The position numbers and the translations under genes are program-made. Below are positions 1 through 64,000 of a stretch of 64,000 bases of DNA, piece after piece. This stretch comes from Hyphomicrobiales bacterium (GTDB lineage Bacteria > Pseudomonadota > Alphaproteobacteria > Rhizobiales > MH13): contig JAEPOK010000002.1 in assembly GCA_017642935.1 (NCBI GenBank), forward strand, positions 1,175,501 to 1,239,500. The letters run 5' to 3'. Position 1 is the first letter of the stretch, and every line of letters begins with the position of its first letter. A model generated the notes under the pieces. It made no database searches, was not told the origin of the DNA, and was given only the letters and a program-made list of their open reading frames with translations.

Positions 1-416
1 CGTGGTTTGGTCTTCGGTGCGGGGACGATGCGTTTCAGGGCCGGGCGCAGGGGCAAGAAGAGCCTGTAGGCGCCCTCCGCAATCCAGGGGATCGGCGGCA
101 CGGACAGCATATGACCCAGCCAGCGCAGGCGCGGGATCGTCTTCATCACTTCGAAGAACCCGCGCGCGTCGGACACCAACGTTCCGTCAGCACGGCGGAC
201 ATGGAAGCGAGCCATGGCATCGCTGGTCGCCAGATCTTCAGCGCCCGTGCCGTCGGTGCTGACATCATGCCAGCGGATGGCCTCGGATCCATCCATGCCC
301 TGGTACATGGCGATCTCGCGCTGACAGAGCGGGCAGGCGCCATCGTAGTAGACCGTGCAAGCCGGTTCGACCTTTTCGGTTTCCGCCGTATCGATTGGGG
401 ATGAAGTTGTGCTCAT
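1..416 (-). CDS. DCC-family (DUF393/YuxK) thiol-disulfide oxidoreductase, partial
   Basis: Read on the reverse strand from the ATG at 416-414; the frame stays open to the left window edge, so about 138 codons of the N-terminal part are visible and the stop lies outside. Residues 23-35 read YYDGACPLCQREI, the DxxCxxC signature (D25, C28, C31) that names the DCC family of small thioredoxin-like predicted thiol-disulfide oxidoreductases. Family members usually have 120-150 residues, so little is missing. No signal peptide is seen, which suggests a cytoplasmic protein; the substrate is unknown for the family. It is divergent from the FAD oxidoreductase at 462, with 45 bp between the starts, so the two probably share a promoter region. 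Family assignment is confident, function is not. Confidence 0.8.
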   Translation of the reverse strand, partial: MSTTSSPIDTAETEKVEPACTVYYDGACPLCQREIAMYQGMDGSEAIRWHDVSTDGTGAEDLATSDAMARFHVRRADGTLVSDARGFFEVMKTIPRLRWLGHMLSVPPIPWIAEGAYRLFLPLRPALKRIVPAPKTKP

Positions 417-461
417 CGCTCGCTATATGGGAAGCATCGAAGTAATGGCGAGGCCCCGTTC

Positions 462-1406
462 ATGACCCTTGATGTCGCAGTGATTGGCGCTGGTATGGCC
501 GGCCTTGCGGCCGCCCGCACCTTGGCGGCGGCGGGCCATGCCGTGCAGGTTTTCGACAAGGGGCGCGGTATTGGCGGGCGTTTGTCGACACGGCGGACCG
601 AGTTCGGGGCCTTCGATCATGGCGCGCAGTACGCCACCGTCCGCGATCCGGCTTTCTCGCAATACATTGCCGAGCTCCACGAAAAGGGCGCGGTGCACGT
701 CTGGGACAGCGTCAGAGATGGCGCGATGATCGGCAAGCCGGGCATGGCGGCTTTGGTGAAGGCCGGTTTTGAAGGCCAGGATGGAATTGCCGTCGCTACG
801 GGTTTCGAGGTCGCCCATATCGGCAAAGTGGCCGAAGGCTATGTGCTCTCTGACAAGGACGGCACCCATCATGGACCGTTCGACAAAGTGATTGTGACAG
901 CGCCCGCGCCGCAAGCGCTCAACCTTCTGGAAGCTTTTGGCGAGGTATTTCAGCGCCTTGGCGATATTTCCTATGCGCCAAGTTACACGCTGCTTGCCGC
1001 TTTCGACAAACCGCTTGATCTGATCGATGTGCCGGAGCTTGGCGAGGCGAGCCAGCTTTCCATGGTTTGCCGCCAGTCAGCGCGTGGGCCTGATCGAACG
1101 AGCGATCATGATCTGTGGGTGGTGCAGGCTTCGGCTGCTTATTCAGCAACCAACATTGAAGAAGAGCGAGATGCCATGGTGCCGGTTCTTCTGCGCCTTT
1201 TTCAGGATGAGATGGGCGTTGATGTGCCCCAGCCGATCTACGGCGCCGGTCATCGCTGGCGCTATGCGCTGGTCGAGGAAGCGTTGGGCGAACCCTTCCT
1301 GCTCAGCGCAGATGGCTCGCTTGGCGTTGCCGGCGATGGTCTGCTTGGGCCGCGCATCGAGTTGGCGTTTCTTTCCGGCGCCCATTGTGGCCAGGCGATG
1401 GCTTAG
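462..1406 (+). CDS. NAD(P)/FAD-dependent oxidoreductase, renalase-like
   Basis: A 314-residue flavoprotein of the amine-oxidase/renalase-like group. The N-terminus holds the dinucleotide-binding Rossmann motif GAGMAG (residues 9-14) followed by an acidic beta-2 end and the DKGRGIGGRLSTRR stretch (about 32-45) that contacts FAD pyrophosphate in this group. The C-terminal stretch with LGVAGDGLLGPRIELAFLSG is the second FAD contact typical of the fold. There is no signal peptide, so it should be cytoplasmic. Bacterial members are mostly uncharacterised; some oxidise non-canonical dihydro-NAD(P) isomers, as renalase does, but the substrate cannot be read here. The ATG at 462 is preceded by a weak GGCGAGG. 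It is followed by a strong bidirectional terminator. Confidence 0.8.
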   Translation: MTLDVAVIGAGMAGLAAARTLAAAGHAVQVFDKGRGIGGRLSTRRTEFGAFDHGAQYATVRDPAFSQYIAELHEKGAVHVWDSVRDGAMIGKPGMAALVKAGFEGQDGIAVATGFEVAHIGKVAEGYVLSDKDGTHHGPFDKVIVTAPAPQALNLLEAFGEVFQRLGDISYAPSYTLLAAFDKPLDLIDVPELGEASQLSMVCRQSARGPDRTSDHDLWVVQASAAYSATNIEEERDAMVPVLLRLFQDEMGVDVPQPIYGAGHRWRYALVEEALGEPFLLSADGSLGVAGDGLLGPRIELAFLSGAHCGQAMA

Positions 1407-1454
1407 GCCAGAGCCATTTTTGGTTTTTCACTGCTGAACTAAATTGCCAGACAC

Positions 1455-1488
1455 AAAAAAGCGGCACGCCGAAGCGTGCCGCTTTTGA
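1455..1488. terminator. Bidirectional Rho-independent terminator
   Basis: Perfect 9-bp stem GCGGCACGC / GCGTGCCGC (1461-1469 and 1474-1482) with loop CGAA, flanked by an A-run on the left and a T-run on the right. It sits between the convergent FAD oxidoreductase and BCCT genes, so it can end transcription from both sides. Confidence 0.9.
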
Positions 1489-1511
1489 TTTTGTTTCCAG
1501 TCTGGGCCCGG

Positions 1512-3209
1512 CTACTCTGCCGGAGCAGGGGCCGATGCTGCACCTTCGTCGTCTTCGCTGACAAAGGTGGTTGGCAGACCGTGCTTTTCGCGCTGGCCAT
1601 CTTTGTAAATGGCGCGGATCAGCGACAGGCCCATCAGCACCATAACAAGGCTGAACGGTAGAGCTCCGATGACCATTGCGGTCTGGATGGCGCCCAGCCC
1701 ACCAGCAATGATCAGGCCACCGACCACGAAGGCAAGCGCTGCACCCCAGAAGAGGATGTGTGGACGTGCCTTGGGCCCTTCATCGCCGGCTGCGTTGATC
1801 GTGTTGATGATCAACACCGCGCTGTCGGCCGAGGTGACCAGATAGGTCAGCAGCAAGATCACGACAACGACCGACATGATGTAGGCCAGGCCATCACTGA
1901 GCATCACGGAAAGCATCGCGAACAACTGATCGGCTTGGCCCGCGCCAGCGATGGCGCCATCGGCAACGCCGGTAAGTTCCAGATCGATGGCAGTACCGCC
2001 GACCAAAGCGAACCAGACGAAGCACATGACCGCTGGGATCATCATGGCGCCCAGCACATACTCACGGATCGTGCGGCCTTTGGAGATGCGGGCGAGGAAC
2101 ACGCCGACGAATGGTGCGAATGCGATCCACCAGGCCCAGTAGAAGATGGTCCAGCCACCCTGCCACCCAGCAAGCGCATCGCCGGTTTCGGTGCCGTCAG
2201 CCGACCAAACCGTCAGGAAATTGCCTGGGATCGACACCAGATAGTCGAAGATGCCGAGGATCAGCGCCTGTGCGCCGAAGAAGGTGGAACCAAACAGCAG
2301 GAAGAAGGCGAGGATAAAGAAGCTGAGGCCCATATTGATGTTGGACAGCCACTTGATGCCTTTGCCGACGCCCGATAGGGCCGAAAGCGTGGATGCACCC
2401 ATGATGACCAAGAGTGCAAAGATGATGCCGAGGGTGGATGAAGACCGCTCACCAGCCTCGTTGACGCTGTAGAGCCAATCACCAAAGCCGATGCGCGACA
2501 GTCCGGAGATGAACTGCTCCACACCGAAACCAAGTGTTTGGGATACACCCAAAACGGTCGCAACAACGGCGACGATATCGACCACGTGTCCGACCGGACC
2601 GGACAGTTTCTGACCGAAGATTGGGGTGAGCGCCGAGCGGATCGTCAGCGGTAGGCCGCGCCGGTAGGAGAAAAACGCCAGCGCCAAGCCGACGATCGCG
2701 TAGCAGGCCCAGGCGGCCAAACCCCAATGGGTGAACGACCAAATATAGGCATCGCGGACATTACCTGCCGTGCTGCCTTCGGTGATGCCCTGAATGGTCG
2801 CCGGGTTAGCGGCGAAATGGTACATCGGCTCGGCGGTCGCAAAGGTCAGCATACCGATGCCAATACCTGCGCCGAACATCATGGAGAACCAAGAGAAGTT
2901 GGTGAACTCCGGCTTGTCCTCTTCAACGCCGAGCTTCATGCGCCCGGCTGTTGGCCAAAGCGCGAGGACGAAACAGAGAATCAGAAAGAAGGCGACGGAA
3001 TAGACGTACCAATAGTTGAACGACGCAAGAATGATGCTGTTCAACGCGCCAAGCACAGAGGCTGCCTGGTCGGGAAAGGCGATAGCCCAGAGGATCAAGC
3101 CACCCACAAGGATTTTGGCTGTGATCGTGACGTCTTTGGTGAAGCCACGATAAAAGCCGGACTTGGCAACGCGGATGGGAAGGTCGGTAATGGGTGGTTT
3201 AATGGGCAT
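1512..3209 (-). CDS. BCCT-family (betaine/carnitine/choline) transporter
   Basis: A 565-residue inner-membrane secondary transporter with about 12 membrane segments. The glycine-rich stretch with FGAGIGIGMLTFATAEP, FTHWGLAAWACYAIVGLAL and WWIAFAPFVGVFLARISKGR are BCCT hallmarks, so it most likely takes up glycine betaine, choline, DMSP or ectoine-type solutes with Na+ or H+. In BetP the aromatic box uses three Trp residues in W-A-W-W-x-S-W; here the segment (residues 358-364) reads WAWWIAF, so the third Trp is Phe364. The substrate could therefore differ from betaine. The ATG at 3209 follows GAGGA at good spacing. A stand-alone gene ended by the shared terminator at 1455-1488. Confidence 0.93.
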   Translation of the reverse strand: MPIKPPITDLPIRVAKSGFYRGFTKDVTITAKILVGGLILWAIAFPDQAASVLGALNSIILASFNYWYVYSVAFFLILCFVLALWPTAGRMKLGVEEDKPEFTNFSWFSMMFGAGIGIGMLTFATAEPMYHFAANPATIQGITEGSTAGNVRDAYIWSFTHWGLAAWACYAIVGLALAFFSYRRGLPLTIRSALTPIFGQKLSGPVGHVVDIVAVVATVLGVSQTLGFGVEQFISGLSRIGFGDWLYSVNEAGERSSSTLGIIFALLVIMGASTLSALSGVGKGIKWLSNINMGLSFFILAFFLLFGSTFFGAQALILGIFDYLVSIPGNFLTVWSADGTETGDALAGWQGGWTIFYWAWWIAFAPFVGVFLARISKGRTIREYVLGAMMIPAVMCFVWFALVGGTAIDLELTGVADGAIAGAGQADQLFAMLSVMLSDGLAYIMSVVVVILLLTYLVTSADSAVLIINTINAAGDEGPKARPHILFWGAALAFVVGGLIIAGGLGAIQTAMVIGALPFSLVMVLMGLSLIRAIYKDGQREKHGLPTTFVSEDDEGAASAPAPAE

Positions 3210-3576
3210 GAATCCTCAAAGGTCTGCCGACCAACCGCAAGTCTGGCTGACCGTGTAAAATCTGTTTGAGCTTGGTTTCGTCGAGTGACGTTGACGACCT
3301 AGGGTAGCAAGCGCTCTATGCAATTGCAAAAAAGCCCCAAAAACCGGGCCAAAGGCGCGTGAGTTCGCCTGACACACACCGGCGATTTTTCCTGCTGGAC
3401 CAGACGTTTCGCACGATTTCCGCCTTGTGGATGAGTTGCCCTGGCGGAGGGCTTTTAACTTGTGCGATTACAAAGTCGGCCGCCAGCCTTGACGCGAGGC
3501 GTCATGGCCCGACGAATCGTCCTCAAGCCTTCATTGGCGCCTCGGCGGCGCTTGTTTTTTCAACTGTTTGTAGCGG
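3210..3576. other. Intergenic region, with a plus-strand terminator-like hairpin at 3537-3560
   Basis: This 367-bp gap lies upstream of the BCCT gene and downstream of the BLUF gene (both on the minus strand). No convincing protein gene: the short frames here resemble no family. It must hold the BCCT promoter, but no clear -35/-10 pair was recognised. At 3537-3551 GCGCC-TCGGC-GGCGC is followed by TTGTTTTTTC, which looks like a weak terminator for a plus-strand transcript although no plus-strand gene precedes it. A small dyad GACGC-GAG-GCGTC sits at about 3491-3503. Confidence 0.35.
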
Positions 3577-4020
3577 TTAGGCGACGCGCAATTGCGAGCA
3601 GAGCGTCTGCTTTGTGCCCGCCGACAAGAGCCCGAACAGGACATCGCTGGTGAGGTGGTAGGGATTGAGGTCCGAGGTCGGATCCTCATAGCCGTACAGT
3701 GCCTGATTGATCGACTGGATATAGACCACATTCATCGACCAATCTGGAAATTGGCGCTCGTCCAGGGTCGAGGACCGACGCAGCTTGACGTTGTAATGCG
3801 CCTTGTCCTTCTGGATTTTGTCGAACAGATCGAGCGTTGTCTGCTCTTTGCCCTCAATGAACTGAATGTAGTGGTTCTTGGTGCAAAGCAGCACGCCAGT
3901 GACGCCAAGATCTGGATTGTTGCGCACCGATTGCTGGTGAATTCTGCGCAGTTCTTCCAGTGGATCTGTTTCGGGCTTATGCCGGCGAATGCTAACATAG
4001 GTCAGTCCAATCAAATCCAT
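3577..4020 (-). CDS. BLUF-domain blue-light photoreceptor, short type
   Basis: A 147-residue single-domain BLUF (sensor of blue light using FAD) protein. Key residues by comparison with AppA: Tyr8 in LTYVS (the photoactive Tyr), Asn35 (flavin contact), Gln53 in YIQFIEG (the Gln that flips on light), and Trp94/Met96 in FPDWSM. The start at 4020 is chosen because the BLUF fold begins at once (MDLIGLTYVS) and GGAAAG lies about 10 bp upstream, although the frame is open further upstream. There is no fused output domain, so signalling must be through a partner protein, as in PixD or BlrB-like short BLUFs. No candidate partner is adjacent; the diguanylate cyclase/phosphodiesterase at 7463 is the nearest c-di-GMP enzyme. 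Confidence 0.93.
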   Translation of the reverse strand: MDLIGLTYVSIRRHKPETDPLEELRRIHQQSVRNNPDLGVTGVLLCTKNHYIQFIEGKEQTTLDLFDKIQKDKAHYNVKLRRSSTLDERQFPDWSMNVVYIQSINQALYGYEDPTSDLNPYHLTSDVLFGLLSAGTKQTLCSQLRVA

Positions 4021-4331
4021 TTTTGATTTCTTTCCACGTTTAAAAGAGCGGATGCCGCTTCTTTCCGTTAGGTAAGTAAATCTACATAATCCGCGTTGCA
4101 TAAGTATTAACTGGCAAACTTTTTTCGTTTTGCTTGCCCAGTTTCGATGGTTTCTTGCGCGGAAAAGATGTTGTTCGATGTTTTTGCAACCAGTTGCAAA
4201 ATCAGCGAAGACCCGTTGATAGGGGCGTGACAAACACCCCGGACCTATGCCCTATTGCCGAGCAAGCCCTGCGACAGGGCTTAAGCAAGACGCGGGAAAC
4301 GCCGCGCTGATAGATGGTTAGGGAGACCAAC
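4021..4331. promoter_or_regulatory. Divergent promoter region between the BLUF gene and the tct operon, with a leader hairpin
   Basis: This 311-bp gap separates two divergent transcripts. Its left half is AT-rich, fitting a promoter for the BLUF gene, but no consensus boxes were recognised. Near the tctC start there is a perfect inverted repeat AAGCCCTG-CGA-CAGGGCTT (4264-4282) without a T-run, which could be an operator or a 5'-leader hairpin of the tct mRNA. A second looser dyad pairs ATAGGGGC with GCCCTAT just upstream of it. Which protein binds is unknown; no tctDE two-component genes are adjacent. Confidence 0.4.
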
Positions 4332-5321
4332 ATGACCAAGACACTCAAACGGGCCCTTTTGGGCACGGCTGCTGCTGCCATGCTTGCCGGAGGCGCGTTC
4401 ACTGCTGCGCAGGCCGACCACCATGTGGTGAGCGAACTGCACTTTCTCATTCCAGGCGGCGCAGGCGGCGGCTGGGACGGCACGGCACGCGGCACCGGCG
4501 AAGCACTGACCGAAGCCGGCCTTTTGGAGTCCGCATCCTATGAAAACATGTCCGGCGGCGGCGGCGGTGTGGCGATTGCCCACCTGATCGAAACCGCTGA
4601 ACAGCAGCAGGGCACGCTTATGGTGAACTCCACACCGATCGTGATCCGCTCGCTGCAGGGCGTGTTCCCGCAATCGTTCCGCGACCTGACGCCGGTCGCC
4701 GGCACGATCGGCGACTATGCGGCGATCGTTGTGCACAATGACTCTGAATATCAGTCGTTCGAAGAGCTCCTGGCCGACTACAACGCCGATCCACGCTCGG
4801 TGGGCATTGCCGGCGGTTCGGTTGCCGGCGGCATGGACCATCTGGTGGCGGCGCTGGTGATGCGCGCTGCCGGTGGTGACCCGACCGAAGTCAAGTACAT
4901 CCCTTATGATGCTGGTGGCGACGCCATGGCGGGTCTTCTGTCAGGCGAAGCGCAGGCGCTTTCAACCGGTTTCTCGGAAGCCGTTGAGATGGCGCGCCAA
5001 GATCAGGTGCGCATTCTCTGCGTGACCTCGCTTGAGCCGGTGGCGGCTGCTCCGGACGCGCCAACCTGCGACAGCGCCGGCGCACCGGGCGCTGAGTTCG
5101 TCAACTGGCGTGGGTTCTTTGGTGCCCCCGACCTGCCGGCCGAACTGTCGCAGGCTTATCAGAACAAGCTGGCGGCGATGTACGAGACCGACGCCTGGGC
5201 CGAAGTGCGCGATCGCAACGGCTGGGTTGAAATCTTCAATCCGGGCGACGAGTTCACCGGCTTCTTGGAAGAGCAGGAGCAGATCATTGGGGATCTGATG
5301 CGCGAGCTCGGGTTCCTTTGA
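4332..5321 (+). CDS. tctC: TTT transporter substrate-binding protein (TctC/Bug family)
   Basis: The periplasmic binding protein of a tripartite tricarboxylate transporter, 329 residues. It has a clear Sec signal (MTKTLKRALLG, then an Ala-rich core ending near AQA-D) and the Bug-family opening LHFLIPGGAGGGWDGTARG, whose glycine loop contacts the carboxylate of the ligand, followed by a second glycine-rich patch (NMSGGGGGVAIA). Ligands of the family are citrate, other di- and tricarboxylates, or nicotinate-like acids; the sequence does not decide. The start is placed at 4332 rather than the upstream in-frame codon at 4314 because GGGAG lies 7-11 bp upstream and the signal peptide begins there. 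It is the first gene of tctC-tctB-tctA, separated from tctB by a hairpin. Confidence 0.92.
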   Translation: MTKTLKRALLGTAAAAMLAGGAFTAAQADHHVVSELHFLIPGGAGGGWDGTARGTGEALTEAGLLESASYENMSGGGGGVAIAHLIETAEQQQGTLMVNSTPIVIRSLQGVFPQSFRDLTPVAGTIGDYAAIVVHNDSEYQSFEELLADYNADPRSVGIAGGSVAGGMDHLVAALVMRAAGGDPTEVKYIPYDAGGDAMAGLLSGEAQALSTGFSEAVEMARQDQVRILCVTSLEPVAAAPDAPTCDSAGAPGAEFVNWRGFFGAPDLPAELSQAYQNKLAAMYETDAWAEVRDRNGWVEIFNPGDEFTGFLEEQEQIIGDLMRELGFL

Positions 5322-5340
5322 TCGATTGATCAAGCATTTT

Positions 5341-5374
5341 CTGGCGCCGGCTACCCAGTCGGCGCCAGTTTTCC
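5341..5374 (+). terminator. Intra-operon attenuator hairpin after tctC
   Basis: Perfect 9-bp stem CTGGCGCCG / CGGCGCCAG (5341-5349 and 5360-5368) followed by TTTTCC. Placed between tctC and tctB, it probably ends part of the transcripts or stabilises the tctC mRNA, giving more binding protein than permease. An 11-bp direct repeat CGGGTGACATC (5379-5389 and 5392-5402) follows. Confidence 0.7.
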
Positions 5375-5423
5375 ATGTCGGGTGACATCGACGGGTGACA
5401 TCAAGGCGAGGGCGGGGGATTTC

Positions 5424-5873
5424 ATGTCGCGTGACCGCATAGGCGCATTGCTGCTGCTGGTGTTCTTCGTGGCCTATGGCTATTTGAGCACGAGCATCAC
5501 GCTGCTTCCCTTTCAGTTGAACCAGGCTTTTCACGCGCGCACCGCGCCGCAGTTCCTCACCTTTGCCGGCATTGTGTTGGGGCTCTTTTTGCTGGTGAAG
5601 CCTGGCGATGATCGGCCCGTCGATACCAGCGGCATGACATTCAAGCGCGTGGCGGTGCTGTGCGGCCTGATGATCTTTTACGGGCTCACGGTGCGGCTGC
5701 TCGGGTTCATTCTTTCCACCAGCATTTTCTTGATGGGCGGCTTCTGGGTCATGGGCGAGCGGCGCTGGTTGGTGCTGATCGGCGCGTCGATCCCCGTCGT
5801 CATCGGGTTCTGGCTGTTGATGACGCAGGGGCTCGATGTTTTCGTTGAACCGCTGCCAGAGTTTTTGAGGTGA
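5424..5873 (+). CDS. tctB: TTT transporter small membrane subunit TctB
   Basis: A 149-residue inner-membrane protein with four predicted membrane segments (around residues 7-24, 43-57, 73-100 and 115-130), the usual size and layout of TctB. TctB assists the large TctA permease in moving substrate handed over by TctC. The start at 5424 is preferred to the upstream frame opening at 5382 because GGCGGGGG lies just upstream and the protein then begins directly with the first helix. The stop at 5871-5873 is 6 bp from tctA, so the two are probably translated together. TctB sequences are poorly conserved; the call rests on topology and on its place between tctC and tctA. Confidence 0.88.
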   Translation: MSRDRIGALLLLVFFVAYGYLSTSITLLPFQLNQAFHARTAPQFLTFAGIVLGLFLLVKPGDDRPVDTSGMTFKRVAVLCGLMIFYGLTVRLLGFILSTSIFLMGGFWVMGERRWLVLIGASIPVVIGFWLLMTQGLDVFVEPLPEFLR

Positions 5874-5879
5874 TGGGCG

Positions 5880-7418
5880 ATGCTTGAAGGGATTCTCTCC
5901 GGCGTCGGCGTCGCTGCCCAGCCGATCAACCTTTTGATGGTGATGGTCGGCTGCTTTGCCGGCACCTTTATCGGCATGCTGCCGGGCCTTGGTCCAATTT
6001 CAGCCATCGCGCTGATGATCCCGATCACCTATGGCTTTGATCCTTCCACCGGCCTCATCCTGATGGCGGGTGTCTATTATGGCGCGATTTTTGGCGGCTC
6101 GACCTCCTCGATCCTGATCAATGCGCCGGGCGTTGCCGGCACGGTGGCGTCCTCCTTCGATGGTTATCCGCTGGCCAAAGCCGGGCACGCCGGCAAGGCG
6201 CTGGCGATTGCAGCCTACTCGTCGTTTTCCGGCGGCACGATCGCTGCTATCTTTTTGCTGATCGCCGCCCCGGCGCTGGCGCAGGTATCACTATCCTTCC
6301 AGTCGACCGACTACTTCGCACTGATGGTGCTCGGGCTGACCGCTGTGGCCGCCTTTGCCGGTAAGGGCAATCTGGTCAAAGCCCTGCTCATGACCATTCT
6401 CGGGCTGATGCTCTCGACCGTCGGCACCGACCAGGCGCAGGGCGTGCCGCGATTCACCCTTGGCATGCTCGATCTCATCGACGGCATCTCCTTCCTCCTC
6501 TTGGCGATGGCGACCTTCGCGCTGTCAGAGGCTCTGATGGCCGTGCTGCGTCCAAAATCGGCGGCCGATCAGGCCAAGGAGTTGGAGGCACAGAAAAACC
6601 TTGGCTCGATGCGGCTTTCGAAAAGCGAGGTGAAAGAGATCGCTCCCGTTGTCGGGCGGTCGTCGGTGCTTGGTTTCTTCATTGGGGTGTTGCCGGGGGC
6701 CGGTGCGACCATCGCCTCGTTCCTCGCCTATGGCGTCGAGCAGCGTTTGGCCGGTCCGAAAAAGGGCAAGGAATTCGGCAAAGGTTCGGTACGCGGGCTT
6801 GCTGCGCCAGAAACGGCCAACAACGCGGCTTGCTCAGGCTCGTTCGTGCCGCTTCTGACGCTGGGCATTCCGGGTTCGGGCACCACGGCGATCATGCTTG
6901 GGGCGCTGCTCTCCTACGGCATTCAGCCGGGGCCGCGCCTCTTCATCGACAATCCGGAAGTCTTCTGGTCGGTGATCATTTCCATGTACATCGGCAACAT
7001 CGTGCTCCTGGTGCTAAACCTACCGCTGATCCCTTACATTGCCCGCGTGCTGGCGCTGCCGAGCGCGGTGCTGGTGCCCTACATCCTCTTCTTCTCGCTG
7101 ATCGGCGTCTATTTCGTTTCCTTTAATACCTTCGACATTCATTTGATGGTGTTGTTCGCCATCGTCGCCTTGGTGTTGCGCCTGCTTGATTTTCCGATGG
7201 CGCCGATGCTGCTCGGCTTCATTCTGGGCGGGATGATGGAAGAGAACTTGCGCCGAGCGCTCATTATCTCCGATGATAGCTGGGCGTTCCTGTGGGAGCG
7301 GCCTCTGACGGCTTCGATCCTGGCGATCGCGATCCTGATCCTTTTCGTTCCGATCCTCACGCCCTACATCGCCCGGATGAAAGACAAGGTCTACGACAAG
7401 GCCGGCGAAGGCGGGTAA
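5880..7418 (+). CDS. tctA: TTT transporter large permease TctA
   Basis: A 512-residue multi-pass permease, the transport channel of the tripartite tricarboxylate transporter. The two halves carry the paired signatures GMLPGLGPISAIALMIP (about residue 32) and GVLPGAGATIASFLAYG (about residue 267), which identify TctA/COG3333. The stretch GAIFGGSTSSILINAPG and the later GIPGSGTTAIMLGALLSYG are the conserved substrate and ion loops of each half. The length matches the family (about 500). It ends the tctCBA operon; the next gene converges from the other strand. Energy coupling is thought to be cation symport. Substrate specificity is set by TctC and remains open. Confidence 0.95.
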   Translation: MLEGILSGVGVAAQPINLLMVMVGCFAGTFIGMLPGLGPISAIALMIPITYGFDPSTGLILMAGVYYGAIFGGSTSSILINAPGVAGTVASSFDGYPLAKAGHAGKALAIAAYSSFSGGTIAAIFLLIAAPALAQVSLSFQSTDYFALMVLGLTAVAAFAGKGNLVKALLMTILGLMLSTVGTDQAQGVPRFTLGMLDLIDGISFLLLAMATFALSEALMAVLRPKSAADQAKELEAQKNLGSMRLSKSEVKEIAPVVGRSSVLGFFIGVLPGAGATIASFLAYGVEQRLAGPKKGKEFGKGSVRGLAAPETANNAACSGSFVPLLTLGIPGSGTTAIMLGALLSYGIQPGPRLFIDNPEVFWSVIISMYIGNIVLLVLNLPLIPYIARVLALPSAVLVPYILFFSLIGVYFVSFNTFDIHLMVLFAIVALVLRLLDFPMAPMLLGFILGGMMEENLRRALIISDDSWAFLWERPLTASILAIAILILFVPILTPYIARMKDKVYDKAGEGG

Positions 7419-7462
7419 GCCGCGTTCGTCAGTCAGTGGTTTTTTACCGGCCAGGCGATCAT

Positions 7463-9484
7463 TCATGCGCTCAGACGATGCGGTTCTGCCGGTTCGTCAA
7501 GCAGTTCCTGTGCCTCTTCAATGTCCAAACCGTAGAGCATGCCCTGGGCCACCTGGGCGCCAAGCATGGCCACATGGGCGGCCTGCTCCAGGCGCTCAAC
7601 CCCTTCGGCGACGACAGTTTTGTCCAAGGATCGCGCCAGCTTGATGATATGGGCAAGCAGCACCGAGCGTTCGCTGTCCTCATCCAGATTGCGCAAGAAG
7701 GTTCGATCGACCTTGATGATGTCGAAGGAGAATTGCGTCAGGTAGGACAGGGAGGAATAGCCGGTACCGAAATCGTCCAGTGCGATCTTGATGCCCATTG
7801 CACGCAGCTGCTCAAGACGTTGGCTGACGGCAGTCCAGTCCGATAGCAAAGCCGTTTCAGTGATCTCAACGGTCAAGAGTTTCGGATCGAACCCTGACGC
7901 CAGAATCGCGTCCGACAACCGATCGACAATGCGGTCGCTGCGCAGGTCATAGGTGCTGACATTGACCGAAAGCCGGAATGGACGACCGGATCGAGTTGTC
8001 AATTGCTGGACGAGATGGGTTGCCTGCTCCAGGATCGCCATGTCCAGTTCACTGATGAGGCCATGCTCTTCAGCGATGGGGATGAACTCAACCGGCGAGA
8101 CGGCGCGGCCCTGAAACGTCCATCGCGCAAGTGCCTCGAATCCGACCACCGCATTGGTGTGGACATCGACTTGCGGTTGGAGGATGGCTTTTACCTCACC
8201 GAAGCGAATGGCGGCAGGCATAGCCGCCGCCAGCGTTAGCCGACGGCCGATCTTGCTGCGCAGCGTGTCGTCAAAAATGTGACAGCGCTGTTTGCCGCAT
8301 TCCTTAGCGGCGTACAGCGCAACATCAGCGGCCTTCAAGAGCTGAGACGGACCGACCTCGTCGAGATCCAGCAGGCCAGCCAACCCAATGGAGACCTTCG
8401 GCTCAATACTCACGCCATTGTGCTGCAAAGGTTCTGTGAGCGCGGCGATCAATTGATTGCCGAGATGCTTTGCGTCCACACTTTCCATTGTGAGTGGAAT
8501 AAAAGCGGCGAACTCATCGCCGCCAAGCCGTGCGGCCATGCCCTTGTGGTGTTGAACCTGATCGCTTAGCCGTGCCGCGACTTGCTTAAGCACGGCATCG
8601 CCCGCGTCATGTCCAAGCGTGTCATTGATGAGCTTGAAATCATCCACGTCGACAATCAGTGCCAGCACATTGCTGACTGTGCCAGCGAGGAAGCTGTCCA
8701 CCTCCTTGTCCAAACGGTCGCGGAAAAGCTTGCGGTTTGCCAGCCCGGTCAAGGCGTCATGCGAGGCAAGAAAATTGGCATAGCTCTCCGCTTCGACCTT
8801 TTGGGTGAGCGCCTCGACGACATGATTCAGGCGAGTGCGTTCACGACGCGCCAAGGCGAGCCCGCCACAAAAGACAAGGCAGAAAGCGCCCACGGTAAAA
8901 AACGCATTGACCGCAATCGCGCCGGTGAGGTCCGTCTCAACGACAAAGGCGCCCATCACATCGCCCGGCGCAAAGACTTCTTCGCCCAAGGCCGTGTTGT
9001 GACAGGTCGCACAGGATTGGTTCGAGGCAATGGAAGGGACAATTGTTCTTGCAACAAGTCTCTGGTCTTCAACGCGAACCTCTTCGATGCGCGTCGATGC
9101 ATCAGCTTGGCTCAGACTGGTGATGTAGGCGCGTATCCGCTCATTGTCTTCGACGGTCTCGAGCTCAAACCCAGGGATGCCTGGCATCCGCATGGAGGTG
9201 GTGGACTCGCCAGTGCCGGTAGATTGTCCTGCGCCAGCCGTGAAATGATCCATCCCAATTCGGCGGAACGTCGCAGGCACGACCGTGTCGGCGGACCGCT
9301 CTTCAGCGTAGGCTTGGGTGAACGCGTTGGTGAGGTCGATCAAATGCTGTTGTTCGACACGTTCGATGCGTAAAATCTGATTGGTCGAAATTGCAAAATA
9401 ACCCGACGCAACAACCGCCGCACCAATAGCTGCGAAGATAAAGTTCTTTTGCAGTTGGAAGGGCAAAGGCAATGCGCGCACCAA
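7463..9484 (-). CDS. Membrane GGDEF-EAL protein with a periplasmic CXXCH haem-binding (DUF3365-like) sensor
   Basis: A 673-residue c-di-GMP turnover protein. Order: TM helix 1 (about 16-34), periplasmic sensor of about 150 residues with CATCH at 158-162 (a c-type haem attachment motif, as in DUF3365/Tll0287-like domains), TM helix 2 (about 190-212), GGDEF domain with the active-site motif intact at 321-325, then EAL domain with EAL at 450-452, DDFGTGYSSLSYL and KVDRTFL. Both catalytic motifs are intact, so it may make and/or break c-di-GMP, gated by redox or a gas at the haem. No ATG is available before the first helix: the start must be TTG (9484) or GTG (9481), with a poor ribosome site. 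It is divergent from the LysR gene. Confidence 0.9.
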   Translation of the reverse strand: MVRALPLPFQLQKNFIFAAIGAAVVASGYFAISTNQILRIERVEQQHLIDLTNAFTQAYAEERSADTVVPATFRRIGMDHFTAGAGQSTGTGESTTSMRMPGIPGFELETVEDNERIRAYITSLSQADASTRIEEVRVEDQRLVARTIVPSIASNQSCATCHNTALGEEVFAPGDVMGAFVVETDLTGAIAVNAFFTVGAFCLVFCGGLALARRERTRLNHVVEALTQKVEAESYANFLASHDALTGLANRKLFRDRLDKEVDSFLAGTVSNVLALIVDVDDFKLINDTLGHDAGDAVLKQVAARLSDQVQHHKGMAARLGGDEFAAFIPLTMESVDAKHLGNQLIAALTEPLQHNGVSIEPKVSIGLAGLLDLDEVGPSQLLKAADVALYAAKECGKQRCHIFDDTLRSKIGRRLTLAAAMPAAIRFGEVKAILQPQVDVHTNAVVGFEALARWTFQGRAVSPVEFIPIAEEHGLISELDMAILEQATHLVQQLTTRSGRPFRLSVNVSTYDLRSDRIVDRLSDAILASGFDPKLLTVEITETALLSDWTAVSQRLEQLRAMGIKIALDDFGTGYSSLSYLTQFSFDIIKVDRTFLRNLDEDSERSVLLAHIIKLARSLDKTVVAEGVERLEQAAHVAMLGAQVAQGMLYGLDIEEAQELLDEPAEPHRLSA

Positions 9485-9614
9485 GTTTGACTAGGTAAAA
9501 ACCCTAATACAACTACTGGGTGAAGATTAAGCGTTGGTTTCAGGCCCTGGTTGAAAAGGGATAAGCTTGGTCAGCACTTTCGCCGCAATGTCGCCTGGCA
9601 ATGTGCGCTGCCTG

Positions 9615-9637
9615 CTAGGCCACCGTGGATGGCCTAG
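9615..9637. promoter_or_regulatory. Dyad, candidate LysR operator
   Basis: Perfect 8-bp inverted repeat CTAGGCCA and TGGCCTAG with a 7-bp spacer, 68 bp before the LysR start. Size and symmetry suit a T-N11-A type LysR box for autoregulation. Inferred from position and symmetry only. Confidence 0.45.
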
Positions 9638-9705
9638 GCGACTCACATGGAAAAACGGACTGTCATGCCTTAAATCGAGCCTATGATTCTCGCGGAGACG
9701 CCCCC

Positions 9706-10605
9706 ATGGACACCTTAACCCGCATGCGCTCGTTCGTGGATGTGGTGCGCGAGGGCGGCTATTCGGCGGCCGCGCGGGCGACCGGACGCTCCAAGGCGAT
9801 CCTGTCGAAAGACGTGCGCGAGCTTGAAGACTTTCTCGGCGTTCGTCTGCTCACTCGAACAACGCGCTCCGTCGCCGCGACGGAGGCCGGTCAAACCTAT
9901 TTTGAAGAAGCGCTCGATCTGCTCGCTGGGATCGACGGCCTGCAAGAGCGTATGCGCGAGCAAGGCGATACACCGCGCGGGCCGCTGCGCGTTTCAGCGC
10001 CGCGCACCCATTCCGACGGACTGATTGGGCATGCCATCATGGCTTTCGCTGCTGCCTATCCGCAGGTGCAGTTGGACGTGGTGTTCGAGGATCGGTTCAT
10101 CGACATGGTCGCCGAGCGCTTCGATGTGGCGATCCGCATATCCGAGCTGGCGGACTCCAGCCTGATCGCCAAGAAACTGGCGCCCTACCGTGTGGTGATC
10201 TGCGCAACGCCGGAGCTGATCGCTGAGCATGGCGCCCCCAAGGCGCCGGAAGACATGAGCCATCTGCCGACCATCGCCGACAGCAATCACCGGGTGAAGC
10301 GGGCTTACACCTTCGACACGCCGGAGGGGCGACGCTCGGTTCGTATCCATCCGGTGATGAGCATCAATGCGCCGCATGCCATTCGGATGGCGGCGTTGTC
10401 GGGGCTTGGGTTCTGTCAGGTTCCTTATCTGACGGTGCAAGAGGATGTAGACGCCGGGCGGCTCGTGCCAGTGCTCGAAGAGTTCGAGCTAAAGGGTGTT
10501 GGGGTCTATGTCGTCTACGCCGAGCGTCGCCACATGACGCAAAAGCAGCGGGCGTTCATCGACTTTATCGCCGAGCGCTTTGCCAGCCGTGGTGGCGATT
10601 GTTGA
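9706..10605 (+). CDS. LysR-family transcriptional regulator
   Basis: A 299-residue LTTR of the DsdC/AaeR-like clade. The N-terminal winged helix-turn-helix covers residues 1-60 (MDTLTRMRSFVDVVREGGYS ... LSKDVRELEDFLGVRLLTRTTR) and the C-terminal periplasmic-binding-protein-like effector domain starts near 90 (GPLRVSAPRTHSDGLIG). The start at 9706 was chosen over the frame opening at 9625 because GGAG lies 8 bp upstream and the HTH begins there. The dyad at 9615-9637 upstream is a candidate autoregulatory site. Possible targets are the DUF1007/NicO genes 68 bp downstream, or the divergent GGDEF-EAL gene; the effector cannot be predicted. Confidence 0.92.
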   Translation: MDTLTRMRSFVDVVREGGYSAAARATGRSKAILSKDVRELEDFLGVRLLTRTTRSVAATEAGQTYFEEALDLLAGIDGLQERMREQGDTPRGPLRVSAPRTHSDGLIGHAIMAFAAAYPQVQLDVVFEDRFIDMVAERFDVAIRISELADSSLIAKKLAPYRVVICATPELIAEHGAPKAPEDMSHLPTIADSNHRVKRAYTFDTPEGRRSVRIHPVMSINAPHAIRMAALSGLGFCQVPYLTVQEDVDAGRLVPVLEEFELKGVGVYVVYAERRHMTQKQRAFIDFIAERFASRGGDC

Positions 10606-10673
10606 TCACGGCCATGCCCCAGCGTTCTCGGCTTGCCACACTCCTGCCTAGCTCGCTTCTTAAGGGCGAGCTT

Positions 10674-11348
10674 ATGGTTCGGCTGGTTTTGCTCTCCTGT
10701 CTGCTGGCGCTGATGGGGACGTTGCGTGCGTCCGCGCATCCGCATGTCTGGGTGGATGCGGCTGCCGAGGTGATGTTCGACGAGGCCGGGTCGATTGTTG
10801 CCATTCGCCATGCGTGGCGGTTCGATGAGGCGTTTTCCTCCTATTTGATGCTCGGGCTCGATCTGAATGGAGACGGCGTCTACTCGCGCGAAGAAACCGC
10901 CGAGCTTGCCGAAACCAATGTCACGTCATTGGCCGATTTCCATTTCTTCACCAGCATGGCTGGTGCGGCTACGACCGATCGGCTGGGCGATCTTTACTCT
11001 GAAACATTTGGCACGCCGGTCGACTATTATCTGGAGCATGATGGCGTCCACACGACGCTTCACTTCACCCTTCCGCTCGATCAGCCGGTGGAAGCGCAGG
11101 CGCATGATTTGGTGATCCTCGACATCTTCGATCCGGAGTATTTCGTTGCCTTCTCGCTGGTTGAGACCGACCCCATTCAAATGGCCAATGCGCCGGCGGG
11201 CTGCGGCCTGACCGTCGATGAGCCGCCACCGCTGGATGATAGCTATGCTAGTATTCTGTCGATGATCCCGGCCGAAGAAGCGGTGCCGGAAGAACTGCTG
11301 TCGGTGACGACGCAGCTGGCCAATCGCGCGCGGATCGTCTGCACATGA
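10674..11348 (+). CDS. DUF1007 family periplasmic protein (partner of NicO-type exporter)
   Basis: A 224-residue secreted protein with a Sec signal (MVRLVLLSCLLALMGTLRASA) directly followed by HPHVWVDA, the N-terminal mark of DUF1007 proteins. DUF1007 genes are nearly always found beside NicO/RcnA-like nickel/cobalt transporters, sometimes fused to them, and may handle metal in the periplasm. The His-Pro-His at the mature N-terminus would be a plausible metal ligand. An EF-hand-like DLNGDGVYSREE is seen around residues 62-73. Start 10674 follows AGGGCGAG. Its stop overlaps the start of the NicO gene (ATGA, 11345-11348), so the two are translationally coupled. Confidence 0.85.
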   Translation: MVRLVLLSCLLALMGTLRASAHPHVWVDAAAEVMFDEAGSIVAIRHAWRFDEAFSSYLMLGLDLNGDGVYSREETAELAETNVTSLADFHFFTSMAGAATTDRLGDLYSETFGTPVDYYLEHDGVHTTLHFTLPLDQPVEAQAHDLVILDIFDPEYFVAFSLVETDPIQMANAPAGCGLTVDEPPPLDDSYASILSMIPAEEAVPEELLSVTTQLANRARIVCT

Positions 11349-12349
11349 GCCGCCGCTTCATGCTGGTTTTGCTGATCGTGCTCGCCGTTGCGATTTTTGC
11401 CGCGACGGCGGTCAGTGGCGTCTCGGCCAATCCGTTTGGTCCAGTGGTCCCGACCGAGCCGGTGCCAGGGTTTGGTTTCGATCGTTTGATTGCGTGGACG
11501 GCGCAAACTCAAGGTGCTTTCTATGACGGGCTGACCAGCGCGCTGCGTCAGGTTTCAGAATCCTCTGCTGCGCTCTGGACGCTGCTTGGCCTGTCCTTTG
11601 CCTATGGCGTTGCGCACGCGGCCGGGCCGGGCCACGGCAAGGTGGTGATCAGCTCCTACATGTTGGCAAACGGAGATACCGCGCGCCGTGGCGCGATGCT
11701 GGCCATTGGCGCCGCTCTTGTGCAAGCCACCGTCGCAGTTGTCTTGGTGGCGGTGCTCGCCGGTGCGTTCGGGCTGTCACGCACCTTTTTAACCGATGCA
11801 ACGATTACGCTGGAGCGATTTTCCTATGGGTTGATCGTGGTGCTTGGGCTCTATCTGGTTTGGCGCACGGTGAAAGGCTTGCTGCCGCAACCGGCTCAGC
11901 CCGCGGTTCTGGCGGCTGCCGGTCACCATCATTCCCATTCTGATGCGCACCCTGATCCCCACCATGTGCACGATGCCCATTGCGGCTGCGATCATGTCCA
12001 CATGCCTGATGCCGGTGCGGTGTCGCGGACGGCTGGGCTCGGCCAATCGCTGATGTTGATCCTAGGTGCCGGCGCGCGGCCGTGCACCGGCGCGCTCCTG
12101 GTCTTGGTGCTTGCCATGTCGCAAGGGCTGCTCTGGGCCGGCACGCTGTCTGCCTATGCGATGGGGGTGGGAACCGCGCTCACCGTCGGCACATTGGCGG
12201 TGTTTGCCAGCGGGTTGTCTGGATTGTTCCAGCGCAGCGGTGAGACCTCGCCGGTGATGCGTTACGCGCCGCTGGTTCTCAGCCTTCTTGGCGGCCTTAT
12301 CGTGGTTGCTTTCGGTGCGCTCTTGTTGCTCGCCTCCCTTAGCCGCTAG
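11345..12349 (+). CDS. NicO/RcnA-family nickel/cobalt exporter
   Basis: A 334-residue inner-membrane metal transporter with about six helices. HAAGPGHGKVVISSYMLANG (91-110) is the NicO family signature with its HGK, and a second conserved patch GAGARPCTGALLVLV follows. Between the helices lies a His-rich cytoplasmic loop (residues 194-219, 12 His with Asp and Cys) of the kind seen in RcnA, likely gathering Ni2+ or Co2+. RcnA-like proteins export these ions; some NicO relatives import them, so direction is inferred from the His loop. Its TAG stop shares the palindrome CTAG with the stop of the convergent gene at 12346. Confidence 0.9.
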   Translation: MSRRFMLVLLIVLAVAIFAATAVSGVSANPFGPVVPTEPVPGFGFDRLIAWTAQTQGAFYDGLTSALRQVSESSAALWTLLGLSFAYGVAHAAGPGHGKVVISSYMLANGDTARRGAMLAIGAALVQATVAVVLVAVLAGAFGLSRTFLTDATITLERFSYGLIVVLGLYLVWRTVKGLLPQPAQPAVLAAAGHHHSHSDAHPDPHHVHDAHCGCDHVHMPDAGAVSRTAGLGQSLMLILGAGARPCTGALLVLVLAMSQGLLWAGTLSAYAMGVGTALTVGTLAVFASGLSGLFQRSGETSPVMRYAPLVLSLLGGLIVVAFGALLLLASLSR

Positions 12350-13122
12350 CCGAACTTGTCAGCATGGTAGGCGCGGGCGGCATCGCCAAATGCCCTGAAG
12401 ATTTTCGTTGATGGCGCGTCGGCATCGTCTGACTGGCTCGCCCAATATTCCGGATGCCACTGAACGCCCAGCGCGAAGCTTTGCGCGTCGCGCACGCTTA
12501 TCGCTTCAATCGTGCCATCGTCGGCCTTGGCTTCCACGGTGAGTCCGTCGCCCAATCTTCCGATCGCTTGCCGATGAACGGAGTTGACGGTCAACGCGCG
12601 CGTTCCAAGAAGACCGTTGAGCACGCCGTCCGGCGTGATGGCGATGCTGTGGTTGTGTGCGAAGCGCTCATGCTGGGGCGCGTCGCTCGGTCCGCCGCGG
12701 TGGTCGTCTCGGCCTTCTTCCTCCTGAATTTCGGTTTCCAGCGTGCCGCCCATGGCAACGTTCAGCTCCTGATGACCGCGGCAGATGGCGAGCAGTGGCA
12801 GGCCCTGATTCAGCGCAGCGCGGATTAAAGGCAGTGAGGTGGAATCGCGCGCCGGGTCGTAGGGCTCATGGGCTTCGCTGGGGTCTTCATCATAGAGGTC
12901 AGGGTGCACATTGGTGCGCGAACCGGTCACCAAAACGCCGCTCGCCGCTCTCATCAATTCGTCGTTGATCATAGCATCGCCAAGCGAGGGCACGATGATC
13001 GGCGTCACACCGGCAGGACCGGCGAGCGCCTTCAAATAGGTGTCGATGGCGGCATGCCAGGTGAAGCCGTGAAGCTCGCGTTCATCTGAAGAAACGAGGA
13101 CCAGGGGGCGGGATGTCTGCAT
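12346..13122 (-). CDS. Class I glutamine amidotransferase-like hydrolase (PuuD-type gamma-glutamyl hydrolase)
   Basis: A 258-residue member of the peptidase C26 family, which contains gamma-glutamyl-GABA hydrolase PuuD. The nucleophile elbow LAICRGHQELN places Cys114, and His223/Glu225 in VQWHPEYW complete the Cys-His-Glu triad. The family removes the gamma-glutamyl group from small amines, in polyamine breakdown; no other puu genes are nearby, so substrate is open. It is cytoplasmic, with no signal. The start codon lies inside the 10-bp palindrome CATACGTATG (13120-13129). It diverges from the TRAP operon and shares its 252-bp promoter region. Confidence 0.88.
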   Translation of the reverse strand: MQTSRPLVLVSSDERELHGFTWHAAIDTYLKALAGPAGVTPIIVPSLGDAMINDELMRAASGVLVTGSRTNVHPDLYDEDPSEAHEPYDPARDSTSLPLIRAALNQGLPLLAICRGHQELNVAMGGTLETEIQEEEGRDDHRGGPSDAPQHERFAHNHSIAITPDGVLNGLLGTRALTVNSVHRQAIGRLGDGLTVEAKADDGTIEAISVRDAQSFALGVQWHPEYWASQSDDADAPSTKIFRAFGDAARAYHADKFG

Positions 13123-13374
13123 ACGTATGTCCGAGGTGCTGGGGAATCAGGCAATGACCAAATATGCCTCATCATTGGGCATAAAGGTCTGATATACCAT
13201 GCAATTTGGTTAAAGGTCTTTCGCCCTTTGGTGCATAGTCATTGACCCTTGTGCTCCGATGGGGTTTGCGGTTTAAGTGCACGCAGCTGCATGGGGGTTA
13301 TGCGTAGAACGCATAGCTGTTTGTGTTTGGCTGCAAAAAGCTATCCGCTGAAAGAAGTTCGGGAGGAACTCTAT
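13123..13374. promoter_or_regulatory. Divergent promoter region with two dyads (13163-13183, 13299-13315)
   Basis: Between the PuuD-like gene and dctP. One dyad is TATGCC-N9-GGCATA (13163-13183); another is the perfect 7-bp repeat TATGCGT-AGA-ACGCATA (13299-13315), 60 bp before the dctP start and of a size suiting a GntR- or LacI-type dimer. The 8-mer AAAGGTCT occurs twice in between. No regulator gene is adjacent, so the binding protein is unknown. Confidence 0.45.
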
Positions 13375-14466
13375 ATGGATCGTCGTTCATTTATCAAAAA
13401 AGCTGGTCTTGTTGGTGCAGGCGCTGCCGCGTCGACAACACTGGCCGCACCTGCCATCGCGCAGGGCAACCGTACCTTGACCATGGTCACCTCGGTGCCC
13501 GATGGTTTCGCCATCTTCGATGATGCTGCCTCGCTTGCTGCGCAGTACATCACCGAAATGACAGATGGTCAGCTGACCATCAACAAAATGCCCGCTGGCA
13601 GCCTTGTGGGCGCCTTCGAGGTGTTTGACGCCGTGTCATCCGGCCAGGCCGACATGTATCACTCGGCTGACTACTACTTCCTCAACCAGCACCCAGCTTT
13701 CGCCTTCTTCACCGCCGTGCCGTTCGGCATGACCGGTCAGGAACTGGCAAACTGGTACTACCATCGCGGTGGTATGGAGCATCACCATGAGCTGGCTGGC
13801 CTGTTCAACCTGAAGTCCTTCATTTGCGGCAACACCGCTATGCAGCCGGGCGGTTGGTTCAACAGCGAAATCAACTCCGCTGACGACCTTCAGGGCCTGC
13901 GCTTCCGTATGCCTGGCCAGGGTGGTCAGGTTCTCGGTCGCCTTGGCGCCTCGGTGCAGAACATTCCTGGCGGCGAAATCTACCAGGCTCTGGCGTCGCG
14001 TCAGATCGATGGTGCCGAGTGGATCGGTCCGTTCGCCGATGAGCGTCTTGGCTTCCAGGAAATCACCAACATCTACTACGCTGCGGGCTTCCATGAGCCA
14101 GGTTCGGCTCTGACGCTGTCGATGAACCTTGAAGTGTTCGACAGCCTTTCGCCGGCGCACCAGCGCATTGTTGAAGTGGCAGCCCAGGCCGTGCACGCGC
14201 ACAACCTGTCGCTCTCATTGGCTGAAAACGGCGCGGCTCTGGCCCGTCTGCAGGCTGGTGGCGTTCAGGTTCGCCAGTTCCCTGAAGATGTCTGGGATGC
14301 CTTCGGTTCGGCTGCTGCGGAAATCCGCGCTGAAAACATGTCCGATCCGATCTATGCCGACATTGCCAACAGCTACTTCGCCTCAATGGACGAGTCCGCT
14401 GGTTGGTACGAGCAGGCCGACGGCGAGTACATGCGTCAGCGCAACCGCGTCAACGCCAACATGTAA
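13375..14466 (+). CDS. dctP: TRAP transporter substrate-binding protein, TakP/DctP family
   Basis: A 363-residue periplasmic binding protein. The N-terminus has a twin-arginine-type signal (DRRSFIKKAGLVGAGAAA) with cleavage near AIA-Q, unusual among binding proteins but common in this subfamily. The body matches the TakP type: GAFEVFDAVSSGQADMYHSA, FAFFTAVPFGMTGQE, and GGWFNSEINSADDLQGLRFR. TakP of Rhodobacter binds alpha-keto acids such as pyruvate with a Na+ ion, so 2-oxo or hydroxy acids are the best guess. The start at 13375 follows a perfect GGGAGGAA; the frame is open further upstream. It is the first gene of dctP-dctQ-dctM and is followed by a terminator-like hairpin. Confidence 0.94.
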   Translation: MDRRSFIKKAGLVGAGAAASTTLAAPAIAQGNRTLTMVTSVPDGFAIFDDAASLAAQYITEMTDGQLTINKMPAGSLVGAFEVFDAVSSGQADMYHSADYYFLNQHPAFAFFTAVPFGMTGQELANWYYHRGGMEHHHELAGLFNLKSFICGNTAMQPGGWFNSEINSADDLQGLRFRMPGQGGQVLGRLGASVQNIPGGEIYQALASRQIDGAEWIGPFADERLGFQEITNIYYAAGFHEPGSALTLSMNLEVFDSLSPAHQRIVEVAAQAVHAHNLSLSLAENGAALARLQAGGVQVRQFPEDVWDAFGSAAAEIRAENMSDPIYADIANSYFASMDESAGWYEQADGEYMRQRNRVNANM

Positions 14467-14476
14467 ATCCAGGAGT

Positions 14477-14506
14477 CCCGCCCGGCATTTGCCGGGCGGG
14501 ATTTCT
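14477..14506 (+). terminator. Terminator/attenuator between dctP and dctQ
   Basis: Perfect 10-bp stem CCCGCCCGGC / GCCGGGCGGG with loop ATTT (14477-14500), followed by ATTTCTTT. It begins 10 bp after the dctP stop. Read-through must still supply dctQM, so it likely raises dctP over the permease genes. Confidence 0.8.
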
Positions 14507-14578
14507 TTCACCGCCCCGCTCTATGCGGGGTGACGCGCGAGGACGTCCTTTCGAGGATCGCGCACGGGGTGCACTGGT

Positions 14579-15490
14579 ATGATCGATTTCATCGTCTGGG
14601 TTCTGACCAACATAGCGTTGGCGCCGTATCACCTGTTTCTTGCGATCATCAATCCGCAGGCCTGGCTGAACTGGGGCGACCCGGAAGCGCTGGTGCGGTT
14701 CATCTATTACGGTGGATCGATCGAATTTTTCTTTGTCATGCTGACCCTGTTCCTGGTGATCACCGCGCTGGGCATTTTCTGGAAGCGTGAATTCCTTTGG
14801 GGCTGGGTTCGCGGCCTGGAATGGTTTGCCAACACGGTTGGCCGCGCGGCCGCCTGGGTCGGCCTTCTGATGGTGCTGCAGCAGGTGATGATCGTCTTCC
14901 TGCAGCGCATTTTTCGCGTCGCCGAAATTCAACTCGGCCCGCTCGGTACGGCCTTCAGCCAGGATCTATCCTGGTGGTCGGAGGAGCTGAAACTCTACAA
15001 CGCGATGATCGTGTGCCTGTGCTGCACCTACACGTTCGTGCAGGGCGGCCATGTCCGCGTTGACCTTATTTATTCGGCGGTGTCCCACCGCACCAAGAAG
15101 ATCATCGATATGGCGGGCTGCCTGCTGTTCATGATCCCAGCCACGCTGATCACCTATCTCTACGCCTGGTTCTTCATGTGGCGGCACCTTGTTGTGCCCA
15201 ACCCCTCCGCCACAACCCCGCTTGACCGCATGTTGATGCAGGCGCGGGTGCTGCGCTGGAACGTGGAAACCATCGGCTTCAGCCCCAACGGGTTCAACGC
15301 CTACTTCCTGTTCAAGGTGCTGCTGGTTGCGTTCTGCGTGATGGTGCTGATCCACGGGATGGCGTTCTTTTGGCGCTCCTACCTTGAATATGTCGAGGGT
15401 GAGGAAAGCGCTGGCAAATATCTCGACAAAGATGTGATGGGTGACGAGGCCGAAGAGTTCGCGCACGAAGCCCATTCTGGCTCGACTTAA
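14579..15490 (+). CDS. dctQ: TRAP transporter small permease, DctQ-like (large variant)
   Basis: A 303-residue inner-membrane protein, clearly longer than the usual 160-200 residue DctQ. This fits the COG4665 'mannitol/chloroaromatic'-type small subunits that pair with TakP-like binding proteins. The core includes CTYTFVQGGHVRVDLIYSAV, equivalent to the conserved 'H-I-R-V-D' loop of DctQ. Extra helices precede the core (residues 1-70), and the C-terminus carries an acidic cytoplasmic tail (DKDVMGDEAEEFAHEAH). DctQ holds the large DctM subunit in place and contacts the binding protein. The ribosome site is weak (GGGGT), consistent with low translation. Hairpins flank it on both sides. Confidence 0.88.
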   Translation: MIDFIVWVLTNIALAPYHLFLAIINPQAWLNWGDPEALVRFIYYGGSIEFFFVMLTLFLVITALGIFWKREFLWGWVRGLEWFANTVGRAAAWVGLLMVLQQVMIVFLQRIFRVAEIQLGPLGTAFSQDLSWWSEELKLYNAMIVCLCCTYTFVQGGHVRVDLIYSAVSHRTKKIIDMAGCLLFMIPATLITYLYAWFFMWRHLVVPNPSATTPLDRMLMQARVLRWNVETIGFSPNGFNAYFLFKVLLVAFCVMVLIHGMAFFWRSYLEYVEGEESAGKYLDKDVMGDEAEEFAHEAHSGST

Positions 15491-15520
15491 GCGAGCGACT
15501 TAGTTTTTTCGGTCGCTCGC
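15491..15520 (+). other. RNA hairpin between dctQ and dctM
   Basis: GCGAGCGAC (15491-15499) and GTCGCTCGC (15512-15520) form a perfect 9-bp stem with a 12-nt loop containing T6. There is no T-run after the stem, so it is more likely an mRNA-processing or stability element than a terminator. Confidence 0.5.
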
Positions 15521-15546
15521 AAGCGGCCAGGGGGTAAGGCAACACC

Positions 15547-17901
15547 ATGCTTTTCGGATTGGACGGGGTCGAAGTCGGCCTAATCATCGTCTTCCTTACA
15601 TTGTTCGCGTCGATCCTGACCGGCTTCCCAGTGGCGTTTTCCATCGCCGGGGCCGGCGTGATTTCCTTTGCGATCATTGCAGGGTTGGATTCTGCAGGCC
15701 TGCTGATTCATCAGGCCATCGATACCACCACGGACGAATATCGCGCCCTCTTGGCAGAGGGGGTGGTGCGAGAATCAATATCCACCTTCCGATACCCGGA
15801 CTTACCCAGATACGAAGAACCGGTGTTCCCGGGCGGCTGGCAGTTGGCGATGGAGCGCAACATCTCCTTTATCGTCAATCGGATGAACGAGCGCGTCATC
15901 GCCGGTCAGTCGATTGAAACCCTGCTTGCCGTGGCGATGTTCGTCATGATGGGCATCACGCTGGAGCGCTCGCGGATCGCAGAAGATCTGCTGACCACGA
16001 TGGCCCGCGTGTTTGGCCCGTTGCCTGGCGGTCTTGCCGTTTCCATCGTGATGGTTGGCGCGTTCCTGGCCGCTTCCACCGGCATCGTCGGCGCCACTGT
16101 GGTCACCATGGGCCTGCTCGCCCTACCGACCATGCTGCGCAACAATTACTCCCCTGAGCTTGCCACCGGCGTTATCGCCGCCTCCGGCACGCTCGGGCAG
16201 ATCATTCCTCCGTCGATCGTGATCGTTCTGCTCGGCACGCTGGTGGGCGACCTTTATGCAGCGGGCCAAGAAACCCGTGCGCAACTGGCTGGTTGTACTG
16301 ACGCGTTGACGTTCCTCGGCGAGCCGGCGGTTCTGTCAGTCGGCACGCTGTTCCAGGCGGCGCTGCTGCCGGGCATCTTTATCGCCATGCTTTATGGTGC
16401 CTATGCCTTTGGCTTTGCGCTGGTGAATCCCGACAAGGCGCCTGCGGTCGATCTCGGCGCAGGCAGCGGCTCAGAGCCAATAGGGCGCAATCGCGGCCTC
16501 ACCTGGTTCGTCGCCGCACCGATCGGTCTGATCTTCGCCGTCGTGCTCGCTGTTAGCGGCGGCATCATTGGCAGCCAGTCGTTCACGGTGTCGAACTTCT
16601 CTGACGGTGGCGAAGTAGCGAGCCTGCGCACCAACGTCTCCGAGCAGTGCCAAGCCTCGATGATCGAACTGCACGGCCAGGATGCTTGGGATCAGGCTGT
16701 TGCCGAACGTGCCGCCATCCAGGCCTCGGGCGGCGGTGAAGAAGCCCATGAACGCACTGAAGAGGAAATGGTCGAAGCGCGGGCGCAAGCGCTGGCCGAC
16801 ACCGCGCCGATTGGCTCGGGCGTCACCACCATCTTCGTGCTGCTTGCGCTCATCCTGTTGATCGCACGCGGCGTGTCAGCCAGTGCCAGTGCGACGCCGC
16901 TTCTCATTGGCGGGGCAGGGGTGGTTCTTGCCTTTGTCTTCGATGCACTCTTTATCGGACCGCTCACCGGGCCCGGTGCGAAATTCATGATCCTGGCGCT
17001 GCCGATGCTGCTTGCCCTTTACGGGGTTCGCGAGGCGATGGGCCGGTTGGCGCAGAACGAGCTTTTGCGCGTTGTGTTCCCGCCGCTGGTCCTGATCGTC
17101 GCCGTGCTTGGCTCGATCCTTGGCGGCATCACCAACCCAACGCCTGCTGCGGCGCTCGGTGCGGCCGGCGCGATCATGCTCGCGGCTTTCCGAAAGCTGA
17201 AGGAAGAAGACGGCAAGTCGAAAATCGTTATCTATTCCAGTCTTGCGCTGGTGATCATGATCCTGCTTGGCGTCAATTTTGATCTGCGCATCACCCGTGA
17301 GTCCGTCGCCTTTGAAGATTGGGTTGCCTATGTGATCGCGCAAGGCGCCTACCACTTTGCGTTCCTTGGACTGCTTTACAGCTGTTGGGTGCTGTTCCGC
17401 GGCAATGTGCTTTCGCCAGTGGTGCGCGAGACGGCCAAAGTCACCTCGATGGTGTTCACCATCCTGATCGGCAGTCAGTTGCTCAACCTGGTGCTGATCT
17501 CCTTCGGTGGCGAGCACTACATCCAGCAATTCCTGCGTGCCTTTGACAATGAGCTTGTGGTGTTCCTCATCGTGATGCTCATTCTGTTCATCCTGGGGTT
17601 CGTGCTCGACTTCCTGGAGATCATATACATCGTGATTCCGATCGTCGGACCGGTGATCTATGGCGGCACGCTTGATCCTGCCTGGGTGACGATCATGATT
17701 GCGGTGAACTTGCAGACCTCGTTCCTGACACCGCCGTTCGGATTTGCGCTGTTCTATCTGCGTGGTGTAGCGCCGCCCTCGGTGACGACGGGCAACATCT
17801 ATCGTGGCGTGCTGCCGTTTGTGGGCATCCAGGTGCTGGCGCTGGGGCTGTTATGGCTCTTCCCAGGCATCGTCACGATCCTGCCGGATCTATTGAACTA
17901 G
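15547..17901 (+). CDS. dctM: TRAP transporter large permease, DctM (extended 784-residue form)
   Basis: The 12-helix transport subunit of the TRAP system, 784 residues against about 430 for classical DctM. The normal core motifs are present: the N-terminal FASILTGFPVAFSIAGAGV, GAFLAASTGIVGATVVTMG, ASGTLGQIIPPSIVIVLLG, and the C-terminal FLDFLEIIYIVIPIVGPV and NLQTSFLTPPFGFALFYL. Two insertions explain the length: residues about 57-118, polar and probably periplasmic or amphipathic, and a large middle part (about 300-600) with a soluble Glu-rich stretch (EEAHERTEEEMVEARAQ) followed by several extra helices. The SD is AGGGGG with TAAGG. A strong terminator at 17923 ends the operon. Confidence 0.92.
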   Translation: MLFGLDGVEVGLIIVFLTLFASILTGFPVAFSIAGAGVISFAIIAGLDSAGLLIHQAIDTTTDEYRALLAEGVVRESISTFRYPDLPRYEEPVFPGGWQLAMERNISFIVNRMNERVIAGQSIETLLAVAMFVMMGITLERSRIAEDLLTTMARVFGPLPGGLAVSIVMVGAFLAASTGIVGATVVTMGLLALPTMLRNNYSPELATGVIAASGTLGQIIPPSIVIVLLGTLVGDLYAAGQETRAQLAGCTDALTFLGEPAVLSVGTLFQAALLPGIFIAMLYGAYAFGFALVNPDKAPAVDLGAGSGSEPIGRNRGLTWFVAAPIGLIFAVVLAVSGGIIGSQSFTVSNFSDGGEVASLRTNVSEQCQASMIELHGQDAWDQAVAERAAIQASGGGEEAHERTEEEMVEARAQALADTAPIGSGVTTIFVLLALILLIARGVSASASATPLLIGGAGVVLAFVFDALFIGPLTGPGAKFMILALPMLLALYGVREAMGRLAQNELLRVVFPPLVLIVAVLGSILGGITNPTPAAALGAAGAIMLAAFRKLKEEDGKSKIVIYSSLALVIMILLGVNFDLRITRESVAFEDWVAYVIAQGAYHFAFLGLLYSCWVLFRGNVLSPVVRETAKVTSMVFTILIGSQLLNLVLISFGGEHYIQQFLRAFDNELVVFLIVMLILFILGFVLDFLEIIYIVIPIVGPVIYGGTLDPAWVTIMIAVNLQTSFLTPPFGFALFYLRGVAPPSVTTGNIYRGVLPFVGIQVLALGLLWLFPGIVTILPDLLN

Positions 17902-17922
17902 GCACTCTGAATTTACCTGACA

Positions 17923-17957
17923 AAAAGCCCGCGGATCGGACCGATCTGCGGGCTTTC
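17923..17957. terminator. Bidirectional terminator between dctM and the LysM gene
   Basis: AAAGCCCGCGGATCGG and CCGATCTGCGGGCTTT pair over 16 bp with one G-U wobble around a single-A turn, with A-run before and T-rich tract after. It serves the convergent dctM and LysM transcripts. Confidence 0.85.
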
Positions 17958-17973
17958 TCGTTGTCGATGCCTG

Positions 17974-18462
17974 TCAGATGTCGTTGCGCGGGATGCGCAG
18001 CACCTGCCCGGCGAAGATCACATTGGGATCGCTGAGCATGTTCTGATTGGCCTGGAAGATCGGTTGGAAGTTGCCATTGCCGTACTGATCCTGGGAGATG
18101 CTCGTCAGCGTATCGCCTGGTTGCACCGTGTAAGGACGCCAGCCGCCATAGCCCGGCAGGATTTTCGGTCCAAACAGGATGGGGATCACGACCGAGGGAC
18201 CGTTTTCATTGCCGGTATCGTCGGCCAGCGTCAGAAAAAGGCGGTTGAGTTTGAAGCTGTTCGTGTCCGGTATGTCGATCTCGCCTTGGAACTGCTTGAG
18301 CCCGAGAGCACCAACGGTGGTGAACGAGCTGTACTCGTCGTGACCGTCGGAGACGCGAATGCTGAGCGTGCCTTCAAAGGCGGTGGCATTGCCCGCAATC
18401 AGGATTTTGGACCCAACTAGATCGAAGGGCTGGGGTTGTTGGATGTCGAGCGTGATGGTCAT
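17974..18462 (-). CDS. LysM protein with Gmad2-like immunoglobulin domain
   Basis: A 162-residue protein. Residues about 10-95 resemble a Gmad2/Ig-like domain (FDLVGSKILIAGNATAFEGTL ... FQGEIDIPDTN) and residues about 112-160 form one LysM module (YTVQPGDTLTSISQDQYG ... VIFAGQVLRIPRND) that binds N-acetylglucosamine polymers such as peptidoglycan. No signal peptide is visible from this start, so secretion is uncertain. Start 18462 is chosen because AAGGAAA lies upstream and the Ig-like domain starts there; the frame upstream has no domain. Function is probably cell-wall association, but no partner is nearby. Confidence 0.8.
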   Translation of the reverse strand: MTITLDIQQPQPFDLVGSKILIAGNATAFEGTLSIRVSDGHDEYSSFTTVGALGLKQFQGEIDIPDTNSFKLNRLFLTLADDTGNENGPSVVIPILFGPKILPGYGGWRPYTVQPGDTLTSISQDQYGNGNFQPIFQANQNMLSDPNVIFAGQVLRIPRNDI

Positions 18463-18581
18463 TGCACGTTTCCTTGGTTGCCAGCCCACGACCAGTATAC
18501 GCCGGTTTAGGCAAGAAGCGTATGCAATGATTTTCGGCGGGCCGTCCTGACGATGATCGGCAGGGCGTGCGCGATTTTCCG

Positions 18582-18935
18582 CTAAGGCGTTATCGTTTCG
18601 CACTGCTTGGTGAAGGCCCGCAGCATGTCCCAGTCGATAGGTTGATCTGGATAGATTTTTACATGCTTACTCGGGTCGCCGGATCCTTTGAGGATGTCGT
18701 CCGGGTCGGACAGTTCAGCGCTTTTGAGAAACCCGAAATTGACATGATCGCGCGCGCCATAAAGGTAGATCACGGCCGCACCCTTGGCGTTGAAGAAGTA
18801 GGGCGCCCCATACTTCATGCCTTCCGTCGAGCCCGGCAGAGTTTTGGCGATGAAAGCGCGTAGCTCCCTGATCAGCGGAACAACAGCCGCAGGACAGGCA
18901 TCAATGTAGGCGTCGATCGTTTTGGGGCTCGGCAT
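18582..18935 (-). CDS. DUF1801 (YdhG-like) family protein
   Basis: A 117-residue small cytoplasmic protein of the DUF1801/YdhG fold, related in shape to frataxin-like proteins. Typical features are IDAYIDACP at the start, then the ETLPGSTEGMKYGAPYFFN-like stretch and YLYGARDHVNFGFLKSAEL. The biochemical role of the family is unknown; some members have been called iron chaperone-like on weak grounds. The length is normal. It lies 24 bp downstream of the NTF2-like gene on the same strand and may be cotranscribed with it. Confidence 0.82.
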   Translation of the reverse strand: MPSPKTIDAYIDACPAAVVPLIRELRAFIAKTLPGSTEGMKYGAPYFFNAKGAAVIYLYGARDHVNFGFLKSAELSDPDDILKGSGDPSKHVKIYPDQPIDWDMLRAFTKQCETITP

Positions 18936-18959
18936 AGTTCAACGCTCCTGTTTCGGCGC

Positions 18960-19364
18960 TCACCGATCTCCAGTGGCCTGCGGTGCATCGGCTAGAGTGT
19001 AAGCGGAAGGAAAATCCCAGACCTCGACAATACGCCCTTCCACAATCCGCCACACGACCACCGCGTGGATGGCAAATGTGTCGCCATCCATGGTCATGGT
19101 GTTCTTGGTGTGGGTAACCACCAGCTCATCGCCATGGGCGGTCGCGGAGATTGGTTCGATCTTGAACGTGCCGCCAGACTTGCTGCCAAGGCTCTGGAAA
19201 AACGAACGGATACCATCAAGCCCGACATACTTACCCTCAAATTCGGGCAGGTTGGGGTTGACGTAGTTGAAGGTGACCTCGGGCGAGAAGAGCTCTTCAG
19301 TGGCGGCTAGGTCTCTGGAGTCCAACTTCTCGATCAGAGCGACATTGGGGTGTTTGGCGGTCAC
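18960..19364 (-). CDS. SnoaL/NTF2-like fold protein
   Basis: A 134-residue cone-shaped NTF2/SnoaL-like domain protein. It shows the usual pattern: an N-terminal helix (NVALIEKLDSRDLAATEELF), then VTFNYVNPNLPEFEGKYVGLDGIRSFF, and C-terminal strands with VVVWRIVEGRIVEVWDF. The fold serves small-molecule isomerases, hydrolases and non-catalytic binding proteins, and the active-site pocket cannot be assigned here. It precedes DUF1801 on the minus strand, and diverges from the SDR gene at 19472. Confidence 0.8.
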   Translation of the reverse strand: MTAKHPNVALIEKLDSRDLAATEELFSPEVTFNYVNPNLPEFEGKYVGLDGIRSFFQSLGSKSGGTFKIEPISATAHGDELVVTHTKNTMTMDGDTFAIHAVVVWRIVEGRIVEVWDFPSAYTLADAPQATGDR

Positions 19365-19471
19365 TCGACCCCTCCTTGTTTTCGGCCACCCTTAATGCCA
19401 ACCATGACCGAGACTGGGGTTGACCGCCGTCAATGGTGGCACTGACCTGCTGACAATCCGGAGTGCTTTTC

Positions 19472-20164
19472 ATGAATCGCACAGCCCTCGTGACCGGTGC
19501 CAATCGCGGTATCGGTAAAGCAATCACACAAGGCCTCGCATCGCTTGGCTTGAATGTCGTGCTCGCTGGACGGGATGGCGCAACGCTTGGCGAACTGGCC
19601 ATTGGTCTCCACCAACGGCATGGCGTCGAAACGCGGTCGCTGACCCTTAACGTTGCTGACCCGGTGTCCATTGAGCAAGGCCTTGCTAAATTGGAGCGCA
19701 ATCAAGTCACCATCGATGTTCTTGTGAACAATGCCGGCATTCTGCCCGACGGCGACATGCTGACCATGCCTTGGGAAGACATCGAAGCCTCCACGCGCGT
19801 CAACGCGCTTGGGCCGCTTCAGTTGATGCGGTTGCTGATGCCTGGCATGGCGGCGCGCGGCTATGGCCGTGTGGTCAATGTGTCGTCCGGCTGGGGCTCA
19901 TTGAATGGGCTTGGGCCAGGTGCTTATGGCATCACCAAAGCGTTCTTGAATGCAATCACCATCAAAGGCGCGCGCGAAGCTGGGCGCGGCGTTCTGGTCA
20001 ACGCCATGTGCCCAGGCTGGGTGCGCACCGATATGGGTGGCGCTGGCGCCAATCGCACGCCGGAAGAGGGCGCCGAAACCGCGCTGTTCTTGGCGACTCT
20101 CCCCGACGGCGCGCCGTCAGGCCGTATCTTCCGGGACCGCCAGCCAATCCCCTGGGACGAGTGA
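19472..20164 (+). CDS. Short-chain dehydrogenase/reductase (SDR)
   Basis: A 230-residue classical SDR with the NAD(P) motif TGANRGIGKAI near the N-terminus, NNAG at the end of beta-4, the catalytic Ser in VNVSSGWGS, and YGITK carrying the Tyr-Lys pair. It is a cytoplasmic oxidoreductase acting on an alcohol or carbonyl; the short C-terminal substrate lid gives no substrate clue. An Arg after the glycine motif suggests NADPH use (weak inference). Start 19472 was chosen because GGAG lies 8 bp upstream; the in-frame GTG at 19463 overlaps that ribosome site. Confidence 0.92.
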   Translation: MNRTALVTGANRGIGKAITQGLASLGLNVVLAGRDGATLGELAIGLHQRHGVETRSLTLNVADPVSIEQGLAKLERNQVTIDVLVNNAGILPDGDMLTMPWEDIEASTRVNALGPLQLMRLLMPGMAARGYGRVVNVSSGWGSLNGLGPGAYGITKAFLNAITIKGAREAGRGVLVNAMCPGWVRTDMGGAGANRTPEEGAETALFLATLPDGAPSGRIFRDRQPIPWDE

Positions 20165-20275
20165 CGCTTGGCGACAGAGAAACGCCATTAGCCATCGCGC
20201 GCCCGCAGGCCTATAGGTAATTGGCGCGGGAACCTTGCGCGTCTCGTGCCGTTGTCTCCAAGCATTTCTCTTCCT

Positions 20276-20305
20276 GGCCAGAATCCACCTAGGTGGATTC
20301 TGGCC
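20276..20305. repeat. Perfect 30-bp palindrome
   Basis: The left arm GGCCAGAATCCACCT is followed at once by its exact reverse complement, centred on CCTAGG. It sits between the SDR and transglutaminase-like genes, 31 bp before the latter start. No T-run follows. It could be an operator, a cruciform-forming site, or an mRNA hairpin. Confidence 0.9.
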
Positions 20306-20335
20306 CATGTTTCTGCGCCACCTTTCTAGCGCCTC

Positions 20336-21133
20336 ATGAAAGCCGAAGCTTTGGACCAAGCAATCGATATCCACCTTGCTTATCGGGTTGCAGGGCCAAC
20401 CGACCTGTTGCTGCAGATCGAGGTTGCCGACCTTGCCGACCAGCAGGTTCGGTCAAGCGATTTGCAGCTCTCGACCACCAGTCATTTTGCCCGTGTCGCT
20501 GCCGAAGAGGGATTAGGCGATCGTATCTGGCTGCGAACCGACGAACCGTTCCGCTGTCATTACACCGCGCAGGTCCATATCGATCGTCCGGTGCTCGATA
20601 TCTCGGCCTTGGCACAAGTGCCGCCTCATCTGCTGCCCGGTGATACCGTGCGCTACCTCATGCCCTCGCGTTTCTGTCCGTCCGACCAGTTTCAAAGCTT
20701 TGCGGCGGCCGAGTTTGGCTTCTTGGAAGCGGGGGCAAAGATCGTCGCGATGCGCGACTGGGTGAACCAATCCATCGCCTACGTCCCGGGGGCGAGCAAC
20801 GCGCAGACGTCGGCCACCGACACGTTCGTCGAACGTCAGGGCGTGTGCCGGGACTTTGCGCATTTGATGATCACCTTGGCGCGCGCTGCGACGATCCCGG
20901 CGCGATTTGTCAGCGTCTATGCTCCGGGCGTCACGCCGCAGGATTTTCACGCGGTGGCGGAGATTTTTCTCGATGGCACCTGGCACCTGGTGGACGCCAC
21001 CGGCATGGCGCCGGCCGACAGCATCGCCCGGATCGGCGTCGGCACCGATGCCTCTGAGGTGGCCTTTCTAACATCTTTTGGCCCGATCGAGCTGGAAACG
21101 CAGACCGTCAATGTCACAGTCATGGACGGCTAG
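20336..21133 (+). CDS. Transglutaminase-like cysteine protease-fold protein
   Basis: A 265-residue member of the bacterial transglutaminase-like family (COG1305). The catalytic triad is intact: Cys171 in GVCRDFAHLM, His205 in DFHAVAEIFL and Asp220 in LVDATG. The N-terminal half (about 1-115) is the beta-rich domain typical of these proteins, here starting with IDIHLAYRVAGPTDLLL. Bacterial members act as peptidases or cross-linking enzymes, often beside proteasome-like or alpha-E (DUF403) genes, which are absent here. No signal peptide is present, so it is cytoplasmic. The 30-bp palindrome upstream may control it. Confidence 0.88.
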   Translation: MKAEALDQAIDIHLAYRVAGPTDLLLQIEVADLADQQVRSSDLQLSTTSHFARVAAEEGLGDRIWLRTDEPFRCHYTAQVHIDRPVLDISALAQVPPHLLPGDTVRYLMPSRFCPSDQFQSFAAAEFGFLEAGAKIVAMRDWVNQSIAYVPGASNAQTSATDTFVERQGVCRDFAHLMITLARAATIPARFVSVYAPGVTPQDFHAVAEIFLDGTWHLVDATGMAPADSIARIGVGTDASEVAFLTSFGPIELETQTVNVTVMDG

Positions 21134-21242
21134 GCGGTCGCGCGCCGCTGGCAAAGGTTAATTTCAGTCCACCACTTGGTAAGGCTTTGCGGCGACACTG
21201 GACGCTGAGTAAGCGTTGCGTTGTGTTGGAGTGAAGCGTTTC

Positions 21243-22154
21243 ATGATTGAGGACCTCCTTGACCAAAGCGAAGCATTGGCTGGACCGCCGTTGCCTGGCG
21301 CCGTGGAGCGCATGACGGCCGCTCTTGAACGCGCAGATATCGGCGAGGGCATGGTCGTGCTCAACGGGTTTGGGCCAGCCTATGGATCGCTGCAGGCCAT
21401 GGCCGAAGAGGCGCTGAATGCGCTTGGCGCAAGATCTGTCAGTGGTGAAGACATGCTCGAAGACGAGAGCTTGGTTGCCACCTGTTTCGTTGGCTCGCCG
21501 GATCGGCTTTTCGCGCTTTGCCAGGCTGGCTATGCCCCGGTCTTGACCCATGCGCTGGTCGGTGGAGGCGCAGTGTTTCCCATCGTTCACACTGTCATGG
21601 GGCAGCATCAAATTGCGCTCTGCGACATGTTGACGGACCCTGTCTTCGGACCCTATGCCACGCGCAGCAATCGCGAGGACGCCTACGCGTTGCTGGAGGG
21701 TGTCGAGGTATCGGTGCTTCGCCCCGGTGGCGAAAACCCGGTTCCGCACGGCATGATCGGCGAGGTGGTTCTTGGCGACGAGTCCGACGCACCTTTGCGC
21801 ACCGGCGTGCTTTCGGCTTTCGAGCAGGTGCCGCATCGCTATCGTGCGCCTGGTCTGCAAGGGTGGATGGGCTTTGCCCAGCCGGTGGCCACGGTGCAGG
21901 AGCATGCGGTGAAGGCGAGCGACATTGCCGCTCTGGTCAGTGAGCATGAGGATGTGCTCGACGCCCGTCTGATCGCCCATTCCAAGGATGAGGCAGAGCC
22001 CATTCTTCAAGTCGAAACCGAAGCTGGCGATTGGATTGAAGATGACGTGCTTGCGCGCTTCGAGGCCCTAACCGGCTTGCGACCGGTGCTGGAGCGTGTC
22101 GCACCTGGTCAGTTCGGCAATACGGGTCGGACCTTTGCCGTGATGGCGGCTTAA
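21243..22154 (+). CDS. Uncharacterised protein, partly PaaK/adenylate-forming-like
   Basis: About 303 residues from the ATG at 21243 (a GTG at 21231 is also possible; GGAG is at 21228). I do not recognise it firmly. The C-terminal half resembles the end of phenylacetate-CoA ligase-like enzymes: GMIGEVVLGDESDAPLRTGVL looks like the 'GE-hxhT-...-hRY-TGD' core, and the final LTGLRPVLERVAPGQFGNTGRTF looks like the PaaK C-terminal domain end. The N-terminal ATP-binding loop expected of a full ligase is not seen and the protein is about 100-130 residues short, so it may be a degenerate or non-catalytic relative. It is followed by a repeat element and a terminator. Confidence 0.5.
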   Translation: MIEDLLDQSEALAGPPLPGAVERMTAALERADIGEGMVVLNGFGPAYGSLQAMAEEALNALGARSVSGEDMLEDESLVATCFVGSPDRLFALCQAGYAPVLTHALVGGGAVFPIVHTVMGQHQIALCDMLTDPVFGPYATRSNREDAYALLEGVEVSVLRPGGENPVPHGMIGEVVLGDESDAPLRTGVLSAFEQVPHRYRAPGLQGWMGFAQPVATVQEHAVKASDIAALVSEHEDVLDARLIAHSKDEAEPILQVETEAGDWIEDDVLARFEALTGLRPVLERVAPGQFGNTGRTFAVMAA

Positions 22155-22169
22155 GCAGCCGTCGGTGCC

Positions 22170-22276
22170 GTCATCTCTGTCCTGGTCACAGAGATCCATT
22201 CCCATGATTGTCACTGCGACTGCGATGCTACGAAACGCTCATTGGGATGGATCCCCGCCACAGGGGCGAGGATGAC
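22170..22276. repeat. Composite palindromic repeat element (REP/BIME-like)
   Basis: A 107-bp intergenic element with inverted ends GTCATC ... GATGAC. The left arm contains the hairpin ATCTCTGT-N7-ACAGAGAT (22173-22195); the right arm contains TCCCCGCC-N5-GGCGAGGA (about 22252-22272); the inner flanks GATCCATTCCCA (22193-22204) and TGGGATGGATC (22243-22253) also pair. 'GTCATC...GGATCCA' units of this kind are dispersed in many alphaproteobacterial genomes; a second copy was not found in this window. Confidence 0.65.
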
Positions 22277-22285
22277 AAGCGGCAA

Positions 22286-22314
22286 AAAAGGCCGGGATTG
22301 CTCCCGGCCTTTCG
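22286..22314. terminator. Bidirectional terminator
   Basis: AGGCCGGGA / TCCCGGCCT perfect 9-bp stem (22289-22297, 22302-22310) with loop TTGC, flanked by A6 on the left and TT-rich sequence on the right. It lies between two convergent genes. Confidence 0.88.
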
Positions 22315-22335
22315 TTGTTCTGATCGGCGTCGGCG

Positions 22336-23856
22336 TTAGCGCGTCAGCATGATCCGGCCGTCGATGGCCGGGGCGAATTCGCCCAACTCGCGGACATGCA
22401 CCATCACGTCATTGGCCATCAGCTTGGCGTCTTCCTCGCGCACAACGCGGGGCGCTTCGGCGAACATGGTGTATCCGTCGCCGCCGCGACCCATGAAGTC
22501 GTTGGTCGCCACGGTGTAGGTTGCGCCAATGTCGAGCGGCTCACCGCCAACCATGACGGACGTGACGCGGTCGCCCGGCTCACGCGTGATGTCGGCTTCG
22601 ATGGTCATGCCGGAGACCTGTGGGAACCGACCCGACACATCTTCAACCCGGCTGAAGCCGTTTTCCAAAGCGGCCAGAACTTCGGCACCGGACAGCTCGA
22701 TCATGATGTTGACGTTGCCGAACGGCAGCTCGGTCAGGATATCGCGACGGGTAATTTCGGTGCCTGGATCGTAGACCTTGTCGGCGCGGATGCCGCCACC
22801 ATTGGTGATCGCGATATCGGCACCAACCGCAGCGCGCATGCCATCGGCGACGAGGTTGCCCATCGTGGCCTCTTGCGTGCGCACCGTCGCGCGGCGGGAG
22901 TCGAGTTCAGCGGTGATCGTGCCGAGCGCAACGTCGAGTTCGGCATCGAGCAGGGCGTTCAGTTCATCGACACGCGCAGCAACCTCCGCGTCGCCTTCCA
23001 TGCCAAGGGTCGACATGGGGCGGAAGGCCAGCGTGTAATCGACGTCGCGATCATCGCCTTCCACCTCGATGGTGGCGGAGACATCGATGGCGGTGACATA
23101 TTCAGCTTCCTCGCTGGATTCCACCAAGGCCGTGCGTCCATCGTACATCAGGCGCAAATCGTGATCATCGCCGGACAGGATGATGTCGAACTCGCCAGTT
23201 GCGTACATCGCATTGTCGACAGCGATGTTGGCGTGAGCGACGGCGACGATGATGTCAGCACCGGCATCGCGCAGCGCGTCGGCTTGCGCCAGACCGGTTT
23301 CCAAGGCGCTGGAAATCTGGATCGTGCCGGGGCTCGATTTTTCATCGGAATCATCGGCAGCCAGACCGATGATGCCAATCATCAGCCCGTCGACATCCAT
23401 CATCATGGTGTCGGAGAAACCATCAAGCACGGTGCCGTCTTCGTTGCGCATGTTGGCGGCCAGAAGGTTGGATCCTTCGACCTCGGCCATGCGGGCGCGG
23501 AACACCTCTTCGCCAAAGTCAAACTCATGGTTGCCAGGCACGATGACGTCCGGCGGCGTCATGTTGAACAGTTCAACGATGTGCTCGCCCTGATCGAATG
23601 ACGACAGCAGGGATGGCGAAAGGAAGTCACCGGCGACGGCATAGATGACGTTGTCGTTGGCTTCGCGCTCGGCCTGAACAACGGCCGATAGGCGGGCAAA
23701 ACCGCCTTGATCGGAGCGATTGTCAATCGAGTAGATATCGTTGACGAGCAGGAGCGTCACATCGACGTTGGTAACCTCCTGCGCAAGGGCAGGGGCGGTC
23801 AGCAGCGCGGTCGATAGACCGAGCGCAGCCAACAAACGGGTTGGAGTATGGTGCAT
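22336..23856 (-). CDS. Periplasmic 5'-nucleotidase / metallophosphatase (UshA family)
   Basis: A 506-residue two-domain enzyme. A Sec signal (LLAALGLSTALLTAPALA-Q) is followed by a calcineurin-like metallophosphatase domain (about 30-260) and a 5'-nucleotidase C-terminal domain (about 310-500; TNGGGIRADKVYDPG, DFMGRGGDGYTMF for nucleoside binding). Metal motifs GDFLSPSLLS and GNHEFDFG are kept, but the first motif, normally D-x-H, reads NDIYSID: the His ligand is replaced by Tyr. A similar NDxY variant occurs in a minor clade of these enzymes, so activity may persist with altered metal use. It likely releases phosphate and nucleosides from extracellular nucleotides. It is divergent from hemH. 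Confidence 0.88.
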   Translation of the reverse strand: MHHTPTRLLAALGLSTALLTAPALAQEVTNVDVTLLLVNDIYSIDNRSDQGGFARLSAVVQAEREANDNVIYAVAGDFLSPSLLSSFDQGEHIVELFNMTPPDVIVPGNHEFDFGEEVFRARMAEVEGSNLLAANMRNEDGTVLDGFSDTMMMDVDGLMIGIIGLAADDSDEKSSPGTIQISSALETGLAQADALRDAGADIIVAVAHANIAVDNAMYATGEFDIILSGDDHDLRLMYDGRTALVESSEEAEYVTAIDVSATIEVEGDDRDVDYTLAFRPMSTLGMEGDAEVAARVDELNALLDAELDVALGTITAELDSRRATVRTQEATMGNLVADGMRAAVGADIAITNGGGIRADKVYDPGTEITRRDILTELPFGNVNIMIELSGAEVLAALENGFSRVEDVSGRFPQVSGMTIEADITREPGDRVTSVMVGGEPLDIGATYTVATNDFMGRGGDGYTMFAEAPRVVREEDAKLMANDVMVHVRELGEFAPAIDGRIMLTR

Positions 23857-24093
23857 GAAAAGCCTCCCTCAAGGCACGTGGGTATGGTTGATTGGTGATT
23901 TCTTGCCAGAGCTGTCCCGCTCCGGTGTGACGGTACCATGACAGATTTATGGCAGGTCGCAAGCGTGGCGATTGCTTGATATCAATGGCAGCCTGCGGCG
24001 ATTGATCCATCCAAATGCCTTGCTGCCACGTATGGGACTATGCTTATGCACCCGACACAGATTGCCCGGACAGGCCGTGAGGAGTTTTCCAAG

Positions 24094-25191
24094 GTGAACA
24101 CGCAGGATTACAAGGCTTTTTCCAAGGCAACCATTGCGCCTGCCGCTCCCAATCGCTCGCTGGAACTGTCGGTGTTGCCCGAAGACCATCCGCCAGTGAA
24201 ATTTGGCAAAGTCGGTGTCCTGCTGGTCAATCTGGGCACGCCGGATGCGACCGATTACTGGCCGATGCGGCGTTATCTCGCAGAGTTTCTCACTGATCGT
24301 CGCGTCATCGAATGGCCGAAGGCGCTCTGGTATCCGATCCTTTACGGCATCGTTTTGATGGTGCGCCCGGGGCGCAAGGGCAAAGACTATGCGACCATCT
24401 GGAACGAAGAGCTGGATGAAAGCTATTTGCGCACCTACACGCGCTCCCAGTCGGATTTGCTCGGCGAAGCGCTGGCCGACCATGAAAACGTCGTGGTCGA
24501 TTGGGGCATGCGTTATGGCAATCCGTCGATCGCTTCACGGTTGGAAGCCTTACGGGCCGAAGGCTGCGACCGCATTCTTCTTTTCCCGCTTTATCCGCAA
24601 TATGCCTCGGCAACGACCGCGACGGTCAACGACAAGGCGTTTGAACATCTGATGTCGCTGCGTTGGCAGCCGGCGATCCGCACGGTGCCCGCCTATCATG
24701 ACGAGCCGGTCTATATCGACGCGCTCGCTCGTTCGATCGAGGAGCATCTGGCCGGGCTCGACTTTGAGCCGGAAAAAGTGATCGCCTCCTATCACGGCAT
24801 TCCGGAGAGCTACTTTAAAAAGGGTGACCCCTATCACTGCCACTGCCACAAGACGACGCGACTCTTAGAAGAGCGGCTTGGTTGGGAAAAAGGCCGTTTG
24901 ATGACCTGTTTCCAGTCGCGCTTCGGCCCGGAAGAGTGGCTTCAGCCCTACACTGACAAGACAGTGGAAAAGCTCGCCAGCGAGGGCGTGAAAAACATCG
25001 CGGTGTTCAACCCTGGTTTCGTGTCCGACTGCCTGGAGACCCTGGAAGAGATCGCCATGGAGGCCCATGAGATTTTCGAAGAGCATGGCGGCGAGAACTT
25101 CAGTTACATTCCGTGCCTCAACGACAGCGAGAACGGCATGCGGGTGATCGAAGCGCTAACGCGGCGCGAACTGCAAGGTTGGGTGAAGTAA
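24094..25191 (+). CDS. hemH: Ferrochelatase
   Basis: A 365-residue enzyme inserting Fe2+ into protoporphyrin IX, the last step of haem synthesis. It carries VLLVNLGTPDATDYWPMRRYL near the N-terminus, catalytic His234 in ASYHGIPESY, Glu315 in PGFVSDCLETLEE, and the CHCHKTTRLL stretch typical of proteobacterial HemH. The frame opens at 24040, but the GTG at 24094 is preferred: GAGGAG lies 9 bp upstream, and the length then matches alphaproteobacterial homologues (about 340-365). It is membrane-associated or cytoplasmic. A stand-alone gene divergent from the nucleotidase. Confidence 0.95.
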   Translation: MNTQDYKAFSKATIAPAAPNRSLELSVLPEDHPPVKFGKVGVLLVNLGTPDATDYWPMRRYLAEFLTDRRVIEWPKALWYPILYGIVLMVRPGRKGKDYATIWNEELDESYLRTYTRSQSDLLGEALADHENVVVDWGMRYGNPSIASRLEALRAEGCDRILLFPLYPQYASATTATVNDKAFEHLMSLRWQPAIRTVPAYHDEPVYIDALARSIEEHLAGLDFEPEKVIASYHGIPESYFKKGDPYHCHCHKTTRLLEERLGWEKGRLMTCFQSRFGPEEWLQPYTDKTVEKLASEGVKNIAVFNPGFVSDCLETLEEIAMEAHEIFEEHGGENFSYIPCLNDSENGMRVIEALTRRELQGWVK

Positions 25192-25230
25192 CCGCGCCCG
25201 CGTGCATTCAGACCGAGAGCTCTTGCGGTG

Positions 25231-26355
25231 TCACTCCTCTGACGCCAATCGCTCGCCAACCCAGGGCAAAACAACTGTCTCAAGGCGCTCGCTAACTTGT
25301 TGGCGATGATCGCCGTCGTAAACGTCCAGGCGGTGGGGGATTCGCTCCTCGCCAAGCTGTTGCGATAGCGCAAGCGTTCCTGCGGGGATGTGCAAAAACT
25401 GATCACCTAGGCCCACGTCGAGCGCTAAGCCTCGTAGGTCACGAAGACTGTCACGCGCTTGGCGAACCTGGCGGACTGGGAACGCGTCCAGGTAGCGATC
25501 ATAGGCCGGTTCATCGAGAACAACTTCGCCCCTCACAATGTCGAAGGGGAAGTCAGCATAAATTGGCATCGCATCGCGGTCTGGGCTGAAGGCGGTGATG
25601 AGACCCAAGAAGGCGATGGGGAAGAAGTCATTGCTGTCGATGAGCGATTGCACGTCTTCTGGCGAGGACACCGATGCACTGCGTTTCCAGGCATCGTTGC
25701 CGAAACCCAGATCATCATCGGCGGCCAGGCAGCAAGGGCTCATGGACCAGACCGTTGAGAACAAGCCGTGGCGCGTTAAGGCGAGATTGATAGCCCCATA
25801 GCCACCCATTGAGTGGCCAATGATCGCCCGGCTTAACTCGCCTGCAAGGGTGCGGAAATTCTCATCGATAAAGCCGAGAAGATCATCTGCGATATAGTCG
25901 GCCCAATTCCCGCTGACCGACGAGTTGCGATAGAATCCACCGCCGTACCGATTGCCGCCGTTGGGCATGACCACAATCAGTTCGGGTATCTCTTCTGCCT
26001 GAATCAGGCGGTCAAGAATGGTTGGTACGCCGAATTGCTCCAGCCAAACACCATAATCATCGAAAATGCCGTGCAACAGCACGACCACTGGGTATCTCCG
26101 GTCGGGCTGCTGATCTTAACTTGGCGGCAGATAGACCGCGGCGCTCTGGGTGTCTGGGGTTCTAAGCAGGTTGCCTGTCAAAGACGGTGCGGAAACTTCG
26201 ACCTCCATCACTTGACCGGTTGGTTGGGCATTCGCTGTGTTGGACGCAAAAATGGCTGCTGCCAACAGCAGCACCGGTGCAAGACTGACGTTGGCATGGT
26301 GGACGCTCCCGTTCTTTCCATAAGGAGAAGTGGGAACTGCAACATGTTGTCTCAA
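25231..26355 (-). pseudogene. Esterase-D/Fes-like alpha/beta hydrolase, broken by an in-frame TAA
   Basis: One reading frame on the minus strand encodes a secreted esterase but contains a stop. The upstream part has a signal peptide (VSLAPVLLLAAAIFASNTANAQ) and ends ...SAAVYLPPS, then TAA at 26118-26116, then continues without a frame change as DQQPDRRYPVVVLLHGIFDDYG. Family members normally read PPSYD or PPGYD here, so Tyr (TAY) to TAA is the likely single change. The downstream part keeps GHSMGG (Ser nucleophile) and extends to 25231. No good in-frame start with a ribosome site was found for the first part; TTG at 26355 is the best guess, hinting at further decay. The downstream open part alone (25231-26088) lacks the first beta strand and the signal. 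Confidence 0.75.
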
Positions 26356-26546
26356 GGCTTTGCGTGCTTTGAACAAGTTTTGCCGCTCGCGCAAACTACG
26401 TTGCGCTGTAGTGTGGCGTGCGGTCCGCGATCCACGTTCCCAATCCGTCCTTAAGGCTCGAACGAGGAGCCCCGTTGAAACTCGGCTCCGGCGGGCGCAT
26501 GTAAAGTATTCCGGTCGTTCCACGGCGAATCAAGCGCGAGGCACCC

Positions 26547-27506
26547 ATGTTTCTGGATTTTCAGGTCGGCGGTTTTGATATCGTGATCATCGCGCTCTTG
26601 CTGCTTGTCGTTGCGCTCATTTTTCTGGGCGTCAAACAGGTGCCGCAAGGCTTCAACTTCACCGTCGAACGGTTTGGCCGTTACACCAAAACTCTGCGCC
26701 CAGGCCTCAATTTGATCGTGCCGTTTTTTGATCAGATCGGCGCGCGTCTTAACATGATGGAGCAGGTTCTGGACGTGCCAAGCCAAGAGGTCATCACCAA
26801 GGACAACGCCACGGTCACGGTCAATGGCGTCACGTTCTACCAGGTTCTTGATGCGCCGCGCGCGGCCTATGAAGTTCTCGGTCTGCAGAACGCGATCATG
26901 AATCTCACGCTGACGAACATTCGCACCGTGATGGGCTCCATGCAGCTTGATGAGCTGTTGTCGAACCGCGATGAGATCAATGCCCGTCTTCTGCGCGTGG
27001 TCGATGCTGCCGTCGAGCCTTGGGGTGTGAAGATCACTCGCATCGAGATCAAGGACATCGATCCGCCGCGCGATCTGGTGGATTCCATGGCTCGGCAGAT
27101 GAAGGCTGAACGCGACAAACGCGCGGCTGTTCTCGAAGCCGAAGGTTTGCGGCAGGCTGAAGTGCTGCGTGCTGATGGCGAAAAACAGGCGTTGGTGCTG
27201 GAAGCCGAAGGCCGTCGTGAGGCGGCGTTCCGTGATGCTGAGGCGCGCGAGCGGTTGGCCCAGGCCGACGCCAAAGCAACCGAGATGCTGTCGGTGGCCA
27301 TCGAGAATGGCTCGGCCCAGGCGGTGAACTATTTCGTCGCGGAAAAATACGTCAAAGTGCTTGGCGAAATCGCGGCCTCGCCGAACCAAAAAACGCTGAT
27401 GATCCCGCTTGAAGCGGCTTCGGTCATCGGCTCAGTGGCCGGTATCGGCGAAATCGCCAAGGCGGCGCTGGGTGACCAGAGCGATAAGAAATCGGGAGGG
27501 GCATGA
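26547..27506 (+). CDS. SPFH/band 7 membrane protein (QmcA/stomatin type)
   Basis: A 319-residue stomatin-like protein. One N-terminal membrane helix (about 10-30) is followed by the band 7 domain (FLGVKQVPQGFNFTVERFGRYTKTLRPGLNLIVPFFDQIG) and a long Ala/Glu-rich coiled coil (about 185-260), which drives ring-like oligomers. Such proteins organise membrane microdomains and often modulate FtsH-type proteases. It is paired with nfeD by a 4-bp overlap (ATGA at 27503), the typical SPFH-NfeD operon. The start at 26547 is the only one that keeps the helix complete and follows GCGAGG. Confidence 0.94.
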   Translation: MFLDFQVGGFDIVIIALLLLVVALIFLGVKQVPQGFNFTVERFGRYTKTLRPGLNLIVPFFDQIGARLNMMEQVLDVPSQEVITKDNATVTVNGVTFYQVLDAPRAAYEVLGLQNAIMNLTLTNIRTVMGSMQLDELLSNRDEINARLLRVVDAAVEPWGVKITRIEIKDIDPPRDLVDSMARQMKAERDKRAAVLEAEGLRQAEVLRADGEKQALVLEAEGRREAAFRDAEARERLAQADAKATEMLSVAIENGSAQAVNYFVAEKYVKVLGEIAASPNQKTLMIPLEAASVIGSVAGIGEIAKAALGDQSDKKSGGA

Positions 27507-27961
27507 TCATGGAATCCTTTTCTCAGTTTGGAGAATGGACCTGGATCACGCTTGGCATCGCCCTTTTGGGTCTGGAACTGCTGGCGCCAGGCACGTTTTT
27601 CATGTGGCTGGGGTTGGCTGCCCTTGGCGTCGGCGCAATCGCCTTTTTCACGGACCTATCCTGGCAAACAGAATTTGTCCTATTCGGTGTTCTGGCGCTG
27701 GTGTTCGTGATCGCGGGACGCCGGTTCTTTGCGCGCCAAGGCGATGAGACCACCGATACCCCGGGGCTGAACGAGCGCGGCAAGTCGCATCTTGGCCGCG
27801 AGATCACCTTGGCCGAGCCGCTTGTTGGCGGCACCGGCCGGGTCAAAATCGGTGATACGATGTGGCGGATTGAAGGACCGGATTTACCGGCTGGCGCGCG
27901 AGTTCGGGTGTCGGCGGTGCGTGGCGCGATGCTCGAAGTTGAGCACGTCCAACCGGAGTGA
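27503..27961 (+). CDS. nfeD: NfeD-family membrane protein (short form)
   Basis: A 152-residue protein with two to three membrane helices (about 12-75) and a C-terminal OB-fold soluble domain (about 90-150; GRVKIGDTMWRIEGPDLPAGARVRV), the usual build of the short NfeD1b type. NfeD partners the SPFH protein encoded just upstream, with which it overlaps by 4 bp. The role is inferred to be membrane quality control or microdomain stability. It converges with the MotB-like gene at 27978; no terminator-like hairpin was noticed in the 16-bp gap. Confidence 0.92.
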   Translation: MIMESFSQFGEWTWITLGIALLGLELLAPGTFFMWLGLAALGVGAIAFFTDLSWQTEFVLFGVLALVFVIAGRRFFARQGDETTDTPGLNERGKSHLGREITLAEPLVGGTGRVKIGDTMWRIEGPDLPAGARVRVSAVRGAMLEVEHVQPE

Positions 27962-27977
27962 TCAGCTGCGCCGATCC

Positions 27978-28832
27978 TTAGGGCACGTGGTCGTGCGGGA
28001 TCGGCGGCTCTTCACGCATCAACAAGATGCTGACGCGCCGATTGGCCGGCAGCTGCGGATCGTTGGTGAACAACGGCTCGCTGTCGGCGCGACCGATGAC
28101 ACCGGCGAACCGTTCCGGCGGAACACCATGATCCTGCAGAATGCGGCGTGCGGCGTTGGCGCGATCGGCTGAGAGTTCCCAATCGGTGTAGGCGGCGTTC
28201 AGCGGCGGCGCAGTGGACGCGGAGGTGTGCCCGGTGATCTGCACCCGGTAGGGGAACTGGCGCAGCGTCGGCGCCATCTGGGCGAGCAGCAGGCGCGTTG
28301 TCTCATAGGGATATTTCGATCCTTCAGGGAACATGGACCGGCCATCCTGGTCGATCAAAGAGACGTGCAGGCCGTCCTCATCTTCTTCCAGAATGATGTG
28401 CTGCGACAGCTCAGTTATCTCCGGCAGTGCCTGCCAAGCCTGGCGCAAGGATGCGGCGGCGGTCGCGAAGCGACGCGGAATTTCCGTTTCGGCTTGCTCA
28501 ATCGTGTGGGTGTTCGCTTCGGGACCCTGCAAGGGGCGCATATCGTGGCGCTCATTGGCGAACTCGGAGTCTTCCGGTGTTTCAATGATGCCAACGCGGC
28601 GCACGAAATCGCGTAACGGCGCGCCTTCGATCTCGATCATGCCGGACCGGCGGATGATCTCCTGGCTGCCGAACGCATCCCGCATCGAACCGGCGACGAT
28701 CTGAAGTTTCTGCTGATCCTGGATCGAGAAGGAAATGATAAGCACGAAGAAGCACACCAGAATGGACATGAGGTCAGCAAATGTGACCAGCCATTCTGGG
28801 ACGCCGCCGCCTGATGCCTTTTTGCGTGCCAT
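27978..28832 (-). CDS. motB: MotB/PomB-like flagellar stator subunit
   Basis: A 284-residue stator protein with one membrane helix. PEWLVTFADLMSILVCFFVL (residues 12-31) holds the ion-binding Asp20. The C-terminal OmpA-like domain (about 150-275; TGHTSASTAPPLNAAYTDW) anchors it to peptidoglycan. The N-terminal half, including CFFVL and the following VAGSMRDAFG, is closer to PomB of Vibrio than to E. coli MotB, so Na+ could be the coupling ion. It is encoded 15 bp downstream of its MotA/PomA partner, away from any flagellar cluster in this window. Confidence 0.9.
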   Translation of the reverse strand: MARKKASGGGVPEWLVTFADLMSILVCFFVLIISFSIQDQQKLQIVAGSMRDAFGSQEIIRRSGMIEIEGAPLRDFVRRVGIIETPEDSEFANERHDMRPLQGPEANTHTIEQAETEIPRRFATAAASLRQAWQALPEITELSQHIILEEDEDGLHVSLIDQDGRSMFPEGSKYPYETTRLLLAQMAPTLRQFPYRVQITGHTSASTAPPLNAAYTDWELSADRANAARRILQDHGVPPERFAGVIGRADSEPLFTNDPQLPANRRVSILLMREEPPIPHDHVP

Positions 28833-28847
28833 CGTTCGCCGCTCCGC

Positions 28848-29624
28848 CTAGGCGGCCTCTGCCGCTTCGACCAGCTCGGCGCGGGCTTTCTCGGGCAGAT
28901 AGGCCAGCAGCATTTCGCGGATCAGCGTCGGGCTCTTGTTCTCGCGAATCTGTGTGACACCGTCGATGACGAGCGAGAGATTCACCTCGTCGACGGCGAA
29001 CTTAGATTCCAGCTTGTCGGCAATCGGCAAGCAGACAAGGTTGGCAAGGATCGCACCGTACATGGTGGTGAGAAGCGCGATTGCCATGGCCGGGCCGATG
29101 GTCGATGGATCGTCCATGTTGGCCAGCAACTGCACCAGACCGACCAGCGTTCCGATCATCCCGAATGCTGGGGCGGCATCGCCGAGCGATTTGAAGACGC
29201 GCTGACCTTCGGACAGGCGTTCCAGCGACAGGTCGCGTTCGCGCTCTAGGCTTTCACGGATGAACGCTGGCTCGAAACCGTCAGTGACATACTGCGCTCC
29301 CTTTTGCAGGAGCGGGTGCGAGACCTCGACATTCTCCAGCCCGAGCGGACCATTTTTGCGCACGACATCGCCAAGGTTAGCGATTTCTTCGACCAACTCG
29401 CCGGGGGATACCTTCTTATGGGTGAAGGCTGCTTTGCCGCCCATGATGAGCGCTTGGCCGATGCCGGACAGCGGGAAGCGGATCAAGGTGGCGGCAAACC
29501 CGCCACCGATCACGATAAGGATCGAAGGGAGATCGACGAACTGCCCGATGCTGCCGCCCAGAAGCATGGCGACGACAACAACGACGGTGCCCGCCAGAAT
29601 GCCGATAATCGTTGCTAAATCCAT
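28848..29624 (-). CDS. motA: MotA/PomA-like flagellar stator subunit
   Basis: A 258-residue, four-helix stator protein. MDLATIIGILAGTVVVVVAM then LGGSIGQFVDLPSILIVIGG is the PomA-type N-terminus, and the C-terminal pair of helices with GDAAPAFGMIGTLVGLVQLLANM carries the conserved Pro residues that couple ion flow to torque. The start at 29624 is chosen because it aligns with PomA; the frame is open 20 codons further upstream but without homology. The ribosome site is weak (GGGTGA). It forms an operon with the MotB-like gene. TTAA-type half-sites lie upstream (29810-29823). Confidence 0.9.
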   Translation of the reverse strand: MDLATIIGILAGTVVVVVAMLLGGSIGQFVDLPSILIVIGGGFAATLIRFPLSGIGQALIMGGKAAFTHKKVSPGELVEEIANLGDVVRKNGPLGLENVEVSHPLLQKGAQYVTDGFEPAFIRESLERERDLSLERLSEGQRVFKSLGDAAPAFGMIGTLVGLVQLLANMDDPSTIGPAMAIALLTTMYGAILANLVCLPIADKLESKFAVDEVNLSLVIDGVTQIRENKSPTLIREMLLAYLPEKARAELVEAAEAA

Positions 29625-29809
29625 GGGTTCACCCAGGCCTTGCGTTGGTTTGCGCGTCGCCGAACACGGCGCCTCAATCGGCAACGCTACGCCAAAGGTG
29701 GGAAACGAGAGCTAAATGCGATGGCCGAAAAACTCGGGCATCGGCGAAAGCTCACTTTAGGGTTAGGGGGGGGTTAACGGCGCGGAAACGGCTCGTTAAC
29801 CGTGCCGGT

Positions 29810-29823
29810 TTAAGGTTGCTTAA
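29810..29823. promoter_or_regulatory. CtrA-like TTAA half-site pair
   Basis: TTAAGGTTGCTTAA, two TTAA boxes 6 bp apart (CtrA's common spacing is 7), plus further GTTAAC sites at about 29773 and 29795. They lie in the 255-bp region between the divergent stator and beta-barrel genes, near an unusual G8 run (about 29766). CtrA control of motility genes is usual in this class; this site is inferred. Confidence 0.35.
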
Positions 29824-29879
29824 CCCTTTTTGGAGCGCGCCTGTCGGTGTTGCGCGCCTGGTAGAGCAACCGTGCCGGT

Positions 29880-31412
29880 ATGAGCTTGCGTCCCTATATT
29901 CTCGTTCTGTGTGCTCCGGTTCTGGCGGTCGTCGGTCTGTCTGGTGGAGCCTTGCCGGTGCCATTGGCGCAGGCGCAAGATCAAGCAAGCAATGATGATG
30001 GCAGGGGCCTTGTCGCGCTGCGTCCAACCGTTGGGCTAGCCGATGGCGGTGATGCGCGACCCGATGTGCGGCCAACCGGCGGTCTGCCGGCTATGCCTGA
30101 GGAAACAGAACCTGGCGCGCGGTTTTTCACGGCCTCGCAGCCTGGAAGCGACGGATTTCAAGCGGCCAATCAGCAAATTGTCAGCGAAGCGGACCTGCGC
30201 GGGTTTGCTGTGGCGGACGATGAACTCCTGACCGGTTCGGTGGACGGCGTTCCCGATCCAGTTGAGACGCAAGGCATTGATGCGGTTGATCCCTACGCAC
30301 CGATCGGCATTCGAAGCGGACCGCTCACATGGTTTCCGGCCATCGATCTGGCTTTCGGCTATGACAGCAACACCGACAGCGATGTGGACGCGCGCGAGGT
30401 CCGCACGGTGCGCTTGTCGCCAGAGCTGCGGGTGGAAAGCGATTGGCGTCGCCACGCCTGGACCGGCAGCCTGCGTGGCACGTTGGAGTATGTCTATGAT
30501 GGTCGCGATCTTGGGCGCTCACTTGAGATTGATAGCGAGCTTCGCCTTGATCTTGGGTTGGAAACGACCGCTACGCTTCGCGGTGGTTACACGTTGACCG
30601 GCGAGCCGGACAGCGATCCCAATGCCGTGACGGGTGCGGATGGCAGCACCGACACCCATGATTTCGAAGCAGGCGCGACGGTTGCTCGCCGGATCGGTCC
30701 AATCGAGGTGAGCCTTGGCGCCGATGTGTCGCGCAGCCTGTTCAGCGACACGAGCCTCGCCGGCGGTGGCGTGCAATCCAACGAGGACCGCAATCGCTGG
30801 GACGGAGGTGTGAGCTTGCGGCTGTCCCAGGCGTCGGGTCCGGTGTTCCGGCCTTTTGTGGAAGGGTCTGTCGGTCTTCGGCGTTTCGATGAGCGGCTTG
30901 ATCGTAATGGTTTTGAGCGCAACAGCATCAATTATGGCCTCCGCGGCGGCTTGACGATTTCCGATGATGGTCCGTTGCGCGGCGAGGCCTCGGTCGGCAT
31001 TGCGGGTGAGCAATTCGCCGATGATCAGCTCGACGATGCCTTGGAGGTCACCGCTGCCGCATCGCTCACCTGGGACGTGACCGCGCTGACCAGTGTTACT
31101 TTGGATGTGGAAACCTCGCTTGATCCGACGACCCAGGCTGGGTCCGGCGTTGGCGTCAATCGCTCTGCGGACCTTGGCCTCACCCATGCACTGCGCCGTA
31201 ACGTTGATCTGCGGCTTGGCGTCGGTGTCGACGACACCGTTTTCAGCGGCATCGACGCTGATACGCGCACCTACACCGGCCGGGCTGGCCTGACGTGGCG
31301 GGCGTCGCCCATCGTGGCGTTCCGGCTTGATACGGCGTTTGAGCACGAGCCGGATGCGGCTGGTGATATCAATCGGTTTACCGCTGAGGCCGGCGTCACG
31401 CTGCGCCGCTAG
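29880..31412 (+). CDS. Outer-membrane beta-barrel protein (BBP2-like)
   Basis: A 510-residue secreted protein with a signal peptide (cleavage about residue 32, LAQAQ-D), an acidic disordered part (about 33-140), then a long beta-barrel region (about 150-510) of alternating strands such as TWFPAIDLAFGYDSNTDSDV and periodic LRGGYTL/ASVGIAGE-type hairpins, ending ...TAEAGVTLRR. The layout matches the 'outer membrane beta-barrel protein' group with a BBP2-type barrel found next to exopolysaccharide or surface genes in Rhizobiales. A terminal Phe for BAM recognition is missing. The specific role (porin, secretin-like or polysaccharide export) cannot be decided. Confidence 0.75.
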   Translation: MSLRPYILVLCAPVLAVVGLSGGALPVPLAQAQDQASNDDGRGLVALRPTVGLADGGDARPDVRPTGGLPAMPEETEPGARFFTASQPGSDGFQAANQQIVSEADLRGFAVADDELLTGSVDGVPDPVETQGIDAVDPYAPIGIRSGPLTWFPAIDLAFGYDSNTDSDVDAREVRTVRLSPELRVESDWRRHAWTGSLRGTLEYVYDGRDLGRSLEIDSELRLDLGLETTATLRGGYTLTGEPDSDPNAVTGADGSTDTHDFEAGATVARRIGPIEVSLGADVSRSLFSDTSLAGGGVQSNEDRNRWDGGVSLRLSQASGPVFRPFVEGSVGLRRFDERLDRNGFERNSINYGLRGGLTISDDGPLRGEASVGIAGEQFADDQLDDALEVTAAASLTWDVTALTSVTLDVETSLDPTTQAGSGVGVNRSADLGLTHALRRNVDLRLGVGVDDTVFSGIDADTRTYTGRAGLTWRASPIVAFRLDTAFEHEPDAAGDINRFTAEAGVTLRR

Positions 31413-31444
31413 GGGTTGAGGTCGCTGCGCCACCGCGTCTGGAA

Positions 31445-31906
31445 TCAGGTCGGTTTGACCACCATCAGCCATGTGGCGGCAACCAGTGGGACAGTGGCGA
31501 TCAACCCCCAGACGAGCCATCGCCGGGAGAGCGCGCGATAGTCCTCGCCAACGCCATTGGCCGGGAAGGTTTTAGCGAGGCGTGCCTGCTTCACCTGGAT
31601 CGGCACGATCACCAAGAGCCAGATCATACCGGCCAAAACGAAGAGAACCTGGCTCCAGAGAAGCCAGCCCTCGTACAAGGGAAACCCTGCCGAGTAGGCC
31701 ATGAAATAACCGCTGCCCATAAGCAGGACGACACCCCATACCGTCATCGACCAGTCGGTGTAGGTCACCAGTTTTTGCGCAAAACCCAAAACCTCCGAGC
31801 GCCCATCGCGATCGGCATAGAACTTCCAGATCGCCGTGACCGTAATGTTGCCCATCAGCATCGCAACGCCGGTCACATGCAGAAACTTAGCAGTGTCGTA
31901 GAGCAT
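31445..31906 (-). CDS. DUF2269 family integral membrane protein
   Basis: A 153-residue inner-membrane protein with four predicted helices: KFLHVTGVAMLMGNITVTAIW (about 7-27), the TVWGVVLLMGSGYFMAYSAG part (about 55-74), SQVLFVLAGMIWLLVIVPIQ (about 85-104) and a last one near 130-150. The KFLHVTGV... helix with its His resembles DUF2269/CopD-like membrane domains. Function is unknown. The end of the gene is 32 bp from the convergent beta-barrel gene, and it lies 18 bp downstream of galU on the same strand, so the two are likely cotranscribed. Confidence 0.8.
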   Translation of the reverse strand: MLYDTAKFLHVTGVAMLMGNITVTAIWKFYADRDGRSEVLGFAQKLVTYTDWSMTVWGVVLLMGSGYFMAYSAGFPLYEGWLLWSQVLFVLAGMIWLLVIVPIQVKQARLAKTFPANGVGEDYRALSRRWLVWGLIATVPLVAATWLMVVKPT

Positions 31907-31924
31907 CTGATCGCTGCCGAGAGG

Positions 31925-32806
31925 TCAGGCGCGCCGGGAAATGATGTCGCGCAGTGCTTCTTGAAAGCCTGGCGCGATGTCGGGGCGTGACAGGGCGAAG
32001 GCGACGTTGGCGGCCAAGAACCCTGATTTCGCGCCGCAGTCATAGGTCGAGCCGGTGAATGGCATGGCAAAAAACGGGCTGCTCTCATGAAGGGCGAGCA
32101 TCGCATCAGTGAGCTGGATTTCGCCGCCCGCACCGGCCGCTTGATTTTCCAAAATGCCCATCACCTCCGGCTGCAAGATGTACCGCCCTGAAATGTAGAA
32201 GTTCGATGGCGCTTCGCCGGGAACAGGTTTTTCAACCATGGCGGTCACTTCAAAACCACCGGCCACATCTTCGCCCTTGCCGACAATGCCATATTTGGAA
32301 GTTTCTTCGGGCGCGCATTCTTCAACCGAAACAATGTTGCCGCCGGTCTTTTCGTAGACCTCCATCATCTGTGACAGGCAGCCTTTGGGCGCCTGCATGA
32401 TCATGTCGGGCAGGAGCACGGCGAATGGTTCCTCGCCGACCATCTCGCGGGCACACCAGATCGCATGACCAAGACCGAGCGGCTCCTGCTGACGGGTGTA
32501 GCTGACGCTGCCGGCCTGAGGCGTTTGGTTGTCCAAAGTCTCCAGTTCGGCGAATTTGCCGCGCTTGCCGAGCGTGTCGCGCAACTCGACCTGAACGTCG
32601 AAATGGTCCTCGATGACCGACTTGTTGCGCCCTGTGACGAAGATGAAATGCTCGATGCCAGCGTCGCGGGCCTCTTCGAACACATATTGAATGACGGGAC
32701 GGTCGACGACGGTCAGCATTTCTTTGGGCATGGCCTTGGTGGCCGGAAGAAACCTTGTGCCAAGCCCAGCAACGGGGAAAACGGCCTTACGAATGCGACG
32801 CGTCAT
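31925..32806 (-). CDS. galU: UTP--glucose-1-phosphate uridylyltransferase
   Basis: A 293-residue cytoplasmic nucleotidyltransferase making UDP-glucose from UTP and glucose-1-phosphate. The N-terminal [20 protein letters not shown] holds the nucleotide-binding GxGTRxLPxTK motif, and LLPDMIM the metal-binding Asp. [21 protein letters not shown] is the conserved sugar-phosphate region. The length is standard. It is divergent from galE (121 bp between the starts); together they supply UDP-glucose and UDP-galactose for surface polysaccharides and osmoregulated glucans. Confidence 0.96.
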
Positions 32807-32927
32807 GCTTCATTTACCTTATGTGTTCATGAATCGTTGAGATGAGTCCTAGGGCATCAGGCCCTTTTTTGGAAACCAGGTATGATGGCCAGGGTTCCAA
32901 AACAAAGACCGGAGCGTTTGCGATACC

Positions 32928-33923
32928 ATGACTGTTCTTGTGACCGGTGGTGCCGGCTATATCGGATCGCACATGGTCTATGCGCTTGCCGATCGCGGTG
33001 AACCGCTGGTGGTGATTGACAATATGACCACCGGCTACCGGCCAAATCTGCCGGACGACGTATCGCTGGTGATTGGCGACATTGGTGATCAGATTCTGGT
33101 CGAGAAAGTGATGCGCGAGCATGGCGTTGACGCAGTGGTGCATTTTGCCGGGTCAATCGTGGTGCCCGATTCGGTGGCCGATCCGCTTGGCTACTATGCC
33201 AACAACACGGTGAAGTCGCGCACCCTGATGGCTGCTGCCATCAATTGCGGTGTGAAGCATTTCATCTTTTCCTCTACGGCGGCGGTCTATGGCATGCCTG
33301 ATCAGCCCATGATCGCAGAAGACGCGCCGACGATCCCGATTTCTCCCTACGGGTCATCGAAGCTGATGACCGAGATGATGCTCGCCGATACGGCACGAGC
33401 GCATGATTTTGCCTACACCGCGCTGCGCTATTTCAATGTTGCCGGCGCTGATCCCGACGGGCGAACAGGGCAAAGTTCACCGCGTGCCACGCACCTTATT
33501 AAGGTGGCGAGCCAGGCCGCGCTTGGGCAACGCAGCCACATGGAAATCTATGGCACCGATTATGACACCGAGGACGGGACTGGGGTGCGTGACTATATCC
33601 ATGTAAGCGATCTTATTGCCGCCCATGTTCTTGCGCTTGATCGGCTTCGGGCAGGTGGTGACAGCCAGGTGATGAATTGCGGCTATGGACGTGGCTACAC
33701 TGTACGCCAAGTTGTGGAGGCGGTGCGGCGTGTGTCTGGTATTGAGTTCGAGGCACGCGAAACCGGGCGTCGCGCCGGTGATCCGGCGACGCTGGTGGCG
33801 GTCGCCGAGCGTGCGCGTTCTGAGTTGGGCTGGGTGCCAGCCTATGATGATTTGGATGTGATCGTCGGCCATGCCTATGCCTGGGAAACCAGGATGGCGG
33901 GTCGCAACACTGCTGGGGCATAG
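32928..33923 (+). CDS. galE: UDP-glucose 4-epimerase
   Basis: A 331-residue extended SDR that interconverts UDP-glucose and UDP-galactose with tightly bound NAD+. It has VTGGAGYIGSHM (residues 5-16) for NAD+, FSSTAAVYG (114-122), and the catalytic pair Tyr141/Lys145 in SPYGSSK. LRYFNVAGADPDGRTGQ is a GalE-specific stretch around the nucleotide sugar. The ATG at 32928 begins directly with the Rossmann strand. It is divergent from galU. The next gene, a lytic transglycosylase, starts 48 bp later and may be on the same transcript. Confidence 0.95.
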   Translation: MTVLVTGGAGYIGSHMVYALADRGEPLVVIDNMTTGYRPNLPDDVSLVIGDIGDQILVEKVMREHGVDAVVHFAGSIVVPDSVADPLGYYANNTVKSRTLMAAAINCGVKHFIFSSTAAVYGMPDQPMIAEDAPTIPISPYGSSKLMTEMMLADTARAHDFAYTALRYFNVAGADPDGRTGQSSPRATHLIKVASQAALGQRSHMEIYGTDYDTEDGTGVRDYIHVSDLIAAHVLALDRLRAGGDSQVMNCGYGRGYTVRQVVEAVRRVSGIEFEARETGRRAGDPATLVAVAERARSELGWVPAYDDLDVIVGHAYAWETRMAGRNTAGA

Positions 33924-33971
33924 ACTGTTGCGTGCGGCCGGATGGCTGTACGGTTAAACGAGGAATCGACC

Positions 33972-35186
33972 ATGATCCGCTTTGTTTTTGCTGGTTTTTT
34001 GGCCGTTTGTGCCGGTTTGAGTTTTGCGCCGTCCACGGCGCGGGCCGATGCGGCATTTCAGAATTGGGTTGCCCAATATCAGGCTGAGGCGCGCCAGGCC
34101 GGCATCGCTGATGCCGTTCTTGCCCAAGCCTTCGCAGGCGTCACCGCGCCGGATGAAAGCGTGTTGCGCTCGGCGCGTTACCAGCCGGAGTTCGTGCGCC
34201 CCATATGGGAATATTTGGACAGCGCCGTGTCATCCAGGCGGATAACCAACGGTCAGGAGATGTTGCGCGAACATGCGGTGGCGCTTGAGCGAATCGAAGA
34301 AGCGACCGGCGTCTCCAAGTTTATCGTCGTGGCCATTTGGGGGATGGAATCCTCCTACGGCGAGGTGCTGCAGAACCAGAACATCGTGAAACCGGTGATC
34401 CGGTCGCTTGCCACGCTTGCCTATGCCGATGAAAACCGCCGGCGCTTTGGGCGCGAACAGTTGTTGGCCGCGCTGCAAATCCTGCAACGTGGCGACACAA
34501 CCGCCGACCAGATGTATGGCAGTTGGGCCGGCGCGATGGGCCACACACAGTTTATCCCGACCACCTACCTTGCCCATTCGGCTGATTATGACGGCGATCG
34601 GCGATCCGACATCTGGCAAAACGTCCCCGATGCGCTTTACTCGACCGCCAACTATCTGCGCGCATCCGGTTGGGTGCCCGGCCACACTTGGGGCTATGAG
34701 GTGCGCATCCCGCCAGGGTTCGATTGGCGCTATGTCGACGAAACCACGCAGCGCTCCTTGGCGCAGTGGCAGCAAATGGGGATCGTGCGCACCGGCGATC
34801 GACAGTTTCCGCGCCCGAATGACCAGGCCAGGCTAATCGCGCCTGCGGGGTCCGGCGGGCCAGCTTTCTTGATGCTGCGCAACTTCGAAGTCATCAAGCG
34901 CTACAACAATGCTGACAGCTATGCGCTGGCGGTTGGTCATCTTGCCGATCGCTTGAAAGGCCTGGGTGGCTTTCAGAACGATTGGCCGCGCGACTCGCAG
35001 CCGCTGACCCGCGCGCAAGTGGAGCAAATGCAGCGCCTCCTGGCACAGCGCGGCTTCTCCACCGGTGGCATTGATGGCCGTATCGGCCCGAACACGCGCG
35101 GCGCGATCCGTGCTTTCCAGGCCTCTCTTGGCCTGGTGCCTGATGGTTATGCCTCAACGGCTTTGCTGGCGCGTTTGAGCGGGTAG
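33972..35186 (+). CDS. Lytic murein transglycosylase (MltB/SLT family 3) with peptidoglycan-binding domain
   Basis: A 404-residue periplasmic enzyme cleaving glycan strands to 1,6-anhydro-muropeptides. Signal peptide (cleavage near ARA-D, about 25), catalytic domain (about 26-330) with Glu126 in AIWGMESSYGEV and AMGHTQFIPTTYL, then a C-terminal peptidoglycan-binding domain 1 (about 340-402; GGIDGRIGPNTRGAIRAFQ). Unlike E. coli MltB there is no lipobox, so it is soluble. Start 33972 is taken because GAGGA lies upstream and the signal peptide begins there; the frame opens at 33942. Confidence 0.94.
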   Translation: MIRFVFAGFLAVCAGLSFAPSTARADAAFQNWVAQYQAEARQAGIADAVLAQAFAGVTAPDESVLRSARYQPEFVRPIWEYLDSAVSSRRITNGQEMLREHAVALERIEEATGVSKFIVVAIWGMESSYGEVLQNQNIVKPVIRSLATLAYADENRRRFGREQLLAALQILQRGDTTADQMYGSWAGAMGHTQFIPTTYLAHSADYDGDRRSDIWQNVPDALYSTANYLRASGWVPGHTWGYEVRIPPGFDWRYVDETTQRSLAQWQQMGIVRTGDRQFPRPNDQARLIAPAGSGGPAFLMLRNFEVIKRYNNADSYALAVGHLADRLKGLGGFQNDWPRDSQPLTRAQVEQMQRLLAQRGFSTGGIDGRIGPNTRGAIRAFQASLGLVPDGYASTALLARLSG

Positions 35187-35232
35187 CCGATACGCCTTTT
35201 TCTCGCCGAAAGGCCTGTGCTAAGGGGAGACC

Positions 35233-36375
35233 ATGTCGATGGTTCTCCCCTTTCGCGTTTTGGCGGCTTTTGTGATTGCCGCGCCGCTCCTTTGGGCAGG
35301 CAGCGCCGAGGCGCAGAGTTGGCGCCAGGAAGATCCCAGCGCCATCGTCTTGCCGAGCCAGCCGGATGGGTCGGGTGCGCGATCAGGCGGCAATCGCGGC
35401 GGCATTTTCCGCATTTTCCGTTTCGAGCCACAGCGCCAAACCCGGCGTCAGCCTCTTCCCCAGGTCGAGGTGGCGCCGATCATCAACCTGCCGCCGCCCA
35501 AGGATCCTGACGCCATCACAGTCGTCACGTTTGGCGATGAGTTTGCCGATCAGTTGCGTGAGGGGCTGATTGATCGGTTTGACGGCGACCGGTTGATCGA
35601 GGCGCAGGGGGATTCCATTCCCGGCAGCGGGCTCACCGACCTGGACGATTTCAACTGGAATATTGAGGCGCTGCGGCGGCTCGATGATTACACCCAGGTC
35701 GGCGCGATCGCCGTTGCGATCGGTTACAGTGATCGGCGGCCTCTGATTGAAGGCGATCGGTCCTATGCGTTTGGTTCCAATGCGTGGCAGGACATTTACC
35801 GCAATCGCGTGTCGAGCTTCGCGCTGACCTTGGTGACCGAGGGGCATCCGGTGATCTTTGTCGGCTTGCCGCCGATGGGCGATCCGGCGCTGAATGAAGA
35901 TATCCGGCTGATCAATCAGGTGATCGAAGAGGCCGTGGCGCCGACGCGGGCGCGGTTCGTGAGCGTCTATTCCGGGTTTGCCGACCTAGCGGGAAACTAC
36001 ACCCGCGCCGGGCCGAACATGGCTGGTCAGGTAGAGAACCTGCGGCGGTCCGACGGCATCTTTTTCAACCGTGCGGGACGCGAGAAATTCGCGCATTTTG
36101 TCGAACGGTTCGTACCCCGCGATGGCCAGATTGGCCCCGAGCCGGAAGTCTCGTCGGTGGTGTTTGAGGGTAGCAATCTGTCAGCTGATGGGATTGGCCC
36201 GGTTATCCTGATGACGTCAGGGTTTGCCGATCCAACGGCCACGCTCGCCCGAAGCCCGAGCGAGGTTTTGCCGGAAGAACCAGAGACACGCGAGCGGCTT
36301 CTGCGAGGGGCAGCGTTGCCAGCGCCGGAAGGGCGCGCCGACAATTTCGCCTGGCCGGAAAGCCCTGATAGCTAG
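35233..36375 (+). CDS. DUF459 SGNH-hydrolase-like exported protein
   Basis: A 380-residue secreted protein with a signal peptide (cleavage near AEA-Q, about 28), a basic/proline-rich linker, and a DUF459 SGNH-fold domain (about 95-300; VVTFGDEFADQLREGL, RFVSVYSGFADL, and FFNRAGREKFAHF with the terminal His region). The Ser of the classical GDSL block is not there: the motif reads GDE, so normal serine esterase chemistry is doubtful; many Rhizobiales DUF459 proteins also lack it. Neighbouring O-acetyl or polysaccharide genes are absent; its place after a lytic transglycosylase suggests a cell-wall-linked role. AGGGGA precedes the start, and a second ATG six bases later is also possible. Confidence 0.8.
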   Translation: MSMVLPFRVLAAFVIAAPLLWAGSAEAQSWRQEDPSAIVLPSQPDGSGARSGGNRGGIFRIFRFEPQRQTRRQPLPQVEVAPIINLPPPKDPDAITVVTFGDEFADQLREGLIDRFDGDRLIEAQGDSIPGSGLTDLDDFNWNIEALRRLDDYTQVGAIAVAIGYSDRRPLIEGDRSYAFGSNAWQDIYRNRVSSFALTLVTEGHPVIFVGLPPMGDPALNEDIRLINQVIEEAVAPTRARFVSVYSGFADLAGNYTRAGPNMAGQVENLRRSDGIFFNRAGREKFAHFVERFVPRDGQIGPEPEVSSVVFEGSNLSADGIGPVILMTSGFADPTATLARSPSEVLPEEPETRERLLRGAALPAPEGRADNFAWPESPDS

Positions 36376-36390
36376 CCGACTGACCGGCGA

Positions 36391-37839
36391 CTAGCGCGGC
36401 AGCGTCGTCTCGCCCATCAGGTCAAGGTCGATGGCGCGCGCGGCCTGACGACCTTCACGGATCGCCCAGACCACCAGCGATTGACCGCGGCGGATATCGC
36501 CAGCAACATACAAGCCATCGATCGATGTCTTGTAGTCGTCGTCATTGGCCAAGATGTTTTGCCGGCGGTCACGGGCAAGCTCGGCGCCGAACGCATCGGC
36601 AATGCCGTTCTTTTTCGGGCCGGAGAAGCCAATGGCGATCAACACCAGATCAGCGCGGAGCACAAACTCGGTCCCGGCGATCGGGACGCGCTTTTCATCC
36701 ACGCGGGCGCATTCCACACCCACCACTTTGCCGTCTTCGTCGCCCTTAATGCCCAGTGTGGCGGCGGAGAATTCGCGCTCTGCGCCCTCGGCCTGTGACG
36801 AGGATGTGCGGAACTTGGTCGGCCAATAGGGCCAGACGGAAAGCTTGTCCTCAAGCACCGGCGGAATTGGGCGGATGTCGAGCTGTGTCACCGATAAGCA
36901 GCCCTGGCGGATCGAGGTGCCGATGCAGTCCGACGCCGTGTCACCACCACCGATCACCACGACGTGCTTGCCAGCAGCGTGGATCGGCGGTTCTGGGATC
37001 GTCTTTTCTTTGTTTACCCGGCGGTTCTGCTGCACCAGATAGGGCATCGCATAATGACAGCCGGTGAGGTCCATGCCCGGTAGTTCCGGATCGCGCGGAT
37101 GCTCGGCGCCGGCAGCGATGAGCACGGCGTCATGCTTCTCCATTAGCTCGCTTGGCGGGATGCTCTTACCGCGGCTGTCGTCGCCAATCGAGGCGTTGTA
37201 ATGGAAGGTGACGCCTTCGGCTTCCATCTGATCTACGCGCCGCTGGATGTGAATTTTTTCCATTTTGAAGTCGGGAATGCCGTAGCGCATCAGACCGCCA
37301 GCATCGGGCTCGCGCTCATAAACATGCACATCGTGGCCGACGCGGGCGAGCTGCTGGGCAGCCGCCATGCCGGCGGGGCCAGACCCGATGACGGCGATGG
37401 ATTTGCCGGTCTTGGTTTCGGGCGGCTCAGGCACAACCCAACCATTCTCAAATGCCTTGTCGGCAATCGCCTGTTCGACCGTCTTGATGGCGACCGGCGT
37501 GTTCTCCAGGTTCAGCACACAAGCTTCTTCGCACGGCGCCGGGCAGATGCGGCCGGTAAATTCGGGGAAGTTGTTGGTGGAGTGCAGATCGCGGATCGCA
37601 CTTTCCCAGTCGCCCTGGTAGACCAGATCGTTCCAGTCAGGGATCTGGTTGTTCACCGGACAGCCGGTGGGGCCGTGGCAATAAGGGATGCCGCAGTCCA
37701 TGCACCGTGCAGCCTGTTTCTTGACGTCGGCTTCCGACATGGGGAGCGTGAACTCCTTGAAATGCCGGATGCGATCGCCCGCTGGCTGATACTTTGAATC
37801 CTGGCGGTCGATTTCCAGAAAGCCAGTGACTTTACCCAT
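36391..37839 (-). CDS. gltD: Glutamate synthase (NADPH) small subunit
   Basis: A 482-residue beta subunit that takes electrons from NADPH through FAD and Fe-S centres to GltB. The N-terminal adrenodoxin-reductase-type Cys motifs are present (CMDCGIPYCHG, CPVNNQIPDW, then CPAPCEEACVL), as are the FAD motif IGSGPAGMAAAQQLA and the NADPH motif VVIGGGDTASDCIG. The length fits. The start ATG (37839) lies inside the 3' end of the upstream AT-rich gene, with AAGGAA as ribosome site. In most genomes gltB and gltD are adjacent; here a foreign-looking gene stands between them. Confidence 0.97.
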   Translation of the reverse strand: MGKVTGFLEIDRQDSKYQPAGDRIRHFKEFTLPMSEADVKKQAARCMDCGIPYCHGPTGCPVNNQIPDWNDLVYQGDWESAIRDLHSTNNFPEFTGRICPAPCEEACVLNLENTPVAIKTVEQAIADKAFENGWVVPEPPETKTGKSIAVIGSGPAGMAAAQQLARVGHDVHVYEREPDAGGLMRYGIPDFKMEKIHIQRRVDQMEAEGVTFHYNASIGDDSRGKSIPPSELMEKHDAVLIAAGAEHPRDPELPGMDLTGCHYAMPYLVQQNRRVNKEKTIPEPPIHAAGKHVVVIGGGDTASDCIGTSIRQGCLSVTQLDIRPIPPVLEDKLSVWPYWPTKFRTSSSQAEGAEREFSAATLGIKGDEDGKVVGVECARVDEKRVPIAGTEFVLRADLVLIAIGFSGPKKNGIADAFGAELARDRRQNILANDDDYKTSIDGLYVAGDIRRGQSLVVWAIREGRQAARAIDLDLMGETTLPR

Positions 37840-38518
37840 CAGTGTTCCTTACTACCGATAAAATTGACGAGGAGTCGATCAAGTCCACACCATGCTCATT
37901 TCTGCACAGAGTCCAGTCTCGGTTTATGAAAATGCTATCGCAGATCCTCTGGGATTCCGCATTCAGCATTGTGATCCTTAGGTCATTGTTTTCGTTTAAA
38001 AAAACCTGGGCTTCTCGAACTCCGATTACTGTTCCGGCCAGGGAGATAACCAGAATTCCAGTGCCTATGAATCCGTAAGCTGCTTTTGGTCCTTCGGTTC
38101 CTCGGAGAGCCAAGCCAAAACAAATCGGTGTTGCAATCATCACAATAGTTCCAACCAACATCATCCAAGACCCTGACGATCCAAAAATGAATTTATCTCC
38201 TTGGCTTTCTACGGCAGTGAAAAAAACTACTATCAGAAATGTTACTAGAACTAAAAAATAATATTCTTTGCTGATGCCATATTTGCTTCTTAATGCAGCA
38301 ATATAAACGGTCGAACAAAAAAACAGATTTATAGAAATAAAGACAGATGAGTTTAGTCCAATTAGGAGAAAATCTTGAATAGTGAGAAAGCCACTCCGAA
38401 TTTCGAATTGGTTCTGAATTGTTTGATTGAGCGCAAAAAAGTACCCTGACGCGTATACAACGCCCAGTGTTGGAAGTGACGCCAAAACAACCGGCACTGT
38501 TAGTGGTATTGGCTGCAT
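37832..38518 (-). CDS. AT-rich orphan multi-pass membrane protein inserted between gltB and gltD
   Basis: A 228-residue protein that I do not recognise. It has about five membrane helices (roughly residues 3-28, 45-70, 85-105, 117-138, 146-170) and a C-terminal soluble tail of about 55 residues with two Cys (AESQRICDSIF, DWTLCRN). The start at 38518 lies 11 bp after the gltB stop, and the stop overlaps the gltD start by 8 bp, so it is placed as a true operon member. Base composition is foreign: 38221-38340 has only 31 G+C in 120 bases, against about 60 % in gltB. No helper, toxin or mobility gene accompanies it. It is probably a recent acquisition; function unknown. Confidence 0.75.
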   Translation of the reverse strand: MQPIPLTVPVVLASLPTLGVVYASGYFFALNQTIQNQFEIRSGFLTIQDFLLIGLNSSVFISINLFFCSTVYIAALRSKYGISKEYYFLVLVTFLIVVFFTAVESQGDKFIFGSSGSWMMLVGTIVMIATPICFGLALRGTEGPKAAYGFIGTGILVISLAGTVIGVREAQVFLNENNDLRITMLNAESQRICDSIFINRDWTLCRNEHGVDLIDSSSILSVVRNTDG

Positions 38519-38529
38519 GGTCGATCGAC

Positions 38530-43269
<4,740 letters not shown>

Positions 43270-43311
43270 GGGTCTCTTCCTTCCCTCTTCACGCCGTTAG
43301 ACGCCGTGTGC

Positions 43312-43346
43312 TGCCATTCTGGCTCTCAAAAAGAGCAAAATGGCCA
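43312..43346 (-). promoter_or_regulatory. Hairpin in the gltB mRNA leader
   Basis: On the minus strand TGGCCATTTTGCTCT pairs with AGAGCCAGAATGGC (one bulge, one wobble) around a U-rich loop, about 45 bp before the gltB start. There is no T-run after the stem. It may affect mRNA stability or be an operator as DNA. Confidence 0.5.
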
Positions 43347-43614
43347 GAAGCGTAGGTCACAGGCCGGGTCGCACCAGTGTGCGGCTCGTTGGTCTGCGCC
43401 AACCGTGTGTTTGTTGTGCCACCACCGCTGGCCACGTTTCGGCCAAGGGCAGAAGGCTTTCATCGCTGCGATGGCGCAGGGCCATCTTCTTCAGGACCAG
43501 GGCGCCTGCCCTGGCGTAGCTCCGCCGTGACATGACCCGCCAAGCGGGCAGCGTCAAGCGCGGAGGGTCGCGGCCAACCTGGTCGCATGACCGGGGGTGC
43601 CGCGAGGTCCGATA

Positions 43615-43632
43615 TGTCCAAAAATTAGGACA
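43615..43632. promoter_or_regulatory. Dyad TGTCC-N8-GGACA
   Basis: A perfect 5-bp inverted repeat around an A/T-only 8-bp spacer, about 345 bp from the starts of both gltB and bufA genes. It is shaped like an operator for a dimeric regulator; which one is unknown. Confidence 0.4.
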
Positions 43633-43987
43633 ACATCGCTGACCTTTCCACGGCTGTTTGCCAGAAAGTGAACAGCCGCTCAACCCGCAAATTGGCGCAT
43701 TCGCACGAAAAGGCGAGGTTTTGAGGGTGAAATTGAAAGGAAATTCCATTGGACTGAAATATTGTTTCAAAGACGCCTGTTCACGGCGGCGTGATCGAAC
43801 ATCACGCTCGCGCACCCCGGCGTGAGTTTCGGGTGCGTGAAACTTCCTTCCTTTGTCATTTCCTCTTTATCGGCTGGTCCGTCATCACTTGGGACGAGAA
43901 GCGAACATGTCTTCTCCCCCCAACTCTCACACCGGTGCCGCCCATGCTTCGCACCGCCCACATAAGTGTCTTGAAAGGACCTTCTCT

Positions 43988-44320
43988 ATGAGCATTTCAC
44001 GTCGCGCTGTGAACACCGCCGTCATCGCCGCTGCCGTTGCTGGTGTTGCTGCTTCTGTCACTGCTGTTGTCCCTGCCCACGCCCAGGGCCAGGAAAAATG
44101 CTATGGCATTTCGCTGGCCGGCGCCAACGACTGCGCCGCTGGCCCAGGCACCACATGCGCTGGCACTTCCACCGTTGACTACCAGGGCAATGCCTGGACC
44201 TTCGTCGACGCTGGCACCTGCGAACAGTACGGCTCGGCTTCCATGATGGACGACGACCTTTACCTGCCGGACGGCCGTATGGGTTCGCTTGAAGAACTGG
44301 ACCGCGATCTGCCGGCCTAA
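43988..44320 (+). CDS. bufA: Bufferin-type RiPP precursor (BufA1, DUF2282)
   Basis: A 110-residue secreted peptide precursor. The signal peptide (residues 1-32, cleavage AHA-Q) is followed by the DUF2282 core with four Cys (38, 49, 57, 78): [18 protein letters not shown], then [17 protein letters not shown] and AGTCEQY. In bufferins of this type, the partner MNIO enzyme converts conserved Cys to thiooxazole groups and the exported product binds copper, giving protection. Here an acidic tail of about 25 residues follows the last Cys ([20 protein letters not shown]), which looks like an extension of the usual core. The start at 43988 follows AAAGGA; the longer frame upstream has no homology. 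It is first of bufA-B-C-D and is followed by an 11-bp hairpin. Confidence 0.9.
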
Positions 44321-44343
44321 CGCTTAGGTCCCCAGATCGCCTA

Positions 44344-44380
44344 CCGGATGGCGGCATATCGCCCGTATCCCGCCATCCGG
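44344..44380 (+). other. RNA hairpin between bufA and bufB
   Basis: CCGGATGGCGG (44344-44354) and CCGCCATCCGG (44370-44380) form a perfect 11-bp stem with a 15-nt loop. No T-run follows. It probably protects the bufA message or attenuates bufBCD, giving precursor in excess over enzyme. Confidence 0.65.
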
Positions 44381-44407
44381 ACCAACACCCACACCCCAGG
44401 CTGACCC

Positions 44408-45301
44408 ATGTCCCGCATTACGCTCGCCCCGCCCTCGCAACCGATGATCACTGATGCCCTTGCCGGTGTCGGGTTCAAGCATGAGCATGCCGAAGAGGTG
44501 TTCAGCGGCGATCACGACGTGGCGTGGTTCGAAGTTCACCCTGAAAACTACATGGGCGAGGGCGGCATGCCGCATCGCCTGCTGACTGATCTGCGCGAGC
44601 GCCTTGGCCTGTCGTTGCACGGCGTTGGCCTGTCCATTGGTGGTGAACGTGCGCTCGATAAAGAGCATCTGGCGCGGCTCGCTGCGCTCAACGAACGCTA
44701 CGAACCGGACCTTTTCTCCGAACATCTGGCCTGGTCGAGCCATGATGAAGGCTATCTCAACGACCTTCTGCCCTTGCCCTACACCCAAGCGACGCTGGAC
44801 CTTGTCTGCGATCATATCGACGAGGTGCAGGAGGCGCTGGGCCGCACCATCTTGCTTGAGAACCCCTCCACCTATGTGGTGTTTGAGGGTTCGCAGATGA
44901 GCGAGACTGATTTTCTCAAAGCGATCGCCAAGCGCACTGGCTGTGGTCTGCTGCTCGACGTCAACAATGTGTTTGTGTCGGCCACCAACCACCAAACCTC
45001 CGCTGAAGACTATCTGGCTGATTTTCCCGTCGGTCATGTCGGTGAAATCCACCTGGCGGGTCACGCGTCGGTCACTTTGAGCGATGGCGCGCAGTTGCTG
45101 ATCGATGCGCATGACCGCGCCGTCTCCGATCCTGTCTGGGCGCTTTATGAACAACTGATCAAACGCATTGGGCCCCGGCCAACGCTCGTCGAGTGGGACA
45201 ATGACGTGCCCGCTTTCAATGTGCTCGCCCATGAGGCAGCGCAGGCGCAGGCGATCCTTTGCAGGAACGACCCGATTCTGGGTTGCCGCCATGTTGCTTG
45301 A
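44408..45301 (+). CDS. bufB: MNIO-family (DUF692) bufferin-modifying enzyme
   Basis: A 297-residue TIM-barrel multinuclear non-haem iron oxidase. Metal-ligand motifs appear in order: [73 protein letters not shown] and VEWDNDVP. The His, Asp and Glu in these bind two or three irons. MNIO enzymes in bufferin systems oxidise Cys of the BufA peptide in the cytoplasm before export. It lies 87 bp after bufA and overlaps bufC by 11 bp. The assignment to bufferin rather than methanobactin-type MNIO rests on the DUF2282 gene next to it. Confidence 0.95.
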
Positions 45302-46115
45302 GATGAGTGCGCGCCAGCACCATCATGGTGATTTCGCCGCTGCGGTGCTCGATCCGGACAAGCCTGTTCCTGACGGTATTGGTCGTGCCAATGGCGCGGA
45401 CCCTTTGGAAGCCTTCAACGTCTACCGCAACAATGTGGTGGCCAGTCTAGCCGACGCGCTGAAGGGTGCCTTTCCTGTCACGTCGCTATTGTTGGGCGAA
45501 GGGTTGCAGCGGGCTCTGATGGCCGATTTCGTGCGCGCCCACCCGCCAAAAACTGCTGTGCTCTCCAGCTATGGTGGCGATTTTCCGGGCTACCTCGCGC
45601 AACATCCCGCGACAAAGGCTCGGCCCTTTTTGGGCGATGTAGCGTTGCTCGAACGCCGCCGTATCGAGGCCTATCATGCCATTGATGCGCCGGTTTTTGA
45701 TGGCGCAATACTTGGCGGTGTCGATCCGGAGATCCTGTCGGCCGGCACCTTGATGGTGCATCCAGCGGTGCGGCTCGTGTCCTCACGCTTTCCTATTGCC
45801 ACGGTCTACGCCATCGAGAAGGCAACGCTGGATGGGGTCGCGCCGCCAGTGGATCGTTCAACGGTCGATATGCGTAAGGGCGAGGCGGTCTTAATCGCGC
45901 GTCCGGTCTACGACGTCTCCTCGCAGCCGATCGGCAAGGGCGATTTTGCTTTCATCAAGGCCTGCGCGCGCGGGGTCCCCTTTGGGGCGGCGGCCCAAGA
46001 TGGGTTCCAAGCGGACCCAGCGTTCGATCTGCAAGCCAGCCTGGGGCTTTGTCTCACTGCCGGCGTGTTCACCGCCTTCCATTCGACACCCTCTTTTACT
46101 AAGACGCTGGAGTAG
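45291..46115 (+). CDS. bufC: DUF2063 bufferin partner protein (BufC)
   Basis: A 274-residue protein of the DUF2063 family, annotated as 'putative DNA-binding' in many genomes but now known as the usual partner of DUF692 enzymes. The N-terminal part (about 5-95) has the helical [22 protein letters not shown] signature, and the C-terminal part is alpha/beta. In bufferin and related systems it is thought to bind the precursor and present it to the MNIO enzyme. The start at 45291 overlaps bufB by 11 bp; a second ATG at 45303, one base after the bufB stop, is equally possible. No signal peptide. Confidence 0.92.
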
Positions 46116-46121
46116 TTCCCG

Positions 46122-46736
46122 ATGGCTTCCGTAGAACAGTCTGAAACCATGAGTGTACCTCCCGCTCCATCCGATTCTCCGACCCTGATTGGCAGTGTGC
46201 GTGCCGTCTGGAAAGACATTACCGACGCCATCGATTGGCTTACGGCGGCTTGGCTGCCTGGGCTTGTTGCGCGGTTTGTTTTTTTGGCGACCTTGTTCGG
46301 CTATTATTGGAACGCGGCGCTGACCAAAATCGATGGCAGCATCTTCGAGCTTTCCACCGGCGCCTATGCACAGATCATCCCTCCCATCATTGAAGCGGCA
46401 GGCTATGACAAAAGTGCTGTCGCTCTGCCTTGGACGGTGTTGGTCTATGCGGGCACCTATGCTGAGTTTGTTCTGCCGGTGCTGTTGGTGATCGGCCTGT
46501 TCGGCCGCCTTGCCGCCCTTGGCATGATCAGCTTCGTGATCGTTCAATCTTATGTCGATCTGACGTTCCATGGTGTGGATGCCGAAACAGCGGGCGCTTG
46601 GTTTGATCGTTTTCCCGACTCGATCATTTACGACCAGCGTCTGCTTTGGCTCTTCCCGCTGATCTATCTGGTGCTCAAAGGGCCAGGTCTTTTGTCGGTC
46701 GATGGACTGCTTGGCCGGATGTTCAAAAAAGCCTGA
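46122..46736 (+). CDS. bufD: DoxX-family membrane protein (BufD)
   Basis: A 204-residue inner-membrane protein with four helices (about 45-62, 105-128, 132-150 and 175-190). WLPGLVARFVFLATLFGYYW and TYAEFVLPVLLVIGLFGRLAALGMI are DoxX-type segments. DoxX genes end many bufferin operons; the protein is an orphan quinol-oxidase-related membrane subunit of unknown role, possibly linking the modifying enzyme to the respiratory chain. The start is 6 bp after the bufC stop, so the operon is tightly packed. Confidence 0.9.
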   Translation: MASVEQSETMSVPPAPSDSPTLIGSVRAVWKDITDAIDWLTAAWLPGLVARFVFLATLFGYYWNAALTKIDGSIFELSTGAYAQIIPPIIEAAGYDKSAVALPWTVLVYAGTYAEFVLPVLLVIGLFGRLAALGMISFVIVQSYVDLTFHGVDAETAGAWFDRFPDSIIYDQRLLWLFPLIYLVLKGPGLLSVDGLLGRMFKKA

Positions 46737-46743
46737 TCCGGCT

Positions 46744-46788
46744 TGGTTCGGATTGGCCACGGTGATAGAGCCGTCGCCAACCGAACCA
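46744..46788 (+). other. Long imperfect hairpin between bufD and the aldolase gene
   Basis: TGGTTCGG-A-TTGG (46744-46756) pairs with CCAACCGAACCA (46777-46788), with an inner stem ACGG/CCGT in the loop. It ends at the ACGGAG ribosome site of the next gene. No T-run, so an mRNA structure rather than a classical terminator. Confidence 0.5.
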
Positions 46789-46798
46789 CGGAGCAGCC

Positions 46799-47863
46799 AT
46801 GTTTTTTGGAAGTGACAATTGGGCAGGGGTCTCGCCACTAGTGGCTGAGGCCCTTTCTGCTTGTGCGGGCGGGTTCGCCAGCGCCTATGGATCGGACGAC
46901 CTGACGACCCAGACCCGCGACGCGCTCGGCACGTTCTTTGACCGCGATGTGGATGTGTTTTTCACCGCTACGGGCTCTGCCGCCAACATGCTTTCCTTAA
47001 GTGCGGTGGCTCGCCCTGGGGGCGTGGTGTTTGCCCACCGCGATTCGCACATTTTGGTCGATGAGGCTGCCGGGCCAGAATCGTTGGTCGGCATGAAGCT
47101 GCATGCCTTGCAGGGTCGCCTGGGCCGCATCAATGCCAAGGAGCTAACAGAAGCGCTTGCCACATATCCGCGCGAACATGTGCATCGCGGACGCGGCATC
47201 GCCGTCTCGATGACGCAGGGCACCGAGCTTGGTACCACCTATTGCGTGATGGATGTGGCTGCCATTGGCTCCATTGCACGCCGTAACAACCTCGTTTTGC
47301 ACATGGATGGCGCGCGCTTTTCCAACGCGCTGGTGGCGCAGAATGTGACCCCGGCGGCGCTGACCCATGAATCCGGTGTCGATCTACTCTCGCTTGGCTT
47401 CACCAAGAACGGGGCCTGGGCCTCTGAGATGGTGGTGAGTTTCCGCGAAGACCTGCGTGACGATCTCACCTACCGTCAGAAAGCCATGGGGCAGGTGTTT
47501 TCGAAAAACCGCTTTGCCGCCGCGCAGGCGCTCGCCATGCTGACCGACGATCATTGGAAGGTGCTTGCCACTCACGCCAATGGGATGGCAAAAAAACTTT
47601 CAGACGGCGTGGCCGCGCTGGAAGGCTGCCGTCTTGCTGCGCCGACCGAGATCAACGAGGTTTTTGCGATCATTCCGCAGGCGATGGCCGACAAGCTGAA
47701 GGCTGCCAGTGCGATCTTTGCCGATTGGCCCAAGGACACCGCCGAGACCGATATTGCACCGGGTGAAGGCGAAGTCATGATCCGTCTGGTGGCAAGCTTT
47801 GCCACCACCGACGATCATGTCGATCAGTTCCTTGAGGCCGCGCAACGCGCCGAGGCCGCCTAA
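46799..47863 (+). CDS. Threonine aldolase family PLP enzyme
   Basis: A 354-residue fold-type I PLP enzyme of the beta-eliminating lyase / low-specificity L-threonine aldolase family, cleaving threonine or related beta-hydroxy amino acids to glycine and an aldehyde. MFFGSDNWAGVSP is the aldolase-type start, the His in VFAHRDSHILVDE stacks on PLP, Asp170 in LHMDGARF binds the pyridine N, and Lys203 in SLGFTKNGAWASE is the Schiff-base Lys of the FGGTKNG-like clade. ACGGAG is its ribosome site. Its stop overlaps that of the convergent Rieske-ThDP gene by 3 bases (47860-47863). It may supply glycine to the AGCS/GOGAT neighbourhood (inference). Confidence 0.92.
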   Translation: MFFGSDNWAGVSPLVAEALSACAGGFASAYGSDDLTTQTRDALGTFFDRDVDVFFTATGSAANMLSLSAVARPGGVVFAHRDSHILVDEAAGPESLVGMKLHALQGRLGRINAKELTEALATYPREHVHRGRGIAVSMTQGTELGTTYCVMDVAAIGSIARRNNLVLHMDGARFSNALVAQNVTPAALTHESGVDLLSLGFTKNGAWASEMVVSFREDLRDDLTYRQKAMGQVFSKNRFAAAQALAMLTDDHWKVLATHANGMAKKLSDGVAALEGCRLAAPTEINEVFAIIPQAMADKLKAASAIFADWPKDTAETDIAPGEGEVMIRLVASFATTDDHVDQFLEAAQRAEAA

Positions 47864-49830
47864 ACTAGCTCAGCGTCCGTCATCACCTCAACTAGGGCCG
47901 GGCCATCCACGGCCAAGGCCTTTTCGAGCGCGGCTTCGACATCCTCACCCTTGGTGACCTTCGCGCCGTGTGCGCCGCAGAGCTTGGCGAAGGCGGCAAA
48001 AGATGGGTTGACCAGCGACGTCTCCCAAACCGGCCATTCGCCGGAACGCTGTTCCTTTGAAATTTTGCCCAGCTCATCATTGTGGAGCAGCACATGGGTG
48101 ATATCCATGCCGTATTTCACTGCTGTTGTGAGTTCCATGGCGTACTGTCCAAACCCGCCATCGCCAGATATCGAGATCACCTTGCGGCCGCGAAATTCTT
48201 CGAAGTCTTGGGTGGCAGCCCAGGCGCCCATGGCGGCGGGCAACGCAAAACCAATTGACCCAAGATAACCCGACATCATGACGTGCTGACCCTTGGTCTC
48301 GAAATACCGACCAAAGGAATAGGTGTTGTTGCCAACATCAACGGCGATCAAAGCATCTTTCGGCGCAACGCGCGACAGGGCCTCGAAGATCGCCACCGAG
48401 TGCACGCCGTTTGAGCCTTCTTCGCGCAGGCGGTTGTTTTTCTCCTCGCGCCACATCTGCCAGCGGTCGGCAAGCTCGCCGATCTGGTCGTCGGCCTCGG
48501 GGTTGCTTGCTGCCTTGGCTGAAACCGCGCCACAGAAGGCGCCAATCTCGCCCCAGACCGGTAAGGTGACCGGGTGGAACTTGCCAAGCTGCATCCGTTC
48601 GAAATCCACCTGGATGGTCGGTTTGCTGCGTTCGATCCCGGTGTGGTTGGAGAAGGATGCGCCAAGAACGATCTGAAGGTCGCATTCGTTCATGAACCAG
48701 CTGGCGATCGGCGTGCCTGACCGTCCCAACACGCCGCCAGCGTTGGGGTGGTTGTCGGGGATGAGGCCTTTGCCCTTGAAGGTGGTGAGCACCGGGGCGC
48801 CGAGCGTTTCGGCAAGCGTGATTATGCCCTCGCGCGCGTCCCAAGCGCCGTGACCGATGATGATGAGTGGGCGTTTGGCTGACGCGATCATCGTCAAGGC
48901 TTCCTCGACATCCTCGTCGGCTGGTTTGACGACCGGGCCGCTCACCCTGCCTTTCGGCGAGGCAGCGGGTTTGTCGCTCGGCAGCGTTTGGACGTCATCG
49001 GGGAAGATCAGATGCGCCACGTCGCGTTCAATTAGCGCTGTCTTGATGGCCAATGACGCCAGCTCGGTGTGGTTGGACGTGGAAAGCACCGGCTGGGAGA
49101 ATTTGCTGACGGCCTGGAAGGCCGATTTCAGATCGATGTCCTGAAAGGCGCCGGGCCCGAACACCTGGGTTTGCACTTGACCCGTCAGGGCGAGAACCGG
49201 AGCACGATCGACCTTCGCGTCCCACATGCCGGTCAGAAGGTTGGTCGCGCCTGGTCCGGCGATGGTGAGGCAGGCGGCAGGCTTGCCGGTGAGTTTGCCA
49301 TAGGCGGACGCAGCAAAGCCGGCCGCGCCTTCGTGGCGGATGCCGATATAGGCCATGTCCCCGTCCGCCGTGCGACGGCGGATCGCGTCGGCCAGGCCAA
49401 GATTGGAGTGACCAACCATGCCGAACACGCGTTTGACGCCCCAATTGACCATGGTTTCGGCCATTGCGTCGGTGACCGTGCGCGTGTGGTCTGGTTCCGG
49501 CTCAAGCCCGACAAAGACTTCACCGTCGCGCACCTCGACCGGGTAGGTCTTTTGACCGCTATCTTCATGACCGCCAGGGGGCGCACCGGTCAGCGGGTCA
49601 AAATCCCAGCCGTGCCAGGGGCAGCGAATCCAGCATTTGTCATCGACGCCGCGCTCGATCGAGCCTTCGCCAAGCGGGCCGCCTTGGTGCGGACAATGAT
49701 TGTCCATCGCGGCCCATTGCCCGTCGAAATGCGACAGGCAGAGGTAAAGGTTGCGGGCCGAAACGGTTTTCACCCGTCCCTCCGGCAGGTCGTCGACCTT
49801 GCCAACGCTGATCCAGTCCAAGTCGCTCAT
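47860..49830 (-). CDS. Rieske [2Fe-2S] domain fused to a ThDP-dependent 2-oxo-acid enzyme
   Basis: A 656-residue fusion. Residues 1-110 are a Rieske domain with CPHQG (Cys46, His48) and CPWHGW (Cys70, His73). From about 115 a complete acetolactate synthase/pyruvate oxidase-type enzyme follows: PYR domain with the catalytic Glu in GIRHEGAAGFAAS, central domain, and PP domain with the ThDP motif beginning SGDGGFGQYAMELTTAV and ending HND. Rieske-ThDP fusions are rare and I know of no assigned reaction. The start at 49830 follows a perfect GGAGG and overlaps the upstream gene by ATGA; the longer frame upstream is only a shadow of that gene. A redox role (oxidative decarboxylation rather than carboligation) is inferred from the added Fe-S centre. 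Confidence 0.88.
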   Translation of the reverse strand: MSDLDWISVGKVDDLPEGRVKTVSARNLYLCLSHFDGQWAAMDNHCPHQGGPLGEGSIERGVDDKCWIRCPWHGWDFDPLTGAPPGGHEDSGQKTYPVEVRDGEVFVGLEPEPDHTRTVTDAMAETMVNWGVKRVFGMVGHSNLGLADAIRRRTADGDMAYIGIRHEGAAGFAASAYGKLTGKPAACLTIAGPGATNLLTGMWDAKVDRAPVLALTGQVQTQVFGPGAFQDIDLKSAFQAVSKFSQPVLSTSNHTELASLAIKTALIERDVAHLIFPDDVQTLPSDKPAASPKGRVSGPVVKPADEDVEEALTMIASAKRPLIIIGHGAWDAREGIITLAETLGAPVLTTFKGKGLIPDNHPNAGGVLGRSGTPIASWFMNECDLQIVLGASFSNHTGIERSKPTIQVDFERMQLGKFHPVTLPVWGEIGAFCGAVSAKAASNPEADDQIGELADRWQMWREEKNNRLREEGSNGVHSVAIFEALSRVAPKDALIAVDVGNNTYSFGRYFETKGQHVMMSGYLGSIGFALPAAMGAWAATQDFEEFRGRKVISISGDGGFGQYAMELTTAVKYGMDITHVLLHNDELGKISKEQRSGEWPVWETSLVNPSFAAFAKLCGAHGAKVTKGEDVEAALEKALAVDGPALVEVMTDAELV

Positions 49831-51437
49831 GCCACACCTCCATAGGCAACGCCCGATAGGGCGGCCATTTCCTTTTTCCAGGTGGTCAGATCCTCTTGAT
49901 TGAACTCTGAGAGATGATTGTGACCGCACGCGCGCGCCATCACCTGCATGAGCTCGACCGAGGCTTCTAAAAAGTTGGTCAGTTGGCGCGCTGATTTTTC
50001 CACGATGAGGCGATTGACCAGATGCGGCTTTTGGGTCGCGATCCCAACCGGGCAATTGTTGGTGTGGCAGGCGCGCATGGCGATGCAGCCAATTGCCTGC
50101 ATGGCCGAATTGGAAAGCGCCACCGCGTCGGCGCCGAGCGCCATGGCTTTGATGAAGTCAGCTGGCTTGCGCAGGCCACCGGTGATAACCAGCGTTACAT
50201 CGCCTCGGTCCAAAAGGTCCAAGTGCCGCCGTGCCCGTGCCAAGGCCGGGATGGTCGGCACCGAAATGTTGTCGCGGAACAGGATGGGAGCTGCGCCCGT
50301 GCCGCCGCCGCGGCCATCGAGGATGATGTAGTCCACGCCGACCTCAAGCGCTGCGTCGATGTCCTTTTCGATGTGTTGGGCGGAGAGCTTGTAACCGATT
50401 GGGATGCCGCCGGTGCGGTCGCGGACCTGGTCGGCGAAAGCTTTGATTTGGGAGGGATCAGTCCACTCAGGAAAGCGCGGTGGCGAGATTGCATCTTCGC
50501 CCTCGGGGATGTCACGCACTTCGGCGATCTTGCCGGTATTCTTTGACCCGGGAAGATGGCCGCCGGTGCCGGTTTTTGCGCCCTGTCCGCCCTTGAAATG
50601 GAAGGCTTGGACTTTGGCGAGCTTGTCCCAGTCGAAACCGAAGCGAGAGGAGGCCAGTTCATAAAAGTAACGCGAATTGGCCGCCTGCTCCTCCGGCAGC
50701 ATTCCGCCTTCGCCGGAGCAAATGCCCGTGCCGGCCAGCTCCGCGCCGCGCGCGAGGGCGATTTTTGCGGGCTCCGACAGAGCGCCAAACGACATGTCGG
50801 AGACGAAGAGCGGGATTTTAAGCGTTAGCGGTTTTTGCGCATTGGGGCCAATGACCACCTCCGTGCCAACAGGATCATCGTCCAGCAGCGGTGGCTTGTG
50901 CAATTGGGCGGTCAGCAGCTGGAGGTCATCCCAGCTGGGAAGCTCATCGCGCGGCACGCCCATAGCTTCGACCTTGCCATGGTGGCCGGTCTTGGAGAGA
51001 CCATCACGGGCGTAGGTTTGGATGAGCCCTGTGAGCGGTTCCTCGTCGGTGCCGTGCGAGGTGTCGGCATAGAGCCCAAGATAGGCATCACGATTGAACG
51101 GTTGCGGGTTGTCCTTGGCCCAAGCGGAGATTTCATCGGCGTCCGCGCAAACCTCGTCACCTTCGATCCAGGATGAGAATTTCGGCAGCTTTTCATCATT
51201 GGCATATTCCGACACGCCGGTGTCGAGCCGGTAGTCCCAGTCATGGACCCCGCAGATGAGGTTCTGACCTCGGACGAACCCGTCGGCCATCAGCGCGCCA
51301 CGGTGCAAACATCGCCCGTAGAAAACCGAGACGTCATCATCGAACCGAACCACGACAAGATCGACCTCGTCGACCAGAGCATAGGCAGGTTCGCGGTCGG
51401 CCAGTTCGCTTAAGCGTGCGACAACGGTTTTTTTCAT
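49827..51437 (-). CDS. Rieske [2Fe-2S] domain fused to an FMN-binding glutamate-synthase domain
   Basis: A 536-residue fusion. The N-terminal Rieske domain (1-105) holds CLH (Cys43, His45) and CGVH (Cys62, His65). The rest is the FMN/2-oxoglutarate barrel of glutamate synthase: FVSDMSFGALSEPAKIALA, GEGGMLPEEQ, QGAKTGTGGHLPG, DGRGGGTGAAP, and the 3Fe-4S motif CIAMRACHTNNCPVG. It lacks the N-terminal glutaminase and the C-terminal beta-helix of GltB, so it is like archaeal or MgsC-type stand-alone GOGAT domains. The ammonia source and electron donor are not encoded in it. First gene of a two-gene operon with the Rieske-ThDP enzyme. A normal gltBD is present 10 kb away, so this is not the housekeeping GOGAT. 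Confidence 0.9.
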   Translation of the reverse strand: MKKTVVARLSELADREPAYALVDEVDLVVVRFDDDVSVFYGRCLHRGALMADGFVRGQNLICGVHDWDYRLDTGVSEYANDEKLPKFSSWIEGDEVCADADEISAWAKDNPQPFNRDAYLGLYADTSHGTDEEPLTGLIQTYARDGLSKTGHHGKVEAMGVPRDELPSWDDLQLLTAQLHKPPLLDDDPVGTEVVIGPNAQKPLTLKIPLFVSDMSFGALSEPAKIALARGAELAGTGICSGEGGMLPEEQAANSRYFYELASSRFGFDWDKLAKVQAFHFKGGQGAKTGTGGHLPGSKNTGKIAEVRDIPEGEDAISPPRFPEWTDPSQIKAFADQVRDRTGGIPIGYKLSAQHIEKDIDAALEVGVDYIILDGRGGGTGAAPILFRDNISVPTIPALARARRHLDLLDRGDVTLVITGGLRKPADFIKAMALGADAVALSNSAMQAIGCIAMRACHTNNCPVGIATQKPHLVNRLIVEKSARQLTNFLEASVELMQVMARACGHNHLSEFNQEDLTTWKKEMAALSGVAYGGVA

Positions 51438-51667
51438 CGTTGGTGTCCCCCGGATTGACCTACCACCTTCACGTGTGTGGCGCCGGGGTCAAGGCGAAGC
51501 TGGCAAGGCCATCTGCCGCTACGTTCCACGACCTCGGTTCGTCATGCTTTCCATGGGGAAAGCCCTTAAGTCTTCCGTATAGATACCGACCTACGTAGTA
51601 AGGGGTTGCACGGTCTAGTTGTGCGCATGACGCTCCGATTGCACACATTGCAAACAGGGAGGTGGGC
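51438..51667. promoter_or_regulatory. Divergent promoter region with palindrome CTACGTAG (51591-51598)
   Basis: The 230-bp gap controls the Rieske operon (minus) and the usp-AGCS genes (plus). It holds the 8-bp palindrome CTACGTAG, of a type bound by some LuxR/NarL-family regulators, and TTGCAC-ACA-TTGCAA direct repeats near the usp start (about 51640). No consensus promoter could be fixed. Shared control of both operons is inferred from their divergence. Confidence 0.4.
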
Positions 51668-52105
51668 ATGCCCACAAAAATCATAATAGGCCTGGATGGC
51701 GCGGGTTCGGGGAGCAGAGCGCTTTCCTACGCCGAACGCCTGGCCACACTGATCGGCGACTGCGAATTGGTCGTCGTTTATGTGATCGAATGGTCGCCCT
51801 TCTCATTCCAAACGGCGGAAGAAAACGCCGAGCGCCACAAGCGCCGTGAAGAGGAACTGCAGATCGCCCATGAACGCGTGGTCGATCCAGCGGTGAAGAC
51901 ACTGACCGATGACGGTTTTAAAGCCAGCGGCATCGTACGCCATGGCGACGTTGCCGACACGCTCAACGCCATCGCCATGGAGCAAAAGGCCGACCAAATC
52001 GTTGTCGGGCGCTCCTCTGAAGGCGGCTTTGCAAAGCGCATTTTCGGTAGTTCAACAAGCAACCTTGTGATGCATGCAAGCATGCCCGTCACGGTCGTTG
52101 GCTAG
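51668..52105 (+). CDS. Universal stress protein (UspA family)
   Basis: A 145-residue cytoplasmic UspA-fold protein. The N-terminal strand KIIIGLDGAGSGSRAL has the conserved Asp, and the ATP-binding motif G-x2-G-x9-G-S/T appears as GRSSEGGFAKRIFGSS near the C-terminus, so it probably binds ATP and dimerises. The start at 51668 rather than the GTG at 51662 is chosen because GGGAGGTG lies just upstream. It lies 11 bp before the AGCS symporter gene; UspA proteins paired with transporters are often regulators of their activity (inference). Confidence 0.9.
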   Translation: MPTKIIIGLDGAGSGSRALSYAERLATLIGDCELVVVYVIEWSPFSFQTAEENAERHKRREEELQIAHERVVDPAVKTLTDDGFKASGIVRHGDVADTLNAIAMEQKADQIVVGRSSEGGFAKRIFGSSTSNLVMHASMPVTVVG

Positions 52106-52116
52106 GGATAGAGACC

Positions 52117-53682
52117 ATGAAACCCACTTTCAAACCATGGCTCGCCGTCTGGCTTGCCACCTTGATGGCCGCGCTGACGGCCAGCCCTGCTTTCGCACAG
52201 GAAGCAGCAAGCATCGACCAACGTGTCAATGAAATTTTCGCGTCGGCAACAGGACCTTTTGTGAGCCTTATCTTTGCGCCGTTCCCAGGCACATCTTTTC
52301 CTTGGATCGTTATGTGGTTGGTGATCGCCGCAACCATTTTCACGCTCTATTTCGGCTTTGTGCAACTGCGCTTTTTCTCGCACTCCATCTCATTGGTGAA
52401 GGGCGATTATTCGGACCCCAACGACGCTGGCGAGGTCAGTCACTTCCAGGCTCTTGCAACAGCCCTTTCAGGCACTGTTGGCCTTGGCAACATTGCTGGT
52501 GTTGCGGTGGCTGTCGGCATCGGCGGACCGGGGGCAACGTTCTGGATGATCTTGGCGGGTCTTCTCGGCATGGCGTCAAAGTTTACCGAATGCACGCTCG
52601 GTGTGAAGTACCGCAACGAGTATGAAGATGGCACTGTGTCGGGCGGACCGATGTACTACATGTCCAAGGGCTTTAGCGAGCTTGGTTTGCCGGGCGGAAA
52701 AATTCTCGCCGTCCTGTTCTCGATCTTTTGTATCTTGGGCGCACTGGGTGGCGGCAACATGTTCCAAGCCAACCAAGCCCACGCTCAAATCTCCGGCATT
52801 GTCGGAGATTATCCAGGCTGGATCACAGGTTTGGTGTTTGCCACGGTTGTCTTCGCGGTGATCGTTGGCGGTATCAAATCGATCGCGCGGGTAACCGAGA
52901 AGGTCGTGCCGTTCATGGGCATCATGTATGTCGGTGCGGCGCTCATCATTCTGTTTGTCAATTACGACATGATCGGATGGGCATTCGCGCAGATCTTCGA
53001 AGGTGCGTTCACTGGTCTTGGTGTTGCTGGTGGGTTCGTCGGCGCGCTGATCCAAGGGTTCAAACGGGCGGCGTTTTCCAATGAGGCCGGTGTTGGCTCT
53101 GCGGCCATTGCCCACTCGGCGGTGCGTACCAAGGAGCCCATCACCGAAGGGTTCGTATCGCTGCTTGAGCCGTTGATTGACACTGTGATCATCTGCACGA
53201 TGACCGCGTTGGTGATCATTATATCTCAACAGTTGATCACCGATCCTGAGACTGGCCTTTACGTTCTCAACGAGGCTGGAACAGCGGTAGCCACCGTGGA
53301 CGGCAATTCAGGCGTGGCACTTACCTCAGCCGCTTTTGGCTCTGCGATAAGCTGGTTTCCGTTCGTGTTGGCGATAGCGGTAATCCTGTTTGCCTTTTCG
53401 ACGATGATCTCCTGGTCCTATTACGGCCTGAAAGCTTGGACCTATCTGTTCGGTGAAGGCAAAACCACTGAGCTGATCTTCAAGCTCATCTTCTGCGTTT
53501 TCGTCGTCATTGGCGCAGCGGCGAGCCTTGGCCCGGTGATCGACTTCTCCGACGCAGCGATCTTCGCCATGGCGGTGGTCAATATCTTCGCGCTCTACTT
53601 CCTGATGAAGCTTGTGCGCAAAGAGCTTGCTTCTTACTCGGAGCGCTTGAAGTCCGGGGAGATCAAGAAGTTCAAGCACTAG
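52117..53682 (+). CDS. AGCS-family alanine/glycine:cation symporter
   Basis: A 521-residue inner-membrane transporter importing alanine and/or glycine with Na+ (or H+). It begins with an extra cleavable-signal-like segment (AALTASPAFAQ), then about 11 helices. The family signature FWMILAGLLGMASKFTECTL and the following GTVSGGPMYYMSKGF are clear, as are the substrate-site stretch GTVGLGNIAGVAVAVGIGGP and NEAGVGSAAIAHS. It lies directly after usp and ends at a terminator. With the divergent Rieske operon it suggests amino-acid supply: alanine could give pyruvate for the ThDP enzyme (inference). Confidence 0.94.
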   Translation: MKPTFKPWLAVWLATLMAALTASPAFAQEAASIDQRVNEIFASATGPFVSLIFAPFPGTSFPWIVMWLVIAATIFTLYFGFVQLRFFSHSISLVKGDYSDPNDAGEVSHFQALATALSGTVGLGNIAGVAVAVGIGGPGATFWMILAGLLGMASKFTECTLGVKYRNEYEDGTVSGGPMYYMSKGFSELGLPGGKILAVLFSIFCILGALGGGNMFQANQAHAQISGIVGDYPGWITGLVFATVVFAVIVGGIKSIARVTEKVVPFMGIMYVGAALIILFVNYDMIGWAFAQIFEGAFTGLGVAGGFVGALIQGFKRAAFSNEAGVGSAAIAHSAVRTKEPITEGFVSLLEPLIDTVIICTMTALVIIISQQLITDPETGLYVLNEAGTAVATVDGNSGVALTSAAFGSAISWFPFVLAIAVILFAFSTMISWSYYGLKAWTYLFGEGKTTELIFKLIFCVFVVIGAAASLGPVIDFSDAAIFAMAVVNIFALYFLMKLVRKELASYSERLKSGEIKKFKH

Positions 53683-53741
53683 CGATCAAGGCAGCGCCGG
53701 GGTCGTTGCTGACCTTGGCGCTGCCTGAAGACAAAACGACA

Positions 53742-53776
53742 AGAAGGCCCGGCATCATAGCTGGGCTTTCTTTTTG
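53742..53776 (+). terminator. Rho-independent terminator of usp-AGCS
   Basis: AGAAGGCCCGGC and GCTGGGCTTTCT pair over 12 bp with two G-U wobbles, loop ATCATA, followed by T6. It lies 60 bp after the AGCS stop. Confidence 0.8.
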
Positions 53777-53804
53777 ATCTGCGGCGTTTTTCGCAGCGAA
53801 CGCT

Positions 53805-55346
53805 TTAGATCGTGGCCTCGATGAGAAATGGCCCGTTTGTGGTCGCCGCTTTGGCCAGCGCCGCTTCAAAGCCCTCTTCGGTCTCCACCTTTTCCCCCGG
53901 AACACCATGGCCAGCCGCCAGCGCGACCCAGTCGAGCAACGGATCTTCAATGTCAAACATGGCGCGGGCATTGCGACCAGGTTTCGGTGCGCCCTGCGCT
54001 TCGAGCTCGTGATGCAGGATCTGATAGCCGCGGTTGGCAACTATCACGAAGGTGATGTCCATGCGCTCGCGGGCTGCCGTCCACAAACACTGAAGTTGAT
54101 ACATGGCCGACCCATCGCCTGAGACGGCAAAGACCGGGCGATCGGGGCAGGCGACGGATGCGCCGATGGCATTCGGCAAACACTCGCCAATCGAACCACC
54201 GGTGTTGTTGATCCGGTCATGAGGTGCAGCCTTGTTGACCGATGGCCAGATATCAAAACCGGCGGTGACCGCCTCGTTCACCAGGATCGCGCCCTCAGGG
54301 ATGGCGCGGGCGAGACCACGTCCGATACCTTCGGCCGTCAGTGTACCCTTCTGCGCGGAAGGAACGGTATGCTCGATGCGAGTAATGGTTTCGTTGCCAT
54401 CAACGCCCACGGCATCGGCCAAGGCTTGCAGGGTCCACTCCACATCCCAATCGGGGAAGCATAGCCTTTGGATCGCGCATCCCGGTGGTTCAGGCGTTGA
54501 AGGTTTGCCGGGATAGGCAAAGAAATTCACGGGAGGATCAGCACCGACGAGAACAATGCCGGTCACATCCTGAAGCATCTCAGCGGTTGCATCGGCTGGA
54601 TAGGGCAGAATCTCAAAGGCCACCGCCCCTGCGCCAAGCGCGATACGCGGCGCAAAGAAGGGTGCGAGCAAACGGCAGCCGGTCCGTGCCGCAATCTGTC
54701 CGACCAAGTCGGCGCTAGGGCCGAAAAGCGCAGGGCCGTTGGCCAGAAGCGCAGCACCTGGTTCGCTTAGCGCTTTGGCAGTTGCAGCGACGCGCGCCTC
54801 ATCCGGCCGGTGTTTTTGTGCTGGTGGCTTGGCCTTCGTTGGCCCAGAAACGCTGTCACCCCAGGCTGCATCGGCCTGCAGGATGACGGTCGCGATCTGA
54901 CCATTGCGGGCAACGCGAACCGCGTCAGCGCCAAGTTCGGCCACCATCGATCCATCTGTGGCGCGCCGCACCCAATGGGAAACAGAGCTCGCAACACCAT
55001 CCAAATCGGAGGTCAGGGGCGCGTCATGCTTCAGATGATAGCCTGCATGATCGCCGACAATGTTGACGATGCCGGAGTGACCTTTGCGTGCATTGTGCAA
55101 ATTGGCCCAGCTGTTGCCAAAGCCTGGCCCAAGATGGAGCAAGGTCCCGGCCACATTGCCGCTCATCCGCGCATAACCATCCGCTGCGCCGGTCACCCCA
55201 CCTTCAAAAAGGCAGAGAATGCAGTGCATGTCCGGGTGGGTGTCCAAGGCCGCCACGAAGTGCATCTCCGACGTGCCGGGATTGGCGAAACAGACCGTGA
55301 CATCCGAGGCCAGCAACGTTTCGACCAAAGCTTCAGCACCATTCAT
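53805..55346 (-). CDS. ThDP-dependent enzyme, acetolactate synthase/benzoylformate decarboxylase-like
   Basis: A 513-residue three-domain ThDP enzyme. PYR domain with Glu48 in LFEGGVTGAADGYARMSG, a short central domain without an obvious FAD site, and a PP domain with VSGDGSAMYQLQCLWTAARE ... ANRGYQIL for ThDP-Mg2+. The 'GDGSAMY-LQ-LWTAARE' form and the length near 515 place it with the ALS-like/benzoylformate decarboxylase-like group rather than true acetolactate synthase, which is longer and has an IlvN partner, absent here. The reaction is therefore probably a non-oxidative decarboxylation or lyase step on a 2-oxo acid. Start 55346 follows AGGGGG. It converges with the AGCS gene. Confidence 0.88.
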   Translation of the reverse strand: MNGAEALVETLLASDVTVCFANPGTSEMHFVAALDTHPDMHCILCLFEGGVTGAADGYARMSGNVAGTLLHLGPGFGNSWANLHNARKGHSGIVNIVGDHAGYHLKHDAPLTSDLDGVASSVSHWVRRATDGSMVAELGADAVRVARNGQIATVILQADAAWGDSVSGPTKAKPPAQKHRPDEARVAATAKALSEPGAALLANGPALFGPSADLVGQIAARTGCRLLAPFFAPRIALGAGAVAFEILPYPADATAEMLQDVTGIVLVGADPPVNFFAYPGKPSTPEPPGCAIQRLCFPDWDVEWTLQALADAVGVDGNETITRIEHTVPSAQKGTLTAEGIGRGLARAIPEGAILVNEAVTAGFDIWPSVNKAAPHDRINNTGGSIGECLPNAIGASVACPDRPVFAVSGDGSAMYQLQCLWTAARERMDITFVIVANRGYQILHHELEAQGAPKPGRNARAMFDIEDPLLDWVALAAGHGVPGEKVETEEGFEAALAKAATTNGPFLIEATI

Positions 55347-55462
55347 GACGACCCCCTTTTTGACTGGCCGCACTTTTCACCAGATGATGCCGAAGGTCCA
55401 TTACGACTTGCCCAGGGGCTAGACATCTTCCCTGCAAGGCCCGCGTTCGCGACTGGATGACA

Positions 55463-55496
55463 AAAAAAGCCCGGCGTTTCCGCCGGGCTTTCGCGT
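55463..55496 (-). terminator. Terminator of the hsp20 gene
   Basis: AAAGCCCGGCG-TTTC-CGCCGGGCTTT: perfect 11-bp stem. Read leftwards, the A7 before the stem becomes a U-run, so it ends the minus-strand hsp20 transcript 37 bp after its stop. Confidence 0.88.
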
Positions 55497-55532
55497 TTGA
55501 GCCCTAGGGAGTTGGCTCATCGCTTGGATTGT

Positions 55533-56009
55533 TTATGCCTTTTGGGCGTCCACTTCGATGGCGGCGGTGTCGCCTTTGCCATTGGTGGTGCCGTTGGAAA
55601 TCGAGATCTTGCGCGGCTTCATCGCTTCGGGCAGCTCACGCTTCAGCTCGATGTGAAGCAGACCGTTTTCCATCGAGGCGCCAGCCACCTCGACATAATC
55701 GGCAAGCTGGAAACGACGCTCGAAATTGCGGGCTGCAATGCCGCGATAGAGGATTTCGCGGGTGTCGCTGGCAACGTCCGCCCCTTTTTCACCGCGCACA
55801 TGCAGCGTGTGGTTTTTGGTTTCCACATGCAGCTCATCGGGGCCGAAGCCGGCTACCGCCATGGAAATGCGGTAGGCGTTCTCGCCGGTGCGCTCAATGT
55901 TGTAGGGCGGATAAGAATTTGTCTCGTTGGAGACCTGCTGGTCGAGCATGGAAAAAAGCCGATCAAAACCAACGGTCGAACGATAAAGGGGCGAATAATC
56001 AACACGCAT
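55533..56009 (-). CDS. Small heat-shock protein, Hsp20/IbpA family
   Basis: A 158-residue holdase chaperone that keeps unfolding proteins soluble for DnaK/ClpB. MRVDYSPLYRSTVGFDRLFSML is the class A rhizobial IbpA-like N-terminus; the alpha-crystallin domain runs from about residue 37 (YPPYNIERTGENAYRISMAV) to 140 and includes ENGLLHIELKRELPE. The C-terminal I-x-I-like anchor is KISIS. The start at 56009 follows GGAG. Its 5' leader folds as a ROSE-like thermometer and a heat-shock-type -35 box lies further upstream, so both transcription and translation are probably heat-induced. Confidence 0.94.
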   Translation of the reverse strand: MRVDYSPLYRSTVGFDRLFSMLDQQVSNETNSYPPYNIERTGENAYRISMAVAGFGPDELHVETKNHTLHVRGEKGADVASDTREILYRGIAARNFERRFQLADYVEVAGASMENGLLHIELKRELPEAMKPRKISISNGTTNGKGDTAAIEVDAQKA

Positions 56010-56013
56010 GAGT

Positions 56014-56032
56014 GTTCTCCATAAGAAGCAAC
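56014..56032 (-). promoter_or_regulatory. ROSE-like RNA thermometer hairpin over the hsp20 ribosome site
   Basis: In the mRNA GUUGCUUC pairs with GGAGAAC around UUAU, covering the Shine-Dalgarno GGAG and leaving the G of UUGCU bulged. A UYGCU box with an unpaired or mispaired G opposite the SD is the hallmark of ROSE elements, common before rhizobial small heat-shock genes. Folding was done by eye. Confidence 0.6.
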
Positions 56033-56139
56033 AAGTTGAGGTTGGGCGCCTGCGGCAATGCCGTTGAAACAGCGTCGCGATCCCACTTGGCCATCGCATC
56101 TGCCACCTGCGCAGAAGGCCCGTTTGGCGCCTTCGATCC

Positions 56140-56172
56140 TATAGCTGCGTATTGTCCGACGCGATTTCAAGG
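56140..56172 (-). promoter_or_regulatory. Possible RpoH (sigma-32) promoter of hsp20
   Basis: CTTGAAA on the minus strand (56171-56165) equals the sigma-32 -35 box. The matching -10 (ACAATA, 56155-56150) is weak, so only the -35 is convincing. Position is about 140 bp before the start codon. Confidence 0.35.
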
Positions 56173-56350
56173 GGTGTCGATTGCAAGGTTTTGCAGTCTG
56201 TTTATACCCGCCTTTTTTCCCTGAACCGAATATGAACGCGCGCTTCCAAATGGGTTCAGGGGCCGGTCGCTAGTTTCTGATCATCGCTGAGGCAAGCACC
56301 ACCTGCTTCCACCCTTGGTTGCCCAGCACAGATGGTTTGAGGAGACGATG

Positions 56351-56740
56351 ATGACCAACCGCAAAACCCTGATCAAAACCGCAATCGCCGGTGTGCTGGC
56401 TCTTGGTACGCTGACCGGTGGCGCTAACATGGCCCAGGCGAACAACTTCTCGTTCAGCTGGTCGACGCCGCAAGGCACCTTCACCCTTGGGCCGAACGGT
56501 CACCACTTTCAGCCCCGCTACCACCAACCGCGTTACCACCAACCACGCCATTATCAGCGCGAACAGCTTCGCCCTCGTCAGGCGCGCCGCATTCTGCGCC
56601 AGGCTGGGTTCCGGGACATCTCGTTCCTGCGTGAGCGCAACCGGGTCTACGTGTTCGAAGCTCGCGGCCAGCGTGGCTACCGCCGGATCGCCGTCAACAA
56701 ATTCAACGGCAACATCATTTGGCGCTGGGGTCGCCGCTAA
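56351..56740 (+). CDS. Secreted basic protein with a His/Tyr/Pro repeat, unknown function
   Basis: A 129-residue exported protein: signal peptide (MTNRKTLIKTAIAGVLALGT to about AQA-N), then a low-complexity stretch with the near repeat YHQP-R-YHQP-R-HYQ (about residues 58-70), then a compact basic region (RPRQARRILRQAGFRDISFL ... YVFEARGQRGYRRIAVNKFNG) that looks like a PepSY/BON-like small domain seen in many Rhizobiales hypothetical proteins. Its calculated charge is strongly positive. GAGGAG precedes; the ATG at 56351 is favoured over that at 56348 for spacing. No function is assigned; divergence from hsp20 hints at an envelope-stress role (weak). Confidence 0.75.
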   Translation: MTNRKTLIKTAIAGVLALGTLTGGANMAQANNFSFSWSTPQGTFTLGPNGHHFQPRYHQPRYHQPRHYQREQLRPRQARRILRQAGFRDISFLRERNRVYVFEARGQRGYRRIAVNKFNGNIIWRWGRR

Positions 56741-56820
56741 GACGGCCTTCGCTCCCCCAGCGCTAACGCAATGGACTTAGACGGTCGCCGATCCGCCCTC
56801 CTGGTGGCTTTCTAGGGCCG

Positions 56821-56858
56821 AGGCTGGTGTCCCCCTTGTGGGACGCCAGCCTTTTTTG
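56821..56858 (+). terminator. Rho-independent terminator
   Basis: AGGCTGGTGTCCC (56821-56833) and GGGACGCCAGCCT (56840-56852) pair over 13 bp with one wobble, followed by T6 G. It ends the transcript of the basic secreted protein. Confidence 0.92.
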
Positions 56859-56934
56859 TGTGTGGCAAAAACGCCGCTCGGTCTTCACGCGCTCGTTGGT
56901 TGCATGGGTTTGAAGAGTGAGGCAAAGAGCGTCG

Positions 56935-58008
56935 ATGGCTGTTGTCCTGCCCAAAATGAGCGACGATGTCGAACGCCCCGAATCCGTTGTCGGAGAAGAT
57001 GGGGCGTTTCTTTATTGGGTCGACGGTATGCCGATGCAGCGCCTGCAGCGGGTGTTTTATCTCTCGGTGGGTCTGCGTCGAAACGCGCGGGTGCGCGTGG
57101 CGCATTTTCGCCCGCTCGGCACGTCCATCGGCACACTGGTGCTGATGCATGGACGCGCCGAATACATTGAGAAATATGCCCACGTTATCGCCCATTATGT
57201 GAAGCTCGGCTTCACGGTGGTGACCTTCGATTGGCGCGGGCAGGGGCTTTCCAGCCGGGTCCTGCGGGATGAACCGCGCAAGGGGCATATTCACGATTTC
57301 GATGCCTATGTGCGCGATCTGCAGATTGTTATCGAAAAAGGCGTGTTGCCTGACTGTCCACTGCCGCTGATGGGCCTTGCCCATTCGATGGGCGGTTTGA
57401 TTGCGCTGCATATGCTGGTGCGCAAGCCGCTCTGGTTCGATCGCATGGTGCTGTCGGTGCCGCTGCTGCGTTACAATGTGTCGACCGCTTCGCATGAAAC
57501 GATCGCGCGCGGCTCAAAATGGGCAACGCGGCTTGGCTTGGGTCAGGCCTTCCCACCAACCGTTGGCGAAACCTTGGCGGGGACCGGCCCGTTCAAAGAC
57601 AATGCGGTGACGTCGGATCCCAAGCGCTATCGGGAGACGACAGGCATCCTCGCCGACCATCCCGATCTGGGTTTGGGTGGACCGACCTTCGGTTGGCTGC
57701 ACCGCGTGGCGCGCGGCATGGCGCGGGTGTGGGACCAGGATTTTCTGGACCGGATCAAGACGCCTTGCATGTTCGTTCAGGCCGGCCATGACACGATTGT
57801 ATCACCGGATGCAATCGAGCGTCTGGCTGCTGCGATCCCCACCGCGACACTGCTTCGCCTGCCACGTTCCAAGCATGAACCGATGTTCGAGCGCGATTCC
57901 ATCCGCGATTTGTTTCTTGCCGCGACCGAGGCGTTCTATTCAATTCCCGAACTGCGCGACCGCAATCTGAAGCGCTCGCTGGAAAATTTCGACGTCACGC
58001 TGCTGTAA
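56935..58008 (+). CDS. Alpha/beta hydrolase, lysophospholipase (PldB/monoacylglycerol lipase) type
   Basis: A 357-residue cytoplasmic serine hydrolase. TLVLMHGRAEYIEKY is the oxyanion region of PldB-like enzymes, FDWRGQGLSSR follows, the nucleophile Ser lies in LAHSMGGLIALHM, the Asp in QAGHDTIVSPD and the His in RSKHEPMFERD. Such enzymes remove an acyl chain from lysophospholipids or monoglycerides. Several starts are possible (GTG 56917, ATG 56935, ATG 56956); 56935 is a compromise as no good ribosome site marks one of them. It converges with the hisN-like gene 6 bp away. Confidence 0.88.
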   Translation: MAVVLPKMSDDVERPESVVGEDGAFLYWVDGMPMQRLQRVFYLSVGLRRNARVRVAHFRPLGTSIGTLVLMHGRAEYIEKYAHVIAHYVKLGFTVVTFDWRGQGLSSRVLRDEPRKGHIHDFDAYVRDLQIVIEKGVLPDCPLPLMGLAHSMGGLIALHMLVRKPLWFDRMVLSVPLLRYNVSTASHETIARGSKWATRLGLGQAFPPTVGETLAGTGPFKDNAVTSDPKRYRETTGILADHPDLGLGGPTFGWLHRVARGMARVWDQDFLDRIKTPCMFVQAGHDTIVSPDAIERLAAAIPTATLLRLPRSKHEPMFERDSIRDLFLAATEAFYSIPELRDRNLKRSLENFDVTLL

Positions 58009-58014
58009 AAGCCG

Positions 58015-58845
58015 TTAGCGCGCTGCGGATGCCAGGATGTTTGTCGCTTCATCCAGCAGCGACCGATCACCAACGGCGAGCACTTGGCCGGACGAGGCTG
58101 TGTTGACGTCAGTCAGCGGTGCGCCGCGCCAGTCGGTCACCGCGCCGCCTGCCGCTTCAATAATCGGCACCAGCGGTAGGATGTCATAAGGGCTTAGGCC
58201 GCTTTCAACGACAATGTCGGCAGTGCCGCAGGCGATCAGGGCATAGCCGTACCAATCGGTGCCGTAGCGCACATTGCGCGCCTTAGCCTCCAGCCGGTCA
58301 TAGGCGATGCGTTCTTCGGCATTGAACAGGGCTGGCGTTGTGGTCATCAGCGCTGCTGATGCCAAGCTGTCGGCCTTGCGGGTCGCCATGGGCCGGCTGT
58401 CCCCGGCCTTGCTCCAGGTTGCACTGCCGTTGCCCACAGCGCTGAACGCTTCGTCAATAAAGGGTTGGTGGGCGATGCCTGCGACGGGCGAGCCCTCATG
58501 CATGAGGCCGACAAGCATGCCCCAGAGCGGAACGCCGGCGACAAAGGCGCGGGTGCCATCAATGGGGTCGATGACCCAAATAAACGGCGCATCGAGACGC
58601 ACCGAGCCGTATTCCTCGCCGAATATCCCATCCTCGGGAAAGTGTTCTTCGATCAAGCGCCGCAAGGCCGCTTCGCAGCCGCGATCGGCCTCGGTGACCG
58701 GGTCGTATCCCCCCTGGTCAGCCTGCTTGTTATCGATGGTGAGCACCGAACGAAAGAAGGGCAGCGTTTCGCGCCGGGCAATCGCCTGCATTTGTGAAAA
58801 CAAGGCGCTGCGGGCCGCGATGGCGTTTTGCCGCGGATCAATCAT
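58015..58845 (-). CDS. hisN: Inositol-monophosphatase family phosphatase, probable histidinol-phosphatase HisN
   Basis: A 276-residue Mg2+-dependent phosphatase. Metal motifs: GEEYGS (first Glu), DPIDGTRAFVAGVPLWG (the IMPase D-P-h-D-G-T) and SPYDILPLVPIIEAAGG near the C-terminus. Clade features such as PFFRS near the N-terminus and the position near N-formylglutamate amidohydrolase and cpdR match the rhizobial HisN-type enzyme dephosphorylating L-histidinol phosphate; inositol-1-phosphatase activity is the alternative. Start 58845 aligns with the fold; the frame upstream has no homology. The ribosome site is weak. Confidence 0.87.
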   Translation of the reverse strand: MIDPRQNAIAARSALFSQMQAIARRETLPFFRSVLTIDNKQADQGGYDPVTEADRGCEAALRRLIEEHFPEDGIFGEEYGSVRLDAPFIWVIDPIDGTRAFVAGVPLWGMLVGLMHEGSPVAGIAHQPFIDEAFSAVGNGSATWSKAGDSRPMATRKADSLASAALMTTTPALFNAEERIAYDRLEAKARNVRYGTDWYGYALIACGTADIVVESGLSPYDILPLVPIIEAAGGAVTDWRGAPLTDVNTASSGQVLAVGDRSLLDEATNILASAAR

Positions 58846-59149
58846 GAGGCCAGACCATTGTGATTGGTGATGGTTTGCGCATGCCATGGATTGCGGTGGC
58901 GGGCAAATTGAGACGCGCATTTTTGTGGCAGGCTCGTTGATTTACCAGTCCGGTAATTTGGGCATGCGATTGCGATTGGTCAGTTGGGCCTGTGGAAGAA
59001 ATGCATAGGTATTCGACCTGTTTGGCTAAACATATGTCGATCGTGCGCAACTTTTGTTCGCAGGTGTTGTCCTGACGCGACAATTTTGAGCATTCGGTCA
59101 AAAAGCGACGGAATGTTCTTGACTTGCTGCGGTGCACACATCATTTTTG
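58846..59149. other. Intergenic region upstream of hisN and of the sRNA
   Basis: About 300 bp with no supported protein gene. It should hold the hisN promoter (minus) and the promoter of the sRNA listed next: CTTGAC at 59118-59123 is a good rhizobial sigma-70 -35 box, while the -10 (CATCAT or TCATTT near 59140) is poor. Confidence 0.4.
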
Positions 59150-59248
59150 CAGTGCGTCATGGCCCTCCCGGCGTGACGTAATGCCCTCCTTGGGCGTTTC
59201 CTCCCTAGACTTGAGCCGTTTGACCTTCGGGTCGAACGGCTTTTTTTT
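59150..59248 (+). ncRNA. Candidate anti-Shine-Dalgarno small RNA (alpha-r14/cuckoo-like)
   Basis: About 99 nt, read from the sequence and folded by eye. Hairpin 1 (59154-59179) shows CUCCC in its loop; hairpin 2 (59180-59198) is a 7-bp stem AAUGCCC/GGGCGUU with loop UCCUU; then single-stranded UCCUCCCUA (59199-59207); then a terminator, 11-bp stem GCCGTTTGACC/GGTCGAACGGC, loop TTCG, and T8 (59241-59248). The terminator works only on the plus strand, where no protein gene lies upstream. CCUCC-rich exposed loops are the hallmark of the alphaproteobacterial alpha-r14/CcsR-like sRNAs that block ribosome sites through Hfq. The 5' end is approximate. Confidence 0.7.
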
Positions 59249-59262
59249 GCGCAGGTGAAGGG

Positions 59263-60156
59263 TTATTCGGCGGCGGCGCGGTCGATCGGTGCAAACCGCA
59301 CTACATCCAGCATAAACAGCGCGTCCATCATCTCGCTCAGGGCATCCATCACGGCGTTGAAGCCGGCATTGGGCACAAGCGTGCGCTCATTCATGTAGAG
59401 CCCGCGATTGATCTCCAGCTGGACGGCGTGAATGCCTTTATCAGGGCGGCCATAATGCTCGGTGATAAACCCACCGGCATAGGGCTTGTTGCGGGCAACC
59501 GTGAAGCCGAGGTCGCGCAGCGTTTCGACAATCGTTTCAGAGATTTCCGGCGCGCAGCTTGCGCCAAAGCGATCTCCGACCACGAAGTCGGTGCTCAAGG
59601 TGCCGCTCGCCGTGCGGATGATCGACGGCATGGAATGACAATCGATCAGGGCCGACGCACCGAACCGCACATGGGTCTGAGCCAGCGCGCGGCGAACTGC
59701 TGAATGGTAGGGTTTGTAGAGCTTTTCCACCCGCTCCATGGCGTCGGCAATGGGCAGTTTGCGTCGATAAATTGGCTGCCGGTCGCCGACGACGCGCGGC
59801 ACGGTGCCCAGACCGCCTGCGACGCGTAAGGAGGCGGTGTTGGCAAAGGCTGGAACCGCATCGGAAAACATGCGCGGATCGAGCTCATAAGGCTCGCGAT
59901 TCACATCGCAATAGCAGCGCGGGAACCGGGCCGCGATCATCGGCGCGCCTTTTTGCACCGCAGGCGTGATCAAACGGTCGACATAAGTGTCTTCGGATCG
60001 CCGGAGATCGAGGGTGGAAAGCTGCGAAGCTTCCAGAAAAGCGCGCGGATAGCTGGTGCCGGAATGCGGTGAACCGAAGACGAACGGCACCGTCTGGGTG
60101 ATCGGCACGAGCAGATCATAAGGCGGTGCGCTGTCGAACGATTCAACGGTGTCCAT
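59263..60156 (-). CDS. N-formylglutamate amidohydrolase
   Basis: A 297-residue zinc hydrolase. FVFGSPHSGTSYPRAFLEA holds the His-containing metal motif, DRLITPAVQKGAPMIAARFPRCYCDVNR the conserved Arg/Asp loop, IDCHSMPS the second His, and LEINRGLYMNE the catalytic Glu region. It releases formate from N-formyl-L-glutamate at the end of one histidine-degradation route; in Rhizobiales this copy is usually beside cpdR, away from hut genes. The start at 60156 follows AAAGGG; the long upstream extension of the frame lacks homology. It is divergent from cpdR. Confidence 0.93.
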   Translation of the reverse strand: MDTVESFDSAPPYDLLVPITQTVPFVFGSPHSGTSYPRAFLEASQLSTLDLRRSEDTYVDRLITPAVQKGAPMIAARFPRCYCDVNREPYELDPRMFSDAVPAFANTASLRVAGGLGTVPRVVGDRQPIYRRKLPIADAMERVEKLYKPYHSAVRRALAQTHVRFGASALIDCHSMPSIIRTASGTLSTDFVVGDRFGASCAPEISETIVETLRDLGFTVARNKPYAGGFITEHYGRPDKGIHAVQLEINRGLYMNERTLVPNAGFNAVMDALSEMMDALFMLDVVRFAPIDRAAAE

Positions 60157-60473
60157 AAAGGCCCTTTGCTTGAACTTACGGTGGCGAGGTTCGGTCTGCT
60201 TGCGGCAGATTTCTTGCCAAACGCATCGAAATTCAGGATCGCAGGTTCGCCCGGCGAAGTCCACTGGGTGCGGTGGTTGCGAATCGGAGCGATTTATCAA
60301 CCAATTGCATGTTTTGGTGGGGACATTATCGCCCCAATGACGTCCCTTTGCCTTCCCAAGCTCCAGGGAGCGCCGTATGTAGGCGCCAGCGGGCTGATTT
60401 CGAATCAAGGGCCCTGGCCTTACAAAGGCCTGCCTCTTTTGGACCTTTGCCGATGAGCGATGAGATTGCAGAT
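60157..60473. promoter_or_regulatory. Divergent promoter region of the amidohydrolase gene and cpdR
   Basis: A 317-bp gap without protein gene. It holds a small dyad GGCCTT-ACA-AAGGCC (60416-60430) 43 bp before the cpdR start. No CtrA (TTAA-N7-TTAA) site was found, though cpdR is CtrA-controlled in some relatives. Confidence 0.4.
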
Positions 60474-60833
60474 ATGACGCGGATACTTTTGGCCGAAGAC
60501 GACAATGACATGCGCCGCTTTTTGGCCAAGGCGCTGGAAAATGCCGGTTATGACGTCGTCTCCTTCGACAATGGGCAGAGCGCCTTCGACCGGCTCAACC
60601 AAGAGCCGTTCACGCTGCTCCTGACCGACATTGTGATGCCGGAAATGGACGGCATCGAGCTAGCCCGAAAAGCGACAGCGCTCGACCCGGAAATCAAAGT
60701 GATGTTCATCACCGGCTTTGCCGCAGTGGCGCTTAATCCGGATGCCAACACGCCCAAAGACGCCAAAGTTCTGTCCAAACCGTTCCATCTGAAAGACTTG
60801 GTGGACGAGGTGGAAAAGCTTCTTGCCGCTTAA
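60474..60833 (+). CDS. cpdR: CpdR single-domain response regulator (ClpXP adaptor)
   Basis: A 119-residue receiver-only protein. Acidic pocket Asp9/Asp10, phosphoacceptor Asp52 in LLTDIVMPEMDGIELARKA, Thr80 and Lys102 in VLSKPFHLKD are all in place. The sequence is nearly the CpdR consensus (ILLAEDDNDMRRFL, MFITGFAAVALN). Unphosphorylated CpdR primes ClpXP and sends it to the pole to degrade cell-cycle proteins such as PdeA; the CckA-ChpT relay phosphorylates and inactivates it. It ends in Ala-Ala, as expected of a protein that is itself a ClpXP substrate. The start at 60474 gives the conserved MTRILLAEDD; an ATG seven codons earlier is possible. Confidence 0.96.
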   Translation: MTRILLAEDDNDMRRFLAKALENAGYDVVSFDNGQSAFDRLNQEPFTLLLTDIVMPEMDGIELARKATALDPEIKVMFITGFAAVALNPDANTPKDAKVLSKPFHLKDLVDEVEKLLAA

Positions 60834-60899
60834 CCGACCCGCGCCGTCAAAGGCGCTTGCATCGGCCAAACTTACCCGATAAGACCTCGCCACCGTTGA

Positions 60900-60974
60900 G
60901 GGCGCGTAGCTCAGCGGGAGAGCACTTCGTTGACATCGAAGGGGTCGGCAGTTCGATCCTGCCCGCGCCCACCA
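60900..60974 (+). tRNA. tRNA-Val (anticodon GAC)
   Basis: A 75-nt cloverleaf with encoded CCA. Acceptor GGGCGCG/CGCGCCC, D-stem GCTC/GAGC, anticodon stem CTTCG/CGAAG with loop TTGACAT (GAC at 60932-60934), T-stem GGCAG/CTGCC with TTCGATC, discriminator A. It reads GUC and GUU codons. Confidence 0.98.
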
Positions 60975-61107
60975 TTCCTGACCCGCTCCGTGCCGGCGTG
61001 CTTGGCTACACGTCCTTTGGCTTTGTGCTCGGCTTCGCCTCACACAACCGCGGGTGCCGCTTGACTTTCGCCAGCTGCCTTGGCATGGACTGGCCAAGCT
61101 TTTGTGA

Positions 61108-61137
61108 GGCGCGCAGAGATGCGCGCCCTTTTGTTTG
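61108..61137 (+). terminator. Terminator after tRNA-Val
   Basis: Perfect 7-bp stem GGCGCGC/GCGCGCC (61108-61114, 61121-61127) with loop AGAGAT, followed by CTTTTGTTTG. It separates the tRNA from rpmJ. Confidence 0.75.
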
Positions 61138-61183
61138 TGGCACCGCCCGATCGTGTGCCGATCTGATGTGAAGGTCCGTTGTT

Positions 61184-61309
61184 ATGAAGATCAAGAACTC
61201 GCTGAAATCGCTGATGAAGCGTCACCGCGACAACCGCATGGTGCGTCGCCGCGGCCGCGTCTACATCATCAACAAAACCCAGGGTCGCTTCAAAGCGCGC
61301 CAGGGCTAA
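61184..61309 (+). CDS. rpmJ: 50S ribosomal protein L36, Cys-free (C-minus) form
   Basis: A 41-residue basic protein: [20 protein letters not shown], then [21 protein letters not shown]. It matches bacterial L36 of the YkgO type, longer than the 37-38-residue zinc-ribbon form and without its Cys/His ligands, so it needs no zinc. In Alphaproteobacteria this is usually the only L36. It binds 23S rRNA late in 50S assembly. AAGG lies upstream of the ATG at 61184. The gene stands alone after the tRNA-Val terminator; no Zur box was seen. Confidence 0.96.
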
Positions 61310-61391
61310 ACGCACGCCTCTTTCGCCATGGGCTTTTGCTCACGGCTTGGTGATTTTGACGAACCGCATGACCTGATGCACACTTCAGGCC

Positions 61392-62060
61392 ATGCGGTTT
61401 TTCTATGCCCGAAGCCTGCCTGATTCGCTTGTGGCTCCAGCACTGTGGCTCGCCGCACTGCTTACCTTAGGTCTGCTTGCCCTTCCGGCGCAGGCGTCGG
61501 AAAATACAGCCGCCGCATCGACCGGTGGCGAAGAGACGATCCTCACCGATCCCGGATCGCTGGATGGCGAAGACGAACCGATCCAAAGCGTCGGCTCACT
61601 GCTTGATGCCTTGGCGCTGAGTGAAGATGGCGAAGCGGCCGACGAACTCTCGCAGCAAATCCAAAATCTCTGGAACCAGTCTGGAAGCGAAACGGTTGAT
61701 CTTTTGATGCGCCGGGCGAGCGTTGCAATTCGCGTGCGCAACTACACGATGGCGCTTGATCTGCTCGACACCATCATCGCGCTTGAACCGGACTATGCCG
61801 AAGGCTGGAACCGCCGCGCGACGGTGCATTTCCTCCGCCAGGATTACGCCCTGTCTATCGCCGATGTTGAACAGGTTTTGCGCTTGGAGCCGCGCCATTA
61901 CGGCGCACTCAGCGGTATTGGGTTCATTTTGGAGGAGCTCGGTCAGGACCGGCAGGCGCAGCTTTTCCTTTCAGAAGCTTTGCGCGTGCATCCCCATATG
62001 AGCCGCACGCGCGAAGTGCTGGGCGCCATTGAGCGACGATTGCGCGGCGCACCCATTTGA
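61392..62060 (+). CDS. Secreted TPR-repeat protein
   Basis: A 222-residue protein with an N-terminal signal peptide or anchor (VAPALWLAALLTLGLLALPAQA, cleavage about residue 35), an acidic linker, and two to three tetratricopeptide repeats (about 105-205; ALDLLDTIIALEPDYAEGWN, ALSIADVEQVLRLEPRHYGA). TPRs serve as protein-protein docking sites in the periplasm; the partner is unknown. This gene commonly stands near rpmJ and pyk in Rhizobiales. Its TGA stop overlaps the TTG start of the next gene (TTGA), so the two are coupled. Confidence 0.88.
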   Translation: MRFFYARSLPDSLVAPALWLAALLTLGLLALPAQASENTAAASTGGEETILTDPGSLDGEDEPIQSVGSLLDALALSEDGEAADELSQQIQNLWNQSGSETVDLLMRRASVAIRVRNYTMALDLLDTIIALEPDYAEGWNRRATVHFLRQDYALSIADVEQVLRLEPRHYGALSGIGFILEELGQDRQAQLFLSEALRVHPHMSRTREVLGAIERRLRGAPI

Positions 62061-63061
62061 TCTGGACACTTGTCGTGATATCCGCCGGCGCGGTCGCCCT
62101 CTACACGCTGACGCATGTCGGTGCGGCGCGGGTGAATGCGCGCTATCCGCATACGGGCACGCATGTCGATGTGGAGGGCGTCACGCTGCATTGCGTGGCG
62201 CGCGGCACGCCATCGGAAACCCGTCCAAGCCTGGTATTCGTTCATGGCGCCAGTTCCAACCACCGCGAGTTTCTAATCGCGGTCGGCGACCATCTTGATC
62301 GGCATTTTGGCCAGGATCAGCACGTCATCTTTGTGGACCGCCCCGGGCAAGGCGGTAGCGCGCGGCGACCAGGGGATCATTCACCACGCGCGCAGGCCGA
62401 CCGCATTCTGGCTGCCGCGCAGAAACTGGGCGCTCCATCGATCATCGCCATCGGCCACAGTTGGGGCGGCGCGGTCGTCGCGCAAATGGCTGTTCATGGC
62501 GAAAGCGTGGAGGGTGCGGTGTTCGCCGCGCCGGCAACGCACCCATGGCCGGGTGACCGTTTTCAGGGGGTCGACTGGTATTATGCCTTGGCCGATGCGC
62601 CGGTTATCGGTTGGCTCTTCACGCGGTTGATCACGCTTCCCGTCGCTTGGGGCCAGATCGATGATGGGGTGGAGAATGTGTTCGCCCCCGAACCGCCCAA
62701 GCCGGGTTACGCTAAGGCGCTCGGTGCCCGCTTGGTCTTGCGGCCGTCCGCCTTCAAAGCCAATGCGGAAGATGTCTATCGACTGCTCCAGTTCGTGATC
62801 GAGCACACCCCGAGCTACCGTGAGATCACCATCCCGGTGCGGGTCATTACCGGCGACGAGGATGCCGTTGTCTGGCCGCACTTGCATGCCGATGGTTTGG
62901 AACGGGACATTGAGAGCGCCGAGAAGATCGTCATTAAGGGTGGCGGGCACATGCCACACCAGACGCATCCCGAGCTTTTGCTTGAAACGATTGCTGAGGT
63001 GATGGAGGCCGCTAGTCAGGCGTCCAAGACTGCAGAATTTGAGCGAAGCGAGTCGGCTTAG
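62057..63061 (+). CDS. Alpha/beta hydrolase with N-terminal membrane segment
   Basis: A 334-residue hydrolase. One hydrophobic segment (about 3-20) is followed by a classical fold: SLVFVHGASSNHREFL oxyanion loop, FVDRPGQGGSARR, Ser nucleophile in IGHSWGGAVVAQM, Asp in GDEDAVVWP and His in KGGGHMPHQTHP. The start is TTG at 62057, overlapping the TPR stop; no ATG or GTG allows the membrane segment, so translational coupling is likely. The substrate is unknown; the group includes epoxide, haloalkane and ester hydrolases. It converges with pyk with only 2 bp between the stops. Confidence 0.85.
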   Translation: MIWTLVVISAGAVALYTLTHVGAARVNARYPHTGTHVDVEGVTLHCVARGTPSETRPSLVFVHGASSNHREFLIAVGDHLDRHFGQDQHVIFVDRPGQGGSARRPGDHSPRAQADRILAAAQKLGAPSIIAIGHSWGGAVVAQMAVHGESVEGAVFAAPATHPWPGDRFQGVDWYYALADAPVIGWLFTRLITLPVAWGQIDDGVENVFAPEPPKPGYAKALGARLVLRPSAFKANAEDVYRLLQFVIEHTPSYREITIPVRVITGDEDAVVWPHLHADGLERDIESAEKIVIKGGGHMPHQTHPELLLETIAEVMEAASQASKTAEFERSESA

Positions 63062-63063
63062 CT

Positions 63064-64000
63064 TTATCCGTGGCTCTGGTCTTCGCGCACAAAGGCGATG
63101 CGCAACATGTTGGTTGCCCCGGGGGTCCCAAATGGCACGCCTGCTGTGATGATGATGCGATTGCCGGGGCTTGCAAAGCCCTGGTTCATGGCCACCGCGC
63201 AAGCCCGTTCCACCATATCATCAATGTCGGTGGCATCATCGGTCGCGACCGGATGAATACCCCAGATGAGCGCCAAACGGCGCGCGGTACGCACGCGCGG
63301 GGTGATGGCGATGATCGGCGTCTGCGGGCGTTCGCGCGCCGCGCGCAGGCCTGTCGCGCCGGAGGAGGTGTAGCAAACCAATGCCGACAGATGCAGCGTT
63401 TCGGCAATCTGACGGGCGGCTGCTGAAATCGCGTCGGCTCCGGTGGCTTCAGGTTCGGTGCGCTGGGCGTTGATGATGGAGCGGTAGAGCGGATCATTCT
63501 CGGTTTCGATGGCAATCGTGTTCATCATCGAGACCGCTTCATGGGGATAGTCACCGGCTGCTGATTCTGCCGACAGCATGATGGCATCAGCGCCCTCATA
63601 GACGGCGGTGGCCACGTCGGAGACTTCAGCGCGTGTTGGCACAGGCGAGTTGATCATCGATTCCAGCATCTGCGTTGCCACAACCACCGGCTTTCCGGCG
63701 CGGCGTGCAGCGCGGGTGATGCGCTTTTGCGTTCCGGGCAAGGAGGCAAGTGGCATCTCCACGCCCAGGTCGCCACGGGCGACCATGATCGCGTCGGACA
63801 GCTCGATGATCTCCTCAATCTTTTCCACCGCCTGGGGTTTTTCGATTTTCGAGAGAATGCCGGACCGACCGCGAGCGATCTTGCGCACTTCGGCCACGTC
63901 CTCGGGGCGCTGGATAAAGGAAAGCGCAATCCAGTCAGCTTCGGCTTCCAGCGCGGCGGCCAGGTCGCGACGATCTTTCTCTGTCAGCGCGCCGCCGGAA
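63064..64000 (-). CDS. pyk: Pyruvate kinase, partial (5' end outside window)
   Basis: The C-terminal 312 codons or so of pyruvate kinase, which makes ATP and pyruvate from PEP and ADP. From the right edge it reads ALTEKDRRDL and ADWIALSFIQRPEDVAEV, then SKIEKPQAVEKI (catalytic Lys/Glu), IMVARGDLGVEMPL (metal Asp), and VATQMLESMINSPVPTRAEV (signature region), followed by the regulatory C-terminal domain. The reading frame is open to position 64000, so the true start lies outside and the internal Met/Val starts are not real. No truncation inside the visible part. Confidence 0.96.
   Translation of the reverse strand, partial: SGGALTEKDRRDLAAALEAEADWIALSFIQRPEDVAEVRKIARGRSGILSKIEKPQAVEKIEEIIELSDAIMVARGDLGVEMPLASLPGTQKRITRAARRAGKPVVVATQMLESMINSPVPTRAEVSDVATAVYEGADAIMLSAESAAGDYPHEAVSMMNTIAIETENDPLYRSIINAQRTEPEATGADAISAAARQIAETLHLSALVCYTSSGATGLRAARERPQTPIIAITPRVRTARRLALIWGIHPVATDDATDIDDMVERACAVAMNQGFASPGNRIIITAGVPFGTPGATNMLRIAFVREDQSHG

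Follow-up and report, generated by a model that had tools for sequence, protein, structure and literature searches.

The window examined here, a stretch of 64,000 nucleotides from a Hyphomicrobiales bacterium, carries an operon that we assign with high confidence to the Buf1-type bufferins, and which would thus yield a thiooxazole-modified, exported, copper-buffering peptide. Bufferins were first described recently, in Caulobacter. The genes bufA, bufB, bufC, and doxX lie head to tail in the canonical order at positions 43988-46736 on the + strand (Table 1), and a preliminary description of this DNA that had proposed a bufABCD operon here was correct for all four genes. Every sequence-level Buf1 feature that was tested was found, namely the precursor, its signal peptide, a maturase score above the family cutoff, the partner fold, DoxX, and the gene order. 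The earlier bufferin-type reading therefore holds as a statement of family membership, but the product is expected to be periplasmic rather than secreted as that description had assumed. By analogy with characterized members, this product is very likely a small exported peptide whose altered cysteines bind excess copper.

Table 1. Coordinates of the buf genes, their candidate regulatory elements, and other features of the window
Feature	Position	Strand	Remarks
bufA	43988-44320	+	110 aa
bufB	44408-45301	+	297 aa
bufC	45291-46115	+	274 aa
doxX (bufD)	46122-46736	+	204 aa
Perfect inverted repeat GCGTGATCGAACATCACGC	43789-43807		GTGA-N7-TCAC at its core; candidate buf operator
Conserved promoter-region block TTGTCATTTCCTCTTTATC	43853-43871	+	Upstream of bufA
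Intercistronic hairpin CCGGATGGCGG...CCGCCATCCGG	44344-44380	+	Between bufA and bufB
Glutamate synthase large-subunit gene (gltB)	38530-43269	-	Upstream flank, divergent from the buf genes
Beta-eliminating lyase gene	46799-47863		Downstream flank of the buf genes
Rieske-thiamine-pyrophosphate enzyme fusion	47863-49830	-	
Rieske-glutamate-synthase/FMN domain fusion	49830-51437	-	
mmgR/suhB sRNA	59176-59255	+	Rfam match
Ruegeria cis8 sRNA	6930-7057	-	Rfam match, just above the gathering score

Within the operon, the last 11 nt of bufB are shared with bufC, and a gap of 6 nt separates bufC from doxX. The bufA gene alone lies further off, 87 nt ahead of bufB. Although real, the find is for the most part an ordinary one, because the system is already known from Caulobacter and widespread among related bacteria. 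It provides a clean, single-copy example of a bufferin operon in an alphaproteobacterial family that has received little study. A separate observation concerns the surroundings: two adjacent genes on the - strand (47860-51437) each open with a Rieske [2Fe-2S] domain, and this pair of fusions is an unusual domain pairing beside a regular gltB.

The precursor and its processing proteins

The HMM search proposed in the preliminary description placed the DUF2282, DUF692-type, and DUF2063 proteins, together with DoxX, above their Pfam gathering cutoffs. BufA matches DUF2282 (PF10048) with 80.2 bits against a cutoff of 22.4. As had been claimed, it carries exactly four cysteines (Cys38, Cys49, Cys57, and Cys78), and these are invariant among 42 aligned homologues, as are G99 and L101, which belong to the “GSL” of the C-terminal tail. 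Read from the sequence, the signal peptide probably ends near Ala32 at an Ala-X-Ala site (AHA|QG). BufA is not a Buf2 precursor, since those have 6 or 12 cysteines and the BufA2 model gives only 19.2 bits against a cutoff of 60. Its sequence contains no EGKCG repeats. The tail, LPDGR-GSL-xLDRDLP, is common to the BufA proteins of a large group of Rhizobiales and Rhodobacterales, and an acidic insert ahead of it is an addition of the host family. This tail may dock on BufC. A fold search with BufA returned no match, and its structure model is weak (pLDDT 71).

Two further observations concern bufferin precursors. All host-family BufA signal peptides (43988-44090 in the window) contain an S/T-R-R motif (SRRAVN, TRRTVS, or TRRAAS), and an RR pair within the first 16 residues occurs in only a few of the BufA proteins of 124 relatives. 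This motif could possibly indicate a Tat-like export of BufA that has already been modified; the remainder of the Tat consensus is missing. In addition, thirteen related loci harbor, close to bufA, another bufA-like gene of a subtype that lacks the GPGTTC spacing; one example has AAGKHDCAG between Cys2 and Cys3.

BufB scores 355.8 bits with the Pfam model MbnB_TglH_ChrH (gathering cutoff 25) and 386.8 bits with the NCBIfam model MNIO_BufB (NF050167, “MNIO family bufferin maturase”; cutoff 310). It remains below the cutoffs of the other MNIO models, including HvfB (246.8 of 360 bits), MbnB (54.4 of 325 bits), ApyH, and ChrH. The listed metal and catalytic positions are present; the preliminary description had noted the metal motifs of a DUF692 (MNIO) enzyme. 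Ten positions do not vary among the 110 aligned BufB sequences (H71, H106, E151, D184, N187, H215, D233, H235, E262, and D264), and N186 is identical in 109 of them. Residues were mapped by counting offsets through the 3bww alignment rather than by superposing structures, and on this basis D233 and H235 correspond to the site-3 residues D242 and H244 of HvfB, and one of N186 and N187 corresponds to HvfB N175 (PMC13419390). By the same counting, D264 corresponds to Asp249 of FonB, the proposed catalytic base (PMC13097082), and the FonB residues Arg16 and Phe250, which specify EGKCG-type substrates, become His25 and Asn265 in BufB. The latter two positions vary across the aligned BufB sequences, which agrees with the reported loss of the EGKCG-type specificity residues in the DUF2282 class (PMC13097082). 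The invariance of the iron-site and catalytic residues is consistent with the HvfB and FonB data.

The DUF2063 partner and DoxX were likewise correctly named in the preliminary description. BufC matches DUF2063 (PF09836) with 72.3 bits (gathering cutoff 27.2) and falls below the cutoff of the NCBIfam HvfC model (42.7 versus 142 bits). For its AlphaFold2 model (pLDDT 93, pTM 0.88), the three best PDB matches are TglI in the TglHI complex (8hi7 and 8hci) and NGO1945 (3dee). The last of these is the published type structure of a PME-type-1 partner combining DUF2063 and RRE domains (PMC12452194). Judging from its predicted structure, BufC is a DUF2063 plus RRE-type partner protein of PME type 1. 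DoxX, which exceeds the PF07681 gathering cutoff (29 versus 23.6 bits), is a membrane protein with a presumed accessory role in the operon. By single-sequence search, roughly half of the related loci have doxX behind bufC.

Proposed mechanism and the role of copper

In Buf1, modification is confined to the two central cysteines, and a disulphide links the outer pair (PMC12452194). If this pattern is mapped onto BufA, Cys49 and Cys57 would be modified and Cys38 and Cys78 would be joined. We envisage a cytoplasmic step in which BufC would present the precursor BufA and BufB would use a mixed-valent di-iron center and O2 to convert Cys49 and Cys57 to 5-thiooxazoles. The signal peptide would then direct export, the Cys38-Cys78 disulphide would form in the periplasm, and the thiooxazoles would chelate Cu(I) or Cu(II) and so buffer excess copper. 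A hairpin that follows bufA (see below) would probably raise bufA mRNA over bufBC and provide much precursor per enzyme. The thiooxazole chemistry, the order of modification and export, and the copper function in this scheme are taken from characterized relatives.

The best-studied of these, Caulobacter Buf1, contains thiooxazoles, binds Cu(I) and Cu(II), and lets cells grow better when copper is in excess (PMC12452194). Copper induces the Caulobacter cluster, and mutation of sigF causes copper sensitivity (PMC8224329). The GIG promoter of Legionella responds to copper and gold (PMC5413113). An alternative is that the operon makes a genuine thiooxazole bufferin whose main role lies in another stress, caused by other metals (gold, silver, chromate, or cadmium) or oxidative in nature, and that its copper binding is secondary. 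The Caulobacter regulon also answers chromate and cadmium, the Cupriavidus cluster answers gold and silver (PMC8224329), MerC-bufferin fusions point to mercury (PMC12452194), and regulation differs in the host family. We consider this alternative unlikely because the best-studied Buf1 binds copper in both oxidation states and protects against it. In earlier work as cited in PMC8224329, the homologous Cupriavidus cluster had no effect on copper resistance. Given that null result, at least as it is cited there, a copper phenotype of a mutant is not guaranteed and its absence alone would be no refutation. A related Microbulbifer cluster that escaped detection in the proteome under copper (PMC12538549) also counsels caution about the copper role.

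The chemistry itself might also differ, such that BufB installs another modification, for example oxazolone-thioamide groups of the methanobactin type. The MNIO family is chemically diverse, and oxazolin was originally assigned such groups. Nevertheless, we regard this explanation as very improbable: BufB does not reach the cutoff of the MbnB model, every characterized PME1-dependent MNIO makes 5-thiooxazoles, and oxazolin has been revised to a thiooxazole (PMC13097082).

Distribution and selection

The preferred reading, a functional Buf1 operon, is also favored by its conservation. The host genome has one MNIO gene and one DUF2282 gene, so a single deletion would remove the cell's only DUF2282 precursor or its only MNIO. 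All five host-family genomes analyzed retain bufA, and across the order as a whole DUF2282 is found in 154 of 298 genomes sampled. Of about 115 related loci, nearly all show the A-B-C(-D) arrangement. The closest named relative is the metagenome-assembled genome of Devosiaceae bacterium MH13 (BufB 81% identical). Comparison of the window with two congeneric genomes gave dN values of 0.11-0.43 and dS values of 0.9-2.3 over the four genes; the higher dS values are near saturation, but every dN/dS ratio remains well below 1. With dS greatly exceeding dN in each of the four genes, the operon is neither a chance arrangement nor decayed, and the four-gene set is intact and evolutionarily maintained. 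A related MNIO-DUF2063 cluster in Microbulbifer is conserved, yet proteomics did not detect it in either the presence or the absence of copper (PMC12538549), but the intact reading frames, the purifying selection, the retention of bufA in all five family genomes, and the conserved promoter block described below make a silent or decaying cluster the least credible of the alternatives.

A recurrent hairpin between bufA and bufB

The bufA-bufB gap folds more stably than expected (z = -2.8), and the stem score of its hairpin was reached by none of 1,000 dinucleotide shuffles. Most relatives have strong stems of quite different sequence at the equivalent place. The median stem score is 26.5 for the bufA-bufB gaps compared with 15.5 for windows placed at random in these loci and 15.0 for the regions after bufC, although the p-value of the corresponding rank test is not a strict probability because the loci are related. 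Furthermore, a hairpin with a shuffle p ≤ 0.025 was found in 64% of 108 loci versus 7% of control stretches upstream of bufA. That the structure is kept while its sequence has changed argues for a function of the hairpin.

The hairpin is not followed by a run of T and is therefore not a classical terminator. At the operon, an intrinsic-terminator scan gave no more matches than chance and an Rfam search found no known RNA. The likeliest role, which we propose here, would be to stabilize or define the 3' end of the bufA mRNA and thereby lift bufA above bufBC. Its recurrence in about two thirds of the 108 relatives suggests that the precursor is made in excess over the enzyme, and it offers a concrete, testable idea for how cells obtain much precursor with little enzyme. 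Hairpins, stem-loops, and terminators are not mentioned in the survey paper, which was the literature covered on this point.

A family-specific promoter

Upstream of bufA, the GTCATTTC block is present in all five host-family genomes. In the four species of the genus, the palindrome GTGA-N7-TCAC precedes GTCATTTC at a constant spacing of exactly 64 nt, and the fifth genome has the block as well. The pair is absent from all other loci collected. Because the block is kept in one genome with a different upstream gene, it belongs with bufA and not with gltB. Elsewhere in the genome, no copy of the block was found at two or fewer mismatches, leaving bufA as the only site and revealing no regulon. 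No equally good site for the candidate operator was found elsewhere either, and two more matches to its pattern, with 3 mismatches, do not exceed the yield of a reversed-pattern control.

A sigma factor and an NrsF anti-sigma gene are frequent beside Buf1 operons but not obligatory, and many Buf1 clusters lack them. NrsF was not found in the host genome or in any of the five family genomes, two of which are incomplete, whereas the Caulobacter control was positive. The NrsF search therefore indicates that Caulobacter-type SigF/NrsF control of the buf operon is probably absent. A sigma-70 promoter scan at the operon yielded no more matches than chance. Separately, TTGTCATTT looks like one half of the E. 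coli CusR box; CopR/CusR control was rejected, as there is no palindrome around TTGTCATTT and the best response regulator of the genome scores 232 bits against the CopR-family cutoff of 279. None of the known copper regulators could be linked to the buf promoter, a point against the preferred reading.

The hairpin and the family-specific promoter are two modest regulatory observations that go beyond the preliminary description and were not found in the cited literature. Combining them, we tentatively propose, at somewhat less than an even chance, that a conserved RNA hairpin sets a high precursor-to-enzyme ratio in alphaproteobacterial bufferin operons and that the host family has left SigF/NrsF control for another regulator that reads a single-site GTGA-N7-TCAC operator. 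Such an operator suggests that bufferins are not bound to SigF control, and it provides a handle on the signal that switches them on.

Comparison with known systems

The bufA1B1C1D operon of Caulobacter vibrioides (CCNA_03363-03366) has the same four genes in the same order, with a four-Cys DUF2282 precursor bearing a signal peptide, an MNIO maturase, a DUF2063 partner, and DoxX. Unlike for Caulobacter Buf1, no NrsF anti-sigma gene was found in the host family, which has its own conserved promoter block, and the window's BufA has the acidic insert and the LPDGR-GSL-LDRDLP tail. The GIG operons of Cupriavidus metallidurans and Legionella pneumophila (lpg2105-2108) comprise four homologous genes and are induced by copper and gold. 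They are distant from the window operon, being betaproteobacterial and gammaproteobacterial, and the Legionella GIG is on a mobile element, whereas the window operon is conserved chromosomally through the host family.

The EGKCG-type captophorins oxazolin (hvf), fontiphorin (fon), and gonophorin share with it an MNIO and PME1, 5-thiooxazoles, and an exported copper-binding peptide. Their precursors consist of EGKCG repeats, unlike BufA, and FonB has Arg16 and Phe250 where BufB has His25 and Asn265. Methanobactin (mbnABC) likewise uses an enzyme of the MNIO superfamily and copper-binding modified cysteines, but it has a leader-peptide precursor, an MbnC partner without DUF2063, and oxazolone-thioamide groups. 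It serves copper uptake rather than buffering, and its MbnB model scores below cutoff for the window's BufB.
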